Below, in pieces: positions 1 to 64,000 of a stretch of 64,000 nucleotides of DNA. The position numbers and the translations under genes were made by a program. The stretch is from Streptomyces alanosinicus (GTDB lineage Bacteria > Actinomycetota > Actinomycetes > Streptomycetales > Streptomycetaceae): the NCBI RefSeq assembly GCF_014650595.1, contig NZ_BMVG01000013.1, positions 62,001 to 126,000 of the forward strand, read 5' to 3'. The notes below the pieces were generated by a model. That model did no database searches. It was not told where the DNA came from and worked only from the letters and a program-made list of their open reading frames with translations. How positions within the stretch are numbered: position 1 is the stretch's first letter; every line of letters begins with the position of its first letter.

Positions 1-1340
1 GAGTTCGGTGAGGCCGCCGCGACCAGGGCGTGACCGCCCTCGTGGTACGCGGTGATCTTCTTCTCCTTGTCCGACATGATCCGGGTCCGCTTCTGCGGGC
101 CCGCGACCACGCGGTCGATCGCCTCGTCCAGCGCCTTGTTGTCGATCAGCTTCTGGTCGCTGCGGGCGGTGAGGAGTGCGGCCTCGTTCAGCACGTTCGC
201 GAGGTCGGCACCGGTCATGCCCGGGGTGCGGCGGGCGACGGCGGACAGGTCGACGTCGGGCGCGACCGGCTTGCCCTTCTGGTGGACCTTGAGGATCTCC
301 AGACGGCCCTGCAGGTCCGGCGGGTCGACCGCGATCTGCCGGTCGAAGCGACCGGGGCGCAGCAGCGCCGGGTCGAGGATGTCGGGCCGGTTGGTGGCGG
401 CGATCAGGATGACGCCACCCTTGACGTCGAAGCCGTCCATCTCGACGAGCAGCTGGTTCAGGGTCTGCTCGCGCTCGTCGTGACCACCGCCGAGGCCCGC
501 GCCGCGGTGGCGGCCGACCGCGTCGATCTCGTCGACGAAGACGATCGCCGGGGCGTTCGCCTTGGCCTGCTCGAAGAGGTCACGGACTCGGGAGGCACCG
601 ACACCGACGAACATCTCGACGAAGTCGGAACCGGAGATCGAGTAGAAGGGGACGCCCGCCTCGCCGGCGACGGCACGCGCGAGCAGCGTCTTACCCGTAC
701 CCGGGCGGCCGTAGAGCAGCACGCCCTTGGGGATCTTGGCGCCGACGGCCTGGAACTTGGCCGGCTCCTGCAGGAACTCCTTGATCTCGTGGAGCTCCTC
801 GACGGCCTCGTCACAGCCCGCGACGTCGGAGAACGTCGTCTTCGGGGTGTCCTTGGTGATGAGCTTGGCCTTCGACTTGCCGAAGTTCATCACTCGGGAG
901 CCGCCGCCCTGCATCTGATTCATCAGGAACAGGAAGACGACCACGATCAGGACGAAGGGGAGCAGGGAGAGCAGAACGCCGACGAACGGGTTCTGCTTGG
1001 ACGGCGAGACCGTGTAGCCGTCCGGGATCTGCTTGTCCTGGTACTTGGTCTGCAGGGTGCCGGCGATCGTCACGCCCTGGTCGCCGATGTAGCTCGCCTG
1101 GATCTTCGAGCTGCCCTGGACCTTGTAACCGTCCTTGAGGGTGACCTTGATGTTCTGCTCGTCACCGGTGGTGATCTTGGCCGACTCGACCTTGTTGGCG
1201 TTGATCGCCGCCACTACCTGGCCTGTGTCCACCGTCTTGTAGCCGCCGGACGAGCCGACGACCTGCATCAACACGACCACGGCAAGGACGGCCAGCACGA
1301 TCCACATGACCGGCCCACGGAAGTATCGCTTCACGTCCAT
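1..1340 (-). CDS. ftsH: ATP-dependent zinc metalloprotease FtsH (3' end beyond window)
   Basis: Membrane-anchored AAA+ protease that extracts and degrades membrane and short-lived cytosolic proteins. The visible 446 residues show an N-terminal transmembrane segment (about 10-25), an extracytoplasmic region, a second transmembrane segment near residues 110-130, Walker A GRPGTGKT (211-218), Walker B FVDEID and the zinc motif HEGGH (433-437). The window edge cuts the gene just after that motif, so most of the peptidase domain is missing. I place the start at [10 protein letters not shown], the usual Streptomyces N-terminus. An in-frame ATG at 1376 would add 12 residues; neither start has a clear ribosome-binding site. 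The second Walker A residue is Arg where Pro is usual. Next gene upstream on the same strand is hpt. Confidence 0.96.
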
Positions 1341-1535
1341 CCATACGGAGCGGTGTCGCCCCGTCCCTCCTGCCATAGTGAGTTTGATAAGACAGTTCTT
1401 CTGACGGTACCCCAGCGTGGTGGTCCGAAGCCGCACGAAGCCGCTTCGACAGCCGGGAAACCTGTCTCTGCATGCTTCAACGGCGCGGAACCCGCCGGGG
1501 TTCCCGATCGTCCTACAAGGCTTGAGCCGACTGGC

Positions 1536-2096
1536 TCAGCCGCCGTAGACGTGAGGCGCGAGCGTACCGACGAACGGCAGGTTGCGGTACTTCTCGGCGT
1601 AGTCGAGGCCGTAGCCGACGACGAACTCGTTCGGGATGTCGAAGCCGACCCATTCGACTTCGATGGCCACCTTGGCGGCGTCGGGCTTGCGCAGCAGCGT
1701 GCACACCTTCAGGGAGGCGGGCTCGCGCGAGCCGAGGTTGTTGATCAGCCAGGACAGGGTCAGGCCGGAGTCGATGATGTCCTCGACGATCAGGACGTGC
1801 CTGCCCTTGATGTCGGTGTCGAGATCCTTGAGGATCCGCACGACACCGGAGGACTGGGTGCCCGCGCCGTAGGAGGACACGGCCATCCAGTCCATGGTGA
1901 CAGGGGTGGACAGCGCCCGGGCGAGGTCCGCCATGACCATCACGGCGCCCTTGAGGACGCCGACGATGAGCAGGTCCTTGCCCGCGTACTCCGCGTCGAT
2001 CTTCGCGGCCAGCTCGGCCAGCTTCGCGTCGATCTCTTCCTTGGTGATGAGTACCCGCTGGAGGTCGGCACCCATGTCTTTCGCGTCCACCCGCAT
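1536..2096 (-). CDS. hpt: hypoxanthine phosphoribosyltransferase
   Basis: Purine salvage enzyme converting hypoxanthine or guanine plus PRPP to IMP or GMP in the cytosol. The 186-residue protein carries the PRPP-binding motif [10 protein letters not shown] and the family C-terminus ending [13 protein letters not shown]. The start is [10 protein letters not shown]; a shorter start at the internal Met of MGADLQ is possible, since many homologues begin there. The reading frame stays open far upstream but that extension is low-complexity and overlaps tilS, so it is rejected. The gene lies 89 nt downstream of tilS and before ftsH, the conserved tilS-hpt-ftsH order of actinobacteria. Confidence 0.96.
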
Positions 2097-2185
2097 CACT
2101 TTCGGTCGTCCCGCACTTACGGCCGTCTGCACGGCCACCGGCTGCCCCGACCGGCCGCCGGAGGGTCGCTCCGCGGGGCCGGGAT

Positions 2186-3241
2186 TCAGCCTTGCCGAAT
2201 CACCAGTCTGCCACCCTGGCGCTGGGCGACGACTTTGCCCGGGAGATTGATGGCCCCCTGACCCCGCCAGCCGGTGATCAGGCGGTCGACTTCCTCGATG
2301 TGGCGGGCGAACAGCGAGCCGGCCGGGGCGCCGGCCTGGATGGCGGCCCGGCGCAGGATCCGGCGGCGTACGGCGGGCGGGAGGGCGTAGAGCTTGGCGC
2401 ACTCCAGCACACCGGTGGCGTCGCGTACGGAGGCGTCGGCCTGGCTGGCCCAGGTGTCGAGGGCGTCGGCGTCGTCACGGGAGAGCTGGGCGGTGCGGGC
2501 GAGCGCCTCCACGACTCCTTTGCCGAGGGCCTTCTCCAGGGCGGGCAGCCCTTCGTGCCGGAGCCGGGAGCGGGTGTAGGCGGGGTCGGTGTTGTGCGGA
2601 TCGTCCCAGACCGGGAGGGACTGGACCATGCAGGCCTTGCGGGCGGTCTGCCGGTCGAGCGCCAGGAACGGACGCCGGTAACGGCCCTCGGCCCCCGAGA
2701 CCGCGGCCATGCCGGACAGGGAGCGGATGCCGGAGCCGCGGGCGAGGCCGAGCAGGACGGTTTCGGCCTGGTCGTCGCGGGTGTGGCCGAGCAGGACCGC
2801 GGTCGCGCCGTGGCGCAGGGCGACGTCGTCGAGGGCGGCGTAGCGGGCGTCGCGGGCGGCGGCTTCCGGGCCGCCGTCGCGGCCGACGGTCACGGCGACG
2901 GACACCACCGGATCGAGACCGAGTTCACGCAGGCGCAGAGCGACCTCGTCGGCGCGGAGGTCGGAGCCGGGCTGGAGGCCGTGGTCGACGGTGACGCCGC
3001 CGGCGCGGACGCCGAGCTTGGGCGCTTCGAAGGCGAGGGCGGAGGCGAGGGCCATGGAGTCGGCGCCGCCGGAGCACGCGACGAGCACGAGCGGAGAGGG
3101 GGACCGCTCGGCCGTCGGGTCCGGGTACCCGCCAAGGGCCTGCCGGCCGGCGTCGGCGGGGGTGTGGTGGTGGTTGAGGATGTCGTGGAGGACGCGGCGG
3201 ACCGCCAGGCGTATCGCCGCGACCGCAGGATGGGGACCCAT
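2186..3241 (-). CDS. tilS: tRNA(Ile)-lysidine synthase TilS
   Basis: Modifies C34 of the CAU-anticodon tRNA-Ile to lysidine with ATP, changing its decoding from AUG to AUA. The 351-residue protein has the PP-loop SGGADS (57-62), followed by the N-type ATP pyrophosphatase domain ([23 protein letters not shown]) and a C-terminal substrate-binding region. The length fits actinobacterial TilS. It is the first gene of the tilS-hpt-ftsH series on the minus strand. The zinc protease gene lies upstream with about 190 nt between them. Confidence 0.95.
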
Positions 3242-3433
3242 GTCCGGTTCCCTTCATGAAGTTGTCGGGGGGTGAGTCCGAGTCGGTCACTCAGAGTGTG
3301 TAGATGGTGACAGAACCGGGCGGTTCCCCGAGCATTGCACGCCTACGCATGGCCCACGGTCCCTCGGACGGGTGATTGGAGGGGCGTTCGCCTGCCGCAG
3401 GCCGGATTCATTTCACGACGTGTCCATGCCGTT

Positions 3434-4567
3434 TCACGACTCCGCCTTGCGATGCACCCGTGCGACCCAGTCCGCCGGTTTGGCGATCTCGGTCTTGGTG
3501 GGAAGGGTGTTGGGCGAGGTCCACACGCGGTTGAAGCCGTCGACGCCGACCTGTTCGACCACCGCGCGTACGAACCTCTCGCCGTCCCGGTACTGCCTCA
3601 GTTTGGCATCCAGACCCAGCAGCTTGCGCAGGGCGAGGTCCAGGCGGGAGGCGCCTTTGGCACGCCGCTGCTGGAACTTCTCGCGGATCTCCGAGACGGT
3701 CGGTACGACGCTGGGTCCCACGCCGTCCATGACGTAGTCGGCGTGCCCCTCCAACAGCGACATCACGGCGGTGAGGCGGCCGAGGATCTCGCGCTGGGCG
3801 GGGGTCTGCACCAGCTCCACGAAGGAGCGGCCGCCGTCGTCCTCCTCGCCCTCGGGGCGGCCTCCGGCGAGGGACTGGGCGGCTTCCCTGACGCGTTCCA
3901 GGAGGGTCATCGGGTCGACGTCGGTCTCCGCCAAGAACGACTGGATTTCGCCCTCCAGATGGTCACGCAGCCAGGGCACGGCCGTGAACTGCGTGCGGTG
4001 GGTCTCCTCGTGCAGGCACACCCACAGCCGGAAGTCGTGCGGGTCGACGTCGAGTTCGCGCTCGACGTGGACGATGTTGGGGGCGACGAGGAGGAGGCGG
4101 CCGCCGCCGTTCTCTCCCGCGGGCAGCTCGCGGGTGGCGGGGGCGAAGGTCTCATACTGGCCGAGGACGCGCGAGGACAGGAACGACAGCAGCATGCCCA
4201 GTTCCACGCCGGTGACCTTGCCGCCGACGGTGCCGAGGACCGCGCTGGTGGGGTTGCCGGTGCGACGTTCCTGCATCTTCTCCAGGAGCGGCTTGAGGAT
4301 CTCGCGGAAGCCGGCGACGTTGGCGCGGACCCACCCGGGGCGGTCGACCACGAGAACGGGGGTGTCACGGGTCTCGTCGGCGCCCATCCGGGTGAAGCCC
4401 CGGACGTGTTCCTCCGAGGCCTTCGCGTGCCGGCGCAGCTCCGCGACGACGGCGCGTGCCTCGTCACGGCTGACGTCGGGGCCCGGTCGCACGAGCCGTG
4501 TCGCGGTTGCCACCGCGAGGTTCCAGTCGACCATCCCGGGAGATGTGGTGCCACCGAAGCCAGTCAT
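3434..4567 (-). CDS. zinc-dependent metalloprotease, DUF2342 family
   Basis: 377-residue cytosolic protein of the actinobacterial family labelled 'zinc-dependent metalloprotease' or 'coenzyme F420 biosynthesis-associated'. The sequence shows an HEETH zinc-protease motif (186-190) in the context LWVCLHEETHRTQF, and the family signature PNIVHVERELDVDP just before it. No signal peptide is visible. The start is MTGFGG; upstream in-frame sequence is Pro/Arg-rich and not protein-like. The substrate is unknown. It sits between dacB and tilS, an arrangement conserved in Streptomyces. The enzymatic assignment rests only on the motif and family. Confidence 0.88.
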   Translation of the reverse strand: MTGFGGTTSPGMVDWNLAVATATRLVRPGPDVSRDEARAVVAELRRHAKASEEHVRGFTRMGADETRDTPVLVVDRPGWVRANVAGFREILKPLLEKMQERRTGNPTSAVLGTVGGKVTGVELGMLLSFLSSRVLGQYETFAPATRELPAGENGGGRLLLVAPNIVHVERELDVDPHDFRLWVCLHEETHRTQFTAVPWLRDHLEGEIQSFLAETDVDPMTLLERVREAAQSLAGGRPEGEEDDGGRSFVELVQTPAQREILGRLTAVMSLLEGHADYVMDGVGPSVVPTVSEIREKFQQRRAKGASRLDLALRKLLGLDAKLRQYRDGERFVRAVVEQVGVDGFNRVWTSPNTLPTKTEIAKPADWVARVHRKAES

Positions 4568-4736
4568 GTCGTCAACCGTACGGGACCGCTCCCGCTCGAG
4601 GCAGGCCATGAGCGGTCGGCGGGGGCCGGGGGTGTTGGGCGGGCACCCGGCACCCGGGCCGCGCCGGCCGCCCACGGCCGTACGGACGCAGCCGTCTCGG
4701 CCGCACGACGGGGGCCGTCTCGGCCATACGGCGGGG

Positions 4737-6341
4737 TTACCTGCAGCCGCAGCTCGCCAGAGCCGTCGCCGTTCTGTCCAGGGCCGACTCGGCCGCCGCG
4801 GGGTTCGCCGTACCGGAGGCCATGAAGGCGAAGGCCAGGAGGCGGCCGTCGGCGTCCACGACGGTGCCGGCGAGGGTGTTCACCCCGGTCAGGGTGCCGG
4901 TCTTGGCGCGTACGACGCCGGCCGCGCTGTCGGTGTACCGGTCGGCCAGGGTGCCGGTGAAGCCCGCCACGGGCAGGCCGGTGAGGACGGGCCGCAGGCC
5001 GGGGCGGTCGGGGTCGCCGGCCGTGGCCAGGAGGCCGGTGAGGAGGTCGGCGGTGAGCCGGTCGTCGCGGTCGAGGCCGCTGCCGTCGTGGAAGGAGGCG
5101 CCGGACATCGGCAGACCGAGCTTGGTCAGCCGCGCGGAGATCGCCTCGGCGCCGCCGTCGAAGCTGCCCGGCCGGCCGCTGGCGAGGGCCGTCTGGCGGG
5201 CCAGGTGTTCGGCGATGTCGTTGTCGCTGTTGGTCAGCATGCGCTCGACCAGGGCGGACAACGGGGGCGAGGAGACCGAGGCGAGGGTCTGCGCGCGCGT
5301 GCTGGCCTTGGAGGGACCGGGGGGTGTGGTGGTGATGCCCGCGTCCTTCAGGAAGCCCGCGAACTTGCCGGCCGCGTCCTTCGCCGGGTCGCTCACGCGG
5401 GCCGCGGGACCGCTGGAGGAGTTGTCGGTGCGGCCCTCGTCGACGGTGAGGGCGCTCACGGGCGCCAGGTTGTCGTTGACGCCGATGGGGTGCAGGGCGG
5501 GGCCGGAGTACAGGGTCGTGTCGTAGGACAGCGTGACCTTGCGGATGCCGCGCTCGCGCAGTGCCCTCGCGGTGTCCGCCGCCAGTGTGCGCAGGCCGGC
5601 CCAGCCTCCCGAGGTCCGGGTGCGGGCGGTGAGGGTGGGGTCGCCGCCGCCGACGAGGACGAGTTCACCGGTGTCGGGTTCGAGGGCGGTCCGCGTGGTG
5701 AGGCGGTGGTCGGGGCCGAGGGCGGACAGCGCGGCGACGGCGGTGGCGATCTTGGTGGTCGAGGCCGGAGTGAGGGCCTTGCCGTCGTCGGCGCCGTACA
5801 CGCGCCGGCCGGTGGCCACGTCGACCACGGCGGCCGTGTGTGTGCCGCCCAGCGCGGAGGCGTTCAGGAGGGGCTCCAGGACGCCGGAGAGGGCCTTTCC
5901 GCCCGGGGCGGCCTGCTGGGTGCCCACGGGGCTCCTCGCGGCGTCCAGGCCCGCCAGGACCGGCGCGGCGCTCGGCGCGGGCCGGGGCGCCCCCTCGGCC
6001 GTACCGGATCCGCCGTGATCTGCGCCACCTGACCGCTCCAGGGCGGCGGCCCGGTCCCGCTCGGCCGTACGCTGACCGTCGGCGTCCCAGGGGCCGGCCA
6101 CGCTCACCACGCCGGCGGCGAGCGCGAGACCGGCGGCGGTGGCGCCCGCGGTGTACTGCCAGGTCCTGACGGACCGCGGACGCGGCAGCTGAGAGGGGCG
6201 GGGGCGCAGAGCCCGCACCCCTCGCACGAGGCGCGGCCCCGTGGCCGCCGCGGCCCGCGCCAGATGTGGTCGTACGGCGTTCGCGATCCGCTCCAGCTGC
6301 GGTCCCGCGGCCCGCCACGGCCTCAGCTCCGGCACGACCAC
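4737..6341 (-). CDS. dacB: D-alanyl-D-alanine carboxypeptidase/endopeptidase (PBP4, DacB)
   Basis: Low-molecular-weight class C penicillin-binding protein acting on peptidoglycan outside the membrane. The 534 residues comprise an Arg/Pro-rich cytoplasmic N-terminus (1-60), one membrane anchor (about 64-84), a disordered Ala/Gly/Pro linker and the peptidase domain. That domain carries all three active-site motifs: ASTTK (Ser194, Lys197), SDN in MLTNSDNDIAEHL, and KTGT. The start lies only about 80 nt from the divergent ppa start, so the two genes probably share a control region. Confidence 0.94.
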   Translation of the reverse strand: MVVPELRPWRAAGPQLERIANAVRPHLARAAAATGPRLVRGVRALRPRPSQLPRPRSVRTWQYTAGATAAGLALAAGVVSVAGPWDADGQRTAERDRAAALERSGGADHGGSGTAEGAPRPAPSAAPVLAGLDAARSPVGTQQAAPGGKALSGVLEPLLNASALGGTHTAAVVDVATGRRVYGADDGKALTPASTTKIATAVAALSALGPDHRLTTRTALEPDTGELVLVGGGDPTLTARTRTSGGWAGLRTLAADTARALRERGIRKVTLSYDTTLYSGPALHPIGVNDNLAPVSALTVDEGRTDNSSSGPAARVSDPAKDAAGKFAGFLKDAGITTTPPGPSKASTRAQTLASVSSPPLSALVERMLTNSDNDIAEHLARQTALASGRPGSFDGGAEAISARLTKLGLPMSGASFHDGSGLDRDDRLTADLLTGLLATAGDPDRPGLRPVLTGLPVAGFTGTLADRYTDSAAGVVRAKTGTLTGVNTLAGTVVDADGRLLAFAFMASGTANPAAAESALDRTATALASCGCR

Positions 6342-6420
6342 CAGCCCCTTTCGCGATCACACACGTGCGTGAGGGACACTTAACCACCAGAACTATGTGT
6401 TGATCATGGAGGAGCCACCG

Positions 6421-6912
6421 GTGGAGTTCGACGTCACGATCGAGATCCCGAAGGGTTCGCGCAACAAGTACGAGGTGGATCACGAGACCGGTCGGATCCG
6501 CCTGGACCGTCGCCTCTTCACCTCGACCGCCTACCCGACCGACTACGGCTTCGTCGAGAACACCCTCGGCGAGGACGGCGACCCGCTGGACGCGCTGGTC
6601 ATCCTGGACGAGCCGACCTTCCCGGGCTGTCTGATCAAGTGCCGCGCGATCGGCATGTTCCGGATGACGGACGAGGCGGGCGGCGACGACAAGCTGCTGT
6701 GCGTTCCGGCCACGGACCCGCGGGTGGAGCACCTGCGCGACATCCACCACGTGTCGGAGTTCGACCGCCTGGAGATCCAGCACTTCTTCGAGGTCTACAA
6801 GGACCTGGAGCCCGGCAAGTCCGTCGAGGGCGCCAACTGGGTGGGCCGCACCGACGCCGAGGCGGAGATCGAGCGGTCGTACAAGCGCTTCGAGGAGCAG
6901 GGCGGCCACTGA
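6421..6912 (+). CDS. ppa: inorganic pyrophosphatase (family I)
   Basis: Soluble Mg2+-dependent enzyme hydrolysing pyrophosphate to two phosphates, pulling biosynthetic reactions forward. The 163-residue protein begins [20 protein letters not shown] and carries the family I signature DGDPLDALV with its metal-binding aspartates. The GTG start is preceded by GGAGGAG at good spacing; the frame extends eight codons upstream to an ATG, but homologues begin at this GTG. Divergent from dacB. A strong hairpin follows at 6946-6976. Confidence 0.97.
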
Positions 6913-6945
6913 GCAAGCGCCCTGTTCTTGCGCCTGAAAGCAATC

Positions 6946-6976
6946 GGCTGCCCGGTCTCCTGGAGGCCGGGCAGCC
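6946..6976 (+). terminator. probable intrinsic terminator after ppa
   Basis: Perfect 10-bp inverted repeat, GGCTGCCCGG and CCGGGCAGCC, with an 11-nt loop, 33 nt after the ppa stop. There is no strong T-run, which is common in Streptomyces. Confidence 0.7.
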
Positions 6977-7037
6977 GTTCGCGTATCTGTGCGCATACTG
7001 AGGCCAGCGGAAGGTGTCGTTCAGGGAGCGGTGCGAG

Positions 7038-8693
7038 GTGACGGAGGCGGAGGACCGCAAGCCCCGGTCGGACGAGGCGCGGTACGACCCGGAGATCACG
7101 TCCGAGTTCGCCATTCCCGCGGGACTCGACGTGCCGAAGACGATCGTGGAACCGGAGACGACCTCCGAGTTCGCGGTGCCGCAGGGGCTTCTGGCGCCGG
7201 AGCCGCCGAGTGCCGAGCCGGAGGGTTCGGCGTTCAGCCCGCCGCGTGTCCACGGCGCCAAGGACTCCCTGACGGCGTTCACCCCGGCCGCCGGGGTGCC
7301 GCTGGTCAGCCTGGTCAAGGACGCGCCCTGGCAGGACCGGATGCGCACGATGCTGCGCATGCCGGTGGCCGAGCGGCCCGCGCCGGAGCACGTGCAGCGC
7401 CATGAGGACGAGGGCCCGGCGGTTCCCCGCGTCCTCGACCTGACCCTGCGTATCGGGGAGCTGCTGCTGGCCGGCGGTGAGGGTGCGGAGGACGTGGAGG
7501 CCGCGATGTTCGCGGTGTGCCGCTCCTACGGCCTGGACCGCTGTGAGCCGAACGTCACCTTCACACTGCTGTCGATCTCGCATCAGCCCTCGCTGGTCGA
7601 GGACCCGGTGACGGCGTCACGGACGGTACGGCGGCGGGGCACCGACTACACACGCCTGGTGGCCGTGTTCCGCCTGGTGGACGACCTGACCGACCCGGAG
7701 ACCCATGTCTCCCTGGAGGAGGCCTACCGGCGGCTGGCGGAGATCCGCCGTAACCGGCACCCCTATCCCGGCTGGGCGCTGACCCTGGCCGGCGGTCTGC
7801 TGGCCGGTGCGGCCTCCGTGCTGGTCGGCGGTGACCTGATCGTGTTCGTCGCGGCGGCGCTCGGCGCGATGCTCGGCGACCGGCTGGCCTGGCTGTGCGC
7901 GGGGCGCGGGCTGCCGGAGTTCTACCAGTTCACGGTCGCGGCGATGCCGCCCGCGGCGATCGGGGTGGCGTTCGCGCTGGCGCACGTCGACGTGAAGGCG
8001 TCCGCCGTCGTCACCGGTGGGCTGTTCGCGCTGCTGCCCGGGCGGGCGCTGGTGGCGGGCGTGCAGGACGGCCTGACCGGCTTCTACATCACCGCCGCGG
8101 CCCGCCTGCTGGAGGTCCTGTACTTCTTCGTCGGCATCGTCGCCGGGGTCCTGCTCGTCCTGTACTTCGGGGTGAAGGTCGGCGGCAAGCTGAACCCGGA
8201 CGCGGCGCTCATCATCAATGAGCGGCCGCTGATCCAGATCGCGGCCTCCATGCTGCTGTCGCTGACCTTCGCGGTGCTGCTCCAGCAGGAGCGCTCGACC
8301 GTGCTGTGGGTGACGCTCAACGGGGGCGTGGCCTGGACGGTGTACGGCGCGATGCACTATGTCGCCGACATCTCGCCGGTGGCCTCCACGGCCGTGGCGG
8401 CGGGGCTGGTGGGTCTGTTCGGGCAGCTGCTGTCGCGGTACCGGTTCGCGTCGGCGCTGCCCTATACGACGGCCGCGATCGGGCCGCTGCTGCCCGGCTC
8501 CGCCACGTATTTCGGGCTGCTGAGCATGGCGCAGAACGAGGTGGACAAGGGGCTGGTGTCGCTGGCGAACGCGGCGTCGCTGGCCATGGCCATCGCGATC
8601 GGGGTCAATCTGGGGTCGGAGGTCTTCCGGATCTTCCTGCGGGTCGGCTCCCCCGGCAAGCGCCGGGCCGCCAAGCGGACCAGGGGTTTCTAG
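7038..8693 (+). CDS. threonine/serine exporter family membrane protein (ThrE-like)
   Basis: Integral membrane protein of the ThrE/DUF1212 family, whose characterised members export threonine and serine. About 551 residues: an acidic, probably disordered N-terminus (1-125), the ThrE N-domain (VLDLTLRIGELLLAGGEGAED onward, about 130-260) and then around ten hydrophobic helices. The GTG start VTEAED is chosen from the AGGGAG upstream; an in-frame GTG eight codons earlier is possible. Convergent with the DedA gene. The actual substrate is inferred from family only. Confidence 0.88.
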   Translation: MTEAEDRKPRSDEARYDPEITSEFAIPAGLDVPKTIVEPETTSEFAVPQGLLAPEPPSAEPEGSAFSPPRVHGAKDSLTAFTPAAGVPLVSLVKDAPWQDRMRTMLRMPVAERPAPEHVQRHEDEGPAVPRVLDLTLRIGELLLAGGEGAEDVEAAMFAVCRSYGLDRCEPNVTFTLLSISHQPSLVEDPVTASRTVRRRGTDYTRLVAVFRLVDDLTDPETHVSLEEAYRRLAEIRRNRHPYPGWALTLAGGLLAGAASVLVGGDLIVFVAAALGAMLGDRLAWLCAGRGLPEFYQFTVAAMPPAAIGVAFALAHVDVKASAVVTGGLFALLPGRALVAGVQDGLTGFYITAAARLLEVLYFFVGIVAGVLLVLYFGVKVGGKLNPDAALIINERPLIQIAASMLLSLTFAVLLQQERSTVLWVTLNGGVAWTVYGAMHYVADISPVASTAVAAGLVGLFGQLLSRYRFASALPYTTAAIGPLLPGSATYFGLLSMAQNEVDKGLVSLANAASLAMAIAIGVNLGSEVFRIFLRVGSPGKRRAAKRTRGF

Positions 8694-8722
8694 GCCCCTG
8701 GGTCCCTGGGCCCCCGGGCCGG

Positions 8723-9679
8723 CTACTGCGGGCGGTAGTCGTAGGGGTACTGGTTCTGGTTCTGCTGCTGCGCGTACTGGCTCTGGTCGTACTGGTTCTG
8801 GTCGTACTGCTGCTGGGAGTGCTGCTGCGGATATTGCTGCTGGTCGTAGTACTGGTTGGTGTCGTAGCCCTGGTTCCAGTACTGCTGCTCCTGCTGCTGG
8901 TACTGCTGCTGCTCCTGCTGCTGGTACTCGGGCTGCTGCGGCTGCTGGAACGGGGGCTGCTCCGGCTCGATGCGGCGCAGCTGGGTGGTCGAGGAGTCCA
9001 TGGCGGGCGGCTGCCGGCGCTGCGGCTGCTCGGCGGCCGGCTCGGGCCGCGGGGCCTTCTTCGCCTTGCCGCGGGCGCGCAGGAACTCGATGGCGATCGG
9101 GACCACGGAGACGAGGACGATCAGGATCAGGATCGCCTCGATGTTGTTCTTGACGAAACCGATGTTGCCCAGCCAGGAGCCGAGCAGGGTGACGCCCGCG
9201 CCCCACAGGACGCCACCGATCACGTTGAAGATCAGGAACGAGCGGTACTTCATGCCGCTGACGCCCGCGATGATCGGCGTGAACGTCCTCACGATCGGCA
9301 CGAAGCGGGCCAGGACCAGGGACTTCGGGCCGTACTTCTCGAAGAACTCGTGCGCCTTGGTGACGTTCTCCTGCTTGAACAGGCGGGAGTCCGGGCGGTT
9401 GAACAGGGACGGGCCGACCTTCTTGCCGAACATGTAGCCCGCCTGGTCGCCGAGGACCGCGGCGAGACAGATCAGCGCGATCGCGCCCCACAGGGGGAAG
9501 TCGAGCTGGTGAGAGGTGATCAGCAGACCGCAGGTGAACAGCAGCGAGTCGCCGGGCAGAAAGAACCCGATGAGCAGGCCGGACTCGGCGAAGACGACGA
9601 GCAGCAGGCCCCAGATGCCGAAGTTGTCCAGCAGGTAGTTGGGATCGAGCCAGCTCGGGCCGAGGGCGAGTGTCATCAC
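8723..9679 (-). CDS. DedA/SNARE-associated family membrane protein with Gln/Tyr-rich tail
   Basis: DedA-family inner-membrane protein; family members are implicated in lipid flipping and membrane homeostasis. Residues 1-215 are the conserved domain: FGIWGLLLVVFAESGLLIGF, FLPGDSLLF, and a motif with the conserved Gly/Asp/Arg around RFVPIVRTFTPIIAG. After a basic segment (RARGKAKK) the last 75 or so residues are an extreme low-complexity tail of Gln, Tyr and Asn with repeats such as YQQQEQQQYQQQEQQ. The tail is presumably cytoplasmic. The GTG start has AGGAG nine bases upstream; an ATG follows immediately. Confidence 0.9.
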   Translation of the reverse strand: MMTLALGPSWLDPNYLLDNFGIWGLLLVVFAESGLLIGFFLPGDSLLFTCGLLITSHQLDFPLWGAIALICLAAVLGDQAGYMFGKKVGPSLFNRPDSRLFKQENVTKAHEFFEKYGPKSLVLARFVPIVRTFTPIIAGVSGMKYRSFLIFNVIGGVLWGAGVTLLGSWLGNIGFVKNNIEAILILIVLVSVVPIAIEFLRARGKAKKAPRPEPAAEQPQRRQPPAMDSSTTQLRRIEPEQPPFQQPQQPEYQQQEQQQYQQQEQQYWNQGYDTNQYYDQQQYPQQHSQQQYDQNQYDQSQYAQQQNQNQYPYDYRPQ

Positions 9680-9822
9680 GGGTCCGGGCTCCTGAGGGGG
9701 GTGAAGGCGGCTGCGGCGTCCATGTGAAGGCCGTACAAAGCTATCAACGTGATGTGACCGCCCCAGGTTCCACCGGTGTCTCCAGGATGCACTGTGGGAT
9801 GACTGAGGGAAAGCTGTGACTC

Positions 9823-10188
9823 ATGGGACTCGATGACTACGGCGGCGGCCAGGAGCCGCAGCCGGATGTGCTGGTCGTGACGACGAACGACGTGCCCGGA
9901 TACCGGGTGGAGCAGGTGATCGGCGAGGTCTTCGGACTCACCGTGCGCTCACGGCACCTCGGCAGCCAGATCGGCGCCGGGCTGAAGTCGATGATCGGCG
10001 GCGAGCTGAAAGGGCTCACCAAGACACTCGTCCAGACCCGCAACCAGGCCATGGAACGCCTGGTGGAGCAGGCACGCGCGCGTGGTGCCAACGGCGTGCT
10101 GGCATTCCGCTTCGACGTGACCGAGGCCGCGGACGTCGGCACCGAGGTGTGCGCCTACGGCACGGCGGTGGTCCTGGCCCGGGAGTGA
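9823..10188 (+). CDS. YbjQ/DUF74 family protein
   Basis: 121-residue cytosolic protein of the YbjQ family, pentameric small proteins often annotated 'heavy metal-binding' on weak evidence. The family pattern is visible: VVTTNDVPGYRVEQVIGEVFG at the N-terminus and ARGANGVLAFRFDVTE near the C-terminus. Start at MGLDDYGGG. Between convergent-oriented tipA and the divergent DedA gene. No function can be assigned from the sequence. Confidence 0.88.
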   Translation: MGLDDYGGGQEPQPDVLVVTTNDVPGYRVEQVIGEVFGLTVRSRHLGSQIGAGLKSMIGGELKGLTKTLVQTRNQAMERLVEQARARGANGVLAFRFDVTEAADVGTEVCAYGTAVVLARE

Positions 10189-10215
10189 CCCCGTGCACAC
10201 CCGGGCCGGGACCGG

Positions 10216-10650
10216 TCAGGAGGTGTGCCGGTCGGCGTTGGCGAGCATCGCGTCGCGCAGGTGCTCGGCCAGACCGGGGCGCATGGCGTCGTAGAACGCC
10301 TTGAAGCGCTCGTCGGAGACGTACATCTCCGCGAAGCAGCGGTGCATCTCGTACGGGACCTCGAAGTAGTACGTCCCGATGTGCTGCCGGTGCTCCTCGG
10401 CCATGTCCATCGCCGCCTCGCCGGTCGGCTGCTCGCCGGCGTCGACCAGCGCGGCGTACCGCTCGCCCCAGGCGTCGACCTCGGCCTGGATGCGCTTCCA
10501 GTCCTCCTTGGTGTAGGTGGCGGCGCGGCGCTGCGACTCGGCGTAGGCCTCGGTATTGCCCCAGCGCGCCTGCGCCTCGTCGCGGTACTGCTCGGGGTCC
10601 TTGTCCCCGAAGACCTCGAACCGCTCCTCGGGGGTCAGCTGAATGCCCAT
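10216..10650 (-). other. tipA: internal in-frame start giving TipAS (ligand-binding domain only)
   Basis: ATG at 10650 would yield a 144-residue C-terminal protein lacking the DNA-binding domain, the same length as the TipAS product described for S. lividans. Production from this gene is inferred from homology; nothing in the upstream bases proves initiation. Confidence 0.6.
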
Positions 10651-10977
10651 CTTCTGTGCCTCCATGGCGTGCTCCACGGCCGCGGCCATCTTCTGCAGCT
10701 TCTCGATCCGGGCGGTCAGCAGGTCGTGCTGGCGGCGCAGATGCGCGCGCGGGTCCGCGTCCGGGTCGTCGAGCAGGGCCGCGACCTCCTCGAGCGGGAA
10801 GCCGAGCTCCCGGTAGAACAGGATCTGCTGGAGCCGGTCGAGGTCGGCCTCGCCGTAGCGGCGGTGTCCGGCGTGTGTGCGCTCGCTGGGTACGAGCAGA
10901 CCGATCTCGTCGTAGTGGTGCAGGGTGCGCACCGTGATTCCGGCGAACCCCGCGACCTGTCCCACGGAGTAGCTCAC
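10216..10977 (-). CDS. tipA: MerR-family thiopeptide-responsive regulator TipAL
   Basis: Autoregulated transcription activator that binds thiostrepton-like thiopeptides. Residues 1-75 are the MerR winged helix (YSVGQVAGFAGITVRTLHHYDE), 75-109 the dimerisation helix, and 110-253 the TipAS antibiotic-recognition domain. The length from the GTG start (253 residues) equals that of S. lividans TipAL as I recall it, and AAGGAG sits seven bases upstream. Internal Met110 (MGIQLTPEER) corresponds to the TipAS start. From memory, the S. lividans drug-binding segment has two cysteines seven residues apart. Here the first position is Val (FEVPYEMHRC) and only the second Cys remains. The promoter is conserved at 11009-11039. 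Confidence 0.95.
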   Translation of the reverse strand: MSYSVGQVAGFAGITVRTLHHYDEIGLLVPSERTHAGHRRYGEADLDRLQQILFYRELGFPLEEVAALLDDPDADPRAHLRRQHDLLTARIEKLQKMAAAVEHAMEAQKMGIQLTPEERFEVFGDKDPEQYRDEAQARWGNTEAYAESQRRAATYTKEDWKRIQAEVDAWGERYAALVDAGEQPTGEAAMDMAEEHRQHIGTYYFEVPYEMHRCFAEMYVSDERFKAFYDAMRPGLAEHLRDAMLANADRHTS

Positions 10978-11008
10978 TTTTCCGCTCCTTGTCGTCGGTA
11001 CGTCGTCC

Positions 11009-11039
11009 ACGCTGAGGCCTCACGCCACGTGAGGTGCAA
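11009..11039 (-). promoter_or_regulatory. tipA promoter with TipAL (MerR-type) operator
   Basis: On the minus strand TTGCAC (-35) and CAGCGT (-10) are separated by a 19-bp spacer, the overlong spacing typical of MerR-activated promoters. The spacer contains the dyad CCTCACG-N3-CGTGAGG at 11018-11034. It closely resembles the S. lividans ptipA sequence as I remember it, including the bases after the -10. It lies about 30 nt upstream of the tipA start and presumably mediates autoinduction. Confidence 0.82.
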
Positions 11040-11131
11040 GCCGGTATCCCGGCCGGACATGCGCACACACCTGCCGGACATTCGCAGACGTTCGGGATGT
11101 TGCGTGCTTTTTGTCCGCTTATGGTGAGCCC

Positions 11132-12439
11132 GTGGGTCAGGAACCCGTGGGCCAGGACACCGACGCGCCGCAGGCGCCCCCGACCGCCTCCTCCACGGCG
11201 CCGGCGCGGGCCCTGCTGCCGTTCATCCTGCCCGCCGCGGCCGTCGGCGTGGTCGCGAGCCTGGTGTTCGTCGGGGTGAGCGCGGCGGCGGAGAAGCTCC
11301 AGCAGGTGCTGTGGGGCCCGCTGCCGGACGCGCTCGGGGTGGGCCGCTACTCGGTGCCGTGGATGTTCGCGGTGCTGATCGCCACGGGGCTCGCGGTCGG
11401 GCTGGTGGTGTGGAAGGTGCCGGGGCACGCCGGGCCCGATCCGGCCACCCTCGGCCTGAACGCCCCGGTGATGGCGCCGGCCGTGCTGCCGGGCCTGGTG
11501 CTGGCGACCGGGCTGATGCTGGCCGGCGGCCCGAGCCTCGGCCCGGAGAACCCGATCATCGCCGTGAACGTGGGCCTCGCGGCCTGGCTCGGGGCGCGGC
11601 TGCTGCCCCGGACGCCGGGCGCGCTGTGGCCGGTGCTGGCCGAGGCCGCGACGATCGGCGCGCTGTTCGGCACGCCGGTGGCGGCGGCGCTGGTCATCTC
11701 CGAGGCGCTGGCCGGCCGCCCGATGCGCGGACGGCTGTGGGACAACGTGTTCGCGCCGCTGACCGCCGGCACCTGCGGTGCCATGACGACCACCCTGGTG
11801 GCCCATCCGACCTTCGACCTGGGACTTCCCCCCATGGGCCACCCGGATGCGAAGGACCTGCTGGCGGCGCTCGTGATCGCCTCGGCGGCCGCGGTGCTCG
11901 GCATGTGCGCCGTGTACGCCTTCCCGTACGTCCACACGGCCTTCCGGCGGCTGCGGCACCCGATGCTGATGCTTCCGGCCGGTGGGGCCGTACTGGGCGC
12001 TCTGGGGGCCCTGGGCGGCCATCTGACGCTGTTCAAGGGGCTGTCCGAGGTCGGGGAGCTGGCCCGCCGCCCGGAGGGCTGGTCGGCGGGGCAGTTCGCC
12101 GCGATGGCGGTGGTGAAGCTGGCCGCGCTGCTCGTCGCCGCGTCCTGCGGGTTCCGCGGCGGCCGTATCTTCCCGGCGGTGTTCATCGGCGCCGCCCTCG
12201 GTCTGTGCGCCCACGCGCTGGTTCCCGCGGTGCATCCCGCGGTGGGCGTGGCGACGGGCGCCCTGGGCATGCTCCTGGCGGTCACCCGGCAGGCCTGGGT
12301 GAGCCTGTTCACGGCCGCCGTGCTGGCCGCCTCGCCCGGCCTTCTCGCCCTGCTGTGCGTCGCGTCGCTGCCGGCCTGGCTGCTGGTGACGGGGCGCGCC
12401 CAGATGCAGTTGCGCGCGGACGGCAGCCCGGTCCGCTGA
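11132..12439 (+). CDS. ClC-like chloride channel/transporter family protein
   Basis: Membrane protein of about 435 residues with ten or more hydrophobic segments. Two segments match ClC-family selectivity regions: GGPSLGPENP (compare GxSxGxEGP) and GFRGGRIFPAVFIGA (compare GxFxP). In Streptomyces it is usually annotated 'ion channel protein'. The start is uncertain: GTG at 11132 is chosen, with an in-frame TTG at 11111 and GTG at 11147 as alternatives. It is divergent from tipA and 44 nt upstream of the glutamate decarboxylase gene on the same strand, so co-transcription is likely. A link to decarboxylase-based acid resistance, as with ClC proteins in E. coli, is only an inference. Confidence 0.8.
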   Translation: MGQEPVGQDTDAPQAPPTASSTAPARALLPFILPAAAVGVVASLVFVGVSAAAEKLQQVLWGPLPDALGVGRYSVPWMFAVLIATGLAVGLVVWKVPGHAGPDPATLGLNAPVMAPAVLPGLVLATGLMLAGGPSLGPENPIIAVNVGLAAWLGARLLPRTPGALWPVLAEAATIGALFGTPVAAALVISEALAGRPMRGRLWDNVFAPLTAGTCGAMTTTLVAHPTFDLGLPPMGHPDAKDLLAALVIASAAAVLGMCAVYAFPYVHTAFRRLRHPMLMLPAGGAVLGALGALGGHLTLFKGLSEVGELARRPEGWSAGQFAAMAVVKLAALLVAASCGFRGGRIFPAVFIGAALGLCAHALVPAVHPAVGVATGALGMLLAVTRQAWVSLFTAAVLAASPGLLALLCVASLPAWLLVTGRAQMQLRADGSPVR

Positions 12440-12483
12440 CACTCCTCGACACCTTTCCCCACCTTTCCCCGGAGGCACCCTTC

Positions 12484-13893
12484 ATGGCCCTGCACAAAGG
12501 TCCCGCGAAACACGACGAGCGGACGCTGTCGGTCAACCCGTTCTTCGGGGAGGCCAACCCGGTCGGTGGCATGACCGAGGCCCCGCCCACACACCGGCTC
12601 CCGGACGCGCCGCTGCCCCCGTCGACGGCCTATCAGCTGGTGCACGACGAGCTGATGCTGGACGGCAACTCCCGGCTGAATCTGGCCACGTTCGTCACGA
12701 CCTGGATGGAGCCGCAGGCCGGGGTGCTGATGGCGGAATGCCGGGACAAGAACATGATCGACAAGGACGAGTACCCGCGCACGGCCGAGCTGGAGCGGCG
12801 CAGTGTGGCGATGCTCGCCGACCTGTGGAACGCGCCGGACCCGTCGGCCGCGGTGGGCTGTTCGACGACCGGGTCCAGCGAGGCGTGCATGCTCGCCGGG
12901 ATGGCGCTCAAGCGCCGCTGGGCCACGCGCAACACCGACCGGTACCCGGGCGGCGCCCGGCCCAACCTGGTCATGGGCGTCAATGTCCAGGTGTGCTGGG
13001 AGAAGTTCTGCAACTTCTGGGAGGTGGAGGCCCGGCTGGTGCCCATGGAGGGCGACCGCTTCCATCTGGACCCGCGGGCCGCCGCCGAGCTGTGCGACGA
13101 GAACACCATCGGGGTCGTGGCCGTCCTCGGCTCCACCTTCGACGGCTCCTACGAACCGGTCGCCGACCTCTGTGCGGCCCTGGACGCCCTCCAGGAGCGC
13201 ACCGGCCTCGACATCCCGGTGCATGTGGACGGCGCGTCCGGCGGCATGATCGCCCCCTTCCTCGACGAGGACCTCGTCTGGGACTTCCGCCTCCCGCGCG
13301 TGGCGTCGATCAACACCTCGGGGCACAAGTACGGCCTGGTCTACCCGGGCGTCGGCTGGGCGCTGTGGCGGGACAGGGAGGCGCTGCCCGAGGAACTCGT
13401 CTTCCGGGTCAACTACCTGGGCGGCGACATGCCCACCTTCGCGCTCAACTTCTCCCGCCCCGGCGCCCAGGTGGTCGCGCAGTACTACACGTTCCTGCGC
13501 CTGGGCCGGGACGGCTACCGGGCGGTGCAGCAGGCCTCGCGGGACGTGGCGACCGGGCTCGCCGGACGGATCGCGGCGCTCGGCGACTTCCGGCTGCTCA
13601 CCCGGGGCGACGAGCTGCCCGTGTTCGCCTTCACCACCGCCGACCACGTGACGTCGTACGACGTCTTCGACGTCTCCCGGCGGCTGCGCGAGAGCGGCTG
13701 GCTGGTGCCCGCGTACACCTTCCCGGCCAACCGGGAGGACCTGTCCGTGCTCCGGGTCGTGTGCCGCAACGGTTTCTCCCACGACCTGGCCGACCTGTTC
13801 CTCGCCGACCTGGAACGCCTCCTGCCCGGGCTGCGCCGGCAGCCGCACCCCCTGACCCGGGACAAGGAGACGGCGACCGGCTTCCACCACTGA
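12484..13893 (+). CDS. gadB: glutamate decarboxylase
   Basis: PLP-dependent enzyme converting glutamate to GABA and CO2 with proton consumption; cytosolic. The 469-residue protein starts MALHKGPAKHDERTLSVNPF with GGAGG eight bases upstream. It shows the family's N-terminal region, substrate/PLP segments (GCSTTGSSEACMLAG, VHVDGASGGM) and the PLP-lysine in NTSGHKYGLVYPGVGW (Lys282). Full length for the bacterial family. It follows the ClC-like gene; its stop codon lies inside a 24-bp palindrome shared with the convergent PadR gene. Confidence 0.96.
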   Translation: MALHKGPAKHDERTLSVNPFFGEANPVGGMTEAPPTHRLPDAPLPPSTAYQLVHDELMLDGNSRLNLATFVTTWMEPQAGVLMAECRDKNMIDKDEYPRTAELERRSVAMLADLWNAPDPSAAVGCSTTGSSEACMLAGMALKRRWATRNTDRYPGGARPNLVMGVNVQVCWEKFCNFWEVEARLVPMEGDRFHLDPRAAAELCDENTIGVVAVLGSTFDGSYEPVADLCAALDALQERTGLDIPVHVDGASGGMIAPFLDEDLVWDFRLPRVASINTSGHKYGLVYPGVGWALWRDREALPEELVFRVNYLGGDMPTFALNFSRPGAQVVAQYYTFLRLGRDGYRAVQQASRDVATGLAGRIAALGDFRLLTRGDELPVFAFTTADHVTSYDVFDVSRRLRESGWLVPAYTFPANREDLSVLRVVCRNGFSHDLADLFLADLERLLPGLRRQPHPLTRDKETATGFHH

Positions 13894-13914
13894 CGTCACG
13901 CGCGCGTGACGTCA
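13891..13914. terminator. 24-bp perfect palindrome between convergent gadB and padR ends
   Basis: A perfect dyad with half-site TGACGTCACGCG. Its outer three bases on each strand are the stop codons of gadB and of the PadR gene. It could act as a bidirectional terminator although it has no loop or T-run; TGACGTCA is also a plausible protein-binding core. Confidence 0.55.
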
Positions 13915-14553
13915 GCGGTCGTCCCCGGGGTGTCGCTCCGCCGTCGCGTACGGGTTCTCCTCGTCCTCGGCGAGGACGCCGACGAACGGTTCGCCCTCGC
14001 CGGCGAAGGTGTAGGCGCCGTTCTCGATGCGCTCGACGAGGCCCCGGGTCCACGCGGCCTCGGAGTCGGCCGTGTGGACCCACATGTTCATGATCTCGCC
14101 GATGTGGCCGAGCCGCGCCGGCCCCTCCTCGGGCACATAGTGCTCGGTGACCGAGGAGCGCCACGCCTCGATGCGGTGCGTGCGCTCCTTCAGCAGCGCG
14201 ACCGCCTCGGCCCTCGGCAGGTCGACCATGAAGCCGATGGCCGCCGTCTTCATGTCGCCGCGCTGGTCGTAGGTGACGAGCGCGGCGCGCAGCAGGGTGA
14301 AGTACTCCTCGGTCCCCCGGTCGGTCAGCTCGTACTCGGTACGGGGCGGACCGCCGGCCGTGGACGGAGCGACCTCGTGCGCGTGCAGCAGCCCTTGCCT
14401 GGCCATCTGTTTCAGGGCGTGGTAGATCGAGCCCGGCTTGGCGTTGGACCACTCGTGCGCGCCCCAGTACTCCAGGTCGCCGCGCACCTGGTAGCCGTGG
14501 GCCCGCCCGTGCTGGCGGACCGCGCCCAGCACGAGAAGACGGATCGCTGACAT
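13912..14553 (-). CDS. PadR-family transcriptional regulator
   Basis: 213-residue repressor-type regulator. N-terminal PadR winged helix (LLVLGAVRQHGRAHGYQVRGDL, then GSIYHALKQMARQGLL) covers about residues 1-100. A C-terminal helical dimerisation domain (about 110-190) ends in an acidic tail. Target and ligand are unknown. It is convergent with gadB and 45 nt downstream of a DinB-family gene on the same strand. Confidence 0.9.
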   Translation of the reverse strand: MSAIRLLVLGAVRQHGRAHGYQVRGDLEYWGAHEWSNAKPGSIYHALKQMARQGLLHAHEVAPSTAGGPPRTEYELTDRGTEEYFTLLRAALVTYDQRGDMKTAAIGFMVDLPRAEAVALLKERTHRIEAWRSSVTEHYVPEEGPARLGHIGEIMNMWVHTADSEAAWTRGLVERIENGAYTFAGEGEPFVGVLAEDEENPYATAERHPGDDR

Positions 14554-14598
14554 GCGGTCCAGGTTATGGCCGTACGGCCGCCCGCCCCGCGCTCACCC

Positions 14599-15141
14599 TC
14601 AGGAGGCGCCCTGTTCCTGGGCCACCAGCTCGAAGGCGGTCTTGCCGTCCAGGGACTCACGGATGATGTCGGCGTGGCCGGCGTGCCGGGCCGTCTCGCG
14701 GATCAGGTGCAGACACACCCAGCGCAGCGAGACCCTGCCCTCCGGCGGGAACCAGGGGTCCGGCGGCAGCGGGAAGGAGTCGTCCAGGCTCGGCGCGGAG
14801 CGGATGAACTTCTCCGTCTCGGCGGCGACCTGCTCCCAGTACGCCAGCTGCGAGGCGACCGTCTCCTCGCCGACCAGCTGGTAGGTCTCGTGCCAGTTGG
14901 ACTCGTCGCGCCGGATGGCGGGCGGCTCCTGCTTGGCCCGCGCGATCCAGGACTGCTCGACCTCGGCGACATGCTTGAGCAGTCCGCCGAGCGACAGTTC
15001 GCTGACGCTGGGGCGGGTGCGGGCCTGCTCCTCGGTCAGCCCGAGCAGGGCCCGGCGGATGCCGCCGCGCTGTTCCTCGATGAACGCGAGCAGCGCCCCG
15101 CGCTCGTCGCCCTTCTCCTCCGCCGGTACGTGCTTGACCAT
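14599..15141 (-). CDS. DinB/DUF664 family protein
   Basis: 180-residue four-helix-bundle protein of the DinB/DUF664 superfamily, whose members include mycothiol-dependent enzymes. Visible features: LLKHVAEVEQSWIARA and HLIRETARHAGHADIIRESLDG, the latter carrying the His ligands of the usual metal triad. Start MVKHVPAEEK. It is upstream of the PadR gene on the same strand and may be co-transcribed with it. The specific reaction is unknown. Confidence 0.86.
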   Translation of the reverse strand: MVKHVPAEEKGDERGALLAFIEEQRGGIRRALLGLTEEQARTRPSVSELSLGGLLKHVAEVEQSWIARAKQEPPAIRRDESNWHETYQLVGEETVASQLAYWEQVAAETEKFIRSAPSLDDSFPLPPDPWFPPEGRVSLRWVCLHLIRETARHAGHADIIRESLDGKTAFELVAQEQGAS

Positions 15142-15273
15142 GGCCGACCGCCTCTCCTCACCGTCACCGGGGCCGCCTGCCCCCTGACACCGACGACACT
15201 ACGGACCATTTAGGTCAGCTTCCGTCCTCAATAGCAGCGCAAACAGCCCGGTCTTCGAAAAAACCGGCGGAAG

Positions 15274-15309
15274 AGACCGGGGAGACAGGGGAGACCGGGG
15301 AGACCGGGG
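15274..15309. repeat. 9-bp tandem repeat, four copies
   Basis: Unit AGACCGGGG repeated four times with one substitution, in the spacer between the DinB and aldehyde dehydrogenase genes. No function is apparent. Confidence 0.7.
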
Positions 15310-15333
15310 AACAGCGGCCCTGCGCGGGGGCGG

Positions 15334-16794
15334 CTAGAACGGGAAGCCGCTGCGGCCGTGCTGCACCGAGATCCACTTGACGGTCGTGAAGGACTCCAGC
15401 GTCGTCTCTCCGTTGAGGCGGCCGAGGCCGGAGTGCTTCTCGCCGCCGAACGGCACGATCGGCTCGTCGTGGACCGTGCCGTCGTTCACATGGAACATCC
15501 CGGTGTCGACCTGCTTGGCGAAGGCGACGCCCCGCTCGATGTCGCCCGTGTGGACGGCGCCGCTGAGGCCGTACGGGGTGTCGTTGACGATCCGCAGCGC
15601 CTCCTCCTCGCCGTCGAACGGGACGAGGAAGACGACCGGGCCGAAGACCTCCTGGTGGAGCAGCGCGGAGTCGGCGGGGATGCCGGTGAGCACGCTGGGC
15701 CCGACCAGGTTCCCCGACGTGGCGCCCTGGACGAGGGCCGTGGCGCCCTCGGCGAGCGCCTGCTCGACGGTGCCGGAAATGGCGCCCGCCTGCTGGGAGT
15801 TGATCACCGGGCCGATGACGGTCTGCGGGTCGCGCGGGTCGCCGACCTTCAGGGTGCGGACCTTGGCGACGAACTTCTCGGTGAACTCCTCGGCGACGGA
15901 CGCGTCCACGAGGACCCGGTTGGCGGCCATACAGACCTGGCCCTGGTGGACGAACCGGCTGAAGACCGCCGCGTCCACCGCGTAGTCGATGTCGGCGTCG
16001 TCCAGGACCACCAGCGCGCTGTTGCCGCCCAGTTCGAGCACCGAGCGCTTGAAGTTCGCGGCGCAGACGGTGGCCACGTGCCGGCCGACCTTGTCGGAGC
16101 CGGTGAAGGAGATGAGCTTCGGCACGGGGTGCTCGATGAACGCGTCGCCGATCTCGGCGATGTCGGTGATGACGACATTGAGCAGGCCGCCGGGCAGCCC
16201 GGCCTCCTCGAAGATCTTGGCGATCAGGGTGCCGCCGGCGATGGGGGTGTTCTGGTGGGGCTTGAGGACCACGGCGTTGCCGAGCGCGAGCGCCGGGGCG
16301 ACCGACTTCAGCGACAGCAGGAAGGGGAAGTTGAAGGGGCTGATCACGCCCACGACGCCCACCGGCACCCGGTAGACGCGGTTCTCCTTGCCGTCGACCG
16401 GGGAGGGCAGGATCCTGCCCTCGGGGCGCAGCGCCAGATGGATCGACTCGCGCAGGAACTCCTTGGCGAGGTGCAGCTCGAAACCGGCCTTCACGCGCGT
16501 GCCGCCCAGTTCCGCGATGATCAGGTCGGCTATCTCCTGCTCACGGTCCTCTATGAGGCGAAGCGCCCGGTCGAAGACCGCGCGGCGGGCATAGGGGTTG
16601 GTCCCGGCCCACTGCTTCTGCGCGCGGGCGGCGGCCCGGTAGGCCTGGTCCACCTCGTCGACCGTGGCCACCGTGATCGAGGCGAGCTTCTCGTCGTCGT
16701 ACGGGTTGAAGTCGATGACGTCCCAGGAGCCGGTGCCCGGACGCCACTCGCCGTCGATGTACTGCTGGGCCAGGTCGGTGAAGTAGGACGACAT
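15334..16794 (-). CDS. aldehyde dehydrogenase (benzaldehyde/vanillin dehydrogenase-like)
   Basis: NAD(P)+-dependent oxidation of an aldehyde to the acid; cytosolic. 486 residues with the catalytic Cys288 in GQVCMAANR, the general-base Glu in VLELGGNSA, the cofactor segment FTGSDKVGRH and the C-terminal EPIVPFGGEKHSGLGR. The sequence style resembles aromatic aldehyde dehydrogenases such as vanillin dehydrogenase, but the substrate cannot be decided. Start MSSYFTDLAQ with GAGGG six bases upstream; an extra four codons upstream are possible. No obvious pathway partner nearby. Confidence 0.92.
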   Translation of the reverse strand: MSSYFTDLAQQYIDGEWRPGTGSWDVIDFNPYDDEKLASITVATVDEVDQAYRAAARAQKQWAGTNPYARRAVFDRALRLIEDREQEIADLIIAELGGTRVKAGFELHLAKEFLRESIHLALRPEGRILPSPVDGKENRVYRVPVGVVGVISPFNFPFLLSLKSVAPALALGNAVVLKPHQNTPIAGGTLIAKIFEEAGLPGGLLNVVITDIAEIGDAFIEHPVPKLISFTGSDKVGRHVATVCAANFKRSVLELGGNSALVVLDDADIDYAVDAAVFSRFVHQGQVCMAANRVLVDASVAEEFTEKFVAKVRTLKVGDPRDPQTVIGPVINSQQAGAISGTVEQALAEGATALVQGATSGNLVGPSVLTGIPADSALLHQEVFGPVVFLVPFDGEEEALRIVNDTPYGLSGAVHTGDIERGVAFAKQVDTGMFHVNDGTVHDEPIVPFGGEKHSGLGRLNGETTLESFTTVKWISVQHGRSGFPF

Positions 16795-16927
16795 GTGATC
16801 CCTCAATCGCTAGCGGACACCAGATCTACGCCATGCCTGATCACACGTCATCGTACTTGTGTTTAAAGTGAGTTGAAGGATTCATCTCGAGACAGAAGAG
16901 GACCGCTCGGGAAAGTCCGGAGTCCGC

Positions 16928-17788
16928 TCAGGACAGCTGGAGAAGTCCACGGAGCAGGTCCCGGCTCTCATCGGGTCCCGGGCTGTCCTGCTGGAGTTCC
17001 TTCAGCGCCTGCTCGTACTGGGCGACGTCCTCGCGTTTGTCCAGGTAGAGGGCGCTGCTGAGCTGCTCCATATAGACGACGTCGGACAGATCGGCGTCGG
17101 GGAAGCTGAGGATGGTGAAGGCGCCGCTCTCGCCGGAGTGCCCGCCGAAGCCGAACGGCATGATCTGCAGCCGTACGTTGGGCCGCTCGGAGACCTCGAT
17201 GAGGTGCTGGAGCTGGCCGCGCATCACCTCGCGGTCACCATAGGGGCGGCGCAGGGCGGCCTCGTCGAGGACGAAGTGGAATTCGGAGGCGCCGCCCGCG
17301 AGCAGGTGCCGCTGCCGCTCCAGCCGCAGCGCGACCCGGCGCTCGACGTCGGCCGGGCTCGCGCCCTTCATACCGCGCCGGACCACCGCGCGGGCGTACT
17401 CCTCGGTCTGGAGCAGGCCGTGGACGAACTGGACCTCATAGACACGGATGAGGGACGCGGCGCCCTCCAGGCCCACGTAGGTGGGGAACCAGCTGGGCAG
17501 GACGTCCGTGTAGCTGTGCCACCAGCCGGCCACATTGGCTTCCCGGGCCAGGGAGAGCAGCGACTCGCGCTCCACGTCGTCGGTGATGCCGTACAGCGTC
17601 AGCAGGTCCTCGACGTCTCTGGTCTTGAAGCTCACCCGGCCCAGCTCCATCCGGCTGATCTTCGATTCGGAGGCGCGGATCGAGTAACCCGCCGCCTCGC
17701 GCGTGATCCCCCGTGCTTCACGCAGTCGCCTGAGTTGCGAGCCGAGCAGCATCCGCCGCACCACCGATCCGGGCTCTCCCGCGCTCAC
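16928..17788 (-). CDS. XRE-family regulator with DUF5753 (WhiJ-like)
   Basis: 286-residue regulator. N-terminal helix-turn-helix (LLGSQLRRLREARGITREAAGY, about residues 13-65) is followed by a DUF5753 domain of about 180 residues (VYEVQFVHGLLQTEEYARAV, QLQHLIEVSERPNVRLQIMPF). The GTG start VSAGEPGSVV has GGAGG ten bases upstream; an in-frame start six codons earlier exists. It belongs to the streptomycete WhiJ-type systems pairing an XRE regulator with a small DUF397 protein and an RsbW-like ATPase, both found just downstream in this window. Probable role in developmental or metabolic gene control. Confidence 0.93.
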   Translation of the reverse strand: MSAGEPGSVVRRMLLGSQLRRLREARGITREAAGYSIRASESKISRMELGRVSFKTRDVEDLLTLYGITDDVERESLLSLAREANVAGWWHSYTDVLPSWFPTYVGLEGAASLIRVYEVQFVHGLLQTEEYARAVVRRGMKGASPADVERRVALRLERQRHLLAGGASEFHFVLDEAALRRPYGDREVMRGQLQHLIEVSERPNVRLQIMPFGFGGHSGESGAFTILSFPDADLSDVVYMEQLSSALYLDKREDVAQYEQALKELQQDSPGPDESRDLLRGLLQLS

Positions 17789-17994
17789 GTTCGCCAGCCT
17801 CCCCAACCGTCTTCAGGGCCCGCAGTCTGCCACTAAAACACTTCGAGCAGTACTCGTCCGGTTACGGAAACGGAAAGAGGTGAGCCGTTTCTGCCTGGTG
17901 TGGTCGGGAAGAGGTCAGGACCACTGGCGGCAAAGGCAGAGAAGATGGCGGAAAAAATGGCCAAGAAGCGGTACGGTCAGGGCCATTTCGGTCG

Positions 17995-18023
17995 CGTGCA
18001 CGTGCATCTGCCCTTGCATCTGC
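17995..18023 (+). promoter_or_regulatory. 29-bp conserved promoter motif, copy A (upstream of ATPase gene)
   Basis: Begins CGTGCACGTGCAT and ends GCATCTGC, containing two direct copies of GCATCTGC at 12-bp spacing. It matches copy B (19087-19115, opposite strand) at 25 of 29 positions. A -10-like AACCAT follows 13 nt later, the same spacing as in copy B. The rest of the spacer 17789-18096 holds no supportable gene. Confidence 0.65.
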
Positions 18024-18096
18024 TCTGCGCATCGGAAACCATGGTGCCGCGCCACCGCTGCATCGCAACGACCGCGAATTCCCGGGAGTGCCTCGC

Positions 18097-18591
18097 ATGG
18101 GGACGAATGGATCGACCATGCTCAAGCCGTTACGGCAGGGCCTTCCGCCGTTGGATCCCGCAGCCGTGTCCGATGCCGCCTCCTGCGCCCTGCCCGCCCG
18201 TTACGAGGCGGTGCGCGAGGCCCGGCACTTCACCCGCGACACCCTCGACAAGTGGGACGTCGGCGACCGCTTCGACGACACATGCCTCGTCGTCTCCGAA
18301 CTCGTCACCAACGCCCTGCGCCATGCGGTGCCGGCCGACCCGGGATGCGCCGAACACGCCGCGCCCGTACGGCTGGATCTGATGCGCTGGACCGAGCGGC
18401 TGGTGTGCGCGGTGCGCGACCCGAGCCAGGAGACGCCGGCGCCGCGCGACTCGGACGACTTCTCGGCCGAGTCCGGTCGCGGGCTGTTCCTGGTCGACTC
18501 CTTCGCCGACAGCTGGGGCTGGCACCCCCTCGGAGGCACCCTCGACGGCAAGGTCGTCTGGGCGCTGTTCCGGCTCCGGCCGACCGGATGA
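18097..18591 (+). CDS. RsbW-like ATP-binding protein (HATPase_c_2)
   Basis: 164-residue single-domain ATPase of the anti-sigma-factor/histidine-kinase type. The N-box is VVSELVTNALRHA, and the G1-type motif is SGRGLFLVDSFADSWGWHP. Proteins of this kind (AbaA-type) accompany XRE/DUF397 pairs in Streptomyces and may act as anti-sigma or protein-kinase partners. Start MGTNGSTM chosen by homology memory; another ATG lies three codons upstream. Divergent from the XRE gene, with conserved motif copy A in its upstream region. Confidence 0.88.
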   Translation: MGTNGSTMLKPLRQGLPPLDPAAVSDAASCALPARYEAVREARHFTRDTLDKWDVGDRFDDTCLVVSELVTNALRHAVPADPGCAEHAAPVRLDLMRWTERLVCAVRDPSQETPAPRDSDDFSAESGRGLFLVDSFADSWGWHPLGGTLDGKVVWALFRLRPTG

Positions 18592-18653
18592 CACGGAGCA
18601 GCACCGACGAGCGCCCGGTTTCTACGCGCGTCGCTCCGCCTCTTCCGCCGCCC

Positions 18654-18698
18654 GATTCCCTCGCATCCGATTCCCTCGCATCCGATTCCCTCGCATCC
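18654..18698. repeat. 15-bp tandem repeat, three perfect copies
   Basis: Unit GATTCCCTCGCATCC three times in a row, between the convergent ATPase and DUF397 genes. It may contribute to termination or be a slippage product. Confidence 0.85.
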
Positions 18699-18735
18699 GA
18701 CATCGTTGCCACCGGGGGCCCGCCCCGCCCGGACG

Positions 18736-19005
18736 TCAGCCGACGATCAGGTGGTCGAACTCGCCGTCCTTGATGCCGAGCAGCATGGCCTCGATCTCCG
18801 CGCGCGTGTAGACGAGCGCCGGACCGTCCGGAAAGCGTGAGTTGCGTACGGCGACCTCACCGCCCGGCAACCGGGCGAACTCCACGCAGGAGCCCTGCGA
18901 GTTGCTGTGCCTGCTCTTCTGCCAGGCCACTCCGACCAGCTGCGCGGCAGCCATGCCGTTGTACACGTCGTACCCCCCGTACACGCCGTCAACGTCGTGG
19001 TCCAC
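18736..19005 (-). CDS. DUF397 small regulatory protein
   Basis: 89-residue protein with the complete DUF397 pattern: WQKSRHSNSQGSCVEFA, VAVRNSRFPDGPALVY and the C-terminal GEFDHLIVG. DUF397 proteins partner XRE/DUF5753 regulators in Streptomyces (WhiJ/BldB-associated families). The GTG start has GGGAG eight bases upstream; an internal Met18 is an alternative. Its promoter region carries motif copy B and a TATGAT -10. Confidence 0.92.
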   Translation of the reverse strand: MDHDVDGVYGGYDVYNGMAAAQLVGVAWQKSRHSNSQGSCVEFARLPGGEVAVRNSRFPDGPALVYTRAEIEAMLLGIKDGEFDHLIVG

Positions 19006-19067
19006 AGGTCGCTCCCCGGTGGTGCACTGGCTGATGTGGCCATAGATGCTGTGGTCAACTGACCCGG

Positions 19068-19115
19068 ATCATAACCCCGTTCACGTGCAGATGCTTGAGC
19101 AAATGCACGTGCACG
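19068..19115 (-). promoter_or_regulatory. DUF397 promoter: conserved motif copy B plus -10 TATGAT
   Basis: On the minus strand the 29-bp motif (19115-19087) shares CGTGCACGTGCAT and GCATCTGC with copy A and ends 13 nt before TATGAT (19073-19068). It therefore covers the -35 region, the position of an activator site or of a specialised sigma-factor element. Confidence 0.65.
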
Positions 19116-19208
19116 AGGGGTGTTCCCTCGGTTACAGGTTTGACGTCCGCTTTACCGAAGTGATCCCACGACCTGTACCGACGGCTGTCCACCGCGGCCG
19201 ACGGCCTC

Positions 19209-19673
19209 TCAATCGAGCTGTTCCAGCGTTTGCCCCAGTGCGGGCAGGACATGCCCCCGCCATCCCCCGTCCATGATCTTCCGCGCCATCAGCTGAGCCG
19301 GGTCGTCCGGATCGAACCCCTCGTGCACTAGAAAGAGACGCGTACCGCGCCCTTCCTGTTCCAGGGTCCAGGTGATGGTCCAGTCGGCGGGGTTGGCCGG
19401 ATCGGCGTCGGCCCAGCGGACGGACAGCATCCGCTCGATGTCGTAGGCCAGGACCCGCACCTCCACGACCCCGGAGAAGCGGGAGTTGGGACGCGGGACG
19501 GAGGTCATCCGGTACCGGTGGCCGACCTCCAGCCGGAAGTCCCCGGCGCCGGGCATCTGCCACTGCACGAGCAGGTCGGGCTCGGTCAGGGCGCGCCAGA
19601 CCTTGGCGGGCGGATGCGGGAAGAACTGGTCGACGCGGAGGGTCGTCAGATCGTCATCGGGTTCGGCGCTCAT
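19209..19673 (-). CDS. SRPBCC/AHSA1 domain protein
   Basis: 154-residue START-like fold protein of the AHSA1 family, with LRVDQFFPHPPAKVWRALTEPDLLVQWQM near the start and WTITWTLEQEGRGTRLFLVHEGF in the second half, followed by the long C-terminal helix. Such proteins bind hydrophobic ligands; many sit beside ArsR regulators. Its start overlaps the ArsR stop by four bases, so the two are translationally coupled. Third gene of the VOC-ArsR-SRPBCC operon. Confidence 0.9.
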   Translation of the reverse strand: MSAEPDDDLTTLRVDQFFPHPPAKVWRALTEPDLLVQWQMPGAGDFRLEVGHRYRMTSVPRPNSRFSGVVEVRVLAYDIERMLSVRWADADPANPADWTITWTLEQEGRGTRLFLVHEGFDPDDPAQLMARKIMDGGWRGHVLPALGQTLEQLD

Positions 19674-20017
19674 CGCTGATCATCGTCGGGCAGGCGGTCG
19701 AGGAGATCGCCGAGGCCCTTCAGCTGCTCGCGCCAGAACCGCTCGTACGGGTGGAGCCAGTCCTGCACCTCGGCAAGCGGGGCCGCCTCCAGGCGGTAGA
19801 TGCGCTGCCGTCCGGAGCGCTGCTCGGAGACGAGGCCGGCCTCCCGGAGCACCTTGAGGTGTTCCGAGAGGCTCGGGCGGCGCATGTCGAAGTGGTCGGC
19901 CAGGGCCTGGACGGGCTGCGGTCCGCGCTCGCGCAGCAGCCGCAGCACCTCGCGGCGGGTGGCGTTGGCGAGCGCGGCGAAGACACGGTCCTCGGCGGCG
20001 GTACCCGTCCCGTTCAT
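19670..20017 (-). CDS. ArsR-family transcriptional regulator
   Basis: 115-residue winged-helix repressor (VFAALANATRREVLRLLRER, then MRRPSLSEHLKVLREAGLVS as recognition region). No cysteine metal-binding motif is visible, so it is not a classic arsenic sensor; it resembles ArsR proteins paired with SRPBCC genes. Seven nt after the VOC gene and overlapping the next gene by 4 nt. It probably represses its own operon through the GGTAGG/CCTACC dyad at 20411-20457. Confidence 0.92.
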   Translation of the reverse strand: MNGTGTAAEDRVFAALANATRREVLRLLRERGPQPVQALADHFDMRRPSLSEHLKVLREAGLVSEQRSGRQRIYRLEAAPLAEVQDWLHPYERFWREQLKGLGDLLDRLPDDDQR

Positions 20018-20024
20018 GGAGTGG

Positions 20025-20399
20025 TCAGAAGCCTTCCTTCTCCGTCAGCAGCATCAGACCGTTGCCGTCGGGGTCCGCGAAGGAGGCCATGCGCCCCCAG
20101 GGAAGGTCGTCCGGTCCCTGTAAGGCGATCCCGGCCGCGGCAAGGCGCGCGCAGTCGGCGTCGACATCGGTCGTCACCAACATGATCCCCCGTGCCGAAC
20201 CGGGTCCGAAATCGCCCATGCCCGGCCCGGAGAGCGTGAAGACGGTCTGCGCGCCCTCGGGGGCCACCTGGAGCCAGCGCCCCTGGGGCATGTCCCGGTC
20301 GGCGGTGACCTCCAGACCGAGGACATCCGTGTAGAAGCGCAGGGCGCGGTCCTGGTCGGAGACGGGGAGGGTGACGAAGGAGGCGTGAGTGATGGTCAT
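20025..20399 (-). CDS. VOC family protein (glyoxalase/bleomycin-resistance fold)
   Basis: 124-residue VOC protein (ITHASFVTLPVSDQDRALRFYTDVLGL; C-terminal SFADPDGNGLMLLTEKEGF). It may bind or detoxify a small electrophile or antibiotic; the ligand is unknown. First gene of the operon. The ATG lies seven bases after a TATTGT -10, so the transcript is probably leaderless. Confidence 0.92.
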   Translation of the reverse strand: MTITHASFVTLPVSDQDRALRFYTDVLGLEVTADRDMPQGRWLQVAPEGAQTVFTLSGPGMGDFGPGSARGIMLVTTDVDADCARLAAAGIALQGPDDLPWGRMASFADPDGNGLMLLTEKEGF

Positions 20400-20406
20400 G
20401 GGTACG

Positions 20407-20457
20407 ACAATAGGTAGGCGTTTACCTACCAGTCAAGCGTAGGGAAACGCCTACCTA
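20407..20457 (-). promoter_or_regulatory. VOC-ArsR-SRPBCC promoter and operator
   Basis: Minus-strand TTGACT (20436-20431) and TATTGT (20412-20407) flank an 18-bp spacer that is itself a GGTAGG/CCTACC dyad. A perfect 13-bp inverted repeat (20411-20423 and 20445-20457, TAGGTAGGCGTTT) spans the whole promoter. A repressor bound here would block RNA polymerase, fitting the ArsR gene in the operon. Confidence 0.78.
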
Positions 20458-20486
20458 TACGGGGTGATCAGCTGCTTGTGCCGCGC

Positions 20487-20720
20487 TCAGCGACCGGCGT
20501 ACGGCAGCAGCGCCATCTCGCGGGCGTTCTTGACGGCCCGCGCCAGCTGTCGCTGCTGCCGGGCGGTGACGCGGGTGACCCGGTGGCTGCGGATCTTGCC
20601 GCGGTCGGAGAGGAACTTTCGCAGCAGGTCGGTGTCCTTGTAGTCGATGTATGCGATCTGGGCCTGGTCCAGGGGGTTGGGGCGGTTGCGGGCGGGCTTG
20701 CGATCGCTCGCGGGGGACAT
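20487..20720 (-). CDS. rpsR: ribosomal protein bS18 paralogue
   Basis: 77-residue bS18 with the family core ([41 protein letters not shown]). It has no cysteine, the zinc-free form. Its ATG overlaps the stop of the CobW-like gene by one base (TGATG), indicating coupling. It belongs to the zinc-limitation set (bS18, CobW-like, bL31, bL33) under the Zur box at 22394-22408. It probably replaces the zinc-containing copy when zinc is scarce. Confidence 0.95.
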
Positions 20721-21949
20721 CAGATCTCCAGCAGGGTGTCGAAGGCGGACGGCAGCCGCTTCCAGGCATCGCGCCCGGCGGCGTACTCGGCATCGGTGAG
20801 CAGGCAGGACTCCAACAGGTGCGCCAGTCCGTCACGGTCGAGGCCGGGCGAGGTGAACACGAGGTGGTTGCAGCAGTCGCCGTGCTCGGCGTGCCAGTCC
20901 AGCGCCGCCGCGGCCCGGCGCATCGGCGGGACCATCTCCCAGGCCGCATCGGGCAGCGCGGCCAGCCACAGGCCGGCGCTCTCGACGCACAGCGCCCCGC
21001 CGGCCGCGTCCCAGTGGAGCAGCGCGTCCGGCTTGTCGGCGAGCCAGAACCGGCCCCGGCTGCGGGCCGCGGCGCAGGTCAGATCCTCCAGCGCCGCATA
21101 CAGCCGCTCCGGGTGGAAGGGCCGGCGCCGGTGCCAGACCAGCGTCGACACACCGTGCTGGTCGGCCTCGGCGGGCAGCAGGGCGCAGGCCGGGTGCTGG
21201 GCGGCCGCGGCGGCCTCCACGTCGAAGCCGGCGAGGGCCGCCCGGGCCAGCGGGCCGAGCCCGGGGGCCTGCCCTGGTGCACGTGCAGCTGCGGGTTCCG
21301 GTGCGGGTGCAGCCGCTGTGGATGCGGCGCTCGGGGGTGTGGGGCCCGCCAGGCCTCCGTGGCCGATCGGAACCTGGCGGGCCGTCGGGTGGAGCTGCGC
21401 CAGCAGCTCACGGTCCTCGTCGTCCGCCTCCGGAGAGTCGGCCAGGGCGAGGACGGGGGCGTACTCCAGTTGCCGGGCGAAGGTGTCGGCGACCGTGCGC
21501 CGGTCGGTGGCGGCCGCGGCGAGACCGGCCTCGGCGAGGTCGTCGCCATTGGCGAGATACGGCAGCACCAGCGCGGGGTCCACCGCGGTGATCACGGATG
21601 TGACGGTCAGCCCGCCGGAGGTGACCACCTCGGCCATCGCCTTGGGCTCGACCGAGTCCCACAGCTCGACGATCGCGAGCCGGGTCGTGCCGTCGTCGGC
21701 GAGCCGGCGCAGCTCGGGCACCAGGTCCTCGCGCAGCGCGCAGCACGCACAGTCGTTGACCAGGGGCGCCTCGCCCGCGGACAGGACGCCGTCGCGGTCG
21801 CGGACCGTACGGACGACCGTGCCGGCCGCGGCCGTCGCGAGGTCGTGGTGGAGTACGACACTGCCGGGCACCTCGGCGAGCAACCGCGCGACGGCCGCCT
21901 TGCGCGCGTCGGTGTGCAGCCCGCCGACGACGGCCACCACCAGGCTCAC
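20720..21949 (-). CDS. CobW/COG0523-family protein (zinc-starvation GTPase-like)
   Basis: 409-residue protein; COG0523 members are GTP-dependent metallochaperones induced by zinc starvation. The metal-binding CxxC motif is present in [13 protein letters not shown], followed by a C-terminal CobW_C domain after an Ala/Pro-rich linker (about residues 205-235). The usual P-loop is not intact: the N-terminus reads [18 protein letters not shown], lacking GKT/S. GTG start overlaps the bL31 stop (GTGA). Position among Zur-controlled ribosomal genes supports a role in zinc allocation. Confidence 0.9.
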
Positions 21950-22209
21950 GCGCCGCCCCGCTTCCCGTACCGGCGCTCGAAGCGCTCCACGCGCCCGGCG
22001 GTGTCCAGCACGCGCGCGGTGCCGGTGTAGAAGGGGTGGCTGACGTTCGAGATCTCGACGTCGACCACCGGGTAGGTGTTGCCGTCCTCCCACTCGATCG
22101 TCCTGCCGGCCGGCGCGGCCGAGAGCGTCGAGCGGGTGAGGAAGGCGTGGTTCGCGGCACGGTCACGGAACACGACGAGCCCGTACCCGGGGTGGATTCC
22201 CTTGCGCAT
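21946..22209 (-). CDS. rpmE2: ribosomal protein bL31 type B (zinc-free)
   Basis: 87-residue bL31 type [47 protein letters not shown]. It lacks the CxxC of the zinc-binding type A protein. It lies six bases after the bL33 gene and overlaps the next start by four. Induced form expected under zinc limitation. Confidence 0.96.
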
Positions 22210-22215
22210 GGCGGC

Positions 22216-22380
22216 TCAGCGCTCCTCTCGGAAGTCGACGTGCCGGCCGGCGACCGGGTCGTACTTGCGCAGCGTCATACGGTCCGGGTCGTTGCGGCGG
22301 TTCTTGCGGGTCACGTAGGTGTAGCCGGTCCCGGCGGTGGACCGGAGCCTGATGACCGGGCGGAGTTCGTTGCGTGCCAT
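22216..22380 (-). CDS. rpmG: ribosomal protein bL33 (zinc-free)
   Basis: 54-residue bL33 ([20 protein letters not shown], then [21 protein letters not shown]), ending REER. No cysteine, so it is the zinc-independent form. The ATG is only 14 bases from the Zur box and divergent from rpmB. First gene of the minus-strand zinc-starvation operon. Confidence 0.95.
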
Positions 22381-22393
22381 GCTGCTATCTTAC

Positions 22394-22408
22394 TGAAAAT
22401 GAATTCCA
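22394..22408. promoter_or_regulatory. Zur box between divergent rpmG and rpmB
   Basis: The 15-bp site TGAAAATGAATTCCA is close to the streptomycete Zur consensus (TGAAAATGATTTTCA, from memory) and lies in the 61-bp gap between the two ribosomal operons. Zinc-loaded Zur should repress both. Confidence 0.85.
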
Positions 22409-22441
22409 TTACGACCTACGTCTGAGGAGAGTTACGTCACC

Positions 22442-22678
22442 ATGTCCGCCCACTGCATGCTCACCGGGGCCCGGCCGGGCTTCGGTCATCGCATCTCCCA
22501 CTCCCACCGGCGCACCTCCCGGCGCTTCGACCCGAACATCCAGAGCAAGCGCTACTGGCTGCCCGGCGAGAGCCGGTACGTCCGGCTGCGACTGAGCACG
22601 AAGGGGATCAAGACCGTGGACACGATCGGCGTCGAGGCGGCCGTGGCCCGGATCCGCGCGCGGGGGGTGCGGGTCTGA
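22442..22678 (+). CDS. rpmB: ribosomal protein bL28 paralogue
   Basis: 78-residue bL28 ([51 protein letters not shown]). It keeps one N-terminal Cys but no CxxC pair, so it is the zinc-independent type. First gene of the plus-strand arm of the Zur-controlled locus. Its stop overlaps the uS14 start. Confidence 0.95.
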
Positions 22679-22983
22679 TGGCGAAGAAGAGCAAGATCGC
22701 GAAGAACGAGCAGCGCAAGGAGACCGTCGCCCGGTACGCCGCCCGGCGCGCCGAACTGAAGGAGATCATCCGGCGGCCCTCGTCCTCGGCGGCCGAACGG
22801 CTCGCTGCCCAGGGCGAGTTGCGCCGGCAGCCGCGGGACGCGAGCGCCACGCGCGTACGCAACCGCGACCAGGTCGACGGCCGGCCGCGCGGCTATCTGC
22901 GCGCCTTCGGCCTGTCCAGGGTGAGCCTGCGCGAGCAAGCTCACAACGGATTCCTGCCCGGCGTCCGCAAGTCCTCGTGGTGA
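22678..22983 (+). CDS. rpsN: ribosomal protein uS14 paralogue (zinc-free)
   Basis: 101-residue long-form uS14 without cysteines: [40 protein letters not shown], then [20 protein letters not shown] and the family C-terminal KSSW. The ATG overlaps the rpmB stop (TGATG). It substitutes for zinc-binding uS14 in zinc limitation. Confidence 0.96.
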
Positions 22984-23053
22984 CCAGCTGGTAGCTTGCT
23001 GCGGGCCGTCCGGCCGAGGGCGGCCGGCCGCTACGAGTTTGGGGAGCTTTCCG

Positions 23054-23557
23054 GTGACTTCTGCGACTGCAAGGGTGCGAACGGCGACCGTGGCCGCGGG
23101 ACTCGTGGGCGCGCTCGCCGCGCTGACCGCGTGCAGCGGCGGCGGGGACGGCGGCAAGACCGCCTCCTCCGCGACGCCGAGCGCGTCCGCCCCGTCCGCC
23201 TCCTCCTCGGGCTCGGGAAAGGTGACCGGGGCTTCGGACAAGCTCCAGGGCAGCTGGCTCACCACGAGCGGCGGCAAGATCGTGGCCCTGGTGATCACCG
23301 GGAAGAAGGCCGGTCTCTTCGTGACCGGGCGCAAGGCGTGGTGCCAGGGCACCGCCGGCAAGGAGTCGGGGATGCAGATGATCCATCTGACCTGCCCCGA
23401 CGGCAACAAGGACCGGGCCACCGGAATGGTGGACTCGGTGGACGGCAAGGGCATGACGGTGACCTGGTCGGGCGGGACCGGCCAGGAGACGTACACCAAG
23501 GCCGAGGGCGGCAAGCTGCCCTCGACGCTGCCGACGAAGACGAAGCCGGGGCAATGA
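23054..23557 (+). CDS. secreted lipoprotein of unknown function
   Basis: 167-residue lipoprotein precursor. The signal peptide ends in lipobox LTAC, so the mature protein begins at the Cys. A Ser/Ala-rich linker follows, then a compact domain of about 100 residues with two cysteines (KAWCQGTAG, IHLTCPDG) that could pair. GTG start with GGGGAG upstream. I do not recognise the domain. Followed by a degenerate repeat region. Confidence 0.85.
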   Translation: MTSATARVRTATVAAGLVGALAALTACSGGGDGGKTASSATPSASAPSASSSGSGKVTGASDKLQGSWLTTSGGKIVALVITGKKAGLFVTGRKAWCQGTAGKESGMQMIHLTCPDGNKDRATGMVDSVDGKGMTVTWSGGTGQETYTKAEGGKLPSTLPTKTKPGQ

Positions 23558-23626
23558 CGAGGCCGGGGTCGACGGTGAGGCCGGGGCAATGACGGGGCCG
23601 GGTCGATGACGAAGCCGGGTCGATGG
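23540..23626. repeat. degenerate short tandem repeats after the lipoprotein gene
   Basis: Several imperfect copies of units like GACGAAGCCGGGGCAAT, about 17-18 bp each. They begin inside the last codons of the lipoprotein gene and run into the intergenic region. Confidence 0.55.
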
Positions 23627-23746
23627 CGGCGTGAGCCACTTGAGGAACACCACCTGAAGCGGTGATTCCGCAGGGGTGCGCGAGCGGGTGCGCGGCGCAG
23701 GCGCCATGATGCAGGTGCACCGTCACGACCTCGATGGGACTTGCTC

Positions 23747-24262
23747 ATGCGCGCCATTCCGCTCACCGTCACGGCTCTCGCCGCCGCCCTGCTGCTGACC
23801 GCCTGCAACGGCGGCGGGAGCAAGACCAGCGGCAAGAACAGCTCGGCCTGCGCGATCGGCGGGGTCTCCGTGCAGATCGGGTCGGCGAGCGTGGCGCCGA
23901 AGGCCGGGGACACGGGTGAGATCCCGGTCAGCATCACCAACCAGAGCAAACCCTGCACCCTGGACCACTTCGCGGGGGTCTCCCTGAACACCGGCAAGGC
24001 CAAGACCGACGTGCCGGCACTCAAGGACGCGAAGGCCCAGCAGCTGAAGCTCGCCAAGGGCGACTCGGCGTCCTTCACCATCAGCTATGTGCGCGGCGAG
24101 GACGGCGGCAAGAGCAGCCTGGAGGTGAAGACCCTGAACATCACCCTGCCGGGCGGCAGCGCCTCCCGGGACTTCCCCTGGTCGTACGGCCCCGTCGCCG
24201 TGCAGTCCGGCGGCAGCGGCCCGAACGCCTCCGTGACCGCCTTCCAGCAGGTCGGCGACTGA
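23747..24262 (+). CDS. DUF4232 lipoprotein
   Basis: 171-residue extracytoplasmic lipoprotein: signal peptide with lipobox LLTAC, Gly/Ser linker, then a DUF4232 domain (SSACAIGGVSVQIGSASVAP, SITNQSKPCTLDHFAGV, GDSASFTISYV) with a conserved cysteine pair. Start MRAIPLTVTA. DUF4232 proteins are abundant in Streptomyces with unknown function. Converges on the DUF2786 gene across a 19-bp tandem repeat. Confidence 0.9.
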   Translation: MRAIPLTVTALAAALLLTACNGGGSKTSGKNSSACAIGGVSVQIGSASVAPKAGDTGEIPVSITNQSKPCTLDHFAGVSLNTGKAKTDVPALKDAKAQQLKLAKGDSASFTISYVRGEDGGKSSLEVKTLNITLPGGSASRDFPWSYGPVAVQSGGSGPNASVTAFQQVGD

Positions 24263-24286
24263 GCGCGGCTTCTCGCTCCCGGCAGG

Positions 24287-24358
24287 GACACCCGCTCGGG
24301 GCGAGGACACCCGCTCGGGGCGAGGACACCCGCCCGGGGCGAGGACACCCGCCGGCGG
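24287..24358. repeat. 19-bp tandem repeat, about 3.8 copies
   Basis: Unit GACACCCGCTCGGGGCGAG; the third copy has one substitution and the fourth is partial. It lies between the convergent DUF4232 and DUF2786 genes. Confidence 0.85.
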
Positions 24359-24365
24359 GCAACGC

Positions 24366-25475
24366 TCACTCCAGCCTGGGGCGCGCCCTGACCTGGGCCC
24401 GGTCCGCCGCCCGCGCGCCCTCCGTCCACCCGGCCGCGTCGCTCACCCCACGCAGCCGGGTCGTGGTGGTCTCGGGGAACATGCGCTCCAACCGGTCGGT
24501 GACGGCTATCTCCCTGGTGGCCAGGACCGGCAGCAGATCCCGGGTCACCTGGGTCTCGGCGGCCGCCGCGAGCCGGTCGCCGACGCGATGGGCGTAGGCG
24601 GCCAGGAAGGACTGCCGGAAGGTCTTGGTCCGCTTCCTTCCGCCGGCTCTCTGCGCGGCCTCCGCCGTGGTCATCGCGTGCGTGGCCTGCACCAGCAGCG
24701 AGGTGTAGAGCAGCTCGACCGCTTCCAGGTCCGCCTCGAAGCCGACGACCGTGGAGAAGCACAGCGGTTCGTTCCACACCGCGCGGCAGTTGTTCGCTCC
24801 GGCCACGGCGTCGAGCAGGACCGCCTTGGCCTGTTCGTACGGCGGCTCGACGCCGATCCGGCAGGCGCCGGGCGCGTCCGGTGCGGGCGCCTCGGCGGCG
24901 AGCAGCGCCTCGTCGACACTGTGCCGCGCCATCAGCTCCTGCGCCTTGGCGCTGAGGGCCTCGGCCTCCTCCGGATACCCGGTCGCCTCGGCCTTGGCGA
25001 GCAGGGCGCGGATACGGGCGAGCATGCGGGAGGCGGCCGGGCCCGGGGCACGCCGGGTCTCGTCCTCCAACGGCTCCAGGGCGGGCAGGCGCAGCAGCAG
25101 GCGGTACAGCTCCAGCGCGGTGGTGGCCTGCGAGAAGCGGTCGGTCTCGCGGGCGGAGCCCGCGGGCAGGTCCGCCAGCTGGGCGGTCCAGCGGCGCCCG
25201 CGCCGGCGGTCCCGCCCGGACTGCGCGCGGATCAGCGCGGCGGCGAGGCGCACATGCGTGTCCGCCAGCTCGCGCCGCACCAGTCGTACGACATCGGCGG
25301 GCTGCCAGCCGCACCGCCAGGCCGACGCGAGGAACTCCTCGCCCCGCCGGGTGAGTTCGGCGTCCGAGGCGGGGTCGGCGGCGAGCAGGGAGGCACCGGT
25401 GTCGAGGCCGGTGTCGGTGTCGTCGTAGAGCGCGGCCCGGAAGGCCCGCTCCACCGTGCTGGCAGTGCTGGTCAC
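24366..25475 (-). CDS. DUF2786 domain protein
   Basis: 369-residue cytosolic protein. The DUF2786 motif is near the middle (MLARIRALLAKAEATGYPEE, then AEALSAKAQELMARHSVDE). It is followed by the DUF7168-like C-terminal part (FSTVVGFEADLEAVELLYTS, FRQSFLAAYAHRVGDRL). The N-terminal 130 residues are helical. GTG start VTSTASTVERAF; the longer open frame upstream runs through a repeat and is rejected. Function unknown. Confidence 0.85.
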   Translation of the reverse strand: MTSTASTVERAFRAALYDDTDTGLDTGASLLAADPASDAELTRRGEEFLASAWRCGWQPADVVRLVRRELADTHVRLAAALIRAQSGRDRRRGRRWTAQLADLPAGSARETDRFSQATTALELYRLLLRLPALEPLEDETRRAPGPAASRMLARIRALLAKAEATGYPEEAEALSAKAQELMARHSVDEALLAAEAPAPDAPGACRIGVEPPYEQAKAVLLDAVAGANNCRAVWNEPLCFSTVVGFEADLEAVELLYTSLLVQATHAMTTAEAAQRAGGRKRTKTFRQSFLAAYAHRVGDRLAAAAETQVTRDLLPVLATREIAVTDRLERMFPETTTTRLRGVSDAAGWTEGARAADRAQVRARPRLE

Positions 25476-25563
25476 ACCGTCGATCGTGCCACGCCCCACC
25501 GACAGCGGGCCGAGCTTTGTCCACAGGCTGTGGATGACGGGGGTGGCGGCAGGGCGAGATGGG

Positions 25564-25603
25564 GTGCGAGCGGCCCGGGTGCGAGCGGCCCGGGTGCGAG
25601 CGG
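25564..25603. repeat. 15-bp tandem repeat in intergenic region
   Basis: Unit GTGCGAGCGGCCCGG twice perfectly plus a 10-base third copy, in the spacer between the S41 protease gene end and the DUF2786 start. No gene is supportable in 25476-25705. Confidence 0.75.
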
Positions 25604-25705
25604 CAATCCGGATGATCCACACCAAGGTAGCCGCCCACGGCAGTGGCGGGCCGCAAGGGCGAGCGGCGCCGGAAGGGCGGCCGGTTCGCCTGCGTGCCCG
25701 TGCCG

Positions 25706-26632
25706 TCAGGGCCGGGGGGCCGGTTCGCCTGCGGCCAGGTGCAGAGCCCGGTCCAGGGCCATGTCGGCCGGGCAGGGGACGTCGGGGCGTACGCCGGTGC
25801 CTTCCCAGTTGGTGCCGGAGACGGGGTTGATCGCGCGGCCGACCGGGATCGAGGCCTCCAGGTGCGGATGCACCGCCCACCCGTCGCGCGGATGCGCCCC
25901 GCCCCGCGTGGTCTCGCCCACGACGACCGCGCGCCCCAACTGCTGCAGGTCGTAGGCGAGTTCCTCGCCGGCGGAGAACGTACGGCCGCTGGTGAGGACG
26001 TACACCGGCTTGACCCCGCCGAAGCGGGCGCCGGGAACGTGCGGAAGGGTCCAGAACTGCTCGTACCGGTCGCCCGCGCGCCAGTACTGGGTGTTGAGGT
26101 GGGTCCGCCCGTCCAGGAGATGGCTGCACACGAACGCCACCGCGTCCGGATCACCGCCCACCGTCTCCCTGAGGTCCAGGATCAGCGTGTCCGCGCGCGC
26201 GATGAGCGTGAGCGCGGCCGACAGCGGCTCCGCCGCCCAGGCCAGCGGGAAGAGCTTCGGGGCGAGTTCCAGCAGCGCGGCTGCGCCCTGGAGGAGTTCC
26301 ACACGCGGCACGCCGCCCAGCGAGGCGGCGAACTCGCGTCGCAGTGCGCCCAGATCGGCCTGGGTCCCGTCCTCCAGCAGCGGCTCGGGGTGGAATTTCA
26401 GGCGCAGATGCTGATCGCCGTTCTCGGACTGGAGGTCGGCGGTGACGCGGGCGCCGAGCTCGGCCGGGTCGGCCGTGTCGTACGCGCCCTTCTCCAGCCG
26501 GGCGCGCAGGAGGGCGGCGAGCCGGTCAGCCACCTCGGGGAAGACGTAGTGGGCGGTGAGGAGTCGGGTGGTCTCCGCGATGACGGCGGGCACGTCGGCG
26601 ACGAGGGCGGGCGATGCTGTTGGCGTGGTCAT
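25706..26632 (-). CDS. S41-family (tail-specific/IRBP-like) peptidase
   Basis: 308-residue protein resembling interphotoreceptor-retinoid-binding-like S41 peptidases. An N-terminal helical domain (VIAETTRLLTAHYVFPEVAD) precedes the protease core with TLILDLRETVGGDPDAV and the serine region VYVLTSGRTFSAGEELAY. No signal peptide is seen, so it is probably cytosolic. Divergent from an ArsR gene across an operator-like dyad, suggesting ArsR control. Substrate unknown. Confidence 0.87.
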   Translation of the reverse strand: MTTPTASPALVADVPAVIAETTRLLTAHYVFPEVADRLAALLRARLEKGAYDTADPAELGARVTADLQSENGDQHLRLKFHPEPLLEDGTQADLGALRREFAASLGGVPRVELLQGAAALLELAPKLFPLAWAAEPLSAALTLIARADTLILDLRETVGGDPDAVAFVCSHLLDGRTHLNTQYWRAGDRYEQFWTLPHVPGARFGGVKPVYVLTSGRTFSAGEELAYDLQQLGRAVVVGETTRGGAHPRDGWAVHPHLEASIPVGRAINPVSGTNWEGTGVRPDVPCPADMALDRALHLAAGEPAPRP

Positions 26633-26659
26633 GGCGGTGAGTAGAGCACCGGACTTGCG

Positions 26660-26685
26660 AAAGCGTCAAGGAAATTAGACGCTTT
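26660..26685. promoter_or_regulatory. inverted repeat between divergent S41 peptidase and ArsR genes
   Basis: AAAGCGTC and GACGCTTT, perfect 8-bp arms 10 nt apart, end six bases before the ArsR start codon and 28 bases from the peptidase start. Likely operator for the adjacent ArsR regulator. Confidence 0.6.
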
Positions 26686-26690
26686 ACGCC

Positions 26691-27218
26691 ATGACCGGAC
26701 CGGAACCGCCCGACCACGCCGACGCGGGCGTGCTGGACATCTCCACGCCCGAGCAGTTCGCCGCGCTCGCCCATCCGCTGCGACAGCGGCTGCTCTTCGC
26801 GCTGACCCATGAGGCCGCCACCATCAGCCAGTTGGCGGTGCGCCTCGGCACGGCCAAGGGGAGCGTCGCGCACCACCTGAAGACCCTGCACACGGCGGGG
26901 CTCGTGCACATCACGGAGACCCGCAAGGTCCGGGGCGGCACCGAGCACTATTACCGGCGGACCGGACGGCGACTACGGGTCGCCGAGCCCCGCGCCGCCG
27001 ACCGGGCGGCCCTGCTGAACGCCGTCGCCCAGGAGGTCGACCGCTCCCCCGAGGAGCATCTGCTGACCCTGCGCCACCTGCGCCTGACCCCGCAGCGGGC
27101 GCGGCGGCTGCGCGAGACACTGGCCGAACTCGTCGACAGCACGGAAGAGGACGCCGCGGACCAGCCGGTGCACGGCGTCCTGGTGGTGATGTACGAGCAG
27201 GAGCGGGGGCAGTCCTGA
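26691..27218 (+). CDS. ArsR/helix-turn-helix regulator
   Basis: 175-residue regulator with winged helix (FAALAHPLRQRLLFALTHEA, GTAKGSVAHHLKTLHTAGLV) and a C-terminal helical region. No metal-binding cysteines. Divergent from the S41 peptidase gene; the 8-bp dyad in the gap is a likely binding site for both genes. Ligand unknown. Confidence 0.88.
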   Translation: MTGPEPPDHADAGVLDISTPEQFAALAHPLRQRLLFALTHEAATISQLAVRLGTAKGSVAHHLKTLHTAGLVHITETRKVRGGTEHYYRRTGRRLRVAEPRAADRAALLNAVAQEVDRSPEEHLLTLRHLRLTPQRARRLRETLAELVDSTEEDAADQPVHGVLVVMYEQERGQS

Positions 27219-27307
27219 GGGGGGCGACCCTGAGGAGGCGGCCGGTCGGGCCGACGCGAGGCGGCCTGTCAACTTCTGGCTGACGCCTTTGGGGGCGCAA
27301 CCTACGG

Positions 27308-27922
27308 TTGACACATGGCGACCAACCCGGACGGCGCTCCGGCGCGTCCTGGACCGAGATCGGTCGGAGCATGGGAGTGACCCGGCAGGCGGCGCAGAAG
27401 CGGTTCGTGCCGAAGGAGTCCGCCGGTCTCGACCCCGACCAGGGCGTCAGCCGCTACACCCCGCGCGCGCGGAACGTGGTCATGGCGGCGCACAGCGAGG
27501 CGGTGGCGGCCCGCAACCCCGAGGGCCGTCCAGAGCACCTGGTCCTCGGCCTGCCGGCCGGGCCGGAGGGCCTCGCGGCCAAGGCGATCACCGCGCGGGG
27601 CATCCTCCTGGACGCCGTGCGGCAGGCCGCGACCGCCGCGCTCCCGGCCGCCTCGGACGACGTCCCCTACGGCCCCGAGGCCAAGAAGGCCCTGGAACTC
27701 ACCTTCCGCGAGGCCCTGCGCCTCGGCCACAACTACATCGGCACCGAGCACATCCTGCTCGCGCTCCTGGAGCAGGAGAACGGCGAGGGCGTCCTCAACG
27801 GCCTCGGCATCACCAAGGACGGAACCGAGACGCAGCTCGCCAGGATGCTGGCGCTGCTGACCGAGCAGAAGCTGCCGGGGGTCGGCGAGGCGGCGGCCGA
27901 TCCGACCCCCTCGAAGGACTGA
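27308..27922 (+). pseudogene. Clp N-domain/HTH protein, 5' end damaged
   Basis: The readable 204-codon frame has an HTH segment (GASWTEIGRSMGVTRQAA) and a Clp-N repeat domain (ARNVVMAAHSEAV, LRLGHNYIGTEHILLALLEQ). Homologues, as I remember them, begin MATNPD and have about 45 more residues before the HTH. Here ATGGCGACCAACCCGGAC (27315) directly abuts the HTH coding sequence but in another frame, as if an internal deletion not divisible by three had occurred. A TACGGT -10 six bases before that ATG suggests a leaderless original start. Translation from TTG 27308 or ATG 27370 could still give a shortened protein. Confidence 0.65.
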
Positions 27923-27970
27923 AACCGCAGGTCAGTCCGATTGTCAGAGCCGCCTGCCACACTCGCAGTC

Positions 27971-29671
27971 ATGACCGACCGGTGGGCGCTCGCACCGGCC
28001 GAGGACGGTGGCGTGGACGTCGCCCCCCTCGGCCCGGACGGGCTGCACGCAGGTCCGGTGCGGCGGGAGAGCGATCTCGCCGGGGCGGTGCGGAGCCGCC
28101 CGGAGGTGACGCGCTGGGTGTGGCGGTCCACCCCCGAGGTCTACCCGCGTCTGCTCGCCACGGGGGTGCGAGTGGAGCGGTGCTACGACATCGAGGACGC
28201 CGAGACCCTCTTGCTGGGCCACGAGGGCCGGCACGGCGAGCCCCGCTCGGCCGCCGCCGCCCTGGCCCGCCTCCGGGGCGGCCCCGTCCCGCCCGACCCG
28301 CCGCAGCGCGCGGCCGAACCGGGCGCCCAGTCCCCGCTGTTCGAACCCACCGGCGCCCACCTGCCCCTGACCGACCTCCTCGCGGTCTACGCCGAGCAGC
28401 TGCGGCGCCATGAGCGGACCGCGCACCCCGACCGGATGCGGCTGCTGACGGCCGCCGAGTCGGCCGGAATGCTGGTGGCCGCCGAGATGAACCAGGCGGG
28501 CCTGCCCTGGAGCACCGAGGTCCACCGCCGACTGCTGCACGACCTGCTGGGCGAGCGGTACGCGGGCGGCGGCGAGCCACGCCGCCTCGCCGAGCTGGCC
28601 GACGAGGTGTCCGCCGCCTTCGGCCGCCGGGTCCGCCCCGATCTTCCCGCCGAGGTCGTCAAGGCCTTCGCCCAGGCCGGCATCAAGGTGCGCTCGACCC
28701 GCCGCTGGGAGATCCAGGAGATCGACCACCCAGCCGTCGCACCCCTGCTGGAGTACAAGAAGCTGTACCGCATCTGGGTCGCGCACGGCTGGTCCTGGCT
28801 GCAGGACTGGGTGCGCGACGGCCGCTTCCGCCCCGAGTTCCTCGCCGGCGGCACGGTCACCGGACGCTGGGTGACCAACGGCGGGGGCGGACTGCAGATC
28901 CCCAAGGTGATCCGCCGGGCCGTGGTCGCCGACCCCGGCTGGCGCCTGGTGGTCGCCGACGCCGATCAGATGGAGCCACGGGTGCTCGCCGCGATCTCCC
29001 GCGACCCCGGCCTGATGGAGGTCGCCGGCCGCGAGAGCGACCTCTACCAGTCGGTCTCCGACCGCGCCTTCTCCGGCGACCGCGACCAGGCCAAGCTCGC
29101 CGTGCTCGGCGCGGTCTACGGCCAGACCTCGGGCGACGGCCTGAAGAACCTGGCCGCACTGCGCCGCCGCTTCCCGAAGGCCGTCGCGTACGTCGACGAG
29201 GCCGCCCGCGCGGGCGAGGAGGGCCGGCTGGTGCGCACCTGGCTGGGCCGGACCTGCCCGCCGGCGGCCGGCTCCGGCGAGGACGCCGCGGAGGAGGCGG
29301 GCATCCCCCTCGGCGAGGACGACACCGGGCCCCGGGCCGACGGCCAGACCGCCTGGGTCCCGGGTTACGCCTCCACCAACTCCCGGGCCCGGGGCCGCTT
29401 CGCGCGCAACTTCGTCGTCCAGGGCAGCGCCGCCGACTGGGCGCTGCTGATGCTCGCCGGGCTCCGCCGGGCCTGCGCCGGCCTCAAGGCCGAGCTGGTC
29501 TTCTTCCAGCACGACGAGGTGATCGTGCACTGCCCCGCCGAGGAGTCCGACACGGTCGTACGGGCCATCCGCGACTGCGCCGACCTCGCCGGCCGGCTCA
29601 CGTTCGGCGAGACACCGGTGCGGTTCCCGTTCACGACAGCGGTGGTGGAGTGCTATGCCGACGCCAAGTGA
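27971..29671 (+). CDS. PolA-like bifunctional 3'-5' exonuclease/DNA polymerase
   Basis: 566-residue family A polymerase lacking the 5'-nuclease domain, the second PolA-like protein of streptomycetes. Polymerase motifs are present: motif A VVADADQMEPRVLA (Asp330), the GAVYGQTSGDG region and motif C FFQHDEVIVHC (Asp515, Glu516). The N-terminal exonuclease-like region is short and its catalytic acids are not obvious. Start ATG with MTDRWALAPAE; an upstream in-frame start would overlap the preceding spacer. It probably acts in DNA repair. Usual neighbour of the zinc-free ribosomal locus in this genus. Confidence 0.92.
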   Translation: MTDRWALAPAEDGGVDVAPLGPDGLHAGPVRRESDLAGAVRSRPEVTRWVWRSTPEVYPRLLATGVRVERCYDIEDAETLLLGHEGRHGEPRSAAAALARLRGGPVPPDPPQRAAEPGAQSPLFEPTGAHLPLTDLLAVYAEQLRRHERTAHPDRMRLLTAAESAGMLVAAEMNQAGLPWSTEVHRRLLHDLLGERYAGGGEPRRLAELADEVSAAFGRRVRPDLPAEVVKAFAQAGIKVRSTRRWEIQEIDHPAVAPLLEYKKLYRIWVAHGWSWLQDWVRDGRFRPEFLAGGTVTGRWVTNGGGGLQIPKVIRRAVVADPGWRLVVADADQMEPRVLAAISRDPGLMEVAGRESDLYQSVSDRAFSGDRDQAKLAVLGAVYGQTSGDGLKNLAALRRRFPKAVAYVDEAARAGEEGRLVRTWLGRTCPPAAGSGEDAAEEAGIPLGEDDTGPRADGQTAWVPGYASTNSRARGRFARNFVVQGSAADWALLMLAGLRRACAGLKAELVFFQHDEVIVHCPAEESDTVVRAIRDCADLAGRLTFGETPVRFPFTTAVVECYADAK

Positions 29672-29759
29672 GCGCCGGCCGGGCGCACTTCGGGCACTTC
29701 GCGCGGCCTCTTCGAGGGCCTTTCGGGCGCTCCGCGCGGGCTGCGCGCACGCCCTTCGG

Positions 29760-32700
29760 TCACTGCGCGAGCAGTTCCCGCAGCTCCGCCACGACCACCT
29801 GCTCGTCCGTGCCGTCCAGGGCCGCGAGTGCCGCGCGCCAGGCGTCGTACGCCTCCGCCCGCCGGCCCCGCGCCTGCAGCAGCAGCCCGTGCTGGTGCCG
29901 TGCGAGGCCGCCCATGTAGCGGTCGGCGCGGGCGTCCGCCCGGCGCGACAGCTCGGCGCACTCACGGCCCGCCCGCTCGGTATCTCCCAGCTGCCGCAGC
30001 GCACGGACCAGGCCGAGCCGGGTCTGGGACTCGCCGTGCCAGTCGCCGTGACCGCCCAGGATGCGCAGGCTCTCCTCGAAGTGCCCCGCGGCCGCGGCCG
30101 GTTCGCCCAGGGTGAGATGGGCGTAGCCGATGTTGCAGTGGGCCGAGTGCTGCACGATGACGGCGCCGATCGCGTCCCCGATCGCCAGCGAGCGCCGGTG
30201 CTGCTCGATGGCGGCACGCGGGTCGGTGTGCTCGTAGAGGTTGCCGAGATGGCTGTGGGTGACGGCTTCGCCCTGGGGGTCGTTCAACTGCCGCGAGTAG
30301 GCGAGGCTCTGCCGCAGCGCCTCCCCGGACTCCGTGAACCGCCCGAGGCCCTCCAGCAGCAGTCCGCGGTTGTTCAGACCGCGCCGGATCCGGGAGACGA
30401 CACCGAGGCGCCGCCAGATCTCCAGGGACCGGTCGGTGAGGGCGAGGGCGTCCTTCTGCCGCCCGGTCATGAAGTGCAGGCCCGCGAGGTCGCCCAGCGC
30501 GTACGCCTCGGCGGCCGCGTCACCGAGCCGCCGGGCCGCCCCGAGCCCGGCCTGCCCCAGCACCTCCATCTCGGCGACCCGTCCGCCGCGCTGGACATAG
30601 GGGAAGAGCAGCCGCGCCAGCACCGAGAGACGGGCGGCCCGCAGCGGATCGGGCGTGTCCGCGTTCCGTGCCACCAGGGCGACGACGTTCTCCAACTCCA
30701 CTTCACCCCAGGCGAATGCCACCTCGGCGGACTCGAAGGACGGCAGCCCGGCCACGTCCACCGCATGCTCCGGCGGCTGCGCGGAGGTCGCCCGACGCCG
30801 GTCGTCCTGGTCGAGCCCCGGCTCCACGACCGCCTCCAGCAGCCGCTCGGCCACGGCGGCGTACCAGCACAGGGCGGTCAGATCGGGGGCGCCCGCGGGG
30901 ACGGGACTCCCCGTGTCCGCCAGTTCGCGGGCGAAGTCACGGACCAGGTCGTGCGGGGCATAGCGGCCGTAGGCCGTCTCCTCCAGCAGGGCGACGTCGA
31001 CCAGCCGGTCGAGGGCGGCCTCGGCGCGGCGCTCGTCGGTGCCGGTGAGACGGGCGATCAGCGGGGCGCCGTACGTCGGCAGGTCCAGGTCACCGATGCG
31101 GCGCAGCGCGAGAGCCGCGTCCCGGTCCGCCTCACGTTCCGCGGCCGCGAGCGCGTCATGGGCGACGGCCAGGGAACGCCGGACGCTGAGATCGTCGTAC
31201 TCCAGATGCCGCAGCCGCCCGCCCGTCTCGGCGAGTTGGCCCGCCAGGACATCGGGGGTGAGGGCGCGGCGGGCGGCGAGCCTCGCGGCGACGACACGCA
31301 GCGCCAGCGGGAGCCGTCCGGTCAGTTCCACCAGCGCGTGATCCGCGTCCAGCCCCGCGCGTCCGCTCACCGCGCGCAGCAGGGCCGCGCTGTCCTCGCC
31401 GGTCAGCGGGGCGAGCGGATAGCGCCGGGCGCCGTCGAGCGCGGTCAGCGGCGAGCGGCTGGTGACGATCACCGCACAGCCGGGCCCGGCCGGCAGCAGC
31501 GGCCGTACCTGGGCCGCGCTCGCCGCGTCGTCCAGCACCAGCAGGACGCGGGCCGGGGCGAGCAGCGAGCGGAGCAACGCGGCCGCCGCGTCCGGGTGTT
31601 CGGGGATGCTGCGCGGCTCGGCGCCCAGGTCCCGGAGCAGCGATGCCAGTGCCTGGGCAGAGCTGAGCGGGGTCATGCCGGGGGTGGCGCCGTGCAGATT
31701 GACGTACAGCTGACCGTCGGAGAAACGATCCCGCAGCTCATGCGCGGCATACAGGGCGAGCGCACTCTTGCCGACGCCCGCCATGCCGCTGATCACGGCG
31801 ATGGCCGGGGCCGGCGGCTCGGTGAGCGCGTGCCGCAGCGCACGACGGACATCGGCACGGCCGGTGAAGTGAGCGGGCGGCGGCGGGAGTTGCGCCGGCC
31901 TGGGAGTCCGCCGGGCATCCGGCCCCGCCCCCCCTTCGGACGCCTCGTGCGAAGCTCCGGACGCCTCGTGCGGAGCTGACGTCTCCTCTTTCTCCTCGGT
32001 GGCGCCCGCCGCACGCCCCGCGCCCTGCGCGGGATGGCGGCCGATGCCCTGCGCGCCCCGACGGAGGCCTGCGCGCTCCCCCGCCACCCCCTGCCGCTCC
32101 GCACCACTGCCTCGCAGCACCTCGACATGCGCCGCGCGTACCGCCGGGCCGGGTTCGATGCCGAGTTCCCCGACCAGACGGGCGCGCAGATCACGATGGA
32201 CGGCGAGGGCCTCGGCCTGACGGCCGGTGCGGTGCAGGGCGAGCATCAGCTGACGGTGGTACGCCTCGCGCAGCGGATACTCGGCGACCAGCGCCGCCAG
32301 TTCCGGGACGACGCCGGCCGGCCGTGCACCGCCCAGGGAGAGTTCGGCGTCGTAGCGCCACTCCAGCAACAGCAGCCGGGCCTCCTCCAGACGCTGCACC
32401 AAGGCATAGCCGCCGAGGTCGGCGGGGAGCCCGCTGAGCGGGGTGCCGCGCCAGAGCGCGAGCCCGGCCGTGCAGGCCCGTACGACACCCGTCCAGTCCC
32501 GCCGGGCATGCGCGGCCCGTGCCTCAGCGACCCGGGCGTCGAAGACATGCACGTCCAACTCGCCCTGATCGACGCGTAGTACGTAGCCCGGCGGTACGGC
32601 TCTGAGCCGGTCGGGGTCGTCCAGGAGCCGGCGCAGCCGGGTGACGTGGTTGTGCAGCGACGCCTGCGCGGAGACGGGCGGCGCCCCGCCCCACAGGGCG

Positions 32701-32972
32701 TCCTTCAGCGACTCCACCGACACCACCCGGCCCGGCTCCAGCAGCAGCGCGGCGAGCAGCGCGCGCACCTTGGGACTGCCGATGGCACGGACGCCGTCGT
32801 CGAGGGAGTCGGCTGCCGAGCCGCGGGGAGCGTCGGGAACGGCCTCGTAGGTGCCGTCGGAGGCAGACTTGTCGACATTGCCGCCGGGCGCTTCGGACGA
32901 AATCCCGAACGACGGTCGGTCGTACAGGACAGGCGGTCCCAGCAGTCCGAACCGCAGCCCGCACCGCCGCAT
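29760..32972 (-). CDS. AfsR/SARP-family regulator with NB-ARC and TPR domains
   Basis: 1070-residue transcriptional activator of the AfsR type. Layout: OmpR-like winged helix (1-135), BTAD domain (to about 290; LDVHVFDARVAEARAAHARR, LREAYHRQLMLALHRTGRQA), a disordered linker, NB-ARC ATPase (GMAGVGKSALAL, Lys402; VLLVLDDAAS) and C-terminal TPRs from about 700. An acidic insert of roughly 45 residues (around SEAPGGNVDKSASDGTYEAV) interrupts the start of the DNA-binding domain. Start MRRCGLRFGLLGPPV. SARPs usually activate secondary-metabolite clusters; its targets here are unknown. Confidence 0.92.
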   Translation of the reverse strand: MRRCGLRFGLLGPPVLYDRPSFGISSEAPGGNVDKSASDGTYEAVPDAPRGSAADSLDDGVRAIGSPKVRALLAALLLEPGRVVSVESLKDALWGGAPPVSAQASLHNHVTRLRRLLDDPDRLRAVPPGYVLRVDQGELDVHVFDARVAEARAAHARRDWTGVVRACTAGLALWRGTPLSGLPADLGGYALVQRLEEARLLLLEWRYDAELSLGGARPAGVVPELAALVAEYPLREAYHRQLMLALHRTGRQAEALAVHRDLRARLVGELGIEPGPAVRAAHVEVLRGSGAERQGVAGERAGLRRGAQGIGRHPAQGAGRAAGATEEKEETSAPHEASGASHEASEGGAGPDARRTPRPAQLPPPPAHFTGRADVRRALRHALTEPPAPAIAVISGMAGVGKSALALYAAHELRDRFSDGQLYVNLHGATPGMTPLSSAQALASLLRDLGAEPRSIPEHPDAAAALLRSLLAPARVLLVLDDAASAAQVRPLLPAGPGCAVIVTSRSPLTALDGARRYPLAPLTGEDSAALLRAVSGRAGLDADHALVELTGRLPLALRVVAARLAARRALTPDVLAGQLAETGGRLRHLEYDDLSVRRSLAVAHDALAAAEREADRDAALALRRIGDLDLPTYGAPLIARLTGTDERRAEAALDRLVDVALLEETAYGRYAPHDLVRDFARELADTGSPVPAGAPDLTALCWYAAVAERLLEAVVEPGLDQDDRRRATSAQPPEHAVDVAGLPSFESAEVAFAWGEVELENVVALVARNADTPDPLRAARLSVLARLLFPYVQRGGRVAEMEVLGQAGLGAARRLGDAAAEAYALGDLAGLHFMTGRQKDALALTDRSLEIWRRLGVVSRIRRGLNNRGLLLEGLGRFTESGEALRQSLAYSRQLNDPQGEAVTHSHLGNLYEHTDPRAAIEQHRRSLAIGDAIGAVIVQHSAHCNIGYAHLTLGEPAAAAGHFEESLRILGGHGDWHGESQTRLGLVRALRQLGDTERAGRECAELSRRADARADRYMGGLARHQHGLLLQARGRRAEAYDAWRAALAALDGTDEQVVVAELRELLAQ

Positions 32973-33182
32973 CACGCCGCTCCACTGCCTTCCTGCGCGG
33001 TCGGGGCCGACCGTGCTCCGCGGCGGGCGCGCGCCCGCCGTTCCCTGGCCGAAATCCGCCCTGCCCACAACGGTTTCCCGCCACCTTCTGTCGCCAAACC
33101 GGCCCTGGATCGGCCTGTCCGCTGCCCCGCCTCGGATACCGTCGGCGAGTTCCAGCCAACGGCTCCGCGACTAGCCGACGAA

Positions 33183-33212
33183 CCGTTGGCCATATGTTAG
33201 CGATCCGTTGGC
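33183..33212. promoter_or_regulatory. direct repeat CCGTTGGC at 22-bp spacing (possible SARP site)
   Basis: CCGTTGGC occurs at 33183-33190 and 33205-33212, exactly two helical turns apart, about 210 nt upstream of the SARP gene in an AT-richer patch; GCCAAC occurs inverted at 33154. SARPs bind short direct repeats spaced by whole helical turns. ATCCGTTGGCGA recurs on the opposite strand upstream of the peptide operon (39640-39651). The 32973-33601 gap otherwise contains the tandem repeat listed next and no clear gene. Confidence 0.4.
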
Positions 33213-33422
33213 GATTGCTGATGTGATCATTTCCATCGGATCTGGTCTTACGGCGCGCGCGTATGTCGCGTAACTCGGGGGAGTGTCGCCGCAGGCTGGG
33301 TCCGGGGACGTCTAGGGGCCCCGGTCGGCGGAGGTGAACGCCCGGGGCCCCCGTCCCGTCCCACGCGGGCCCGCGCCTCGGATCACCGACGACCTGCCCC
33401 GGGCGGCGAGGAGGGCCCCGCC

Positions 33423-33625
33423 CACGGACAGCCACCGACCGCCGACGGGCGGCCGCAGACCGCTGATGGGCAGCCGCAGAATCCCGACGGGCAGCCTCAG
33501 ACCACTGACGGGCAACTGCGGAACGCCAACGGACGGTCTCGGACCACTGGTGCGCAGCCGCAGTACACCGGCGGGCGGTCTCGGGTCAGCGATGGCAAGC
33601 CTCAGATCACCGGCGGGCGGCCGAG
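33423..33625 (+). repeat. degenerate 21-bp tandem repeat, about nine copies
   Basis: Units such as GACGGGCAGCCTCAGACCACT recur every 21 bp with drift. In one plus-strand frame they read as heptapeptides like DGQPQTT and DGQPQNP, with codon usage close to coding. That frame is open from 33225 to 33845 but has no good start codon, so I do not call a gene. It may be a decayed Pro/Gln-rich gene; the last copy overlaps the 3' end of the glycosyltransferase gene. Confidence 0.75.
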
Positions 33626-34504
33626 CCGCGTGAGCCGGACGACGGTCCGCCAGCGCATGGGACGGCGCCCGCCCGCCGGTTTCCGCAGCCCTTCCACGAA
33701 CCCGCCGCACCATGCCCTCAGCCCCGCCGGGGAGCGGGTGCGGGCGAGGGTGAGCAGCGTCCACACGCCGAGATGCACGGGGATCAGCGGCAGCGGCAGC
33801 CGGCGCCTGACGAGCCAGACACGGTTGCGGGCGTTGACCCGGTAGTAGATGGCGTGCCGGGCCGGTGAGGTCTTGGGGTGCTGGAGCAGCAGCTCGGGGG
33901 CGTAGAGGATCTTCCAGCCGGCGTCGGCGGCGCGCCAGGCGAGGTCGGTCTCCTCGTGCGCGAAGAAGAACTCGGCCGGCCAGTCACCGGTCTCGGCCAG
34001 CATCGCCATGCTCAGGGCATGTCCGCCCCCGAGGAACCCGGTGACGTACCCCCCGCGCATCGGATCCGACTTCCCCACCCGGGGCACATGCCGTTGCTGT
34101 GTCTCACCGTGCTCGTCGGCGATGCGGAAGCCGACGATGCCGAGGCGCGGGTCGGCGGCGTACAGATCCCGTACGCTCCGCAGCACATCCGCGTCGACGA
34201 GCAGCCCGTCGTCGTCCAGTTCCACGACGACATCGACGTCGCCGTACTCCCGCAGCCGGGCCAGGGCGACGTTCCGGCCGCCCGGGCAGCCGAGGTTGTC
34301 CTCGACGTCGATGGTGGTGACCTCGCCGGGCAGGGACAACCGGCCGGCGAACTCGGGCAGCCGGCAGCCGTTGCCGACGATCACGATACGGGCGGGGGCG
34401 AGATCCTGCTTGGCCACGGACTCCAGCAGGGCGTCGACCTCGGCGGGCCGGTTGCCCATGGTCACCACGGCGACGGCGATCCTCGGCTCCACCACGTCCC
34501 TCAC
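33602..34504 (-). CDS. GT2-family glycosyltransferase
   Basis: 300-residue GT-A glycosyltransferase: IAVAVVTMGNRPAEVDALLE, the DXD-like VELDDDGLLVDADV and the acceptor-side motif FFFAHEETDLAWRAADAGWK. The C-terminus has an amphipathic segment (PLIPVHLGVWTLLTLARTR) typical of membrane-associated GT2 proteins such as rhamnosyltransferases. GTG start VRDVVEPRIAV with GGAAGG upstream. Acceptor unknown; no polysaccharide cluster is visible beside it. Confidence 0.9.
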   Translation of the reverse strand: MRDVVEPRIAVAVVTMGNRPAEVDALLESVAKQDLAPARIVIVGNGCRLPEFAGRLSLPGEVTTIDVEDNLGCPGGRNVALARLREYGDVDVVVELDDDGLLVDADVLRSVRDLYAADPRLGIVGFRIADEHGETQQRHVPRVGKSDPMRGGYVTGFLGGGHALSMAMLAETGDWPAEFFFAHEETDLAWRAADAGWKILYAPELLLQHPKTSPARHAIYYRVNARNRVWLVRRRLPLPLIPVHLGVWTLLTLARTRSPAGLRAWCGGFVEGLRKPAGGRRPMRWRTVVRLTRLGRPPVI

Positions 34505-34757
34505 CCCTTCCGGCCGACGGCGGCACCACGCGCCGCCGCGCGGCGCCCGCCGTTCACCAAGATGTTGCCTCAGGTGCGCGGGTTCACCCGACCCCGATTC
34601 ACTTTGCAGCCCCTTTGCAGTGCTTTTGTCCGCGGATTCCCTCAAGGCTGGTTCGACGGGGCGGGGCGGGACGGGCCGGATTCCGCCGGATCACAGAAAA
34701 TCCCGGGCCGGACGCTGCACGAGCCGGGGTTCCGACGGCTGCTCGATCCCGTTCACC

Positions 34758-35285
34758 CTAACGGTCGAGGTATCCCGTGAGCTGCTCACCGACGGCCAAG
34801 TCCTTGATCTCAATCGGACAACTGGCCGTGGCGGCCAGGATCCGGTCCGCCGTGGCCGCCGCGGTGAAGGACAACGTCGAACCACTGGTCACCCCGGACA
34901 CAGCGACCCAGAACGACAGCCCGTCGAGGCCGCCGCGCACCAGCTCGGCATGCGGATTCCGCAGCCGCACACGGGCCGTGGGCGAGCCAGGAAGGGACTC
35001 GTCCCATGAGCTGCCGTCGGGCACCCCCCAATGCCCGCCACCGCTGCCCATCCTCGGGTCGGGCACGAACATCGCCCCGACCGGGCTCTTGATCTCAAGG
35101 AAGAGATTGACGTTGTCGAATTCCACGTTCGTGTACGCCGTCGGCACGATGACGTCGATGTACAGCTCCGCATCGCATTGCGGCGGTGGGGGTGGTGGAC
35201 TGACCCAGGCTCGGAGACCAGTGGTGCCTATGAACAGGATCTCGGACGTGCAGTTCGCATCGATCTTGGCGTAGGTGGCTCCCAT
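34758..35285 (-). CDS. hypothetical protein, beta-rich, unrecognised
   Basis: 175-residue protein starting MGATYAKIDANCTSEIL with GGAGGGAG about six bases upstream. After a run of seven prolines with neighbours (VSPPPPPPQCD) comes a segment with alternating hydrophobic pattern (LYIDVIVPTAYTNVEFDN, VNLFLEIKSPVGAMFVPDP, LSFWVAVSGVTSGSTLSF) suggesting a beta-sandwich. There is no signal peptide or transmembrane helix. Two cysteines (12 and 37) precede the domain. Not recognised. First gene of the lower-GC stretch; orientation matches the ABC/JmjC/peptide set but a plus-strand gene lies between. Confidence 0.65.
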   Translation of the reverse strand: MGATYAKIDANCTSEILFIGTTGLRAWVSPPPPPPQCDAELYIDVIVPTAYTNVEFDNVNLFLEIKSPVGAMFVPDPRMGSGGGHWGVPDGSSWDESLPGSPTARVRLRNPHAELVRGGLDGLSFWVAVSGVTSGSTLSFTAAATADRILAATASCPIEIKDLAVGEQLTGYLDR

Positions 35286-35596
35286 GAAAGGCTCCCTCCG
35301 GACTCCCGGACTCCCGGACGCACAGACAGCGCCGGGTGATTCCCCTGGGAAGGCGGTGAAGTGGCCGGCAGCCACGGTGCAGCCGATGCTCGGGGCCGTG
35401 GCCCTCACCAGCGCCGCACGGCCTGCACAACCCACTTCCATGCAAGCACCGCTCAGGCGCTGCTGCCAGCCGGTGAACCTTCCCGAAGGCCAGGTCATGC
35501 GCAAGCTTTCCACCACTGGAGGTGTCAGGCCGGTGGTGACCCACGGGCCGGACGGCGACATGTGTCTCCCTCCGGCCCGCGATAGTCTGCGCCATC
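35286..35596. other. intergenic region without supportable gene
   Basis: Separates the divergent hypothetical protein and glutaredoxin genes. Short open frames occur but none with coding-like composition and a start signal. TAGTCT eight bases before the glutaredoxin ATG could be a leaderless -10. Confidence 0.5.
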
Positions 35597-36034
35597 ATGG
35601 CGCGCGCGTGGATCCTGCCGATACTGCTTCTGGTCAGTGGCTCAGTCGTTGCGACTGGGCTGATCTTGATGGGGAGCCTCGGCACAGCTACAGCAGTTCT
35701 GCTGGTGTTCGTGCTGCTCGCAGGCGTGAACTCGCCCCTCGTTTTCCCGAGGTCGATCGGTGCGCCAGAGGCACAGCGCCGCAGCGCGGTCGACGGCCGG
35801 CCGGTCGTCTTCTGGCGGCCGGGCTGCAAGTACTGTCTGCGACTGCGCATCCGGTTGGGCCGCAGCGCCCGCCAGGTGCATTGGGTCGACATCTGGCGTG
35901 ACCCGGCTGGAGCGGCAGCGGTGAGGGCAGCCAACGATGGCAATGAGACCGTGCCGACCGTGTTCGTGGCGGGCCGACCGCACACCAACCCCGATCCTGC
36001 ATGGGTGCGCGAGCAGCTCCCCCGTTCGGCGTGA
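35597..36034 (+). CDS. membrane-anchored glutaredoxin/mycoredoxin-like protein
   Basis: 145 residues: two N-terminal transmembrane helices (about 5-22 and 28-46), then a thioredoxin-fold glutaredoxin domain with active-site CKYC in VFWRPGCKYCLRLR and the cis-proline element TVPTVFVAG. The domain follows the second helix; the topology suggests it faces the cytosol. Mycoredoxin-type enzymes reduce mycothiol mixed disulphides. It converges on the ABC transporter gene with 63 nt between stops. Similar proteins are common in Streptomyces, so it may be unrelated to the peptide operon. Confidence 0.87.
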   Translation: MARAWILPILLLVSGSVVATGLILMGSLGTATAVLLVFVLLAGVNSPLVFPRSIGAPEAQRRSAVDGRPVVFWRPGCKYCLRLRIRLGRSARQVHWVDIWRDPAGAAAVRAANDGNETVPTVFVAGRPHTNPDPAWVREQLPRSA

Positions 36035-36097
36035 TCGGGAGCGGTCCCATAACGGAGAGGCGCCCGCACGACCCGCCCTCGTCGCGGCAAGACCGCA

Positions 36098-37885
36098 TCA
36101 GCGGACGGGAGCGTTCTCCTCCGCAAGGTGACCGTCAGCCCGGACCAGAGCCTCGTAGCGCCCTTGGCGGTGAAGAAGGCTGCTGTGGGTCCCCTGTTCG
36201 ACGATCCGCCCGTGTTCGAGGACGATGATCTGGTCGGCGTCTCGGATGGTGGACAGCCGGTGCGCGATGGTGATGGTGGTGCGATTGCGTGACAGCGCGG
36301 CCAGTGCCCGTTGGACGGCGCGCTCGGTGCGTGTGTCGAGCGCGCTGGTCGCCTCGTCCAGAACGAGCACGGGAGGATTACGCAGAAGGGCCCTGGCGAT
36401 GGCGAGCCGCTGCTTCTCGCCACCGGAGAACCGGTAGCCGCGCTCTCCGACGATGGTGTCGTAGCCGTCGGGCAGGCTCTGGATGAGGTCGTGTATCTGG
36501 GCGGCCTTCGCGGCGGCTGTGATGTCGTCCTCGGTCGCACCGGGCTTGGCGAAGCGCAGGTTGTCGGTGACGGTGGTGTGGAAGAGGTGGGTGTCCTGGG
36601 AGACGACGCCGACCGTGGAGGCCAGCGTCGTGGAATCGAGGTCCCGGACGTCGATGTCGTCGATCGTGATCCGGCCCCGTGTCACGTCGTACAGGCGTGG
36701 CACGAGATACCCGAGGGTTGTCTTGCCGGCGCCCGTGGCGCCTACGACCGCGAGATGAGTGCCGGCCGGTATGTCGATGGAAATGCCGGAGAGGACCGGC
36801 TCTCCGTTGGCGTAGCTGAAGTCGACGCCGTCGAATCGAACGTGCCCACGAGGGCTGGCGAGCGGCACCGGGACCGTGGGCTCGGGGACGTCGACAGGAA
36901 GGTCCAGGTACTCGAAGACGCGGTCGAACAACGCGAGTGAGCTCTGCATCGCGATTCCCGTCTGGAGCAGTGACACCACTGGGCCGAAGAGTCCCTGCTG
37001 GAGGGTGGTGAAGGCGACGAGCGTGCCTATGGAGATACGCGGTTCCCCATGGCTGCCGAAGGCTCCTGCCGCCCAGTAGACGACGACCGGCATCGCAGCC
37101 ATGATCACCGAGATGACCGACTGCCGCCAGCGGCCTGCCAACGAGGAACGCACGGTCAGGTCGGTGAGGGCCCGGGAGTGGCCTGCGAACTCGTTGGTGA
37201 AGGTCGCCGTGCGTCCCATCGTGCGCCCGAGGAGGAAACCGCTCACAGAGAGCGACTCCTCGATCAGCGCGAACATGACCGCAAGCAATTCCTGGCGCTT
37301 CTGGGTGAGCTCTCGGCGCTCGGCTCCGACGTTGCGGCTGATCCACGCGAAGAGGGGGAGCATCAGCAGCGACACGAGCGTCAAACGCCAGTCCAGAGCG
37401 AGCATCGCTACGAGGCTGGCGGCGAGCGTCGTGACATTGGAGACGAGTGTGGTGGCGGTACCCGTCACGGTCGCCTGCATGGCACCTATGTCGTTCGCGA
37501 TCCGGGACTGGATCTCTCCCGTGCGTGTTGTGGTGAAGAAGGCCAGCGACATGCGTTGCAGGTGGGTGTAGACCGCATTCCTCAGGTCGTCCATGACCTG
37601 CTGACCGAGGCGCACCGAAAGGTAGGACTGGAGTACGCCCAGGGCAGTGTTCCCGACGACGAGCAGGAGCATCGCGGCGGCCAGCCCGCTGAGCAGGCCC
37701 ACCCGTCCATGGGGCAGTGCGACGTCCAGGATGGCCCGCACAATGAACGGCGGTGCCAGGGAGAGCACCGCCGAACCCCCTACCAACAGCAGGACCACGG
37801 TGAGTTGCGCCCGATAGGGCACGAAGAGGCGGGCGATCCTGCCCAGGGGCGCCTTGCCTCTTCCCACCGAGTCGTCCGACGCCAT
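36098..37885 (-). CDS. ABC transporter, fused permease-ATPase (exporter type)
   Basis: 595-residue half-transporter. Residues 20-310 are the six-helix ABC-B exporter membrane domain; 345-580 the ATPase with Walker A GATGAGKT (382-389), signature FSGGE (486-490), Walker B VLVLDE (506-511) and the H-loop TIAHRLS. There is no N-terminal C39 peptidase domain, so it would not cleave a leader itself. ATG with AAGGGG eight bases upstream. It lies 111 nt downstream of the JmjC gene on the same strand and could export the product of the small peptide gene; a homodimer is implied because no second half-transporter is present. Confidence 0.93.
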   Translation of the reverse strand: MASDDSVGRGKAPLGRIARLFVPYRAQLTVVLLLVGGSAVLSLAPPFIVRAILDVALPHGRVGLLSGLAAAMLLLVVGNTALGVLQSYLSVRLGQQVMDDLRNAVYTHLQRMSLAFFTTTRTGEIQSRIANDIGAMQATVTGTATTLVSNVTTLAASLVAMLALDWRLTLVSLLMLPLFAWISRNVGAERRELTQKRQELLAVMFALIEESLSVSGFLLGRTMGRTATFTNEFAGHSRALTDLTVRSSLAGRWRQSVISVIMAAMPVVVYWAAGAFGSHGEPRISIGTLVAFTTLQQGLFGPVVSLLQTGIAMQSSLALFDRVFEYLDLPVDVPEPTVPVPLASPRGHVRFDGVDFSYANGEPVLSGISIDIPAGTHLAVVGATGAGKTTLGYLVPRLYDVTRGRITIDDIDVRDLDSTTLASTVGVVSQDTHLFHTTVTDNLRFAKPGATEDDITAAAKAAQIHDLIQSLPDGYDTIVGERGYRFSGGEKQRLAIARALLRNPPVLVLDEATSALDTRTERAVQRALAALSRNRTTITIAHRLSTIRDADQIIVLEHGRIVEQGTHSSLLHRQGRYEALVRADGHLAEENAPVR

Positions 37886-37996
37886 GTGCTGTCCCCTTGT
37901 CGTGCCCTGCGTGTGGTGTGGTGCGGCTGTGCAACAACCCGCCCCGCCGGCTGGGTGCCGACGGGGCCGGGCGGGTGCGGCGTGGATCGTGACGGG

Positions 37997-39232
37997 TCAG
38001 TGGAGGGTGAGGAAGCCCTCCCGCAGGAGAGTGCGGATCAACACCAGGCGGCCTGGCTGGTCCAAGGTCCCTGGGATGGAGGACGGCGAGATCGGTTCAC
38101 CGTCGCTCTGGGCCACGTACGTGACCTCGTCGGCGACATGGAGCGGGAACTCCACCGTCTTGTTGTGGAAGCTCAGCCTGACCCGGTCCTCCGTCAGCTT
38201 GAGATCCCAGCGAAGGTCAGGACGTCGGCGCAGCTTCGTGTCGGGCCCGACGCCCGACACCGCTTCCAGGTCTGTCAGGTGGTGGCGCAGCCTCGGGGCA
38301 CTGATGGACACGGAGCGGTCGACGGCGTCGTGGATCGCCGCTTGCGGTGATGCCTGGTCGACAACCGACCGCAGGAGATCCACCAGCGTCTTCTCGGCCT
38401 CTTGTTGCAGCTCAGGGTCGCCGACGAACCCGAAGGGCAGCCCTGTCCGGAACCTGACGTCCTCGGCCGCGACCTTCGAGATGGCCTGCTGCAGCACGTA
38501 GGACCACAGAACGGGATGAACGCCGAGGGTGATGTGAACAGAGGCGCTGTCTGTGGATGTGGCCGCGTGGACAGTGCCGCGGGGAAGGTAGAGGAGGCTC
38601 CCGGGAGTCAGGTCGATCTCCCGCTCCAGGTCCGGGACTTCGGCGGCGGAGTGGTCGTACGGCTGGTCCTGGAACGGCAGCGGGTACGGCGAGCCGTACA
38701 GGCGCCACCGCTTGGTGCCGTGCACCTGGAGAACGAAGACGTCGTGGGTGTCGTAGTGCGGCTTGAATCCCTGTGCCCCACCGCCTGGGGTGAGGTACAC
38801 GTTCACCTGGAAGCGGGCACCTGCTTCGGTGCTCAGCTGCGTCGTCAGCCTGCTCAGCGGGTCCCAGCGGCGTTCCAGGGCGTTCAGCACGATGGTCGAG
38901 CCGCTCCGGTAGCGCGCGTACAGCGCTTCGAGGATGGCTGTCCGGCCGTTCGGGCCATGGTTGCCGAGGTCTTCGACGGGTGTCTCCTCGCCGTCCACCA
39001 CCACACGGATGCAATCGAGGTTTGCCCCGGCGAGAAAGAGCAGCTGATCCACGTCGTCCAGCGTGAGCAGCTCCGCATAGTAATGCGGGTCCTCGCGCTC
39101 GACCAGAAGCGGCTGCTTTTCCCAGTAATCCCGACGGAACGTTTCTGGATTTATCGGGCTGATGAGTCGGGCCAGATCAAAGAAAGGCTGCGCGCCCGGC
39201 GCAGCCTCCCCCTGATCCGTAAGAATCGTCAT
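37997..39232 (-). CDS. JmjC/cupin_4-family 2-oxoglutarate-dependent oxygenase
   Basis: 411-residue protein of the ribosomal-oxygenase-like JmjC group (relatives: YcfD/RoxA, MINA53, NO66), which hydroxylate Arg or His side chains in proteins with Fe(II), O2 and 2-oxoglutarate. Visible: FFDLARLISPINPETFRRDY with WEKQPLLV, the Fe ligands HYD (His159, Asp161) in FKPHYDTHDVFVLQVHG and distal His222 in LYLPRGTVHAATS, and a C-terminal dimerisation/winged-helix-like region. Start MTILTDQGEA, 60 nt after a 52-codon peptide gene. The peptide is the obvious candidate substrate by position. An alternative is a ribosomal protein substrate. Confidence 0.92.
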   Translation of the reverse strand: MTILTDQGEAAPGAQPFFDLARLISPINPETFRRDYWEKQPLLVEREDPHYYAELLTLDDVDQLLFLAGANLDCIRVVVDGEETPVEDLGNHGPNGRTAILEALYARYRSGSTIVLNALERRWDPLSRLTTQLSTEAGARFQVNVYLTPGGGAQGFKPHYDTHDVFVLQVHGTKRWRLYGSPYPLPFQDQPYDHSAAEVPDLEREIDLTPGSLLYLPRGTVHAATSTDSASVHITLGVHPVLWSYVLQQAISKVAAEDVRFRTGLPFGFVGDPELQQEAEKTLVDLLRSVVDQASPQAAIHDAVDRSVSISAPRLRHHLTDLEAVSGVGPDTKLRRRPDLRWDLKLTEDRVRLSFHNKTVEFPLHVADEVTYVAQSDGEPISPSSIPGTLDQPGRLVLIRTLLREGFLTLH

Positions 39233-39292
39233 GGATACCTGAGTCTCCCTACGGAATTACTCAACTTGCTGGACGAGAAGAACTGAAAAAGG

Positions 39293-39451
39293 TCAGTCCC
39301 GGTCGTCGACGTGCGTGGTGAAGCTGTCGTGGCCGCCACTGTCGTGGCTGTCGTTGTCGTCAAGCGGACCACGGCTCTTGTCGTGGTTCGGGCGTACAAG
39401 GCCGTCCGGGCGTACAACCGTGACGTCATCGGCGTCGAGCGACTTGTCCAT
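39293..39451 (-). CDS. 52-aa His/Asp-rich peptide, candidate modified-peptide precursor
   Basis: Short gene starting MDKSLDADDVTVVRPDGLVR with GAGGGG upstream of the ATG at 7-8 bases. The N-terminal half carries two VRP motifs (VVRPDG, LVRPNH). The C-terminal half is rich in Asp, His, Ser and Gly, with HD recurring in NHD, SHD and GHD, and ends THVDDRD. It has no cysteine and no hydrophobic segment, so it is not a signal peptide or lanthipeptide-type core. It is 60 nt upstream of the JmjC oxygenase gene on the same strand, with the ABC exporter next. I infer an oxygenase-modified, exported peptide; no known family is recognised. Confidence 0.6.
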   Translation of the reverse strand: MDKSLDADDVTVVRPDGLVRPNHDKSRGPLDDNDSHDSGGHDSFTTHVDDRD

Positions 39452-39488
39452 CTGGCTTCCCCTCTATTTTCGGTCTGGTCAGAACCTT

Positions 39489-39503
39489 GATCACCTGGTG
39501 ATC
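39489..39503. promoter_or_regulatory. palindrome GATCACCTGGTGATC upstream of peptide gene
   Basis: A perfect 7-1-7 dyad 37 nt upstream of the peptide gene start, in the expected promoter region. Possible repressor or activator site; the cognate regulator is unknown. Confidence 0.45.
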
Positions 39504-39797
39504 GTTTGGCGATCCAAGCACAGAGACACGCACGAGCAATGTCGATTTCAAGCCACTGGCGCCGAGTGATCACATTGCTACACACAGCTAAAGCCGCAGC
39601 CAGGGAGCCATTGAGACAGACAGAGAAGGACACGCACACTCGCCAACGGATGGCGGAAAACGCACAACCGGCGGCCGCAGCCCCCGTTTCCAAAATTGGT
39701 TTTTGCTTAAACTATGCTATAACTCGGTGAATTCATGGTCGAAGGCGCACAAGCGGAATTCGACACTCCGACCAATCTCCATCATAAATCCGGCGCC

Positions 39798-39853
39798 GTA
39801 ACGTCAGTCGGCCGGGACTCCAGATTCGGAGTCCCGGCCGACTGGCGTTACGT
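39798..39853 (-). terminator. strong terminator hairpin after ccsB-like gene
   Basis: Two 25-nt arms (39798-39822 and 39829-39853) complementary at 24 of 25 positions with a six-base loop AGATTC, beginning five bases after the CcsB stop. Very stable; no T-run. Confidence 0.82.
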
Positions 39854-39858
39854 GCGTA

Positions 39859-40968
39859 TCAGACACCCGCGTAGGAGTGCTTGCCTGTCACGAAGATGTT
39901 CACACCGTAGAAATTGAAGAGGACGCAGGCGAAGCCCACCAGGGCAAGGTACGCCGCCTTGCGCCCCTTCCAGCCCGCAGTGGACCGGGCGTGCAGGTAG
40001 CAGGCGTACGCGATCCAGGTGATGAAGGACCAGGTCTCCTTGGGATCCCAGTTCCAGTAACGCCCCCAGGCTTTTTCGGCCCAGATGGAACCCGCGATGA
40101 CGGCGAACGTCCACAGCGGGAAGACCACGGCGTTGAGGCGGTAGGAGAGCCTGTCGAGATTGGCGGCGGCGGGAAGCCGTTCCAGGATGCCGTCGAGACG
40201 GCTTCCCCGCCCCTCTCCTGCGGCAAGACGACGTTCCCGGGAATCCTGCGCCAGATAGGAGACGGTCACCGCGAAACCGGCGCAGAAGACACCCGCGCAG
40301 ATGATCATGGCAGAGACGTGAATGCCCAGCCAGTACGAGTGAAGAGCCGGAACGAGCTGCTCGGACGCGGTGTACAGCACCGTGACGGCCAGGCCGAGGA
40401 TCAGCAGTGCCGCGATGAGGATCGGCAGTCCGAGCCAGCGCACGTTCTTCCGGGCAGCCAGCAGGCCGAGGTGGGCCCCCACCACGGTCAGCGCGAAGAC
40501 GCAGGAGAACTCGTACATGTTCCCCCAGGGCAACCGCATCACCGACAGCCCTCGCGTGAGCACGCCCCCGGCGTGCAGGAGGAAGCCCAGGGCGGTCAGC
40601 GAGACCGCGATCCTCCCCAGGAGGTCGGCCCGCTCGTCTGTCCCTGCGGCTCCAAGGCCGTCCGCCGGCTCATTGTCACGGCCGCCACGGCCGCCGTTGG
40701 TGACGACGACAGGCGCTGCACGAACGAGCGTGGACACCGCACCGTCGGTCCCCCCGACGTGCTGCTTCTGCGGCACCGCCGTCTTGGATCCCGCCCCGGC
40801 GGGCGAGGTATGCGCAGCGGATAGGCGGGCGACCGTGCCCCGGCTGCCGAAGGCCCACTCGGCGCAATAGGCGAACATCGCCAGCAGATACACGGCGATC
40901 GCCGAGTAGATGAGGTAGTTCGAGATGTTGGCCAAGTTGATGTTGACCGCCGCGGCAGCGAGGACCAC
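39859..40968 (-). CDS. ccsB: cytochrome c biogenesis protein CcsB (ResC/CcsA-type), stand-alone paralogue
   Basis: 369-residue integral membrane protein of the system II cytochrome c maturation family, which handles haem for attachment to apocytochromes. About eight transmembrane helices; the haem-handling WWD-type motif is visible as WGRYWNWDPKETWSFITW and the C-terminus HARSTAGWKGRKAAYLALVG is family-typical. Residues 45-110 are a variable cytoplasmic linker. GTG start with AAGGAG five bases upstream. In Streptomyces the usual ccsB sits with resB and a CcdA-type gene; none are here, so this is probably a second copy. A strong hairpin ends its transcript. Confidence 0.92.
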   Translation of the reverse strand: MVLAAAAVNINLANISNYLIYSAIAVYLLAMFAYCAEWAFGSRGTVARLSAAHTSPAGAGSKTAVPQKQHVGGTDGAVSTLVRAAPVVVTNGGRGGRDNEPADGLGAAGTDERADLLGRIAVSLTALGFLLHAGGVLTRGLSVMRLPWGNMYEFSCVFALTVVGAHLGLLAARKNVRWLGLPILIAALLILGLAVTVLYTASEQLVPALHSYWLGIHVSAMIICAGVFCAGFAVTVSYLAQDSRERRLAAGEGRGSRLDGILERLPAAANLDRLSYRLNAVVFPLWTFAVIAGSIWAEKAWGRYWNWDPKETWSFITWIAYACYLHARSTAGWKGRKAAYLALVGFACVLFNFYGVNIFVTGKHSYAGV

Positions 40969-41334
40969 CGTCTACTCCTTCCAGATCAGGGGAGTGGGGA
41001 ACGACTTGGCGACCCCTTCGACGGCGCGGCCGGAATCACTTAACCGACAGGCATGCAGCTGCTGCTGCGCAGTGTCGCCCGCGCCGCCGCCTGGAAACCC
41101 GCTAGGCGGACAGGGAGTTGGGATCACATGACGAGTGTTGCACGTGGGGTCAAAAGCCTTGACACCCGGTGCAGTTGCGCGTGACGCCCGTTCAAATTCG
41201 CCAAGGATTGGCAAAATTGTCGTGCGGACGCCTGCGTGCACCGTGAGGCATGCCGACTGAGACCAACGGCGAACAGGCGCAGGTCTGATGACCGCAACAA
41301 CAAAAGGTACCGAGAATGTGGCTGAAAACCGGCT
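40969..41334. other. intergenic region without supportable gene
   Basis: Upstream region of the ccsB-like gene and of the integrase remnant. A TTGACA occurs on the plus strand near 41159 but no matching -10 and gene follow convincingly. Composition is lower in GC than the flanks. Confidence 0.45.
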
Positions 41335-41544
41335 GTGAAGCTCATGCCTGAAGCCTTCACTGGGCTGACGTCCATCCGGCCCAACCAGGCCCGCAGCACC
41401 ACACTCTTCCAGCTCGCCACCGAGATTTCCGCCGCGATCCTCGCCCGCACCCTGGGTATCCACACCGACGTCGCCGTCGCCTGGCAACGTCTCTTCGCCG
41501 GCGACTGGGCCACCTACGCAGCCGAGGTCAGCCGCCGTCGATGA
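41335..41544 (+). pseudogene. remnant resembling the C-terminus of a streptomycete integrase
   Basis: A 69-codon frame ([57 protein letters not shown]). The pattern 'ILARTLGIHTDVAVAWQRLFAGDW' split across these parts resembles, from memory, the final segment of tyrosine-recombinase-like proteins in Streptomyces (LADLLGI...TATRW...DW). The catalytic domain is absent. It overlaps the 3' end of the ispF-like gene by 17 nt. Suggests past insertion next to the tRNA-Thr gene. Confidence 0.5.
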
Positions 41545-42061
41545 CGCCCGGCAACTCGACAATCAGTGCGTTGGCAAGGGCAGCCAGGCCATCGCCGCGG
41601 CCGATCCAGCCCAGTCCCTCGGGAGTGGCGGCACCGATGAACACCGGGGCGCCGAGGGCCGCCGCGAGGATCTTCTGAGCCTCGGCCCGACGGGGGCCCA
41701 GCTTGGGGCGCTCTCCGATCAGCTGCACCGACACATTGCCGATCTCGAATCCGGCGTCCCTGACCAGGCGGGCGGTCTCAGCCAGCAGCACGGTCGGAGC
41801 GGCCCCCTGCCATTCAGGGGTGGAGGTGTCGAAATGGGCGCCGAGGTCGCCGAGATCCGCAGCTGTCAGCAACGCGTTGCATGCGGCATGAACGACGACA
41901 TCACCATCGGGCTCGCCCGCCAGGCCCACCGGCTCGTCCGGCCAGTCCAATCCGGCAAGACGTAGTGGCCGCCCCACCGCGAACGGATGGATGTCCACCC
42001 CGGTTCCGATCCGAGGCAGCCGGCAGCGAGCAAGCGGCGCTTCACCAAGCGGCGTCGTCAT
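41528..42061 (-). CDS. IspF-like protein (MECDP synthase family) with altered active site
   Basis: 177-residue protein with the IspF fold throughout: [11 protein letters not shown] (metal ligands Asp23, His25), [19 protein letters not shown] (His58), [30 protein letters not shown] and [18 protein letters not shown]. IspF makes 2-C-methyl-D-erythritol 2,4-cyclodiphosphate in the MEP pathway. The usual HSDGD loop reads EPDGD (Glu50-Pro51), the conserved Asp four residues after the metal His is Asn62, and the TTT(E/D) motif reads ATPE. A housekeeping ispF is expected elsewhere. It could be a catalytically altered paralogue. Next to tRNA-Thr. Confidence 0.85.
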
Positions 42062-42134
42062 CGGAACCCGGTCTCCTTCAAGACAGCAAGCAGCAGAACG
42101 CTGACACTATCGATCGCAATGCCCGAGCAACAGA

Positions 42135-42169
42135 AAACCCCAGGTCATAGGCTATGTGACCTGGGGTTT
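42135..42169 (-). terminator. terminator after tRNA-Thr
   Basis: Perfect 13-bp arms (minus strand AAACCCCAGGTCA ... TGACCTGGGGTTT) with a nine-base loop, starting three bases after the encoded CCA end of the tRNA. Confidence 0.8.
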
Positions 42170-42172
42170 CAG

Positions 42173-42249
42173 TGGAGCCGCTTTCGGGATTCGAACCCGA
42201 GACCTACGCATTACGAGTGCGTTGCTCTGGCCATCTGAGCTAAAGCGGC
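42173..42249 (-). tRNA. tRNA-Thr (anticodon CGU)
   Basis: Full cloverleaf on the minus strand: acceptor GCCGCTT/AAGCGGC, D arm GCTC/GAGC, anticodon stem ACGCA/TGCGT with loop CTCGTAA (anticodon CGT at 42215-42213), T arm TCGGG TTCGAAT CCCGA, and CCA encoded at 42175-42173. A TAGACT -10-like element lies upstream near 42290. It forms the border between the accessory stretch and the right-hand core and is a plausible integration site. Confidence 0.97.
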
Positions 42250-42317
42250 GCGCTGCCCGCACCATGGTGCGATCAGCAACGTCGGTAAGTCTACACAGTT
42301 TCGGGGGGTGCTTCGTA

Positions 42318-42348
42318 CCGGCCCCGGAGCAGGGGGCTCCGGGGCCGG
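42318..42348 (-). terminator. terminator after the tripeptidyl-aminopeptidase-like gene
   Basis: Perfect 13-bp GC-rich arms (CCGGCCCCGGAGC) with a five-base loop, nine bases after the gene's stop on the minus strand. Confidence 0.75.
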
Positions 42349-42357
42349 GACCAGGGG

Positions 42358-43965
42358 CTATGAGCAGCGTTTTCCTGTGCTCGGCGGGGTGCCGCGGAGC
42401 AGATAGGTGTTGATCGAGGTGTCGATGCACGCGCTGCCGCGGCCGTAGGCGGTGTGGCCGTCGCCGGCGTAGGTCAGGAGGCGCGCCGAGGAGAGCTGGC
42501 GGGCCAGGGACTGCGCCCAGCGGTAGGGCGTCGCCGGGTCGCGGGTGGTGCCGACCACCACGAGCGGCGCCGCCCCCTTCGCCTCGATGCGATGCGCCTC
42601 GCCCGTGGCCTTCACCGGCCAGTACGCGCAGTTCAGTGCGGCCCAGGCCAGCCCCTCACCGAAGACCGGGGAGGCCTTCTCGAAGGCGGGCAGCGCCTTT
42701 TGCACCTGGTCGGGGCCGGTGAAGGCCGGCGGCAGGTCCAGGCAGTTCACGGCGGCGTTGGCCATCATCAGGTTGCTGTAGTGGCCATTGGCGTCACGTT
42801 CGTAGTAGCTGTCGGAGAGCGTGAGCAGACCCGCGCCGTCGTTCTTCTTCATCGCCGAGGACAGCGCCTCGCGCAGCTGCTCCCACTCGGCCTGGTCGTA
42901 CATCGCCGCGATCACCCCGGTCGTGGCCAGCGCCTCACCGAGCTTGCGGCCGGCGGCGTCGCCCGCCGGCACGGGGTGCTGGTCGAGTTTCCGGAAGAAC
43001 GCCTTGAGGTGGTCGCCGACCTGCGCCGGCGTCGTGCCCTTGCCGCCGAGCGGGCAGTCGGAGTGCCGCACACAGTCCTTGGCGAAGGCCTGGAACGCCG
43101 TCTCGAAGCCGGCCGTCTGGTCCATGGTCATCTGCCAGGCGTCCAGGGAGGGGTCCATCGCACCGTCCAGGACGACCCGGCCGACCCGGTCGGGGAACAG
43201 CCCGGCGTACGTCGCCCCGAGGAATGTGCCGTACGAAGCCCCCACATAGTTCAGCTTCTGATCGCCCAGCGCGGCGCGCAGGATGTCCATGTCCCGCGCC
43301 GCCTCCACCGTGGAGACGTGTCGCAGCAGCCGCGCGGAGTGCGCCCCGCAGTTCTCCGCGAACTTCTTGTCGGCTGTGACCAGCGCGTTCCGCTCCTGCT
43401 GGTCGTCGGGCGTCAGATCCGTCTGGGCGTACGTGTCCATCTGGCGGCCGTCGAGGCATTCGACGGGCTCGCTGCGGGCGACGCCCCGCGGGTCCACCGC
43501 GACCATGTCGTAGCGGGCACGGACGTCGGCCGGGTAGCCGACGCCGGCGTAGCTCTGCAGATAGCCGACCGCAGAGCCGCCCGGGCCGCCCGGGTTGACC
43601 AGCAGCGAACCGAGGGGCTTGCCCTTGCCGGTGGCCTTCTTCCGGGACACCGCGAGCCGGACGTCACCCGAGCCGGGCTTGGCGTAGTCCAGCGGGGCCT
43701 TCATGGTCGCGCACTGGAAGCCGGGCACCCCGCAGCTGCGCCACTTCAGCTGCTGGGTGTAGTACGACGACAGCGCGGACGGCGTCGCGCGCGGCAGCGC
43801 GGCCAGCACCGCGTCCGCCGCATCGTGTGCCGACGTGGTCGAGCTCCCGGAGGAGGAGCAGGCGGACACGAGCAGGGCGGCGGCCGTGAACAGGGTGGCC
43901 GTGAGGCGGGCCGTCGCCCGGGGGCGGGGGCGCCGGGTCCGGCGTGGGGATGGCCTGGTGTGCAT
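42358..43965 (-). CDS. secreted lipoprotein alpha/beta-hydrolase, tripeptidyl aminopeptidase (TAP) family
   Basis: 535-residue exported hydrolase. N-terminal Arg-rich signal peptide with lipobox VSAC (Cys36), then the peptidase S33/TAP fold: VNPGGPGGSAVGYL, nucleophile Ser244 in GASYGTF, DGAMDPSLDAW and the C-terminal TAP-C domain with GDGHTAYGRGSACI (catalytic His). Such enzymes release N-terminal tripeptides from extracellular peptides. ATG start, preceded by an open frame that belongs to the holB region and is not included. Downstream of holB on the same strand. Confidence 0.93.
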   Translation of the reverse strand: MHTRPSPRRTRRPRPRATARLTATLFTAAALLVSACSSSGSSTTSAHDAADAVLAALPRATPSALSSYYTQQLKWRSCGVPGFQCATMKAPLDYAKPGSGDVRLAVSRKKATGKGKPLGSLLVNPGGPGGSAVGYLQSYAGVGYPADVRARYDMVAVDPRGVARSEPVECLDGRQMDTYAQTDLTPDDQQERNALVTADKKFAENCGAHSARLLRHVSTVEAARDMDILRAALGDQKLNYVGASYGTFLGATYAGLFPDRVGRVVLDGAMDPSLDAWQMTMDQTAGFETAFQAFAKDCVRHSDCPLGGKGTTPAQVGDHLKAFFRKLDQHPVPAGDAAGRKLGEALATTGVIAAMYDQAEWEQLREALSSAMKKNDGAGLLTLSDSYYERDANGHYSNLMMANAAVNCLDLPPAFTGPDQVQKALPAFEKASPVFGEGLAWAALNCAYWPVKATGEAHRIEAKGAAPLVVVGTTRDPATPYRWAQSLARQLSSARLLTYAGDGHTAYGRGSACIDTSINTYLLRGTPPSTGKRCS

Positions 43966-44102
43966 CAGGCGAGCGTAACGCTGTGCGACGGATCGGGCGC
44001 GATGCGTGCGGGGGATGTGCTCGTACGGGGGACACGCGGGGGCGCGTGCGGCTGCGGGCCCCTCACCCCGGGAGCGCACCCCGGCACCTCGGCCCCGGCA
44101 CC

Positions 44103-45308
44103 TCATCCCGCGCGCAGTGCCATCGTCATCGCCTCCACCGCCAGCAGCGGAGCCACATTGCGGTCGAGGGCCTCGCGGCACGCGCCGATCGCCTCGATGC
44201 GGCGCAGGGTGGACTCCGGGGTGCTGCCGCGCGCCAGCCGCTCCAGGGCGTCCTCCGCGTCGGCGTTCGCGATCGCCACCCGGGAGCCGAGCTGGAGGGC
44301 GAGGACATCGCGGTAGAAGGCGGTGAGGTCGCCGAGGGCGATGTCGAGGCTGTCGCGCTGCGTACGGGTTCTGCGGCGCTTCTGCATGTCCTCGAGGTCC
44401 TTCATCACGCCCGCCGTGCCCCGCGGCAGCCGGCCGCCCTGCGCCGCGCCGAGCGCCGCCTTCAGCTCCTCGGCCTCCTTGGCGTCCATCTCCTCGGCGA
44501 GCTGCTTGGCGTCCTCGGCGGCCGCGTCGACCAGTTCCTGCGCGGCCTTCAGACAGGCGCCGACCTCGTCCAGCCGCAGGGGCAGTCCGAGCACGGAGGC
44601 GCGGCGCTCGCGGGCCGCCGGGTCGGTGGCCAGGCGCCGGGCCCGGTCGACATGCCCCTGGGTGGCGCGGGCGGCGGCCGCCGCGGCCTCGGGCTCGATG
44701 CCGTCCCGCCGTACGAGCATGTCGGCGACCGCTCCCACGGACGGGGTGCTCAGGTTCAGGTGGCGGCAGCGGGAGCGGATCGTCGGCAGGACGTCCTCGA
44801 TGGAGGGGGCGCACAGCAGCCAGACCGTGCGCGGGGCGGGCTCCTCGACGGCCTTGAGGACGGCGTTGGCCGACTTCTCGTTCAGCCGCTCGGCGTCCTC
44901 GACCAGGATGATCTGCCAGCGGCCGTTCGCCGGGGAGGTGAACGACTTGCGGACCGTGTCCCGCATGTCCTTCACGAGGATCTCGGCGCCCACGGCGGCC
45001 ACCGCGGTGACGTCCGCGTGGGTGCCGAGCAGGGCCGTGTGGCAGCCGTCGCAGAAGCCGCAGCCGGGGGATCCGCCGAGGGCTCGGTCGGGGCTCACGC
45101 ACTGCAGGGCCGCGGCGAAGGCCCTGGCCGCCTGGTTCCGCCCCGCTCCGGGCGGGCCCGTGAACAGCCAGGCGTGCGTCATCTTCGAGGCCTCGGGCGG
45201 CGGCTCGTGGGCCGCGGCGGCCGTGACGAGGGCGTCGGCGTCCCGCGCGGCCGCGTCGAGCACCGCGCTCACCTTCTCCTGCCCGACGAGGTCGTCCCAC
45301 ACTGTCAT
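44103..45308 (-). CDS. holB: DNA polymerase III subunit delta'
   Basis: 401-residue clamp-loader subunit: AAA+ domain starting MTVWDDLVGQEKVSAVL with the degenerate P-loop GPPGAGRNQ (normal for delta', which does not hydrolyse ATP), zinc-module cysteines CGFCDGC preceded by QCVS, sensor region IILVEDAERLNEKSANAVLK and the SRC motif TIRSRCRHL. C-terminal helical collar domain. It loads the sliding clamp with other subunits at the replication fork. Downstream of tmk, as in many bacteria. Confidence 0.95.
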   Translation of the reverse strand: MTVWDDLVGQEKVSAVLDAAARDADALVTAAAAHEPPPEASKMTHAWLFTGPPGAGRNQAARAFAAALQCVSPDRALGGSPGCGFCDGCHTALLGTHADVTAVAAVGAEILVKDMRDTVRKSFTSPANGRWQIILVEDAERLNEKSANAVLKAVEEPAPRTVWLLCAPSIEDVLPTIRSRCRHLNLSTPSVGAVADMLVRRDGIEPEAAAAAARATQGHVDRARRLATDPAARERRASVLGLPLRLDEVGACLKAAQELVDAAAEDAKQLAEEMDAKEAEELKAALGAAQGGRLPRGTAGVMKDLEDMQKRRRTRTQRDSLDIALGDLTAFYRDVLALQLGSRVAIANADAEDALERLARGSTPESTLRRIEAIGACREALDRNVAPLLAVEAMTMALRAG

Positions 45309-45520
45309 GGGTCACGCCGCCCTTTCGTCACACTCCGCGATCCTTGCATCCATTGTGCGGGTGGGCACTGACAACGCGGTCCGCGTGCGCGGCGGCCGCC
45401 GGTGGGACCCGTCGACGGCCGGGAGGAAACGCGAGGGCGGCGCCGGTCGGTGTTCCGAACCGCGCCGCCCTCCGCTCGTCGTATCCGGCGCCACTCGCCG
45501 TACCCGGCGGGACCCGGCCG

Positions 45521-48500
45521 TCAGCCTCGCCGGCCCCGGCCCCCGCGGCCCGGCTCCCCGCCCTGGTCGCCGCCGTGGTCCCGCTCGTCGTACGCCCCGA
45601 GCAGTTCGTCCGCCAGCGTCGGCAGGTCGTCCAGCGGGGTCTCCTCGGCCCAGTCGGGGCGCGGCCGGCGGCGAGGCGTGCCGTCGGCGTCGACCTGCGG
45701 CATCTCGCGCGTACGGTCCTCGGAGCCGTCGGGGCCCGCGGCGGGCCGCTCGTCCCGGAAGAAGCCGGTCGGCATCCGGTCCGCCGGAGCGTCGTCCCGT
45801 ACGGGCGGCAGTACGGCCGTCTCGTCGGCCGCACCCGCGGCCACCGGAGGCAGCACGGCGGTCTCCTCGGCGGGGCCGGCGGACACCGGCGGAAGGACCG
45901 CCGTCTCGTCGGCGGGGCCAGAGGCCACCGGGGGCTGCGGCAGTTCGGCGGTCACCTCGGAGTCCGGCGGGGAGTCCGGCTGGGAGCCCTTTCCGGAAGC
46001 CGCGCCGTCCCGGGCGCCCTTGGCTTCCCGGGTGTACCTGGAGTCCTGGGCGCCGTCGGCCGCCGGGGACACCACCGGAGTCGGCACCGTCTCCTCGACA
46101 CCGCGCGTGTCCGGCGACACCACCGGCGTGGGAACCGTCGCCGCGTCCGGGACGACGCCCGGCGCGGACGGCAGAGGTGTGCTGGGCCTGCGGGCCGCCG
46201 AGTCGGCCGCCGCCGCTGCCTCGGCCGCCTGACGGCGCGCCTCCTCGGCACGCAGCAGTGCCTCCTCGGCCTTGCGCTGCTTCTCCAGGCGCCGCGCCTC
46301 CTCCTCGGCGCGCAGCCTGGCCTGCCGGGCCTCTTCCTCGGCGCGCAGCCGGGCCTCTTCCTCGGCCTGCTTGCGGCGCCGCTCCTCCTCTGCCCTGCGG
46401 CGGGCCTCCTCCTCGGCGCGGGCCTTCTCCTCGGCGAGCAGCCGCTGCCGCTCCTCCTCCGCGCGCCGGGCGGCTTCCGCGGCCCGCTGCCGGGCCTCCT
46501 CCGCCTGCCGTTCGGCCTCGCGGCGCTGCGCCTCCTCCAGCTCGCGGCGCTTGCGCTCCTCCTCCTCGGCGCGCAGCCGGGCCAGCTCCTCCTGGCGCTC
46601 ACGCTCCAGGCGCTCCTCCTGGGCCTTGCGCGCGGCCTCTTCCTCGGCCTTGCGGCGGGCCTCCTCCTCGGCCTTCTTCCGCGCCTCCTCCTGGGCCTTG
46701 ATCTCGGCCTCGGACAGCGGCAGCACGGTGTCCAGCCGGTGCCGGATCACCGTGGTGACGGCCTCGGGCTCCTGGCCTGCGTCCACCACCAGATAGCGGC
46801 CGGGGTCGGAGGCGGCCAGCGTGAGGAAACCGGCCCGCACGCGCGCGTGGAACTCCGCCGGCTCCGACTCCAGCCGGTCCGGCGCCTCGGTGAACCGCTC
46901 GCGGGCGGTCTCCGGGGAGACATCCAGCAGGACGGTCAGATGCGGGACGAGGCCGTTGGTCGCCCAGCGGTTGATGCGGGCGATCTCGGTCGGGGACAGA
47001 TCGCGGCCGGCGCCCTGGTAGGCGACGGACGAGTCGATGTAGCGGTCGCTGATCACGACCGCGCCGCGCTCCAGGGCGGGTCGCACGACCGTGTCGACGT
47101 GCTCGGCGCGGTCGGCCGCGTACAGCAGCGCCTCCGCGCGGTGCGACAGGCCGGCCGAGGAGACGTCCAGCAGGATCGAGCGCAGCCGCTTGCCGACCGG
47201 GGTGGCACCCGGTTCGCGGGTGAGCACGACCTCGTGGCCCTTGGCGCGGATCCACTCGGCGAGGGCCTCGGCCTGGGTGGACTTGCCGGCGCCGTCGCCG
47301 CCCTCCAGGGCGATGAAGAAGCCGGTCGCCGCCGACGCCTCGACCGGGTCGTCGCCGCCGAGCAGCGCGTCCTTGAGGTCCTGGCGCAGCGGGATGCCGG
47401 AGCGGTCGTCGACCTTGGCGAGCACCAGCGCCGCCACCGGCAGCAGCAGCGCGCCGACCAGCATCAGCGTGAAGGAGGCGCCGCCGTGCGCGAAGACGAA
47501 CCGGCCGTTCTCCATGCGGTGCCGGCCGATGAGCCCGGCGACCACGGGGGCGATCAGCGCGCCGAGCGCGATGAAGACCCGGACGACCGCGTGCAGGTGC
47601 TCGGTGACTCGCGCCCGGCGGTAGTCCTCGGTCTCCTGGTCGAGCAGGGCGTGCCCGGTGTTCGCGGCCACGCCCGCGCCGGCACCCGCCACCGTGACGA
47701 TCAGCAGGACCGTGGTGACGTCCGGGACCAGCCCGGCGGCCAGCAGGGCGATGCCCGTGAGGGCGATCGCGAGGGCGAGCAGCCGACGGCGCGAGAGCGA
47801 GGGCAGCAGCGCGGGGGCCGTACGGATACCGACGGCGACTCCGCCGGTCAGGCCCAGCACCAGCAGGCCGTACAGGACCGGGCCGCCACCCAGGTCGGTG
47901 GCGTGCAGCACACACACCGACACGGCGGCGGCGATGGCTCCGGCGACCGCGGCGCAGGCCGGGACGAGCAGCGGGATCGCGCCCGTACGGCCCTTGTCGA
48001 CGCCGGAGCCGGTGCGCGGGCGGCGCAGGCCCTCCAGCGGGGACCGCGCGCGCGGGGTGCGCACGTCGGACAGCTCCAGGAAGGTCAGCACGGACAGGGA
48101 GGCGGCGAACAGGCCGGCCGCCACATACGCCGCGAGGGCCGCGTGGTGCTGGTCGAACCAGACCACGCCGACGCCCAGCAGGTTGTTGAGCAGGGCGGCG
48201 ACGACCAGGGCGGCGGCGGCCAGCGGGACGGCGAGGAAGCTCGTGCGCAGGGAGAGGCGGCGCAGGGCGTCCATGTGGTCCGGCAGCGGCCGTACGGTGG
48301 CGCCCTCCGGGGGCGGACCGGGCAGCAGGGCCGGGGCCGCGCTCTCCCGGCACACCGTCCACAGGCGCTCGGCGACACCGGTGACGAAGGCGGTGACCAG
48401 CAGGACGGCCAGTGCGTTGTCCGGGGTCCAGTCGATCCACAGCGGCGCGACGATCAGCAGTGCGGCGCGCACGCCGTCGGCGCCGACCATCGTCCAGCGG

Positions 48501-48847
48501 CGGTCGAGCGGACCCTCCTGGGCGGTGAGCGTGGTCAGCGGGCCGAGGAGGACCGCGCCGAACAGCAGCGCGGCGAGGACACGCGCGGCGAAGACCGTCG
48601 CCACTGCGAACGCCACACCTCGGTACCCACCCCCGAAGGAGCCCTGGGAGATCGCCGCCTGGAGGGCGAGGACGACCAGGACCAGGAGTGCCAGGGTGTC
48701 GCCGACACCGCTCACCAGCTGCGCGCTCCACAGGCGCCGCAGCTGCGGTCGGCGCAGCAGGGAACGGACGGCACGCTCGCGGGAGTCCGCGACGAGGGCG
48801 TCGTCCGGTGCGGTGGTGGGGGCCGTTGGCTGCTCGGCTCGCGTCAT
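45521..48847 (-). CDS. tmk: membrane domain-thymidylate kinase fusion with long coiled-coil tail
   Basis: 1108-residue protein in three parts. Residues 1-490 are a polytopic membrane domain of MFS-like character with about 12 helices. Residues 508-715 are a complete dTMP kinase: P-loop ALEGGDGAGKST (Lys522), the DRX motif SDRYIDSSVAYQGAGR, and a LID region. From about 720 to 900 runs an almost uninterrupted Glu/Arg/Lys/Ala helix (EEARRKAEEEA-type repeats), then a disordered acidic/Pro tail. The kinase phosphorylates dTMP for DNA synthesis. The fusion is conserved in Streptomyces to my knowledge; why the kinase is membrane-tethered is not known to me. Upstream of holB. Confidence 0.92.
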   Translation of the reverse strand: MTRAEQPTAPTTAPDDALVADSRERAVRSLLRRPQLRRLWSAQLVSGVGDTLALLVLVVLALQAAISQGSFGGGYRGVAFAVATVFAARVLAALLFGAVLLGPLTTLTAQEGPLDRRWTMVGADGVRAALLIVAPLWIDWTPDNALAVLLVTAFVTGVAERLWTVCRESAAPALLPGPPPEGATVRPLPDHMDALRRLSLRTSFLAVPLAAAALVVAALLNNLLGVGVVWFDQHHAALAAYVAAGLFAASLSVLTFLELSDVRTPRARSPLEGLRRPRTGSGVDKGRTGAIPLLVPACAAVAGAIAAAVSVCVLHATDLGGGPVLYGLLVLGLTGGVAVGIRTAPALLPSLSRRRLLALAIALTGIALLAAGLVPDVTTVLLIVTVAGAGAGVAANTGHALLDQETEDYRRARVTEHLHAVVRVFIALGALIAPVVAGLIGRHRMENGRFVFAHGGASFTLMLVGALLLPVAALVLAKVDDRSGIPLRQDLKDALLGGDDPVEASAATGFFIALEGGDGAGKSTQAEALAEWIRAKGHEVVLTREPGATPVGKRLRSILLDVSSAGLSHRAEALLYAADRAEHVDTVVRPALERGAVVISDRYIDSSVAYQGAGRDLSPTEIARINRWATNGLVPHLTVLLDVSPETARERFTEAPDRLESEPAEFHARVRAGFLTLAASDPGRYLVVDAGQEPEAVTTVIRHRLDTVLPLSEAEIKAQEEARKKAEEEARRKAEEEAARKAQEERLERERQEELARLRAEEEERKRRELEEAQRREAERQAEEARQRAAEAARRAEEERQRLLAEEKARAEEEARRRAEEERRRKQAEEEARLRAEEEARQARLRAEEEARRLEKQRKAEEALLRAEEARRQAAEAAAAADSAARRPSTPLPSAPGVVPDAATVPTPVVSPDTRGVEETVPTPVVSPAADGAQDSRYTREAKGARDGAASGKGSQPDSPPDSEVTAELPQPPVASGPADETAVLPPVSAGPAEETAVLPPVAAGAADETAVLPPVRDDAPADRMPTGFFRDERPAAGPDGSEDRTREMPQVDADGTPRRRPRPDWAEETPLDDLPTLADELLGAYDERDHGGDQGGEPGRGGRGRRG

Positions 48848-48903
48848 GCGTTCAGCCTATCGGCAGCCACCGACAGCACACGCCGCCCGTCCTGGCATGC
48901 GCG

Positions 48904-48932
48904 CGCCCCGACACCAAAGTGATGCCGGGGCG
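48904..48932 (-). terminator. possible terminator after topA
   Basis: CGCCCCG and CGGGGCG arms with a 15-nt centre, 65 nt after the topA stop. Modest stability. Confidence 0.45.
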
Positions 48933-48996
48933 TTCGCTGAGCGAAGCCGAAGAGGCGGCCGACACCGGGACAGTCCCCCCGGATCGGCCCTCCGCC

Positions 48997-51828
48997 TCAG
49001 TCCTCCGCGCCGGAAGCCGTCGCCTTGGAAGCCGTCGCCTTCTTGGCGGTCGTCTTCTTCGCCGTGGTCTTCTTCGCGGCCGCCGTCGTCTTCTTCGCCG
49101 CCGTCTTCTTGGCGGCGGTCTTCTTCGCCGGGGCCGTCTTCTTGGCCGCGGCCTTCTTCACGGTCTTCTTGGCAGGGGCCTTCGCGCGCTTCTCGGCGAG
49201 CAGCTCGAAGCCGCGCTCCGGGGTGATCGCCTCGACGCTGTCGCCGGAGCGCAGGGTCGCGTTGGTCTCGCCGTCGGTGACGTACGGGCCGAAGCGGCCG
49301 TCCTTGACCACGACCGGCTTTCCGGAGACCGGGTCCTCACCCAGCTCCTTCAGCGGCGGCTTGGCGGCGGCCCGACCGCGCTGCTTGGGCTGGGCGTAGA
49401 TCGCCAGCGCCTCCTCCAGCGTGATCGTGAAGAGCTGGTCCTCGGACTGCAGCGAGCGCGAGTCCGTGCCCTTCTTCAGATACGGGCCGTAGCGGCCGTT
49501 CTGCGCGGTGATCTCCTGGCCCTCGGCGTCGGCGCCGACGATGCGCGGCAGCGACATCAGCTTCAGCGCGTCGTCGAGCGTCACCGTGTCGAGCGCCATT
49601 GTCTTGAAGAGCGAGGCCGTGCGCGGCTTGACCGCGTTCTTGCCGGTCTTCGGGGTGCCCTCGGGGAGGATCTCCGTGACGTACGGGCCGTAGCGGCCGT
49701 CCTTGGCGACGATCGTGTGGCCGCTGGCCGGGTCCGTGCCCAGCTCGAAGTCGCCGCTCGGCTTGGCCAGCAGCTCCTCGGCCAGCTCGACGCTCAGCTC
49801 GTCCGGCGCCAGGTCGTCGGGGATGTCGGCGCGCTGGTGCTGCTCGGAGTCCTTCTCGCCGCGCTCGATGTACGGGCCGTAGCGGCCGACGCGCAGCACG
49901 ATGTCGTTGCCCACCGGGAACGAGGACACCTCGCGCGCGTCGATCGCGCCCAGGTCGGTGACCAGCTCCTTGAGACCGCCGAGGTGGTCCCCGTCGCCGT
50001 TGCCCGCCTCGGCCGCTCCGCCGTGGCCGGTGCCCTCGCCGAAGTAGAAGCGCTTCAGCCACGGCACGGCCTTGGCCTCACCGGCCGCGATGCGGTCGAG
50101 GTCGTCCTCCATCTTGGCGGTGAAGTCGTAGTCGACGAGCCGCCCGAAGTGCTTCTCCAGGAGGTTCACCACGGCGAAGGACAGGAAGGACGGCACGAGG
50201 GCCGTGCCCTTCTTGAAGACATAGCCGCGGTCGAGGATCGTGCCGATGATCGACGCGTACGTCGACGGGCGGCCGATCTCGCGCTCTTCCAGCTCCTTGA
50301 CCAGGGAGGCCTCGGTGTAGCGGGCCGGGGGCTTGGTGGCGTGGCCGTCGACCGTGATCTCCCGGGCGGACAGCGCGTCACCCTCGGCGACCTGCGGCAG
50401 CCGGCGCTCGCGGTCGTCCAGCTCGGCGTTCGGGTCGTCGGCGCCCTCCACGTACGCCTTCAGGAAGCCGTGGAAGGTGATCGTCTTGCCGGAGGCGCTG
50501 AACTCGACGTCCCGGCCGTCGGCGGCGGTGCCGCCGATCCGCACGGTGACGCTGTTGCCGGTCGCGTCCTTCATCTGGGAGGCGACGGTGCGCTTCCAGA
50601 TCAGCTCGTAGAGCTTGAACTGGTCGCCGGTCAGGCCGGTCTCGGCGGGAGTGCGGAAACGATCACCCGAGGGCCGGATCGCCTCGTGGGCCTCCTGCGC
50701 GTTCTTGACCTTGCCGGCGTACGTACGCGGCTGCGGGGGCAGATAGTCGGCGCCGTACAGCTGCGTGACCTGGGCACGTGCGGCGGCCACGGCGGTGTCG
50801 CTCAGCGTGGTGGAGTCCGTACGCATGTAGGTGATGTAGCCGTTCTCATACAGCTTCTGCGCGACCTGCATGGTGGCCTTCGCACCGAAGCCGAGCTTGC
50901 GGCTGGCCTCCTGCTGCAGCGTCGTCGTACGGAACGGGGCGTACGGCGAGCGGCGGTACGGCTTGGACTCGACGGAGCGCACGGAGAACCGGGTGTTCTC
51001 CAGGGCGGCGGCGAGGGCGCGGGCGTTCACCTCGTCGAGGTGGAGGATCTGCTCGCTCTTGAGCCGTCCCAGGGAGTCGAAGTCGCGGCCCTGCGCGATC
51101 CGCCGGCCGTCGACGGTCTGCAGTCGGGCGACCAGCGACGACGGGTCCGACGAATCCCCCGCGCGGCCGGTCGCGAAGGTGCCCGTCAGGTCCCAGTACT
51201 CGGCAGAACGAAAGGCGATGCGCTCGCGTTCCCGCTCCACGACGAGTCGCGTGGCGACGGACTGCACGCGGCCGGCCGACAGCCGGGGCATGACCTTCTT
51301 CCACAGGACCGGCGAGACCTCGTAGCCGTAGAGGCGGTCGAGGATGCGGCGGGTCTCCTGGGCGTCGACCATGCGCTGGTTCAGGTCGCGCGGGTTGGCG
51401 ACGGCCGCACGGATCGCGTCCTTGGTGATCTCGTGGAACACCATGCGCTTGACCGGGACCTTCGGCTTCAGGACCTCCAGGAGGTGCCACGCGATGGCCT
51501 CGCCCTCGCGGTCCTCATCGGTGGCGAGCAGCAGCTCGTCCGAGTCCTTCAGCAGATCCTTGAGCTTCTTGACCTGGGCCTTCTTGTCGGCGTTGACGAC
51601 ATAGATCGGCTCGAAGTCGTGCTCGACGTCCACACCGAGGCGGCGGACCTCGCCGGTGTACTTCTCGGGCACCTCCGCGGCGCCGTTGGGGAGGTCGCGG
51701 ATGTGCCCGACGCTCGCTTCGACGACATAGCCGGGGCCGAGATAGCCCTTGATCGTCTTCGCCTTGGCAGGCGACTCGACGATGACGAGTCGGCGGCCGC
51801 CCTGTGCGGTCTCGCTGGTCGGGGACAA
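48997..51828 (-). CDS. topA: DNA topoisomerase I (type IA)
   Basis: 943-residue enzyme relaxing negative supercoils. Toprim domain (RRLVIVESPAKAKTIKGYLG; LATDEDREGEAIAWHL), active-site Tyr334 in YITYMRTDSTTLS, then four or five C-terminal repeats of the (K/N)GRYGPY type and a final tail of about 70 residues made of Lys/Ala/Thr repeats (KKTAAKKT). The basic tail is typical of streptomycete TopA and increases DNA binding and processivity. The start MSPTSETAQGG is consistent with homologues. Confidence 0.97.
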   Translation of the reverse strand: MSPTSETAQGGRRLVIVESPAKAKTIKGYLGPGYVVEASVGHIRDLPNGAAEVPEKYTGEVRRLGVDVEHDFEPIYVVNADKKAQVKKLKDLLKDSDELLLATDEDREGEAIAWHLLEVLKPKVPVKRMVFHEITKDAIRAAVANPRDLNQRMVDAQETRRILDRLYGYEVSPVLWKKVMPRLSAGRVQSVATRLVVERERERIAFRSAEYWDLTGTFATGRAGDSSDPSSLVARLQTVDGRRIAQGRDFDSLGRLKSEQILHLDEVNARALAAALENTRFSVRSVESKPYRRSPYAPFRTTTLQQEASRKLGFGAKATMQVAQKLYENGYITYMRTDSTTLSDTAVAAARAQVTQLYGADYLPPQPRTYAGKVKNAQEAHEAIRPSGDRFRTPAETGLTGDQFKLYELIWKRTVASQMKDATGNSVTVRIGGTAADGRDVEFSASGKTITFHGFLKAYVEGADDPNAELDDRERRLPQVAEGDALSAREITVDGHATKPPARYTEASLVKELEEREIGRPSTYASIIGTILDRGYVFKKGTALVPSFLSFAVVNLLEKHFGRLVDYDFTAKMEDDLDRIAAGEAKAVPWLKRFYFGEGTGHGGAAEAGNGDGDHLGGLKELVTDLGAIDAREVSSFPVGNDIVLRVGRYGPYIERGEKDSEQHQRADIPDDLAPDELSVELAEELLAKPSGDFELGTDPASGHTIVAKDGRYGPYVTEILPEGTPKTGKNAVKPRTASLFKTMALDTVTLDDALKLMSLPRIVGADAEGQEITAQNGRYGPYLKKGTDSRSLQSEDQLFTITLEEALAIYAQPKQRGRAAAKPPLKELGEDPVSGKPVVVKDGRFGPYVTDGETNATLRSGDSVEAITPERGFELLAEKRAKAPAKKTVKKAAAKKTAPAKKTAAKKTAAKKTTAAAKKTTAKKTTAKKATASKATASGAED

Positions 51829-52107
51829 CTTCGCTCTTCTCTCCGGTCGACGCTGGGGCCTCCCCAGGCCTTCGTCCCGGGGTCGCGGCGTACTGCTGGC
51901 ACGTGTGACGCTGCGGAGTGTGACGGTACATCCCGCCCCCGTGTCAAACGGGAAAAGCCCACAACGGCCACTCGAACGGTAACCCGACTACCGCCATTCC
52001 TGCCGCCCGGAGTACCGGGTACCCACATCAGGCATGTCCGGAGCGTGACGCTCCCTTTTACTCCCGCGGCACTCCGCGGCGCGCTGCGCGCCGTGCTCCC
52101 GCCGACG

Positions 52108-52305
52108 TCAGAGGCGGGTCAGGCAGTACACGGCGAGGGCCAGTGCGATGGTCCCGGCCACGCTCGCGAGGGTGGCCGATGCGACCTGGTTCACACCCTG
52201 GGCGACCGGCTCGCGACGCTTCAGGCGGGTGCCGGTCCAGGCCAGCAGGGCGCCTCCGAACAGGGCGAACACCGTTCCCGCGAAGATCGCCGACACGCTC
52301 TCCAC
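52108..52305 (-). CDS. small two-helix membrane protein
   Basis: 65 residues, GTG start VESVSAIFAGTVFALFGG, with two transmembrane helices (about 5-22 and 42-60) joined by a short basic loop (TGTRLKRREPVAQGVNQVA). No known function. A conserved small gene upstream of topA in Streptomyces, as far as I recall. The frame is open further upstream but that part is Arg-rich and unlikely to be translated. Confidence 0.7.
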   Translation of the reverse strand: MESVSAIFAGTVFALFGGALLAWTGTRLKRREPVAQGVNQVASATLASVAGTIALALAVYCLTRL

Positions 52306-52631
52306 CGCCTGCCCCGCCCTCCGTGCGCTCCGGCCCTGCCCAGCGCCGGGAGAGTGGCACGCGCGGGAGACGGACGGGCGACATCGGGATGAACGGAGGT
52401 TCGACGCATTACCGAACATGCGATCGAGCAACGTCGGCGCGGGCACGAGGTCCGTATTTTTCCGGCCGTTTTCCCGGAACCGGCGCGTCACGGCTCCCGC
52501 CGCCGGTCCGCACCGGCCCGTGCCCCCGGCATACGACGATGATCCGGGCCGGGTCACCCGGGCGTCCGGGGACAGCTACGCCCGCACGGGCACCCGGCGT
52601 ACCGCAGGCGAACCAGTCGCCGTACCCCTCC
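52306..52631. other. intergenic region without supportable gene
   Basis: Between the small membrane protein gene and the 3' end of the methyltransferase gene. No strong hairpin, RNA or gene is visible. Confidence 0.5.
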
Positions 52632-54152
52632 TCAGCCCGCCGGTTCGAGAAAGCCCTGCTCCACCAGCAGCCGGATCTGCGTGGGTGTGCGGTCGCGGAG
52701 CAGCACCGGCTCCTCGTTCATGAGCTGGGCGATGGCGTCCAGGATGCGGCCCGCGCTCAGCGTGCCGTCACAGACGCCCGCGAACCCGGCGCCGATCGTG
52801 TCCACCTTCGTCGCCCTGCGCATCCCGCGGTGCTGGCGCAGCACCACATGCTCGGGGTCCTCGGCGCCGGGCAGCCCGACCTGCTCCTGGACCACTTCCC
52901 CGGCGAGCCTGAAGTGGCTGTCGAGCAGCGCCGCGTCGTCGTGCTCCCGGAGGTAGTCGAGGCGCTCGAAGTGCGCCCGGATCGTGTCCCCGAGGGGCTG
53001 CTCGACCGGGTGCGGCCACTCCTCCACGGTGACGACGGGCTCGGCGGAACCCGTCCTGCGCAGAGTGATCCAGCCGAAGCCGACCGCCTTGACCTTGCGC
53101 GCCTCGAACTCGTCGAGCCAGGCGTCGTAACGCGCCTGGTAGTCCGCCGGATCCCCGTGGTGGTCACCGGCGTCCCTCAGCCACAGCTCGGCGTACTGCG
53201 TGACGTCCTGCACCTCGCGCTGCACGATCCAGGCATCGCACCCGCGCGGCACCCACGACCTGAGTCTGTCCTGCCAGTCCTCCCCTGCCACGTGCTGCCA
53301 GTTGGCGAGGAACTGCGCGAACCCGCCCTCGTTCAGCCGTTCCCCCGCCTGTTGAACGAGCGAGCGGCACAGATCGTCCCCACCCATGCCGCCGTCCCGG
53401 TACGTCAGCCGGGCGCCGGGCGAGATGACGAACGGCGGGTTGGACACGATCAGATCGAAGGTCTCGCCGTCCCGGACCGGCTCGAAGAGCGAACCCTCGC
53501 GCAGATCGGCGGCCGGCGCACCGGAGAGCGCGAGCGTGAGCGCGGTGATGTGCAGGGCGCGCGGGTTGAGGTCGGTCGCCGTCACGCGCGTGGCGTGCTG
53601 GGCGGCGTGCAGTGCCTGGATGCCGGAGCCCGTGCCGAGGTCCAGGGCGGACGCGACCGGCGTGCGGACGGTGATGCCGGCGAGGGTCGTGGAGGCGCCG
53701 CCGACGCCCAGGACGACCCCCTCGTCACGCCGGCCGATGCCGCCGGCGCCGCCGACCGCGCAGCCCAGGTCGGAGACGATGAACCAGTCCTCGCCGCCCG
53801 GGCCGCCGTAGGGCCGTACGTCCACGGTGGCGGCCACCTCGTCGGCGCCCACACGCGTGAGCCACCGGGCCTCCAGTGCCTCCTCGGCCGGCAGAACGGC
53901 CGCCACGCGCGCGTGCGGCACCGGCTGCTGGAGCAGGAAGAGTCGTACGAGCGTCTCCAGCGGCGTGTCGCCGCGGGTCGCGCGCAGGGCGGGGACGGTC
54001 TCGCTGCGGGCCAGCGCCGCGTACGCGGGGGCGCCGAGCAGGTCGAGCAGCCCGTCGGCGGTGAAGGAGGCGGCCAACAGCGCGTCCCGCAGGCGCGCGG
54101 CGGCGTCGGGCCGGTCGGAAGCGGGCAGGGAGGCGGGTCCGGAGTCAGTCAC
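52632..54152 (-). CDS. SAM-dependent methyltransferase (NPPF type, DUF7059 N-domain)
   Basis: About 506 residues. An N-terminal helical domain (AARLRDALLAASFTADGLLD) is followed by a Rossmann methyltransferase with motif I SALDLGTGSGIQALHAA, motif IV LIVSNPPFVISPGA and a long C-terminal region. The NPPF motif is that of enzymes methylating glutamine or exocyclic amines (PrmC/HemK, RlmG types). Substrate unknown. The GTG start VTDSGPASL is preferred; ATG nine bases upstream is possible. Confidence 0.87.
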   Translation of the reverse strand: MTDSGPASLPASDRPDAAARLRDALLAASFTADGLLDLLGAPAYAALARSETVPALRATRGDTPLETLVRLFLLQQPVPHARVAAVLPAEEALEARWLTRVGADEVAATVDVRPYGGPGGEDWFIVSDLGCAVGGAGGIGRRDEGVVLGVGGASTTLAGITVRTPVASALDLGTGSGIQALHAAQHATRVTATDLNPRALHITALTLALSGAPAADLREGSLFEPVRDGETFDLIVSNPPFVISPGARLTYRDGGMGGDDLCRSLVQQAGERLNEGGFAQFLANWQHVAGEDWQDRLRSWVPRGCDAWIVQREVQDVTQYAELWLRDAGDHHGDPADYQARYDAWLDEFEARKVKAVGFGWITLRRTGSAEPVVTVEEWPHPVEQPLGDTIRAHFERLDYLREHDDAALLDSHFRLAGEVVQEQVGLPGAEDPEHVVLRQHRGMRRATKVDTIGAGFAGVCDGTLSAGRILDAIAQLMNEEPVLLRDRTPTQIRLLVEQGFLEPAG

Positions 54153-54292
54153 GCCCCCCATTGTGGCCCGCGACACCCCCCGGACGCGGCCTCAGCACGC
54201 GTCACCGGCACACCCCGGCCGGGGGCGGGACGTGTCGGCGACGTGGCCCGGCCCGAGGCCCGGCACGCCACCGACGCACCCCGACGGCCGTG

Positions 54293-54913
54293 TCAGCCCG
54301 CCGACGGCGAGGACGACGAGGCCGGCGCCGAGGACGACGACGCGACCTTCTTGCAGCTGGCCTGCTGGGCGATGGCGTTCTTGACGTCGCCCTGCTGGAG
54401 CTTGTCCAGCGCGTCGGTGCCGGTCTTGTGCTGCGTCTCCAGGTCCGTCATCTTCGTGGCGATGTCGTGCAGGCCGGAGGCGAACTTGGCCTGGTCCTTG
54501 GTGTTCAGCGCGTCGACCTGCTTCTTCAGGGCGGCGTAGGAGGCGGAGAGGCCGTTGAAACTCTTCACGACGGCCTGCAGCCGCTTGGTGCCGTCGGCGA
54601 CACCGGGAGGCGCGCCCGCGCTGCTCACTGCGCCGGCGATCGCCTTGTAGCCGTCGGACATGTCCTGGAACGCCTGGGAGTCCGTCTTCTGGAGGGTCTC
54701 GGGCTTGGCCGTGTCGGCGGCCGTCGTGCTGATCGCCGCGTTCGCCGACTTGATCTTCGCGTCCTGCGCGGGCACCGCGTCGCACACCGACTTGGCCCAG
54801 GCGACCAGCTTGGGGTCGGGCCCCTTGTCACCGCCGCCGCTGCTGCTGCATCCCGTCAGCGCCACCACCAGTACCGCACCGCCGGACAGTGCGGCCGCGA
54901 GCTTCTTGTTCAC
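54293..54913 (-). CDS. putative lipoprotein with coiled-coil-like region
   Basis: 206-residue lipoprotein precursor: MNKKLAAALSGGAVLVVALT then the lipobox cysteine in LTGCSSSGGG. The mature part is helical (KRLQAVVKSFNGLSASYAAL, KFASGLHDIATKMTDLETQH) with two cysteines (SVCDAV, QASCKK) and a Ser/Ala-rich C-terminus. Fold resembles small secreted helical-bundle proteins; no specific function. GTG start with AAGGGA upstream. Confidence 0.85.
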   Translation of the reverse strand: MNKKLAAALSGGAVLVVALTGCSSSGGGDKGPDPKLVAWAKSVCDAVPAQDAKIKSANAAISTTAADTAKPETLQKTDSQAFQDMSDGYKAIAGAVSSAGAPPGVADGTKRLQAVVKSFNGLSASYAALKKQVDALNTKDQAKFASGLHDIATKMTDLETQHKTGTDALDKLQQGDVKNAIAQQASCKKVASSSSAPASSSSPSAG

Positions 54914-55061
54914 CGGATCGGTCCCTTCCCTGGCTCTCGGCCCACGGACCCTACACGGCGGACGCACACCCTCCCCATCCCGTACACGTCTTAAGTCATG
55001 TTTTATTACCTTTTGCACTATGCGAGACAAGGCTCACCACGTGGGCGAGCCCACACACGAG

Positions 55062-55097
55062 CGGGCGGGCGGCGCGTCAGTACGCGCCGCCCGCCCG
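55062..55097 (-). terminator. terminator after hppA
   Basis: Perfect 15-bp arms (CGGGCGGGCGGCGCG) with loop TCAGTA, 40 nt downstream of the hppA stop. Confidence 0.8.
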
Positions 55098-55137
55098 TCC
55101 GTTGAGCAGGGTTTCTCCTACAGACCCAGGAGTTCGC

Positions 55138-57540
55138 CTACGAAACCACTGCCGTACTCGGCGAGTTGGCGACTCGCTCGGTGCTCTCGTCGTCGCCCAC
55201 GGCGATTCCGCGCCGCTTGGAGACATACACGGAGACGACGATCACCACGAGCGCGAGGAGCGCGATCAGAACCCGTACACCCAGGTTCTTGTCGTTGCCG
55301 TAGGAGAACTTGATCACCGCGGGCGCGATGAGCAGCGAGACCAGGTTCATGACCTTCAGCAGCGGGTTGATGGCCGGTCCCGCGGTGTCCTTGAAGGGGT
55401 CGCCGACCGTGTCGCCGATCACCGTGGCCGCGTGGGCCTCACTGCCCTTGCCGCCGTGGTGGCCGTCCTCCACCAGCTTCTTGGCGTTGTCCCAGGCGCC
55501 GCCGGAGTTGGCGAGGAACACCGCCATCAGCGTGCCCGCGCCGATCGCACCGGCGAGATAGGAGCCGAGCGCGCCGACACCGAGCGTGAAGCCGACGAAG
55601 ATGGGCGCCATCACAGCGAGCAGACCCGGTGTGGCCAGCTCCCTGAGGGCGTCCTTGGTGCAGATGTCGACGACCTTGCCGTACTCGGGCTTCTCCGTGA
55701 AGTCCATGATCCCGGGCTTCTCACGGAACTGCCGCCGCACCTCGAACACCACCGAACCGGCCGAGCGCGACACGGCGTTGATGGCCAGTCCGGAGAAGAG
55801 GAAGACCACCGCGGCGCCCGCGATGAGGCCGACGAGGTTGTTGGGCTGGGAGATGTCCAGGGACAGGCTCAGTGGCGCGCCCTGCCCGGAGAGCTTCTCC
55901 CCGACGTCCTGCACATTGGTGGTGATCGCGTCGCGGTACGACCCGAACAGCGCCGATGCGGCGAGGACGGCGGTGGCGATGGCGATGCCCTTGGTGATGG
56001 CCTTGGTGGTGTTGCCGACCGCGTCCAGGTTGGTGAGCACCTGGGCGCCCGCGCCCTCGACGTCACCGGACATCTCGGCGATGCCCTGGGCGTTGTCGGA
56101 GACCGGCCCGAACGTGTCCATGGCGACGATCACGCCGACCGTGGTGAGCAGTCCGGTGCCGGCCAGCGCGACCGCGAACAGCGCCAGCATGATCGACGTA
56201 CCGCCGAGCAGGAACGCGCCGTACACGCCGAGGCCGATGAGCAGCGCGGTGTAGACGGCCGACTCCAGGCCCAGCGAGATACCGGACAGGACGACCGTGG
56301 CCGGGCCCGTGAGGGAGGTCTTGCCGATGTCCCTGACCGGGCGGCGGTTGGTCTCGGTGAAGTAGCCGGTCAGCTGCTGGATGACGGCGGCGAGCAGAAT
56401 GCCGATCGCCACCGCGACCAGGGCGAGGATCCGCGGGTCGCCGCCCTTGGCCCTGATCGCCGCGTCGGTCACCCCGTCGAGGTCGGAATACTTCGACGGC
56501 AGATAGACGAAGACGGCGATCGCGACCAGCACGAGGGAGATCACCGCGGAGATGAAGAAGCCGCGGTTGATCGCGGACATGCCGCTGCGGTCGGTGCGGC
56601 GCGGGGCGACCGCGAAGATGCCGATCATCGCCGTGACGACGCCGATGGCGGGCACCAGCAGCGGGAACGCCAGCCCGGAGTCGCCGAAGGCGACCTTGCC
56701 GAGGATCAGGGCGGCCACCAGGGTCACGGCGTACGACTCGAAGAGGTCGGCCGCCATGCCCGCGCAGTCGCCGACGTTGTCGCCCACATTGTCGGCGATG
56801 GTCGCGGCATTGCGTGGGTCGTCCTCCGGAATGCCCTTCTCGACCTTGCCGACCAGGTCGGCGCCGACGTCGGCGGCCTTGGTGAAGATGCCGCCGCCCA
56901 CACGCATGAACATGGCGATCAGGGCGGCGCCGAGGCCGAAGCCCTCCAGCACCTTCGGCGCGTCGGCCGCGTACACCAGCACCACACAGGAGGCGCCCAG
57001 CAGGCCGAGCCCCACTGTGAACATGCCGACGACGCCGCCCGTGCGAAATGCGATCTTCATCGCGGTGTGTGAAACGGTGGTGAGATCTTTTTCTGGTTCG
57101 CCTGGTGCCGGTGTGGCCTCCCGGGCCGCCGCGGCGACCCGCACATTGCTGCGCACGGCGAGCCACATGCCGATATAGCCGGTGGCTGCCGAGAACGCCG
57201 CACCGATCAGGAAGAACACCGATCGTCCGGCACGCTGATTCCAGTCGTCCGCCGGCAGCAGCATGAGCAGGAAGAAGACGACGACGGCGAATGCGCCGAG
57301 CGTGCGCAGCTGCCGGGCGAGATACGCCTTCGCGCCTTCCTGGACCGCCTCGGCGATCTCTTTCATGCTGTCAGTGCCCTCGCCCGCAGCCAGTACCTGA
57401 CGCACCAGGATCCCCGCCACCAACAGCGCGGCCAGGGCGACCGCCGCGATGACGGCCACGATGATCCGATTGTCGTCGGTCAGGACCGCGGCTGCGAGGG
57501 ATGTGGGGTGATCCGATTGGGGGATGGAAAGCCCCGCCAT
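55138..57540 (-). CDS. hppA: membrane-bound proton-translocating pyrophosphatase
   Basis: 800-residue integral membrane enzyme with about 16 helices, coupling PPi hydrolysis to H+ pumping. Active-site motifs are present: TKAADVGADLVGKVEKGIPE, EDDPRNAATIADNVGDNVGD and the C-terminal NSGGAWDNAKKLVEDG. In the segment GNTTKAITKG the key position is Lys513, the residue that marks K+-independent pyrophosphatases (K+-dependent ones have Ala). It works alongside the soluble Ppa in this window in PPi turnover. Long upstream spacer of 260 nt; own terminator. Confidence 0.96.
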   Translation of the reverse strand: MAGLSIPQSDHPTSLAAAVLTDDNRIIVAVIAAVALAALLVAGILVRQVLAAGEGTDSMKEIAEAVQEGAKAYLARQLRTLGAFAVVVFFLLMLLPADDWNQRAGRSVFFLIGAAFSAATGYIGMWLAVRSNVRVAAAAREATPAPGEPEKDLTTVSHTAMKIAFRTGGVVGMFTVGLGLLGASCVVLVYAADAPKVLEGFGLGAALIAMFMRVGGGIFTKAADVGADLVGKVEKGIPEDDPRNAATIADNVGDNVGDCAGMAADLFESYAVTLVAALILGKVAFGDSGLAFPLLVPAIGVVTAMIGIFAVAPRRTDRSGMSAINRGFFISAVISLVLVAIAVFVYLPSKYSDLDGVTDAAIRAKGGDPRILALVAVAIGILLAAVIQQLTGYFTETNRRPVRDIGKTSLTGPATVVLSGISLGLESAVYTALLIGLGVYGAFLLGGTSIMLALFAVALAGTGLLTTVGVIVAMDTFGPVSDNAQGIAEMSGDVEGAGAQVLTNLDAVGNTTKAITKGIAIATAVLAASALFGSYRDAITTNVQDVGEKLSGQGAPLSLSLDISQPNNLVGLIAGAAVVFLFSGLAINAVSRSAGSVVFEVRRQFREKPGIMDFTEKPEYGKVVDICTKDALRELATPGLLAVMAPIFVGFTLGVGALGSYLAGAIGAGTLMAVFLANSGGAWDNAKKLVEDGHHGGKGSEAHAATVIGDTVGDPFKDTAGPAINPLLKVMNLVSLLIAPAVIKFSYGNDKNLGVRVLIALLALVVIVVSVYVSKRRGIAVGDDESTERVANSPSTAVVS

Positions 57541-57800
57541 TCGTCCTCCTTGACGCTTGGGCTGAGCTCAAGATGTGGACGGATTCTAGGTACCTCGGAG
57601 TGATCTCAACAGAGCGCGGTAAACGGAATTAGCCTCAACGGGCTCATCAGCAAATGATCGCGATCCCGCCATCGAACCCGAATGAGGTAATGCCCTCGGA
57701 CCATTGACGGGCCAGAACCGGCCGTATTGTCACTTGATCAATTGATCGAGGGGTTGATCGTGAATTCATTCACGAATTCCGGGGGTGTCGGAAAAACACA
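57541..57800. other. hppA upstream region
   Basis: AT-richer spacer with no supportable gene; presumably carries the hppA promoter. TTGATCAATTGATC near 57734 is a short direct/inverted repeat of unknown meaning. Confidence 0.4.
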
Positions 57801-57825
57801 GAAGGCCCTGCTCGGCAGGGCCTTC
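57801..57825 (-). terminator. intrinsic terminator after the BldG-region ATPase gene
   Basis: Perfect 11-bp arms (GAAGGCCCTGC) with a three-base loop, followed on the minus strand by GTTTTTCC, a genuine T-run. 20 nt after the ATPase stop. Confidence 0.88.
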
Positions 57826-57845
57826 GGAGGGTCTGACGGCAACGC

Positions 57846-58277
57846 TCAGAGCAGCGCCACGGCCGGCGGTGCGGTCGGCCAGGTCATGCGGATCCGGCCG
57901 CCGTCCTGCCCGGTGGTGACCTCGACGTCGTCGACGAGGCCGCTGATGACCGCGAGACCCATCTCGTCCTCCTCGACGTCCGCTTCGACATCCTGCGCCC
58001 CGCCGGGCGTGTCCGACGAGGACGCGTGCGGTGCCTCGTCGCCGACCTCGATGGAGAACTGTTTCTCCTCCTCGATCAGCGCCACCTTCACAGGCGCGGT
58101 GATGCCGCTGCTCTGGTGGAGTCCGACGGCGCGGGAGCAGGCCTCGCCGACGGCGAGCCGGACCTCGTCCAGGACGGCCTCGTCCACCCCTGCCCTGCGT
58201 GCCACCGCGGCCGCCACCAGCCGGGCGGTCCGGACGTGCTCGGGCAGCGCGCTGAAGCGGAGTTCGACGATGGCCAT
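57846..58277 (-). CDS. RsbW-like ATP-binding protein (probable BldG partner)
   Basis: 143-residue HATPase_c_2 protein. The N-box is VGEACSRAVGLHQSSG, where the usual Asn before Ala-Val is Arg; the G1-like motif is EMGLAVISGLVDDVEV. An acidic insert (ASSSDTPGGAQDVEADVEED) sits between them. In S. coelicolor the homologue next to bldG is an anti-sigma-like partner of BldG. The altered N-box raises doubt whether it binds ATP normally. 157 nt downstream of bldG on the same strand. Confidence 0.9.
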   Translation of the reverse strand: MAIVELRFSALPEHVRTARLVAAAVARRAGVDEAVLDEVRLAVGEACSRAVGLHQSSGITAPVKVALIEEEKQFSIEVGDEAPHASSSDTPGGAQDVEADVEEDEMGLAVISGLVDDVEVTTGQDGGRIRMTWPTAPPAVALL

Positions 58278-58434
58278 GCATCCCCCTCGCGACTACGGGC
58301 GTGCGGTCGGGGGCGGGGCCGCCGAAAGCCCGCACCCCAGCTGTGTTTCTGTGCCCGGACCCCTTCAGCGGCCCGGACGGGACCGCCCGGCGTCGGACCC
58401 CCGGCAGGAGCCCGACGCCGACGGACGATCCAGG

Positions 58435-58776
58435 TCAGTCGGTGGCCTGCACCGCTTCCTCGACCGAGGTGTGGATCGGGAACACCTTGGTGAGGCCGGT
58501 GATACGGAAGATCTTGAGAATGCGCTCCTGGTTGCAGACCAGGCGCAGCGAGCCCTCGTGGGCACGCACTCGCTTCAGGCCACCGACCAGCACGCCGAGC
58601 CCGGTGGAGTCGAGGAAGTCCACGCCCTCCATGTCGACGACGAGGTGGAAATTCCCGTCGTTCACCAGCTCGACCAGCTGCTCGCGCAGCTTGGGCGCGG
58701 TATACACGTCGATTTCGCCACCGACTCGGACGACCGTACGATCGCCGATGGTCTCGGTCGACAGGGACAGGTCCAC
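58435..58776 (-). CDS. bldG: anti-sigma factor antagonist BldG
   Basis: 113-residue STAS-domain protein, essential for aerial mycelium formation and antibiotic production in Streptomyces. The phosphorylatable serine is Ser57 in [18 protein letters not shown]; the N-terminus [20 protein letters not shown] matches BldG as I remember it. When unphosphorylated it binds anti-sigma factors and frees sigma-H-type factors. Divergent from the helicase gene with 81 nt between starts. Confidence 0.96.
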
Positions 58777-58857
58777 GGATCCTCCAGCACCTTGCTATCG
58801 AGCGGTCGCCCTTCGGCCACCTCGACTTGCGGCCCCCAGGACGCATCGCCAGCCGCG

Positions 58858-61332
58858 ATGGCATTCAATCACTTACGGGCAGGCGTGCACGACGCCTTGG
58901 CTCCATTGTCCGTCACGCCAGTGACACACTCGGTGCCAATGGCCAAGAATCACCGATCCGATCGATCCCCGGCCGCCCCGGCACCCCGCCCGTCCCCGGG
59001 CGTGGTTCTCGACCGGCTGGCCTCGGGGCCGAACCGGGCTGCGCGCATCACTCATACGGAGCACTTGCCCCCGCGAGAGGGCCGCCATGCCGTCTGGCCT
59101 CACCGGATTCGATCCGAGGTGATCGCGGCCGTCCAGGCGCACGGCATCGAACACCCCTGGGCGCACCAGGCCCTGGCCGCCGAGCACGCCCTGGACGGCG
59201 ACTCGGTGGTCGTCGCCACCGGCACCGCCTCCGGCAAGTCCCTCGCGTACCTCGTGCCCGTCCTGTCCACCCTGCTGGACGGCTCCGAGGCCCCGAACGG
59301 CCGTGGCGCCACCGCGCTGTACCTGGCCCCCACCAAGGCGCTCGCGGCGGATCAGTGCCGATCGGTGAAGGAACTTTCACAACCTCTCGGCAACGGCGTA
59401 CGCCCGGCCGTGTACGACGGCGACACCCCGTACGAGGAACGGGAGTGGATCCGCCAGTACGGCAACTACGTCCTCACCAACCCCGACATGCTGCACCGCG
59501 GGATACTCCCGTCCCACCCGCGCTGGTCCTCCTTCCTGAAGTCACTCACCTACGTCGTCATCGACGAGTGCCACACCTACCGGGGCGTCTTCGGCTCGCA
59601 TGTCGCCCAGGTGCTGCGCCGGCTGCGCCGCCTGTGCACCCGCTACGGCGCCTCCCCCGTCTTCCTGCTGGCCTCCGCGACCGCCGCCGAGCCCGCCGTG
59701 GCCGCACGGCGGCTGACCGGGCTGCCGGTGACCGAGGTCGCCGACGACGCCTCCCCGCGCGGGGAGCTCGTCTTCGCCCTCTGGGAGCCTCCGCTCACCG
59801 AACTGCACGGCGAGCGGGGCGCCCCCGTACGGCGCACCGCCACCGCCGAGACCGCCGACCTGCTGACCGATCTGACCGTGCAGGGCGTGCGCTCGGTCGC
59901 CTTCGTACGGTCCCGGCGCGGCGCCGAGCTGATCTCGGTGATCGCCCAGGAGAAGCTGGCCGAGGTCGACCGCTCCCTGGTCCGCCGGGTCGCGGCGTAC
60001 CGCGGCGGCTACCTCCCCGAGGAGCGGCGTGCCCTGGAACGCGCCCTGCACTCCGGCGACCTCCTCGGCCTCGCCGCCACCACGGCCCTGGAACTGGGTG
60101 TGGACGTCTCCGGCCTGGACGCGGTGGTGATCGCCGGCTACCCGGGCACGCGCGCGTCCCTGTGGCAGCAGGCGGGGCGCGCCGGCCGCTCCGGGCAGGG
60201 TGCGCTCGCCGTGCTGGTGGCCCGCGACGACCCGCTGGACACCTTCCTGGTCCATCACCCGGAGGCCCTGTTCGACCAACCGGTGGAATCCACGGTCCTC
60301 GACCCCGACAACCCCTACGTCCTCGCCCCGCACCTGTGCGCCGCCGCCGCGGAACTCCCGCTGACCGAGGAGGACCTGGACCTGTTCGGCCCCGCCTGCG
60401 CGGATGTGCTGCCGCAGCTGGAGGCCGCGAAGCTGCTGCGTAGGCGGACGAAGGCCTGGCACTGGACGCGCCGGGAACGGGCCGCCGACCTGACCGACAT
60501 CCGCGGCGCCGGCGGCCGCCCGGTGCAGGTCGTCGAGACCGGTACGGGCCGTCTGCTCGGCACGGTCGACGCGGGTGCCGCGCACTCCGCGGTCCACGAG
60601 GGCGCGGTCCATCTGCACCAGGGCCGCACCTATCTGGTGCGCTCGCTCGACCTGGAGGACTCCGTCGCCCTGGTCGAGCAGGCCGACCCGCCCTACTCCA
60701 CGGTCGCCCGTGACACCACCGCGGTCTCCATCCTGGAGACGGACACCGAGATCCCGTGGGGCGCCGGCCGCCTGTGCTACGGCTCGGTCGAAGTCACCAA
60801 CCAGGTGGTCTCCTACCTCCGCAGACGCCTCATCACCGGCGAAGTGCTCGGCGAGACGAAACTCGACCTCCCTCCTCGTACGCTGCGCACCCGGGCGGTG
60901 TGGTGGACGGTCACCGACGACCAGCTGGACGAGGCCCGGATCAACCCGGAGATCCTCGGCGGCGCCCTGCACGCCGCCGAACACGCCTCCATCGGCATGC
61001 TCCCCCTCTTCGCGACCTGCGACCGCTGGGACATCGGGGGCGTCTCCCTCCCCCTCCACCCCGACACCCTCCTTCCGACGGTCTTCGTCTACGACGGCCA
61101 CCCCGGCGGTGCGGGCTTCGCCGAGCGCGCCTTCCACACCGCCCGCGCCTGGCTCGCCGCCACCCGCGAGGCCATCGCCTCCTGCGAGTGCGAGGCCGGC
61201 TGTCCCTCCTGCATCCAGTCCCCCAAGTGCGGCAACGGCAACGACCCGCTGCACAAGAGGGGGGCGGTCCGGCTGCTCACGGTGCTCCTGCGGGGAGCGC
61301 CGGAGGAGAAGGAGGCCGTGCCCCAGGCGTGA
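58858..61332 (+). CDS. DEAD/DEAH-box helicase with DUF1998 (YprA/MrfA-like)
   Basis: 824-residue superfamily 2 helicase. Walker A ATGTASGKS (Lys127), DECH box (236-239), SAT motif LLASATAAEPAV, helicase C-domain with QQAGRAGRSGQG, and a C-terminal DUF1998 zinc site CECEAGCPSCIQSPKCGNGN. Relatives such as MrfA act in mitomycin-type DNA repair. Start MAFNHLRAGVHDAL at ATG 58858 follows my memory of the S. coelicolor homologue; MAKNHRSDR at 58939 is an alternative. The last 56 nt overlap the convergent pilus-locus gene. Confidence 0.93.
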   Translation: MAFNHLRAGVHDALAPLSVTPVTHSVPMAKNHRSDRSPAAPAPRPSPGVVLDRLASGPNRAARITHTEHLPPREGRHAVWPHRIRSEVIAAVQAHGIEHPWAHQALAAEHALDGDSVVVATGTASGKSLAYLVPVLSTLLDGSEAPNGRGATALYLAPTKALAADQCRSVKELSQPLGNGVRPAVYDGDTPYEEREWIRQYGNYVLTNPDMLHRGILPSHPRWSSFLKSLTYVVIDECHTYRGVFGSHVAQVLRRLRRLCTRYGASPVFLLASATAAEPAVAARRLTGLPVTEVADDASPRGELVFALWEPPLTELHGERGAPVRRTATAETADLLTDLTVQGVRSVAFVRSRRGAELISVIAQEKLAEVDRSLVRRVAAYRGGYLPEERRALERALHSGDLLGLAATTALELGVDVSGLDAVVIAGYPGTRASLWQQAGRAGRSGQGALAVLVARDDPLDTFLVHHPEALFDQPVESTVLDPDNPYVLAPHLCAAAAELPLTEEDLDLFGPACADVLPQLEAAKLLRRRTKAWHWTRRERAADLTDIRGAGGRPVQVVETGTGRLLGTVDAGAAHSAVHEGAVHLHQGRTYLVRSLDLEDSVALVEQADPPYSTVARDTTAVSILETDTEIPWGAGRLCYGSVEVTNQVVSYLRRRLITGEVLGETKLDLPPRTLRTRAVWWTVTDDQLDEARINPEILGGALHAAEHASIGMLPLFATCDRWDIGGVSLPLHPDTLLPTVFVYDGHPGGAGFAERAFHTARAWLAATREAIASCECEAGCPSCIQSPKCGNGNDPLHKRGAVRLLTVLLRGAPEEKEAVPQA

Positions 61333-61702
61333 GTGCGGACCGCACCGCACCCGCCGGCCCCGCTCTGGCCCTGGCCCGCGCCGTGAACGGGCCTCTTCCC
61401 GAGGCCGCCGTCACGTCCGAGGTCTCACCGACGATCGCGCACCGCACGAGCCGTACGTCCTGGGCGGCCGCCACCCGCGCGGCCCGCGCACAGGCCGCCG
61501 CACGGCCCTCTGCCCAGTGGTCGGCCGCCGCGAGGGCCGCCAGGTCCGCGCCGCCGGCCGCCCGGTGCCGGACCACGACGGCCTGCCCGAGTGCGAGCAC
61601 GGCGCCGAACACGACACAGAGCACGGCGATCGCCCCCAGGCTCCACACGGTGGCCGACCCCCGGTCGGACGGCCGCCGATCCCGTCCCCCTTCCCGCCTC
61701 AC
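61277..61702 (-). CDS. Rv3654c-like TadE-helper protein of the tad locus
   Basis: 141-residue protein with one N-terminal transmembrane segment in a pilin-like context (DRGSATVWSLGAIAVLCVVFG), then RHRAAGGADLAALAAADHWAEG and C-terminal low complexity. It matches the actinobacterial 'secretion/DUF4190-like, Rv3654c' helicase-adjacent family. Its start overlaps the upstream TadE gene by four bases. The 3' end overlaps the helicase gene on the opposite strand. Probably part of Flp/Tad-type pilus or secretion assembly. Confidence 0.85.
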   Translation of the reverse strand: MRREGGRDRRPSDRGSATVWSLGAIAVLCVVFGAVLALGQAVVVRHRAAGGADLAALAAADHWAEGRAAACARAARVAAAQDVRLVRCAIVGETSDVTAASGRGPFTARARARAGPAGAVRSALTPGARPPSPPALPAGAP

Positions 61703-62091
61703 GGCCCCGCCTCCCCCGACCCTGCCGGCTCCTTCGCGTCCGTGATGTCCTCAGCCGGTGCGACGGCCTCCTCCCGCACCTCGAAGGGCAGCCCGCTCAG
61801 CACCGGAGGCCTGGCCACCACCGTCACCCGGACCCGGTCACCCTCGCGCCCGACGGTCACGCGTGCCCCGTGCGGCGCCGCCTCGCGGGTCACCGCCACC
61901 ACCGCGCCGGCCGGATCCTGACGGGCGGCGGCCCGGGCGCCGATGCGGGCGGCGTCCACGCACCGGATCTGCGCGGCCACCACGAGCAGCCCCCAGACCA
62001 GCGCCATCGTGAACGCCACCAGCACGCACAGCACCACGGCCGCCTCCGCGGTCACGAACCCCTGGTCCGCGCTTCGCTCACATCCGCGCAC
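61699..62091 (-). CDS. TadE-family minor pilin
   Basis: 130 residues: DQGFVTAEAAVVLCVLVAFT is a type IV pilin-like N-terminus (cleavage after Gly, Glu at +5 or so), followed by a hydrophobic helix, RIGARAAARQD and a small beta domain. TadE proteins are minor pilins of tight-adherence systems. It overlaps both neighbours (14 nt with DUF4244, 4 nt with the next gene), so the operon is tightly coupled. Confidence 0.88.
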   Translation of the reverse strand: MRGCERSADQGFVTAEAAVVLCVLVAFTMALVWGLLVVAAQIRCVDAARIGARAAARQDPAGAVVAVTREAAPHGARVTVGREGDRVRVTVVARPPVLSGLPFEVREEAVAPAEDITDAKEPAGSGEAGP

Positions 62092-62281
62092 TGAGGGCCC
62101 TCTTCACGATGTCCTGCAGTTCCGTGCGGACCTGGCCGCTGGTGACGACCTCGTAGAGGAGCAGCGCGAACCCGACGGCCGCGATGATCCCCATCGCGTA
62201 CTCGGACGTCACCATTCCGGCATCCCTGCGGCGCCCCTTCCCGCACAGCCGTACCGCCGCTTCCTTGATCTTCACGTTCAT
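62078..62281 (-). CDS. DUF4244 Flp-type major pilin
   Basis: 67-residue prepilin: basic leader MNVKIKEAAVRLCGKGRRRD, then AGMVTSEYAMGIIAAVGFAL with cleavage expected after Gly and Glu at mature position 5, and a hydrophobic helix. The C-terminus is SGQVRTELQDIVKRALSARM. ATG with GGGGTTGG upstream; four codons earlier is another ATG. Probably the structural subunit of the Tad pilus. Confidence 0.9.
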   Translation of the reverse strand: MNVKIKEAAVRLCGKGRRRDAGMVTSEYAMGIIAAVGFALLLYEVVTSGQVRTELQDIVKRALSARM

Positions 62282-62389
62282 TCCAACCCCCATGACGTTC
62301 AGTCCTCTTGCTCTTGGGCTTGCACTTGGGCTTGTTCTTGGGCCTGCACTTGGTTCTGCTCTTCGTCGCGTTCGTGCTCCGCGGTCGCC

Positions 62390-63169
62390 TCACCTGCCTC
62401 TCATCACTCCGCCCGCCAGTCCGATGACGACGGGCAGCACACCGACCGCGATGAAGGCAGGCAGAAAGCACAGGCCCACCGGTGCGGAGATCAGTACGGC
62501 CGCACGCCGGGCCCGGGCCGTCGCCGTACGGGCCCACTGCGCCCGTGCGTCCGAGGCGAGCCGGGCGGCCGGGTCGGCCGCCGGCAGCCCGGACTCGTCG
62601 GCGCGCTCCAGCAACCGCGCCAGGGCTCCGGCGCCGGGCAGTGCGGCCAACCGCCGCCAGGCGTCCGCCGGTTCACCGCCGAGCCGCACCTCCGCCGAGC
62701 CCCGTGCCAGCGCCTGCCCGACAGGCCCGTCGAGCGCTTCCCCCACCGCCTGCGCGGCGATCACCGGCCCGGCGCCGGCCGCGACACAGGCGGCCAGCAG
62801 GTCGGCCGCGAGCGGGAGTTGCCGTGCGGCCGTGGCCGTGTCGACGGGCTCCGCCGGGCCGGCCGCCCGCTGCCGGCTCCGCCACCGCCACAGCAGCACC
62901 CCGGCGCCCAGCCCCAGCACGGCACCGGTCACACCACCGACCAGGACCCAGGCGCCGCACGCCGTCCCGGCCGGTGGCAGCCATCGGCGCGCCGCACCCG
63001 CCGCCGCGAACCGCCCCCTGGACGGCGGGACTTCCAGGCCCAGCAGCTCGGCCACCCGGCGCCGTGCCCGACGCCGTCGCCGGAGCAGATCCAACCGCCA
63101 CGCCGCCCAGCCGAGGACCAGCGTCACACCCCCGACCATCCCCAACCTGTGGAGAACTTCCCCGCTCAT
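62390..63169 (-). CDS. type II secretion system F-family protein (TadC-like)
   Basis: 259-residue inner-membrane platform protein. An N-terminal helix (VGGVTLVLGWAAWRLDLLRR) and two middle helices precede the T2SSF domain (LPLAADLLAACVAAGAGPVI, ADAWRRLAALPGAGALARLL) and two C-terminal helices. The start MSGEVLHRLG is chosen over an Arg-rich upstream extension. Between TadB-like and pilin genes. Confidence 0.86.
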   Translation of the reverse strand: MSGEVLHRLGMVGGVTLVLGWAAWRLDLLRRRRRARRRVAELLGLEVPPSRGRFAAAGAARRWLPPAGTACGAWVLVGGVTGAVLGLGAGVLLWRWRSRQRAAGPAEPVDTATAARQLPLAADLLAACVAAGAGPVIAAQAVGEALDGPVGQALARGSAEVRLGGEPADAWRRLAALPGAGALARLLERADESGLPAADPAARLASDARAQWARTATARARRAAVLISAPVGLCFLPAFIAVGVLPVVIGLAGGVMRGR

Positions 63170-63323
63170 ACCGCCCGCTCTCCCCACGCGTCCCGACCCC
63201 GTGCACCCATCGCACGCCACCTCCCGAACACCGCTCCCGCCCCTTCGCCCGGCTGCTCCCGCTCGCCGCTCCCGCCCCACACGCCCCGCTCGCTGTTCGC
63301 GCCCCTCACACCACCCCGCTCAC

Positions 63324-64000
63324 TCACACCACCTCCGCCTGCCGCATGATCCGCACCGTCCACCACACGCCGGCCGCCTCGAACGCCGATCCGGCCGTGA
63401 GGCAGCCCAGGCCGGGGCCGGTATGGAGGAGCACGTGCAGGGGATGCGCGCCCATGGCCGAGCCGAGGAGGAGTCCGAGAGCGGGCAGAACCGTGAGCAG
63501 TACCGTGGTGGCCCGGGCGCCCGCCAACTGGGCGCGCAGGTCCGCGCGTTGATCCCGCTCGGCACGCAGGGCCGCCTCCAGCCGGTCCAGGCCGCTCGCG
63601 AGTCCGGCGCCCTGGTCCACGGCCACCCGCCAGCAGGCGGCCAGTCCGAGCAGGCCCTCGGCTCCCGGCTGCCGGGCCGCCGTGGCGAGCGCGCCGGGCA
63701 CGTCCCCGCCGAACCGCGCCGCCGCGACCACGGCCGCCTGTGCCTCGCCGAGCCCGCCGGAGTCCTGCGCCGCCCTCAGCAACGCCTCACCCGGCTGCCG
63801 TCCGGCGCGCACCTCTCCGGCGAGGGCCCCGCACAGCGCGATCACCGCGTCCGCCCGCCGCTCCCGCAGGCGCCGGGCCTGCCGGGCCAGCCGTACCCGG
63901 CGCAGCACCGGCACCCCGGCCGCCCCCGCGACGACCGGAACCACCGAGGCCCCCAGCAGTCCGAGCAGCAGGCCCGCCGCGAGCGCCCACCACTCGGCTC
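63324..64000 (-). CDS. type II secretion system F-family protein (TadB-like), 5' end beyond window
   Basis: At least 225 codons, entering from the right edge; the first visible residues are hydrophobic (LAAGLLLGLLGASVVPVVAG). T2SSF domain visible as ALCGALAGEVRAGRQPGEAL and AACWRVAVDQGAGLASGLDR, with two C-terminal helices. Partner of the TadC-like protein in the inner-membrane platform. A TadA-type ATPase gene is expected just outside the window. Confidence 0.88.
   Translation of the reverse strand, partial: AEWWALAAGLLLGLLGASVVPVVAGAAGVPVLRRVRLARQARRLRERRADAVIALCGALAGEVRAGRQPGEALLRAAQDSGGLGEAQAAVVAAARFGGDVPGALATAARQPGAEGLLGLAACWRVAVDQGAGLASGLDRLEAALRAERDQRADLRAQLAGARATTVLLTVLPALGLLLGSAMGAHPLHVLLHTGPGLGCLTAGSAFEAAGVWWTVRIMRQAEVV

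Follow-up and report, generated by a model that had tools for sequence, protein, structure and literature searches.

A WhiJ-type locus with two copies of one element

In the window (the whole 64,000-nucleotide stretch of Streptomyces alanosinicus DNA analyzed here), Pfam searches identified adjacent genes for an XRE helix-turn-helix regulator with a DUF5753 domain, an HATPase_c protein, and a DUF397 protein, which make up a WhiJ/AbaA/BldB-type (XRE-DUF397-HATPase) set and bear out the WhiJ/AbaA-type assignment made in an earlier sequence-only reading. The features are listed below; the PF13581 score of the ATPase was taken on a longer frame (18088-18591).

16928..17806, minus strand: XRE HTH_31 plus DUF5753 regulator (WhiJ paralogue; SCO3421 type); Pfam PF13560, 1.2e-15, and PF19054, 2.3e-60
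17995..18023, plus strand: candidate operator copy A, before the ATPase gene: CGTGCACGTGCATCTGCCCTTGCATCTGC
18014..18019, plus strand: TTGCAT at the -35 position, within the proximal half-site of copy A; 17-bp spacer to 18037
18037..18042, plus strand: AACCAT, -10-like hexamer of the ATPase promoter; follows the motif at 13 nt
18118..18591, plus strand: HATPase_c_2 anti-sigma-like gene (AbaA type; SCO3423 type); Pfam PF13581, 1.2e-14
18736..19005, minus strand: DUF397 gene (BldB paralogue; SCO3424 type); Pfam PF04149, 1.3e-18
19068..19073, minus strand: TATGAT, -10 hexamer of the DUF397 promoter; follows the motif at 13 nt
19087..19115, minus strand: candidate operator copy B, before the DUF397 gene: CGTGCACGTGCATTTGCTCAAGCATCTGC

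Codon 5 of the ATPase gene (18130-18132) is TTA, a leucine codon, and TTA occupies the same codon in 78 of 80 ATPase orthologues (the best 80 of at least 548 loci). An AbaA-like gene with a TTA codon adjoining a WhiJ paralogue is the arrangement of the SCO3421-SCO3424 orthologue group; in S. coelicolor the TTA codon of SCO3423, beside SCO3421, is described in the available part of PMC4255298. The locus is further tied to SCO3421-SCO3424 by the sigma-E site published for SCO3424 (PMC6767563, available in part), since orthologue loci L056 and L095 match this site at 28/29 positions. Its positions were L056:2238, L095:2194, L059:2242, and L010:2554, and in L056 its start precedes the GCAT unit of copy B by 93 bp. 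The window's own locus contained no match of at least 27/29, so the sigma-E site may act as a second promoter specific to some lineages. In the gap where the ATPase and DUF397 genes converge (18660-18700), a 15-bp unit of the CTCGCATCCGATTCC type occurs three times in tandem. A sequence search found no solved structure for the XRE or DUF397 protein.

Direct comparison confirmed what had been read from the letters: copies A and B are identical at 25 of 29 positions, each holds two GCATCTGC-type units repeated directly 12 bp apart, and in each a -10-like hexamer (AACCAT in A, TATGAT in B) follows 13 nt after the end of the proximal unit. Direct repeats in an intergenic region beside a whiJ paralogue, as expected of a WhiJ-type operator, are present in both copies. 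Across 1,000 Markov-shuffled pairs of the two upstream regions, the best 29-mer match reached a maximum of 23, compared with 25 in the real pair, and no shuffle (0/1,000) reached 25 identities. The conserved element extends further upstream than the 29 bp, and its most conserved part is TGCACGTGCA.

Conservation of the element in Streptomyces

The absence of the motif from orthologous promoters in related species had been named as the result that would count against the proposal; the comparison gave the opposite. Conservation was assessed in an all-Streptomyces set made up of the best 80 of at least 548 confirmed orthologue loci, and both promoters carried the motif or a close variant in 80/80. 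Over 19 fixed bases, copy A had no mismatch in 67 loci, one in 6, and an extra spacer base in 7, while copy B had 0, 1, 2, 3, or 4 mismatches in 25, 26, 22, 6, and 1 loci, respectively; a reversed consensus had at best 6 mismatches at A and 5 at B. In the same best 80 loci, TTGCATC in copy A and TATGAT of the DUF397 promoter were invariant (80/80 each). The AACCAT of copy A is poor by consensus, yet it was kept 13 nt after the unit in 77/80. The distance from the copy B core start to the -10 was 39 nt in 66 of these loci, 51 in 6, 63 in 1, 40 in 4, and 41 in 3. The values of 39, 51, or 63 nt in 73/80 loci imply that whole 12-bp units are gained or lost, with whole-unit insertions in 7 of the 80 promoters.

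Across the genus, exact GTGCATNTGCN4GCATNTGC was present in 201 of 295 Streptomyces genomes and the reversed pattern in 12. All 30 loci retrieved from the exact matches contained the XRE orthologue. The 94 genomes with no exact match include G107, G173, and G192, in which imperfect copies were present at orthologue loci L146, L152, and L148.

Distribution of the element within the genome

Copies A and B were the only perfect matches to the strict pattern TGCATNTGCN4GCATNTGC anywhere in the 10,243,143-base genome. With two mismatches allowed, the pattern was at background (38 matches versus 93 for the reversed control). The genome contains 28 DUF5753 loci, and TGCACGTGCA was absent from the other 27. 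The sequence-only reading had expected a genome-wide search to return other XRE/DUF397/ATPase loci with the motif; this expectation failed, with perfect sites at a single locus. A scan for tandem repeats upstream of the 28 DUF5753 genes left 25 at chance level, so private operators are not established for all paralogues; the standouts were the window's locus, L112, and a GC-rich repeat in L115.

The element in other actinomycete families

In a search across the class, at least 67 of 197 genomes contained relatives of the XRE protein. TGCACGTGCAN7TTGCANNTGC, with at most one mismatch, matched 36/197 genomes, but loose matches prove little alone because the reversed control also matched about 20, and weight is placed only on perfect and XRE-adjacent matches. 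Among the matches listed, and counted against the 50 XRE hits listed, 19/19 perfect matches lay within 2.6 kb of an XRE hit, compared with 14/27 one-mismatch matches (the other 13 did not).

Gene order was compared in 29 loci, mostly non-Streptomyces, which, like the loci of the helix comparison below, were hand-picked from the class-wide matches and are not a random sample. At least four gene orders occurred, and despite this rearrangement the TGCACGTGCA core stood upstream of the ATPase gene, the DUF397 gene, or both in 23/29 loci (11 loci had it immediately before the ATPase gene and 16 immediately before the DUF397 gene). In three loci the core was beside the XRE start only (L175, L183, and L219), and in three others the exact core was not found (L172, which has imperfect copies only, L184, and L185). 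L171, L186, and L218 hold a further core elsewhere in the stretch. In L181, L182, L187, and L249, a CATGAT-like hexamer is directed away from the DUF397 gene, so the core was assigned to that gene by position alone. The core-to-hexamer distance was 30 to 32 nt in several non-Streptomyces families; in six loci of family f18, the core stands 13 nt before the presumed DUF397 -10, versus about 30 nt elsewhere. In family f17 (genomes G445, G377, G310, and G427; loci L211-L213, L223, and L224), several XRE paralogues within a single genome share a related helix and an adjoining TGCACGTGCA core, and cross-regulation among paralogous loci of one genome is possible there.

Recognition helix and candidate operator core

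The recognition helix of the window's XRE regulator is IRASESKISRMELGRV. Across the families, the helix IR(A/S/G)SESKISR(M/L)ELGRV is nearly kept while whole proteins are about 47 to 63% identical to that of the window. Loci were scored as helix bearing when at least 14 of 19 residues were alike, with the duplicates L188 and L135 and the HTH-lacking L137 excluded. An exact core no more than 1.7 kb away from the XRE gene was present in 53/69 loci with the helix and in 0/31 without it, and restriction to proteins of 45 to 65% identity gave 37/53 and 0/6; these cases are not independent, and shared descent inflates the figures. In the 16 helix-bearing loci where no exact core was found near the XRE gene, some stretches were short or contained multiple XRE genes. 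In a permutation control with 60 10-bp palindromes, TGCACGTGCA occurred in 54/100 loci and the runner-up in 8.

The closest paralogue examined in the genome, L112 (G000:C1:95899-95917), is 42 to 43% identical and has the helix LRVAPATVRRME. Its XRE gene diverges from an ATPase gene, and the region between the two carries a conserved 12-bp direct repeat of another sequence, TTCGAATNNNTCTTCGAAT. With at most one mismatch, the TTCGAATNNNTCTTCGAAT pattern was present in 34/150 genomes, a count made with no reversed control, and it lay between the XRE and divergent ATPase genes in all 12 loci retrieved of 35 matches, L112 included. L118 has a helix almost that of L112, and the TTCGAAT repeat was not found in the stretch examined, which disfavors a simple helix-operator code.

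Probable binder of the element

The sequence-only reading had proposed two binders, the linked XRE/DUF5753 protein and a dedicated sigma factor; the comparisons support the former and not the latter. Perfect sites at one locus, motifs at both promoters in all 80 orthologue loci, co-occurrence with the helix, and a core before ATPase or DUF397 genes across varied gene orders make the XRE protein the predicted binder. We infer from this comparative evidence, with a probability of roughly 0.85, that copies A and B are operators of the linked WhiJ-type XRE/DUF5753 protein (SCO3421 type). In the mechanism we propose, helix IRASESKISRMELGRV would read the core TGCACGTGCA and then the 12-bp direct-repeat units (TGCATCTGC type) over the -35 region, and a single XRE protein would set the transcription of two genes, that of the AbaA-like, anti-sigma-like ATPase and that of the BldB-like DUF397 protein. 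By analogy with WhiJ/SCO4542 and BldB, the DUF397 product may modulate the XRE protein.

It is less probable, by a wide margin, that a regulator encoded elsewhere, such as another WhiJ paralogue, binds the element. With 28 DUF5753 loci the genome offers many candidates, and in S. venezuelae loss of BldB acts in trans on abaA paralogues, which it raises strongly; however, the same source, as far as available, reports no detected DNA binding by BldB (PMC10294661). The core is also tied to loci with the window-type helix across families, and none of the genome's 27 remaining DUF5753 loci contains it.

A dedicated sigma factor that takes the element as its -35, with the ATPase and DUF397 genes as its regulon, is more improbable still. 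The spacing to the -10 (13 nt in Streptomyces), the 30- to 32-nt distance from core to hexamer in several other families, and the anti-sigma-like character of the ATPase would suit such a factor, but a sigma-specific class comprises several promoters sharing both boxes, and this candidate was set aside because the two perfect sites here lie at one locus. No further such promoters were found in the genome, and the other DUF5753 loci lack TGCACGTGCA. The two -10s are also unlike (AACCAT and TATGAT), 12-bp units are gained and lost between loci, the f18 core sits at another distance, and no sigma gene was found among the six neighboring proteins scanned. Chance, or a functionless local duplication, can practically be dismissed: by a rough estimate one such pair is conceivable in the whole GC-rich 64-kb window, but no shuffle of the two promoters matched the observed identity, and the element is conserved in 80/80 loci (best 80 of at least 548) and in other families.

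Promoter architecture and sign of regulation

The two promoters differ in how the element meets the -35 position. The proximal unit of copy A itself supplies TTGCAT there, whereas the -35 of copy B has at most 2/6 matches in 70/80 loci (best 80 of at least 548), which is not above background. Tandem direct repeats that end about 8 to 13 nt before the -10 and replace the -35 are found in the pho box of PhoB and in SARP sites; these systems differ from that of the window in belonging to other protein families and in having an 11-bp rather than a 12-bp period.

A bound XRE protein would either substitute for the missing -35 contact, which would activate transcription, or block the -35, which would repress it. 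Activation is slightly favored because copy B combines a -35 no better than background with an invariant TATGAT, and because WhiJ9 activates iosA (while mildly repressing itself) according to the available part of PMC10294661. We give activation that compensates for the missing -35 even odds; repression through blocking of the -35 is a tentative second reading, and a dual role combining both is unlikely. In f18, the 13-nt spacing to the presumed -10 would suit repression better than activation.

Comparison with known systems

Direct-repeat operators of WhiJ paralogues are already known from WhiJ9 of S. venezuelae, the one case of a mapped site for a WhiJ paralogue that we found in the partly available sources. 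WhiJ9 binds three direct repeats in the iosA-whiJ9 intergenic region, and the 34-bp oligonucleotides used contained all three (PMC10294661, available in part, as throughout this comparison). Like the locus in the window, that system is a WhiJ-type regulator set with a DUF397 gene and intergenic direct repeats. However, the WhiJ9 repeat is CGxxCTCAAC rather than the TGCATCTGC type, its site precedes the start of iosA by 113 bp rather than lying over the -35, its target is iosA rather than an abaA paralogue, and no second copy before the DUF397 gene is seen in the available text, whereas the window has one. A pattern of WhiJ9 repeats at an assumed 12-bp period was tried and rejected; it matched 16/150 genomes, and the 12-bp period is unconfirmed because none of the 10 loci retrieved of 18 matches held a homologue of the L112 XRE protein.

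For the S. coelicolor SCO3421/SCO3423/SCO3424 locus, no operator of a WhiJ protein was found in the literature on these gene numbers, as far as available. XRE/DUF397 pairs have been proposed as type II toxin-antitoxin systems, in which the DUF397 protein would be toxic alone; for the paralogous pair SCO4441/4442, overexpression was not deleterious (PMC6262351, in the part available). Neither the candidate operator in the window nor its conservation or association with the helix was found in the literature searched, which was mainly open access. A search by the letters of the motif gave no title on an actinomycete among the matches listed.

Implications for WhiJ paralogues

WhiJ paralogues are abundant in Streptomyces and are connected to development and antibiotic production, and a 2013 review, in the part available, described WhiJ's own targets as then wholly unreported (PMC4255298). 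We suggest, with slightly less than even confidence, that WhiJ paralogues may be insulated switches whose private direct-repeat operators track their recognition helices, and that the IRASESKISR/TGCACGTGCA specificity may be an old one common to several families, with multilocus cross talk outside Streptomyces. The pairing of helix and operator may offer a route to target prediction for other WhiJ paralogues, and for one such regulator, from a developmental family that is poorly understood, the targets become testable.
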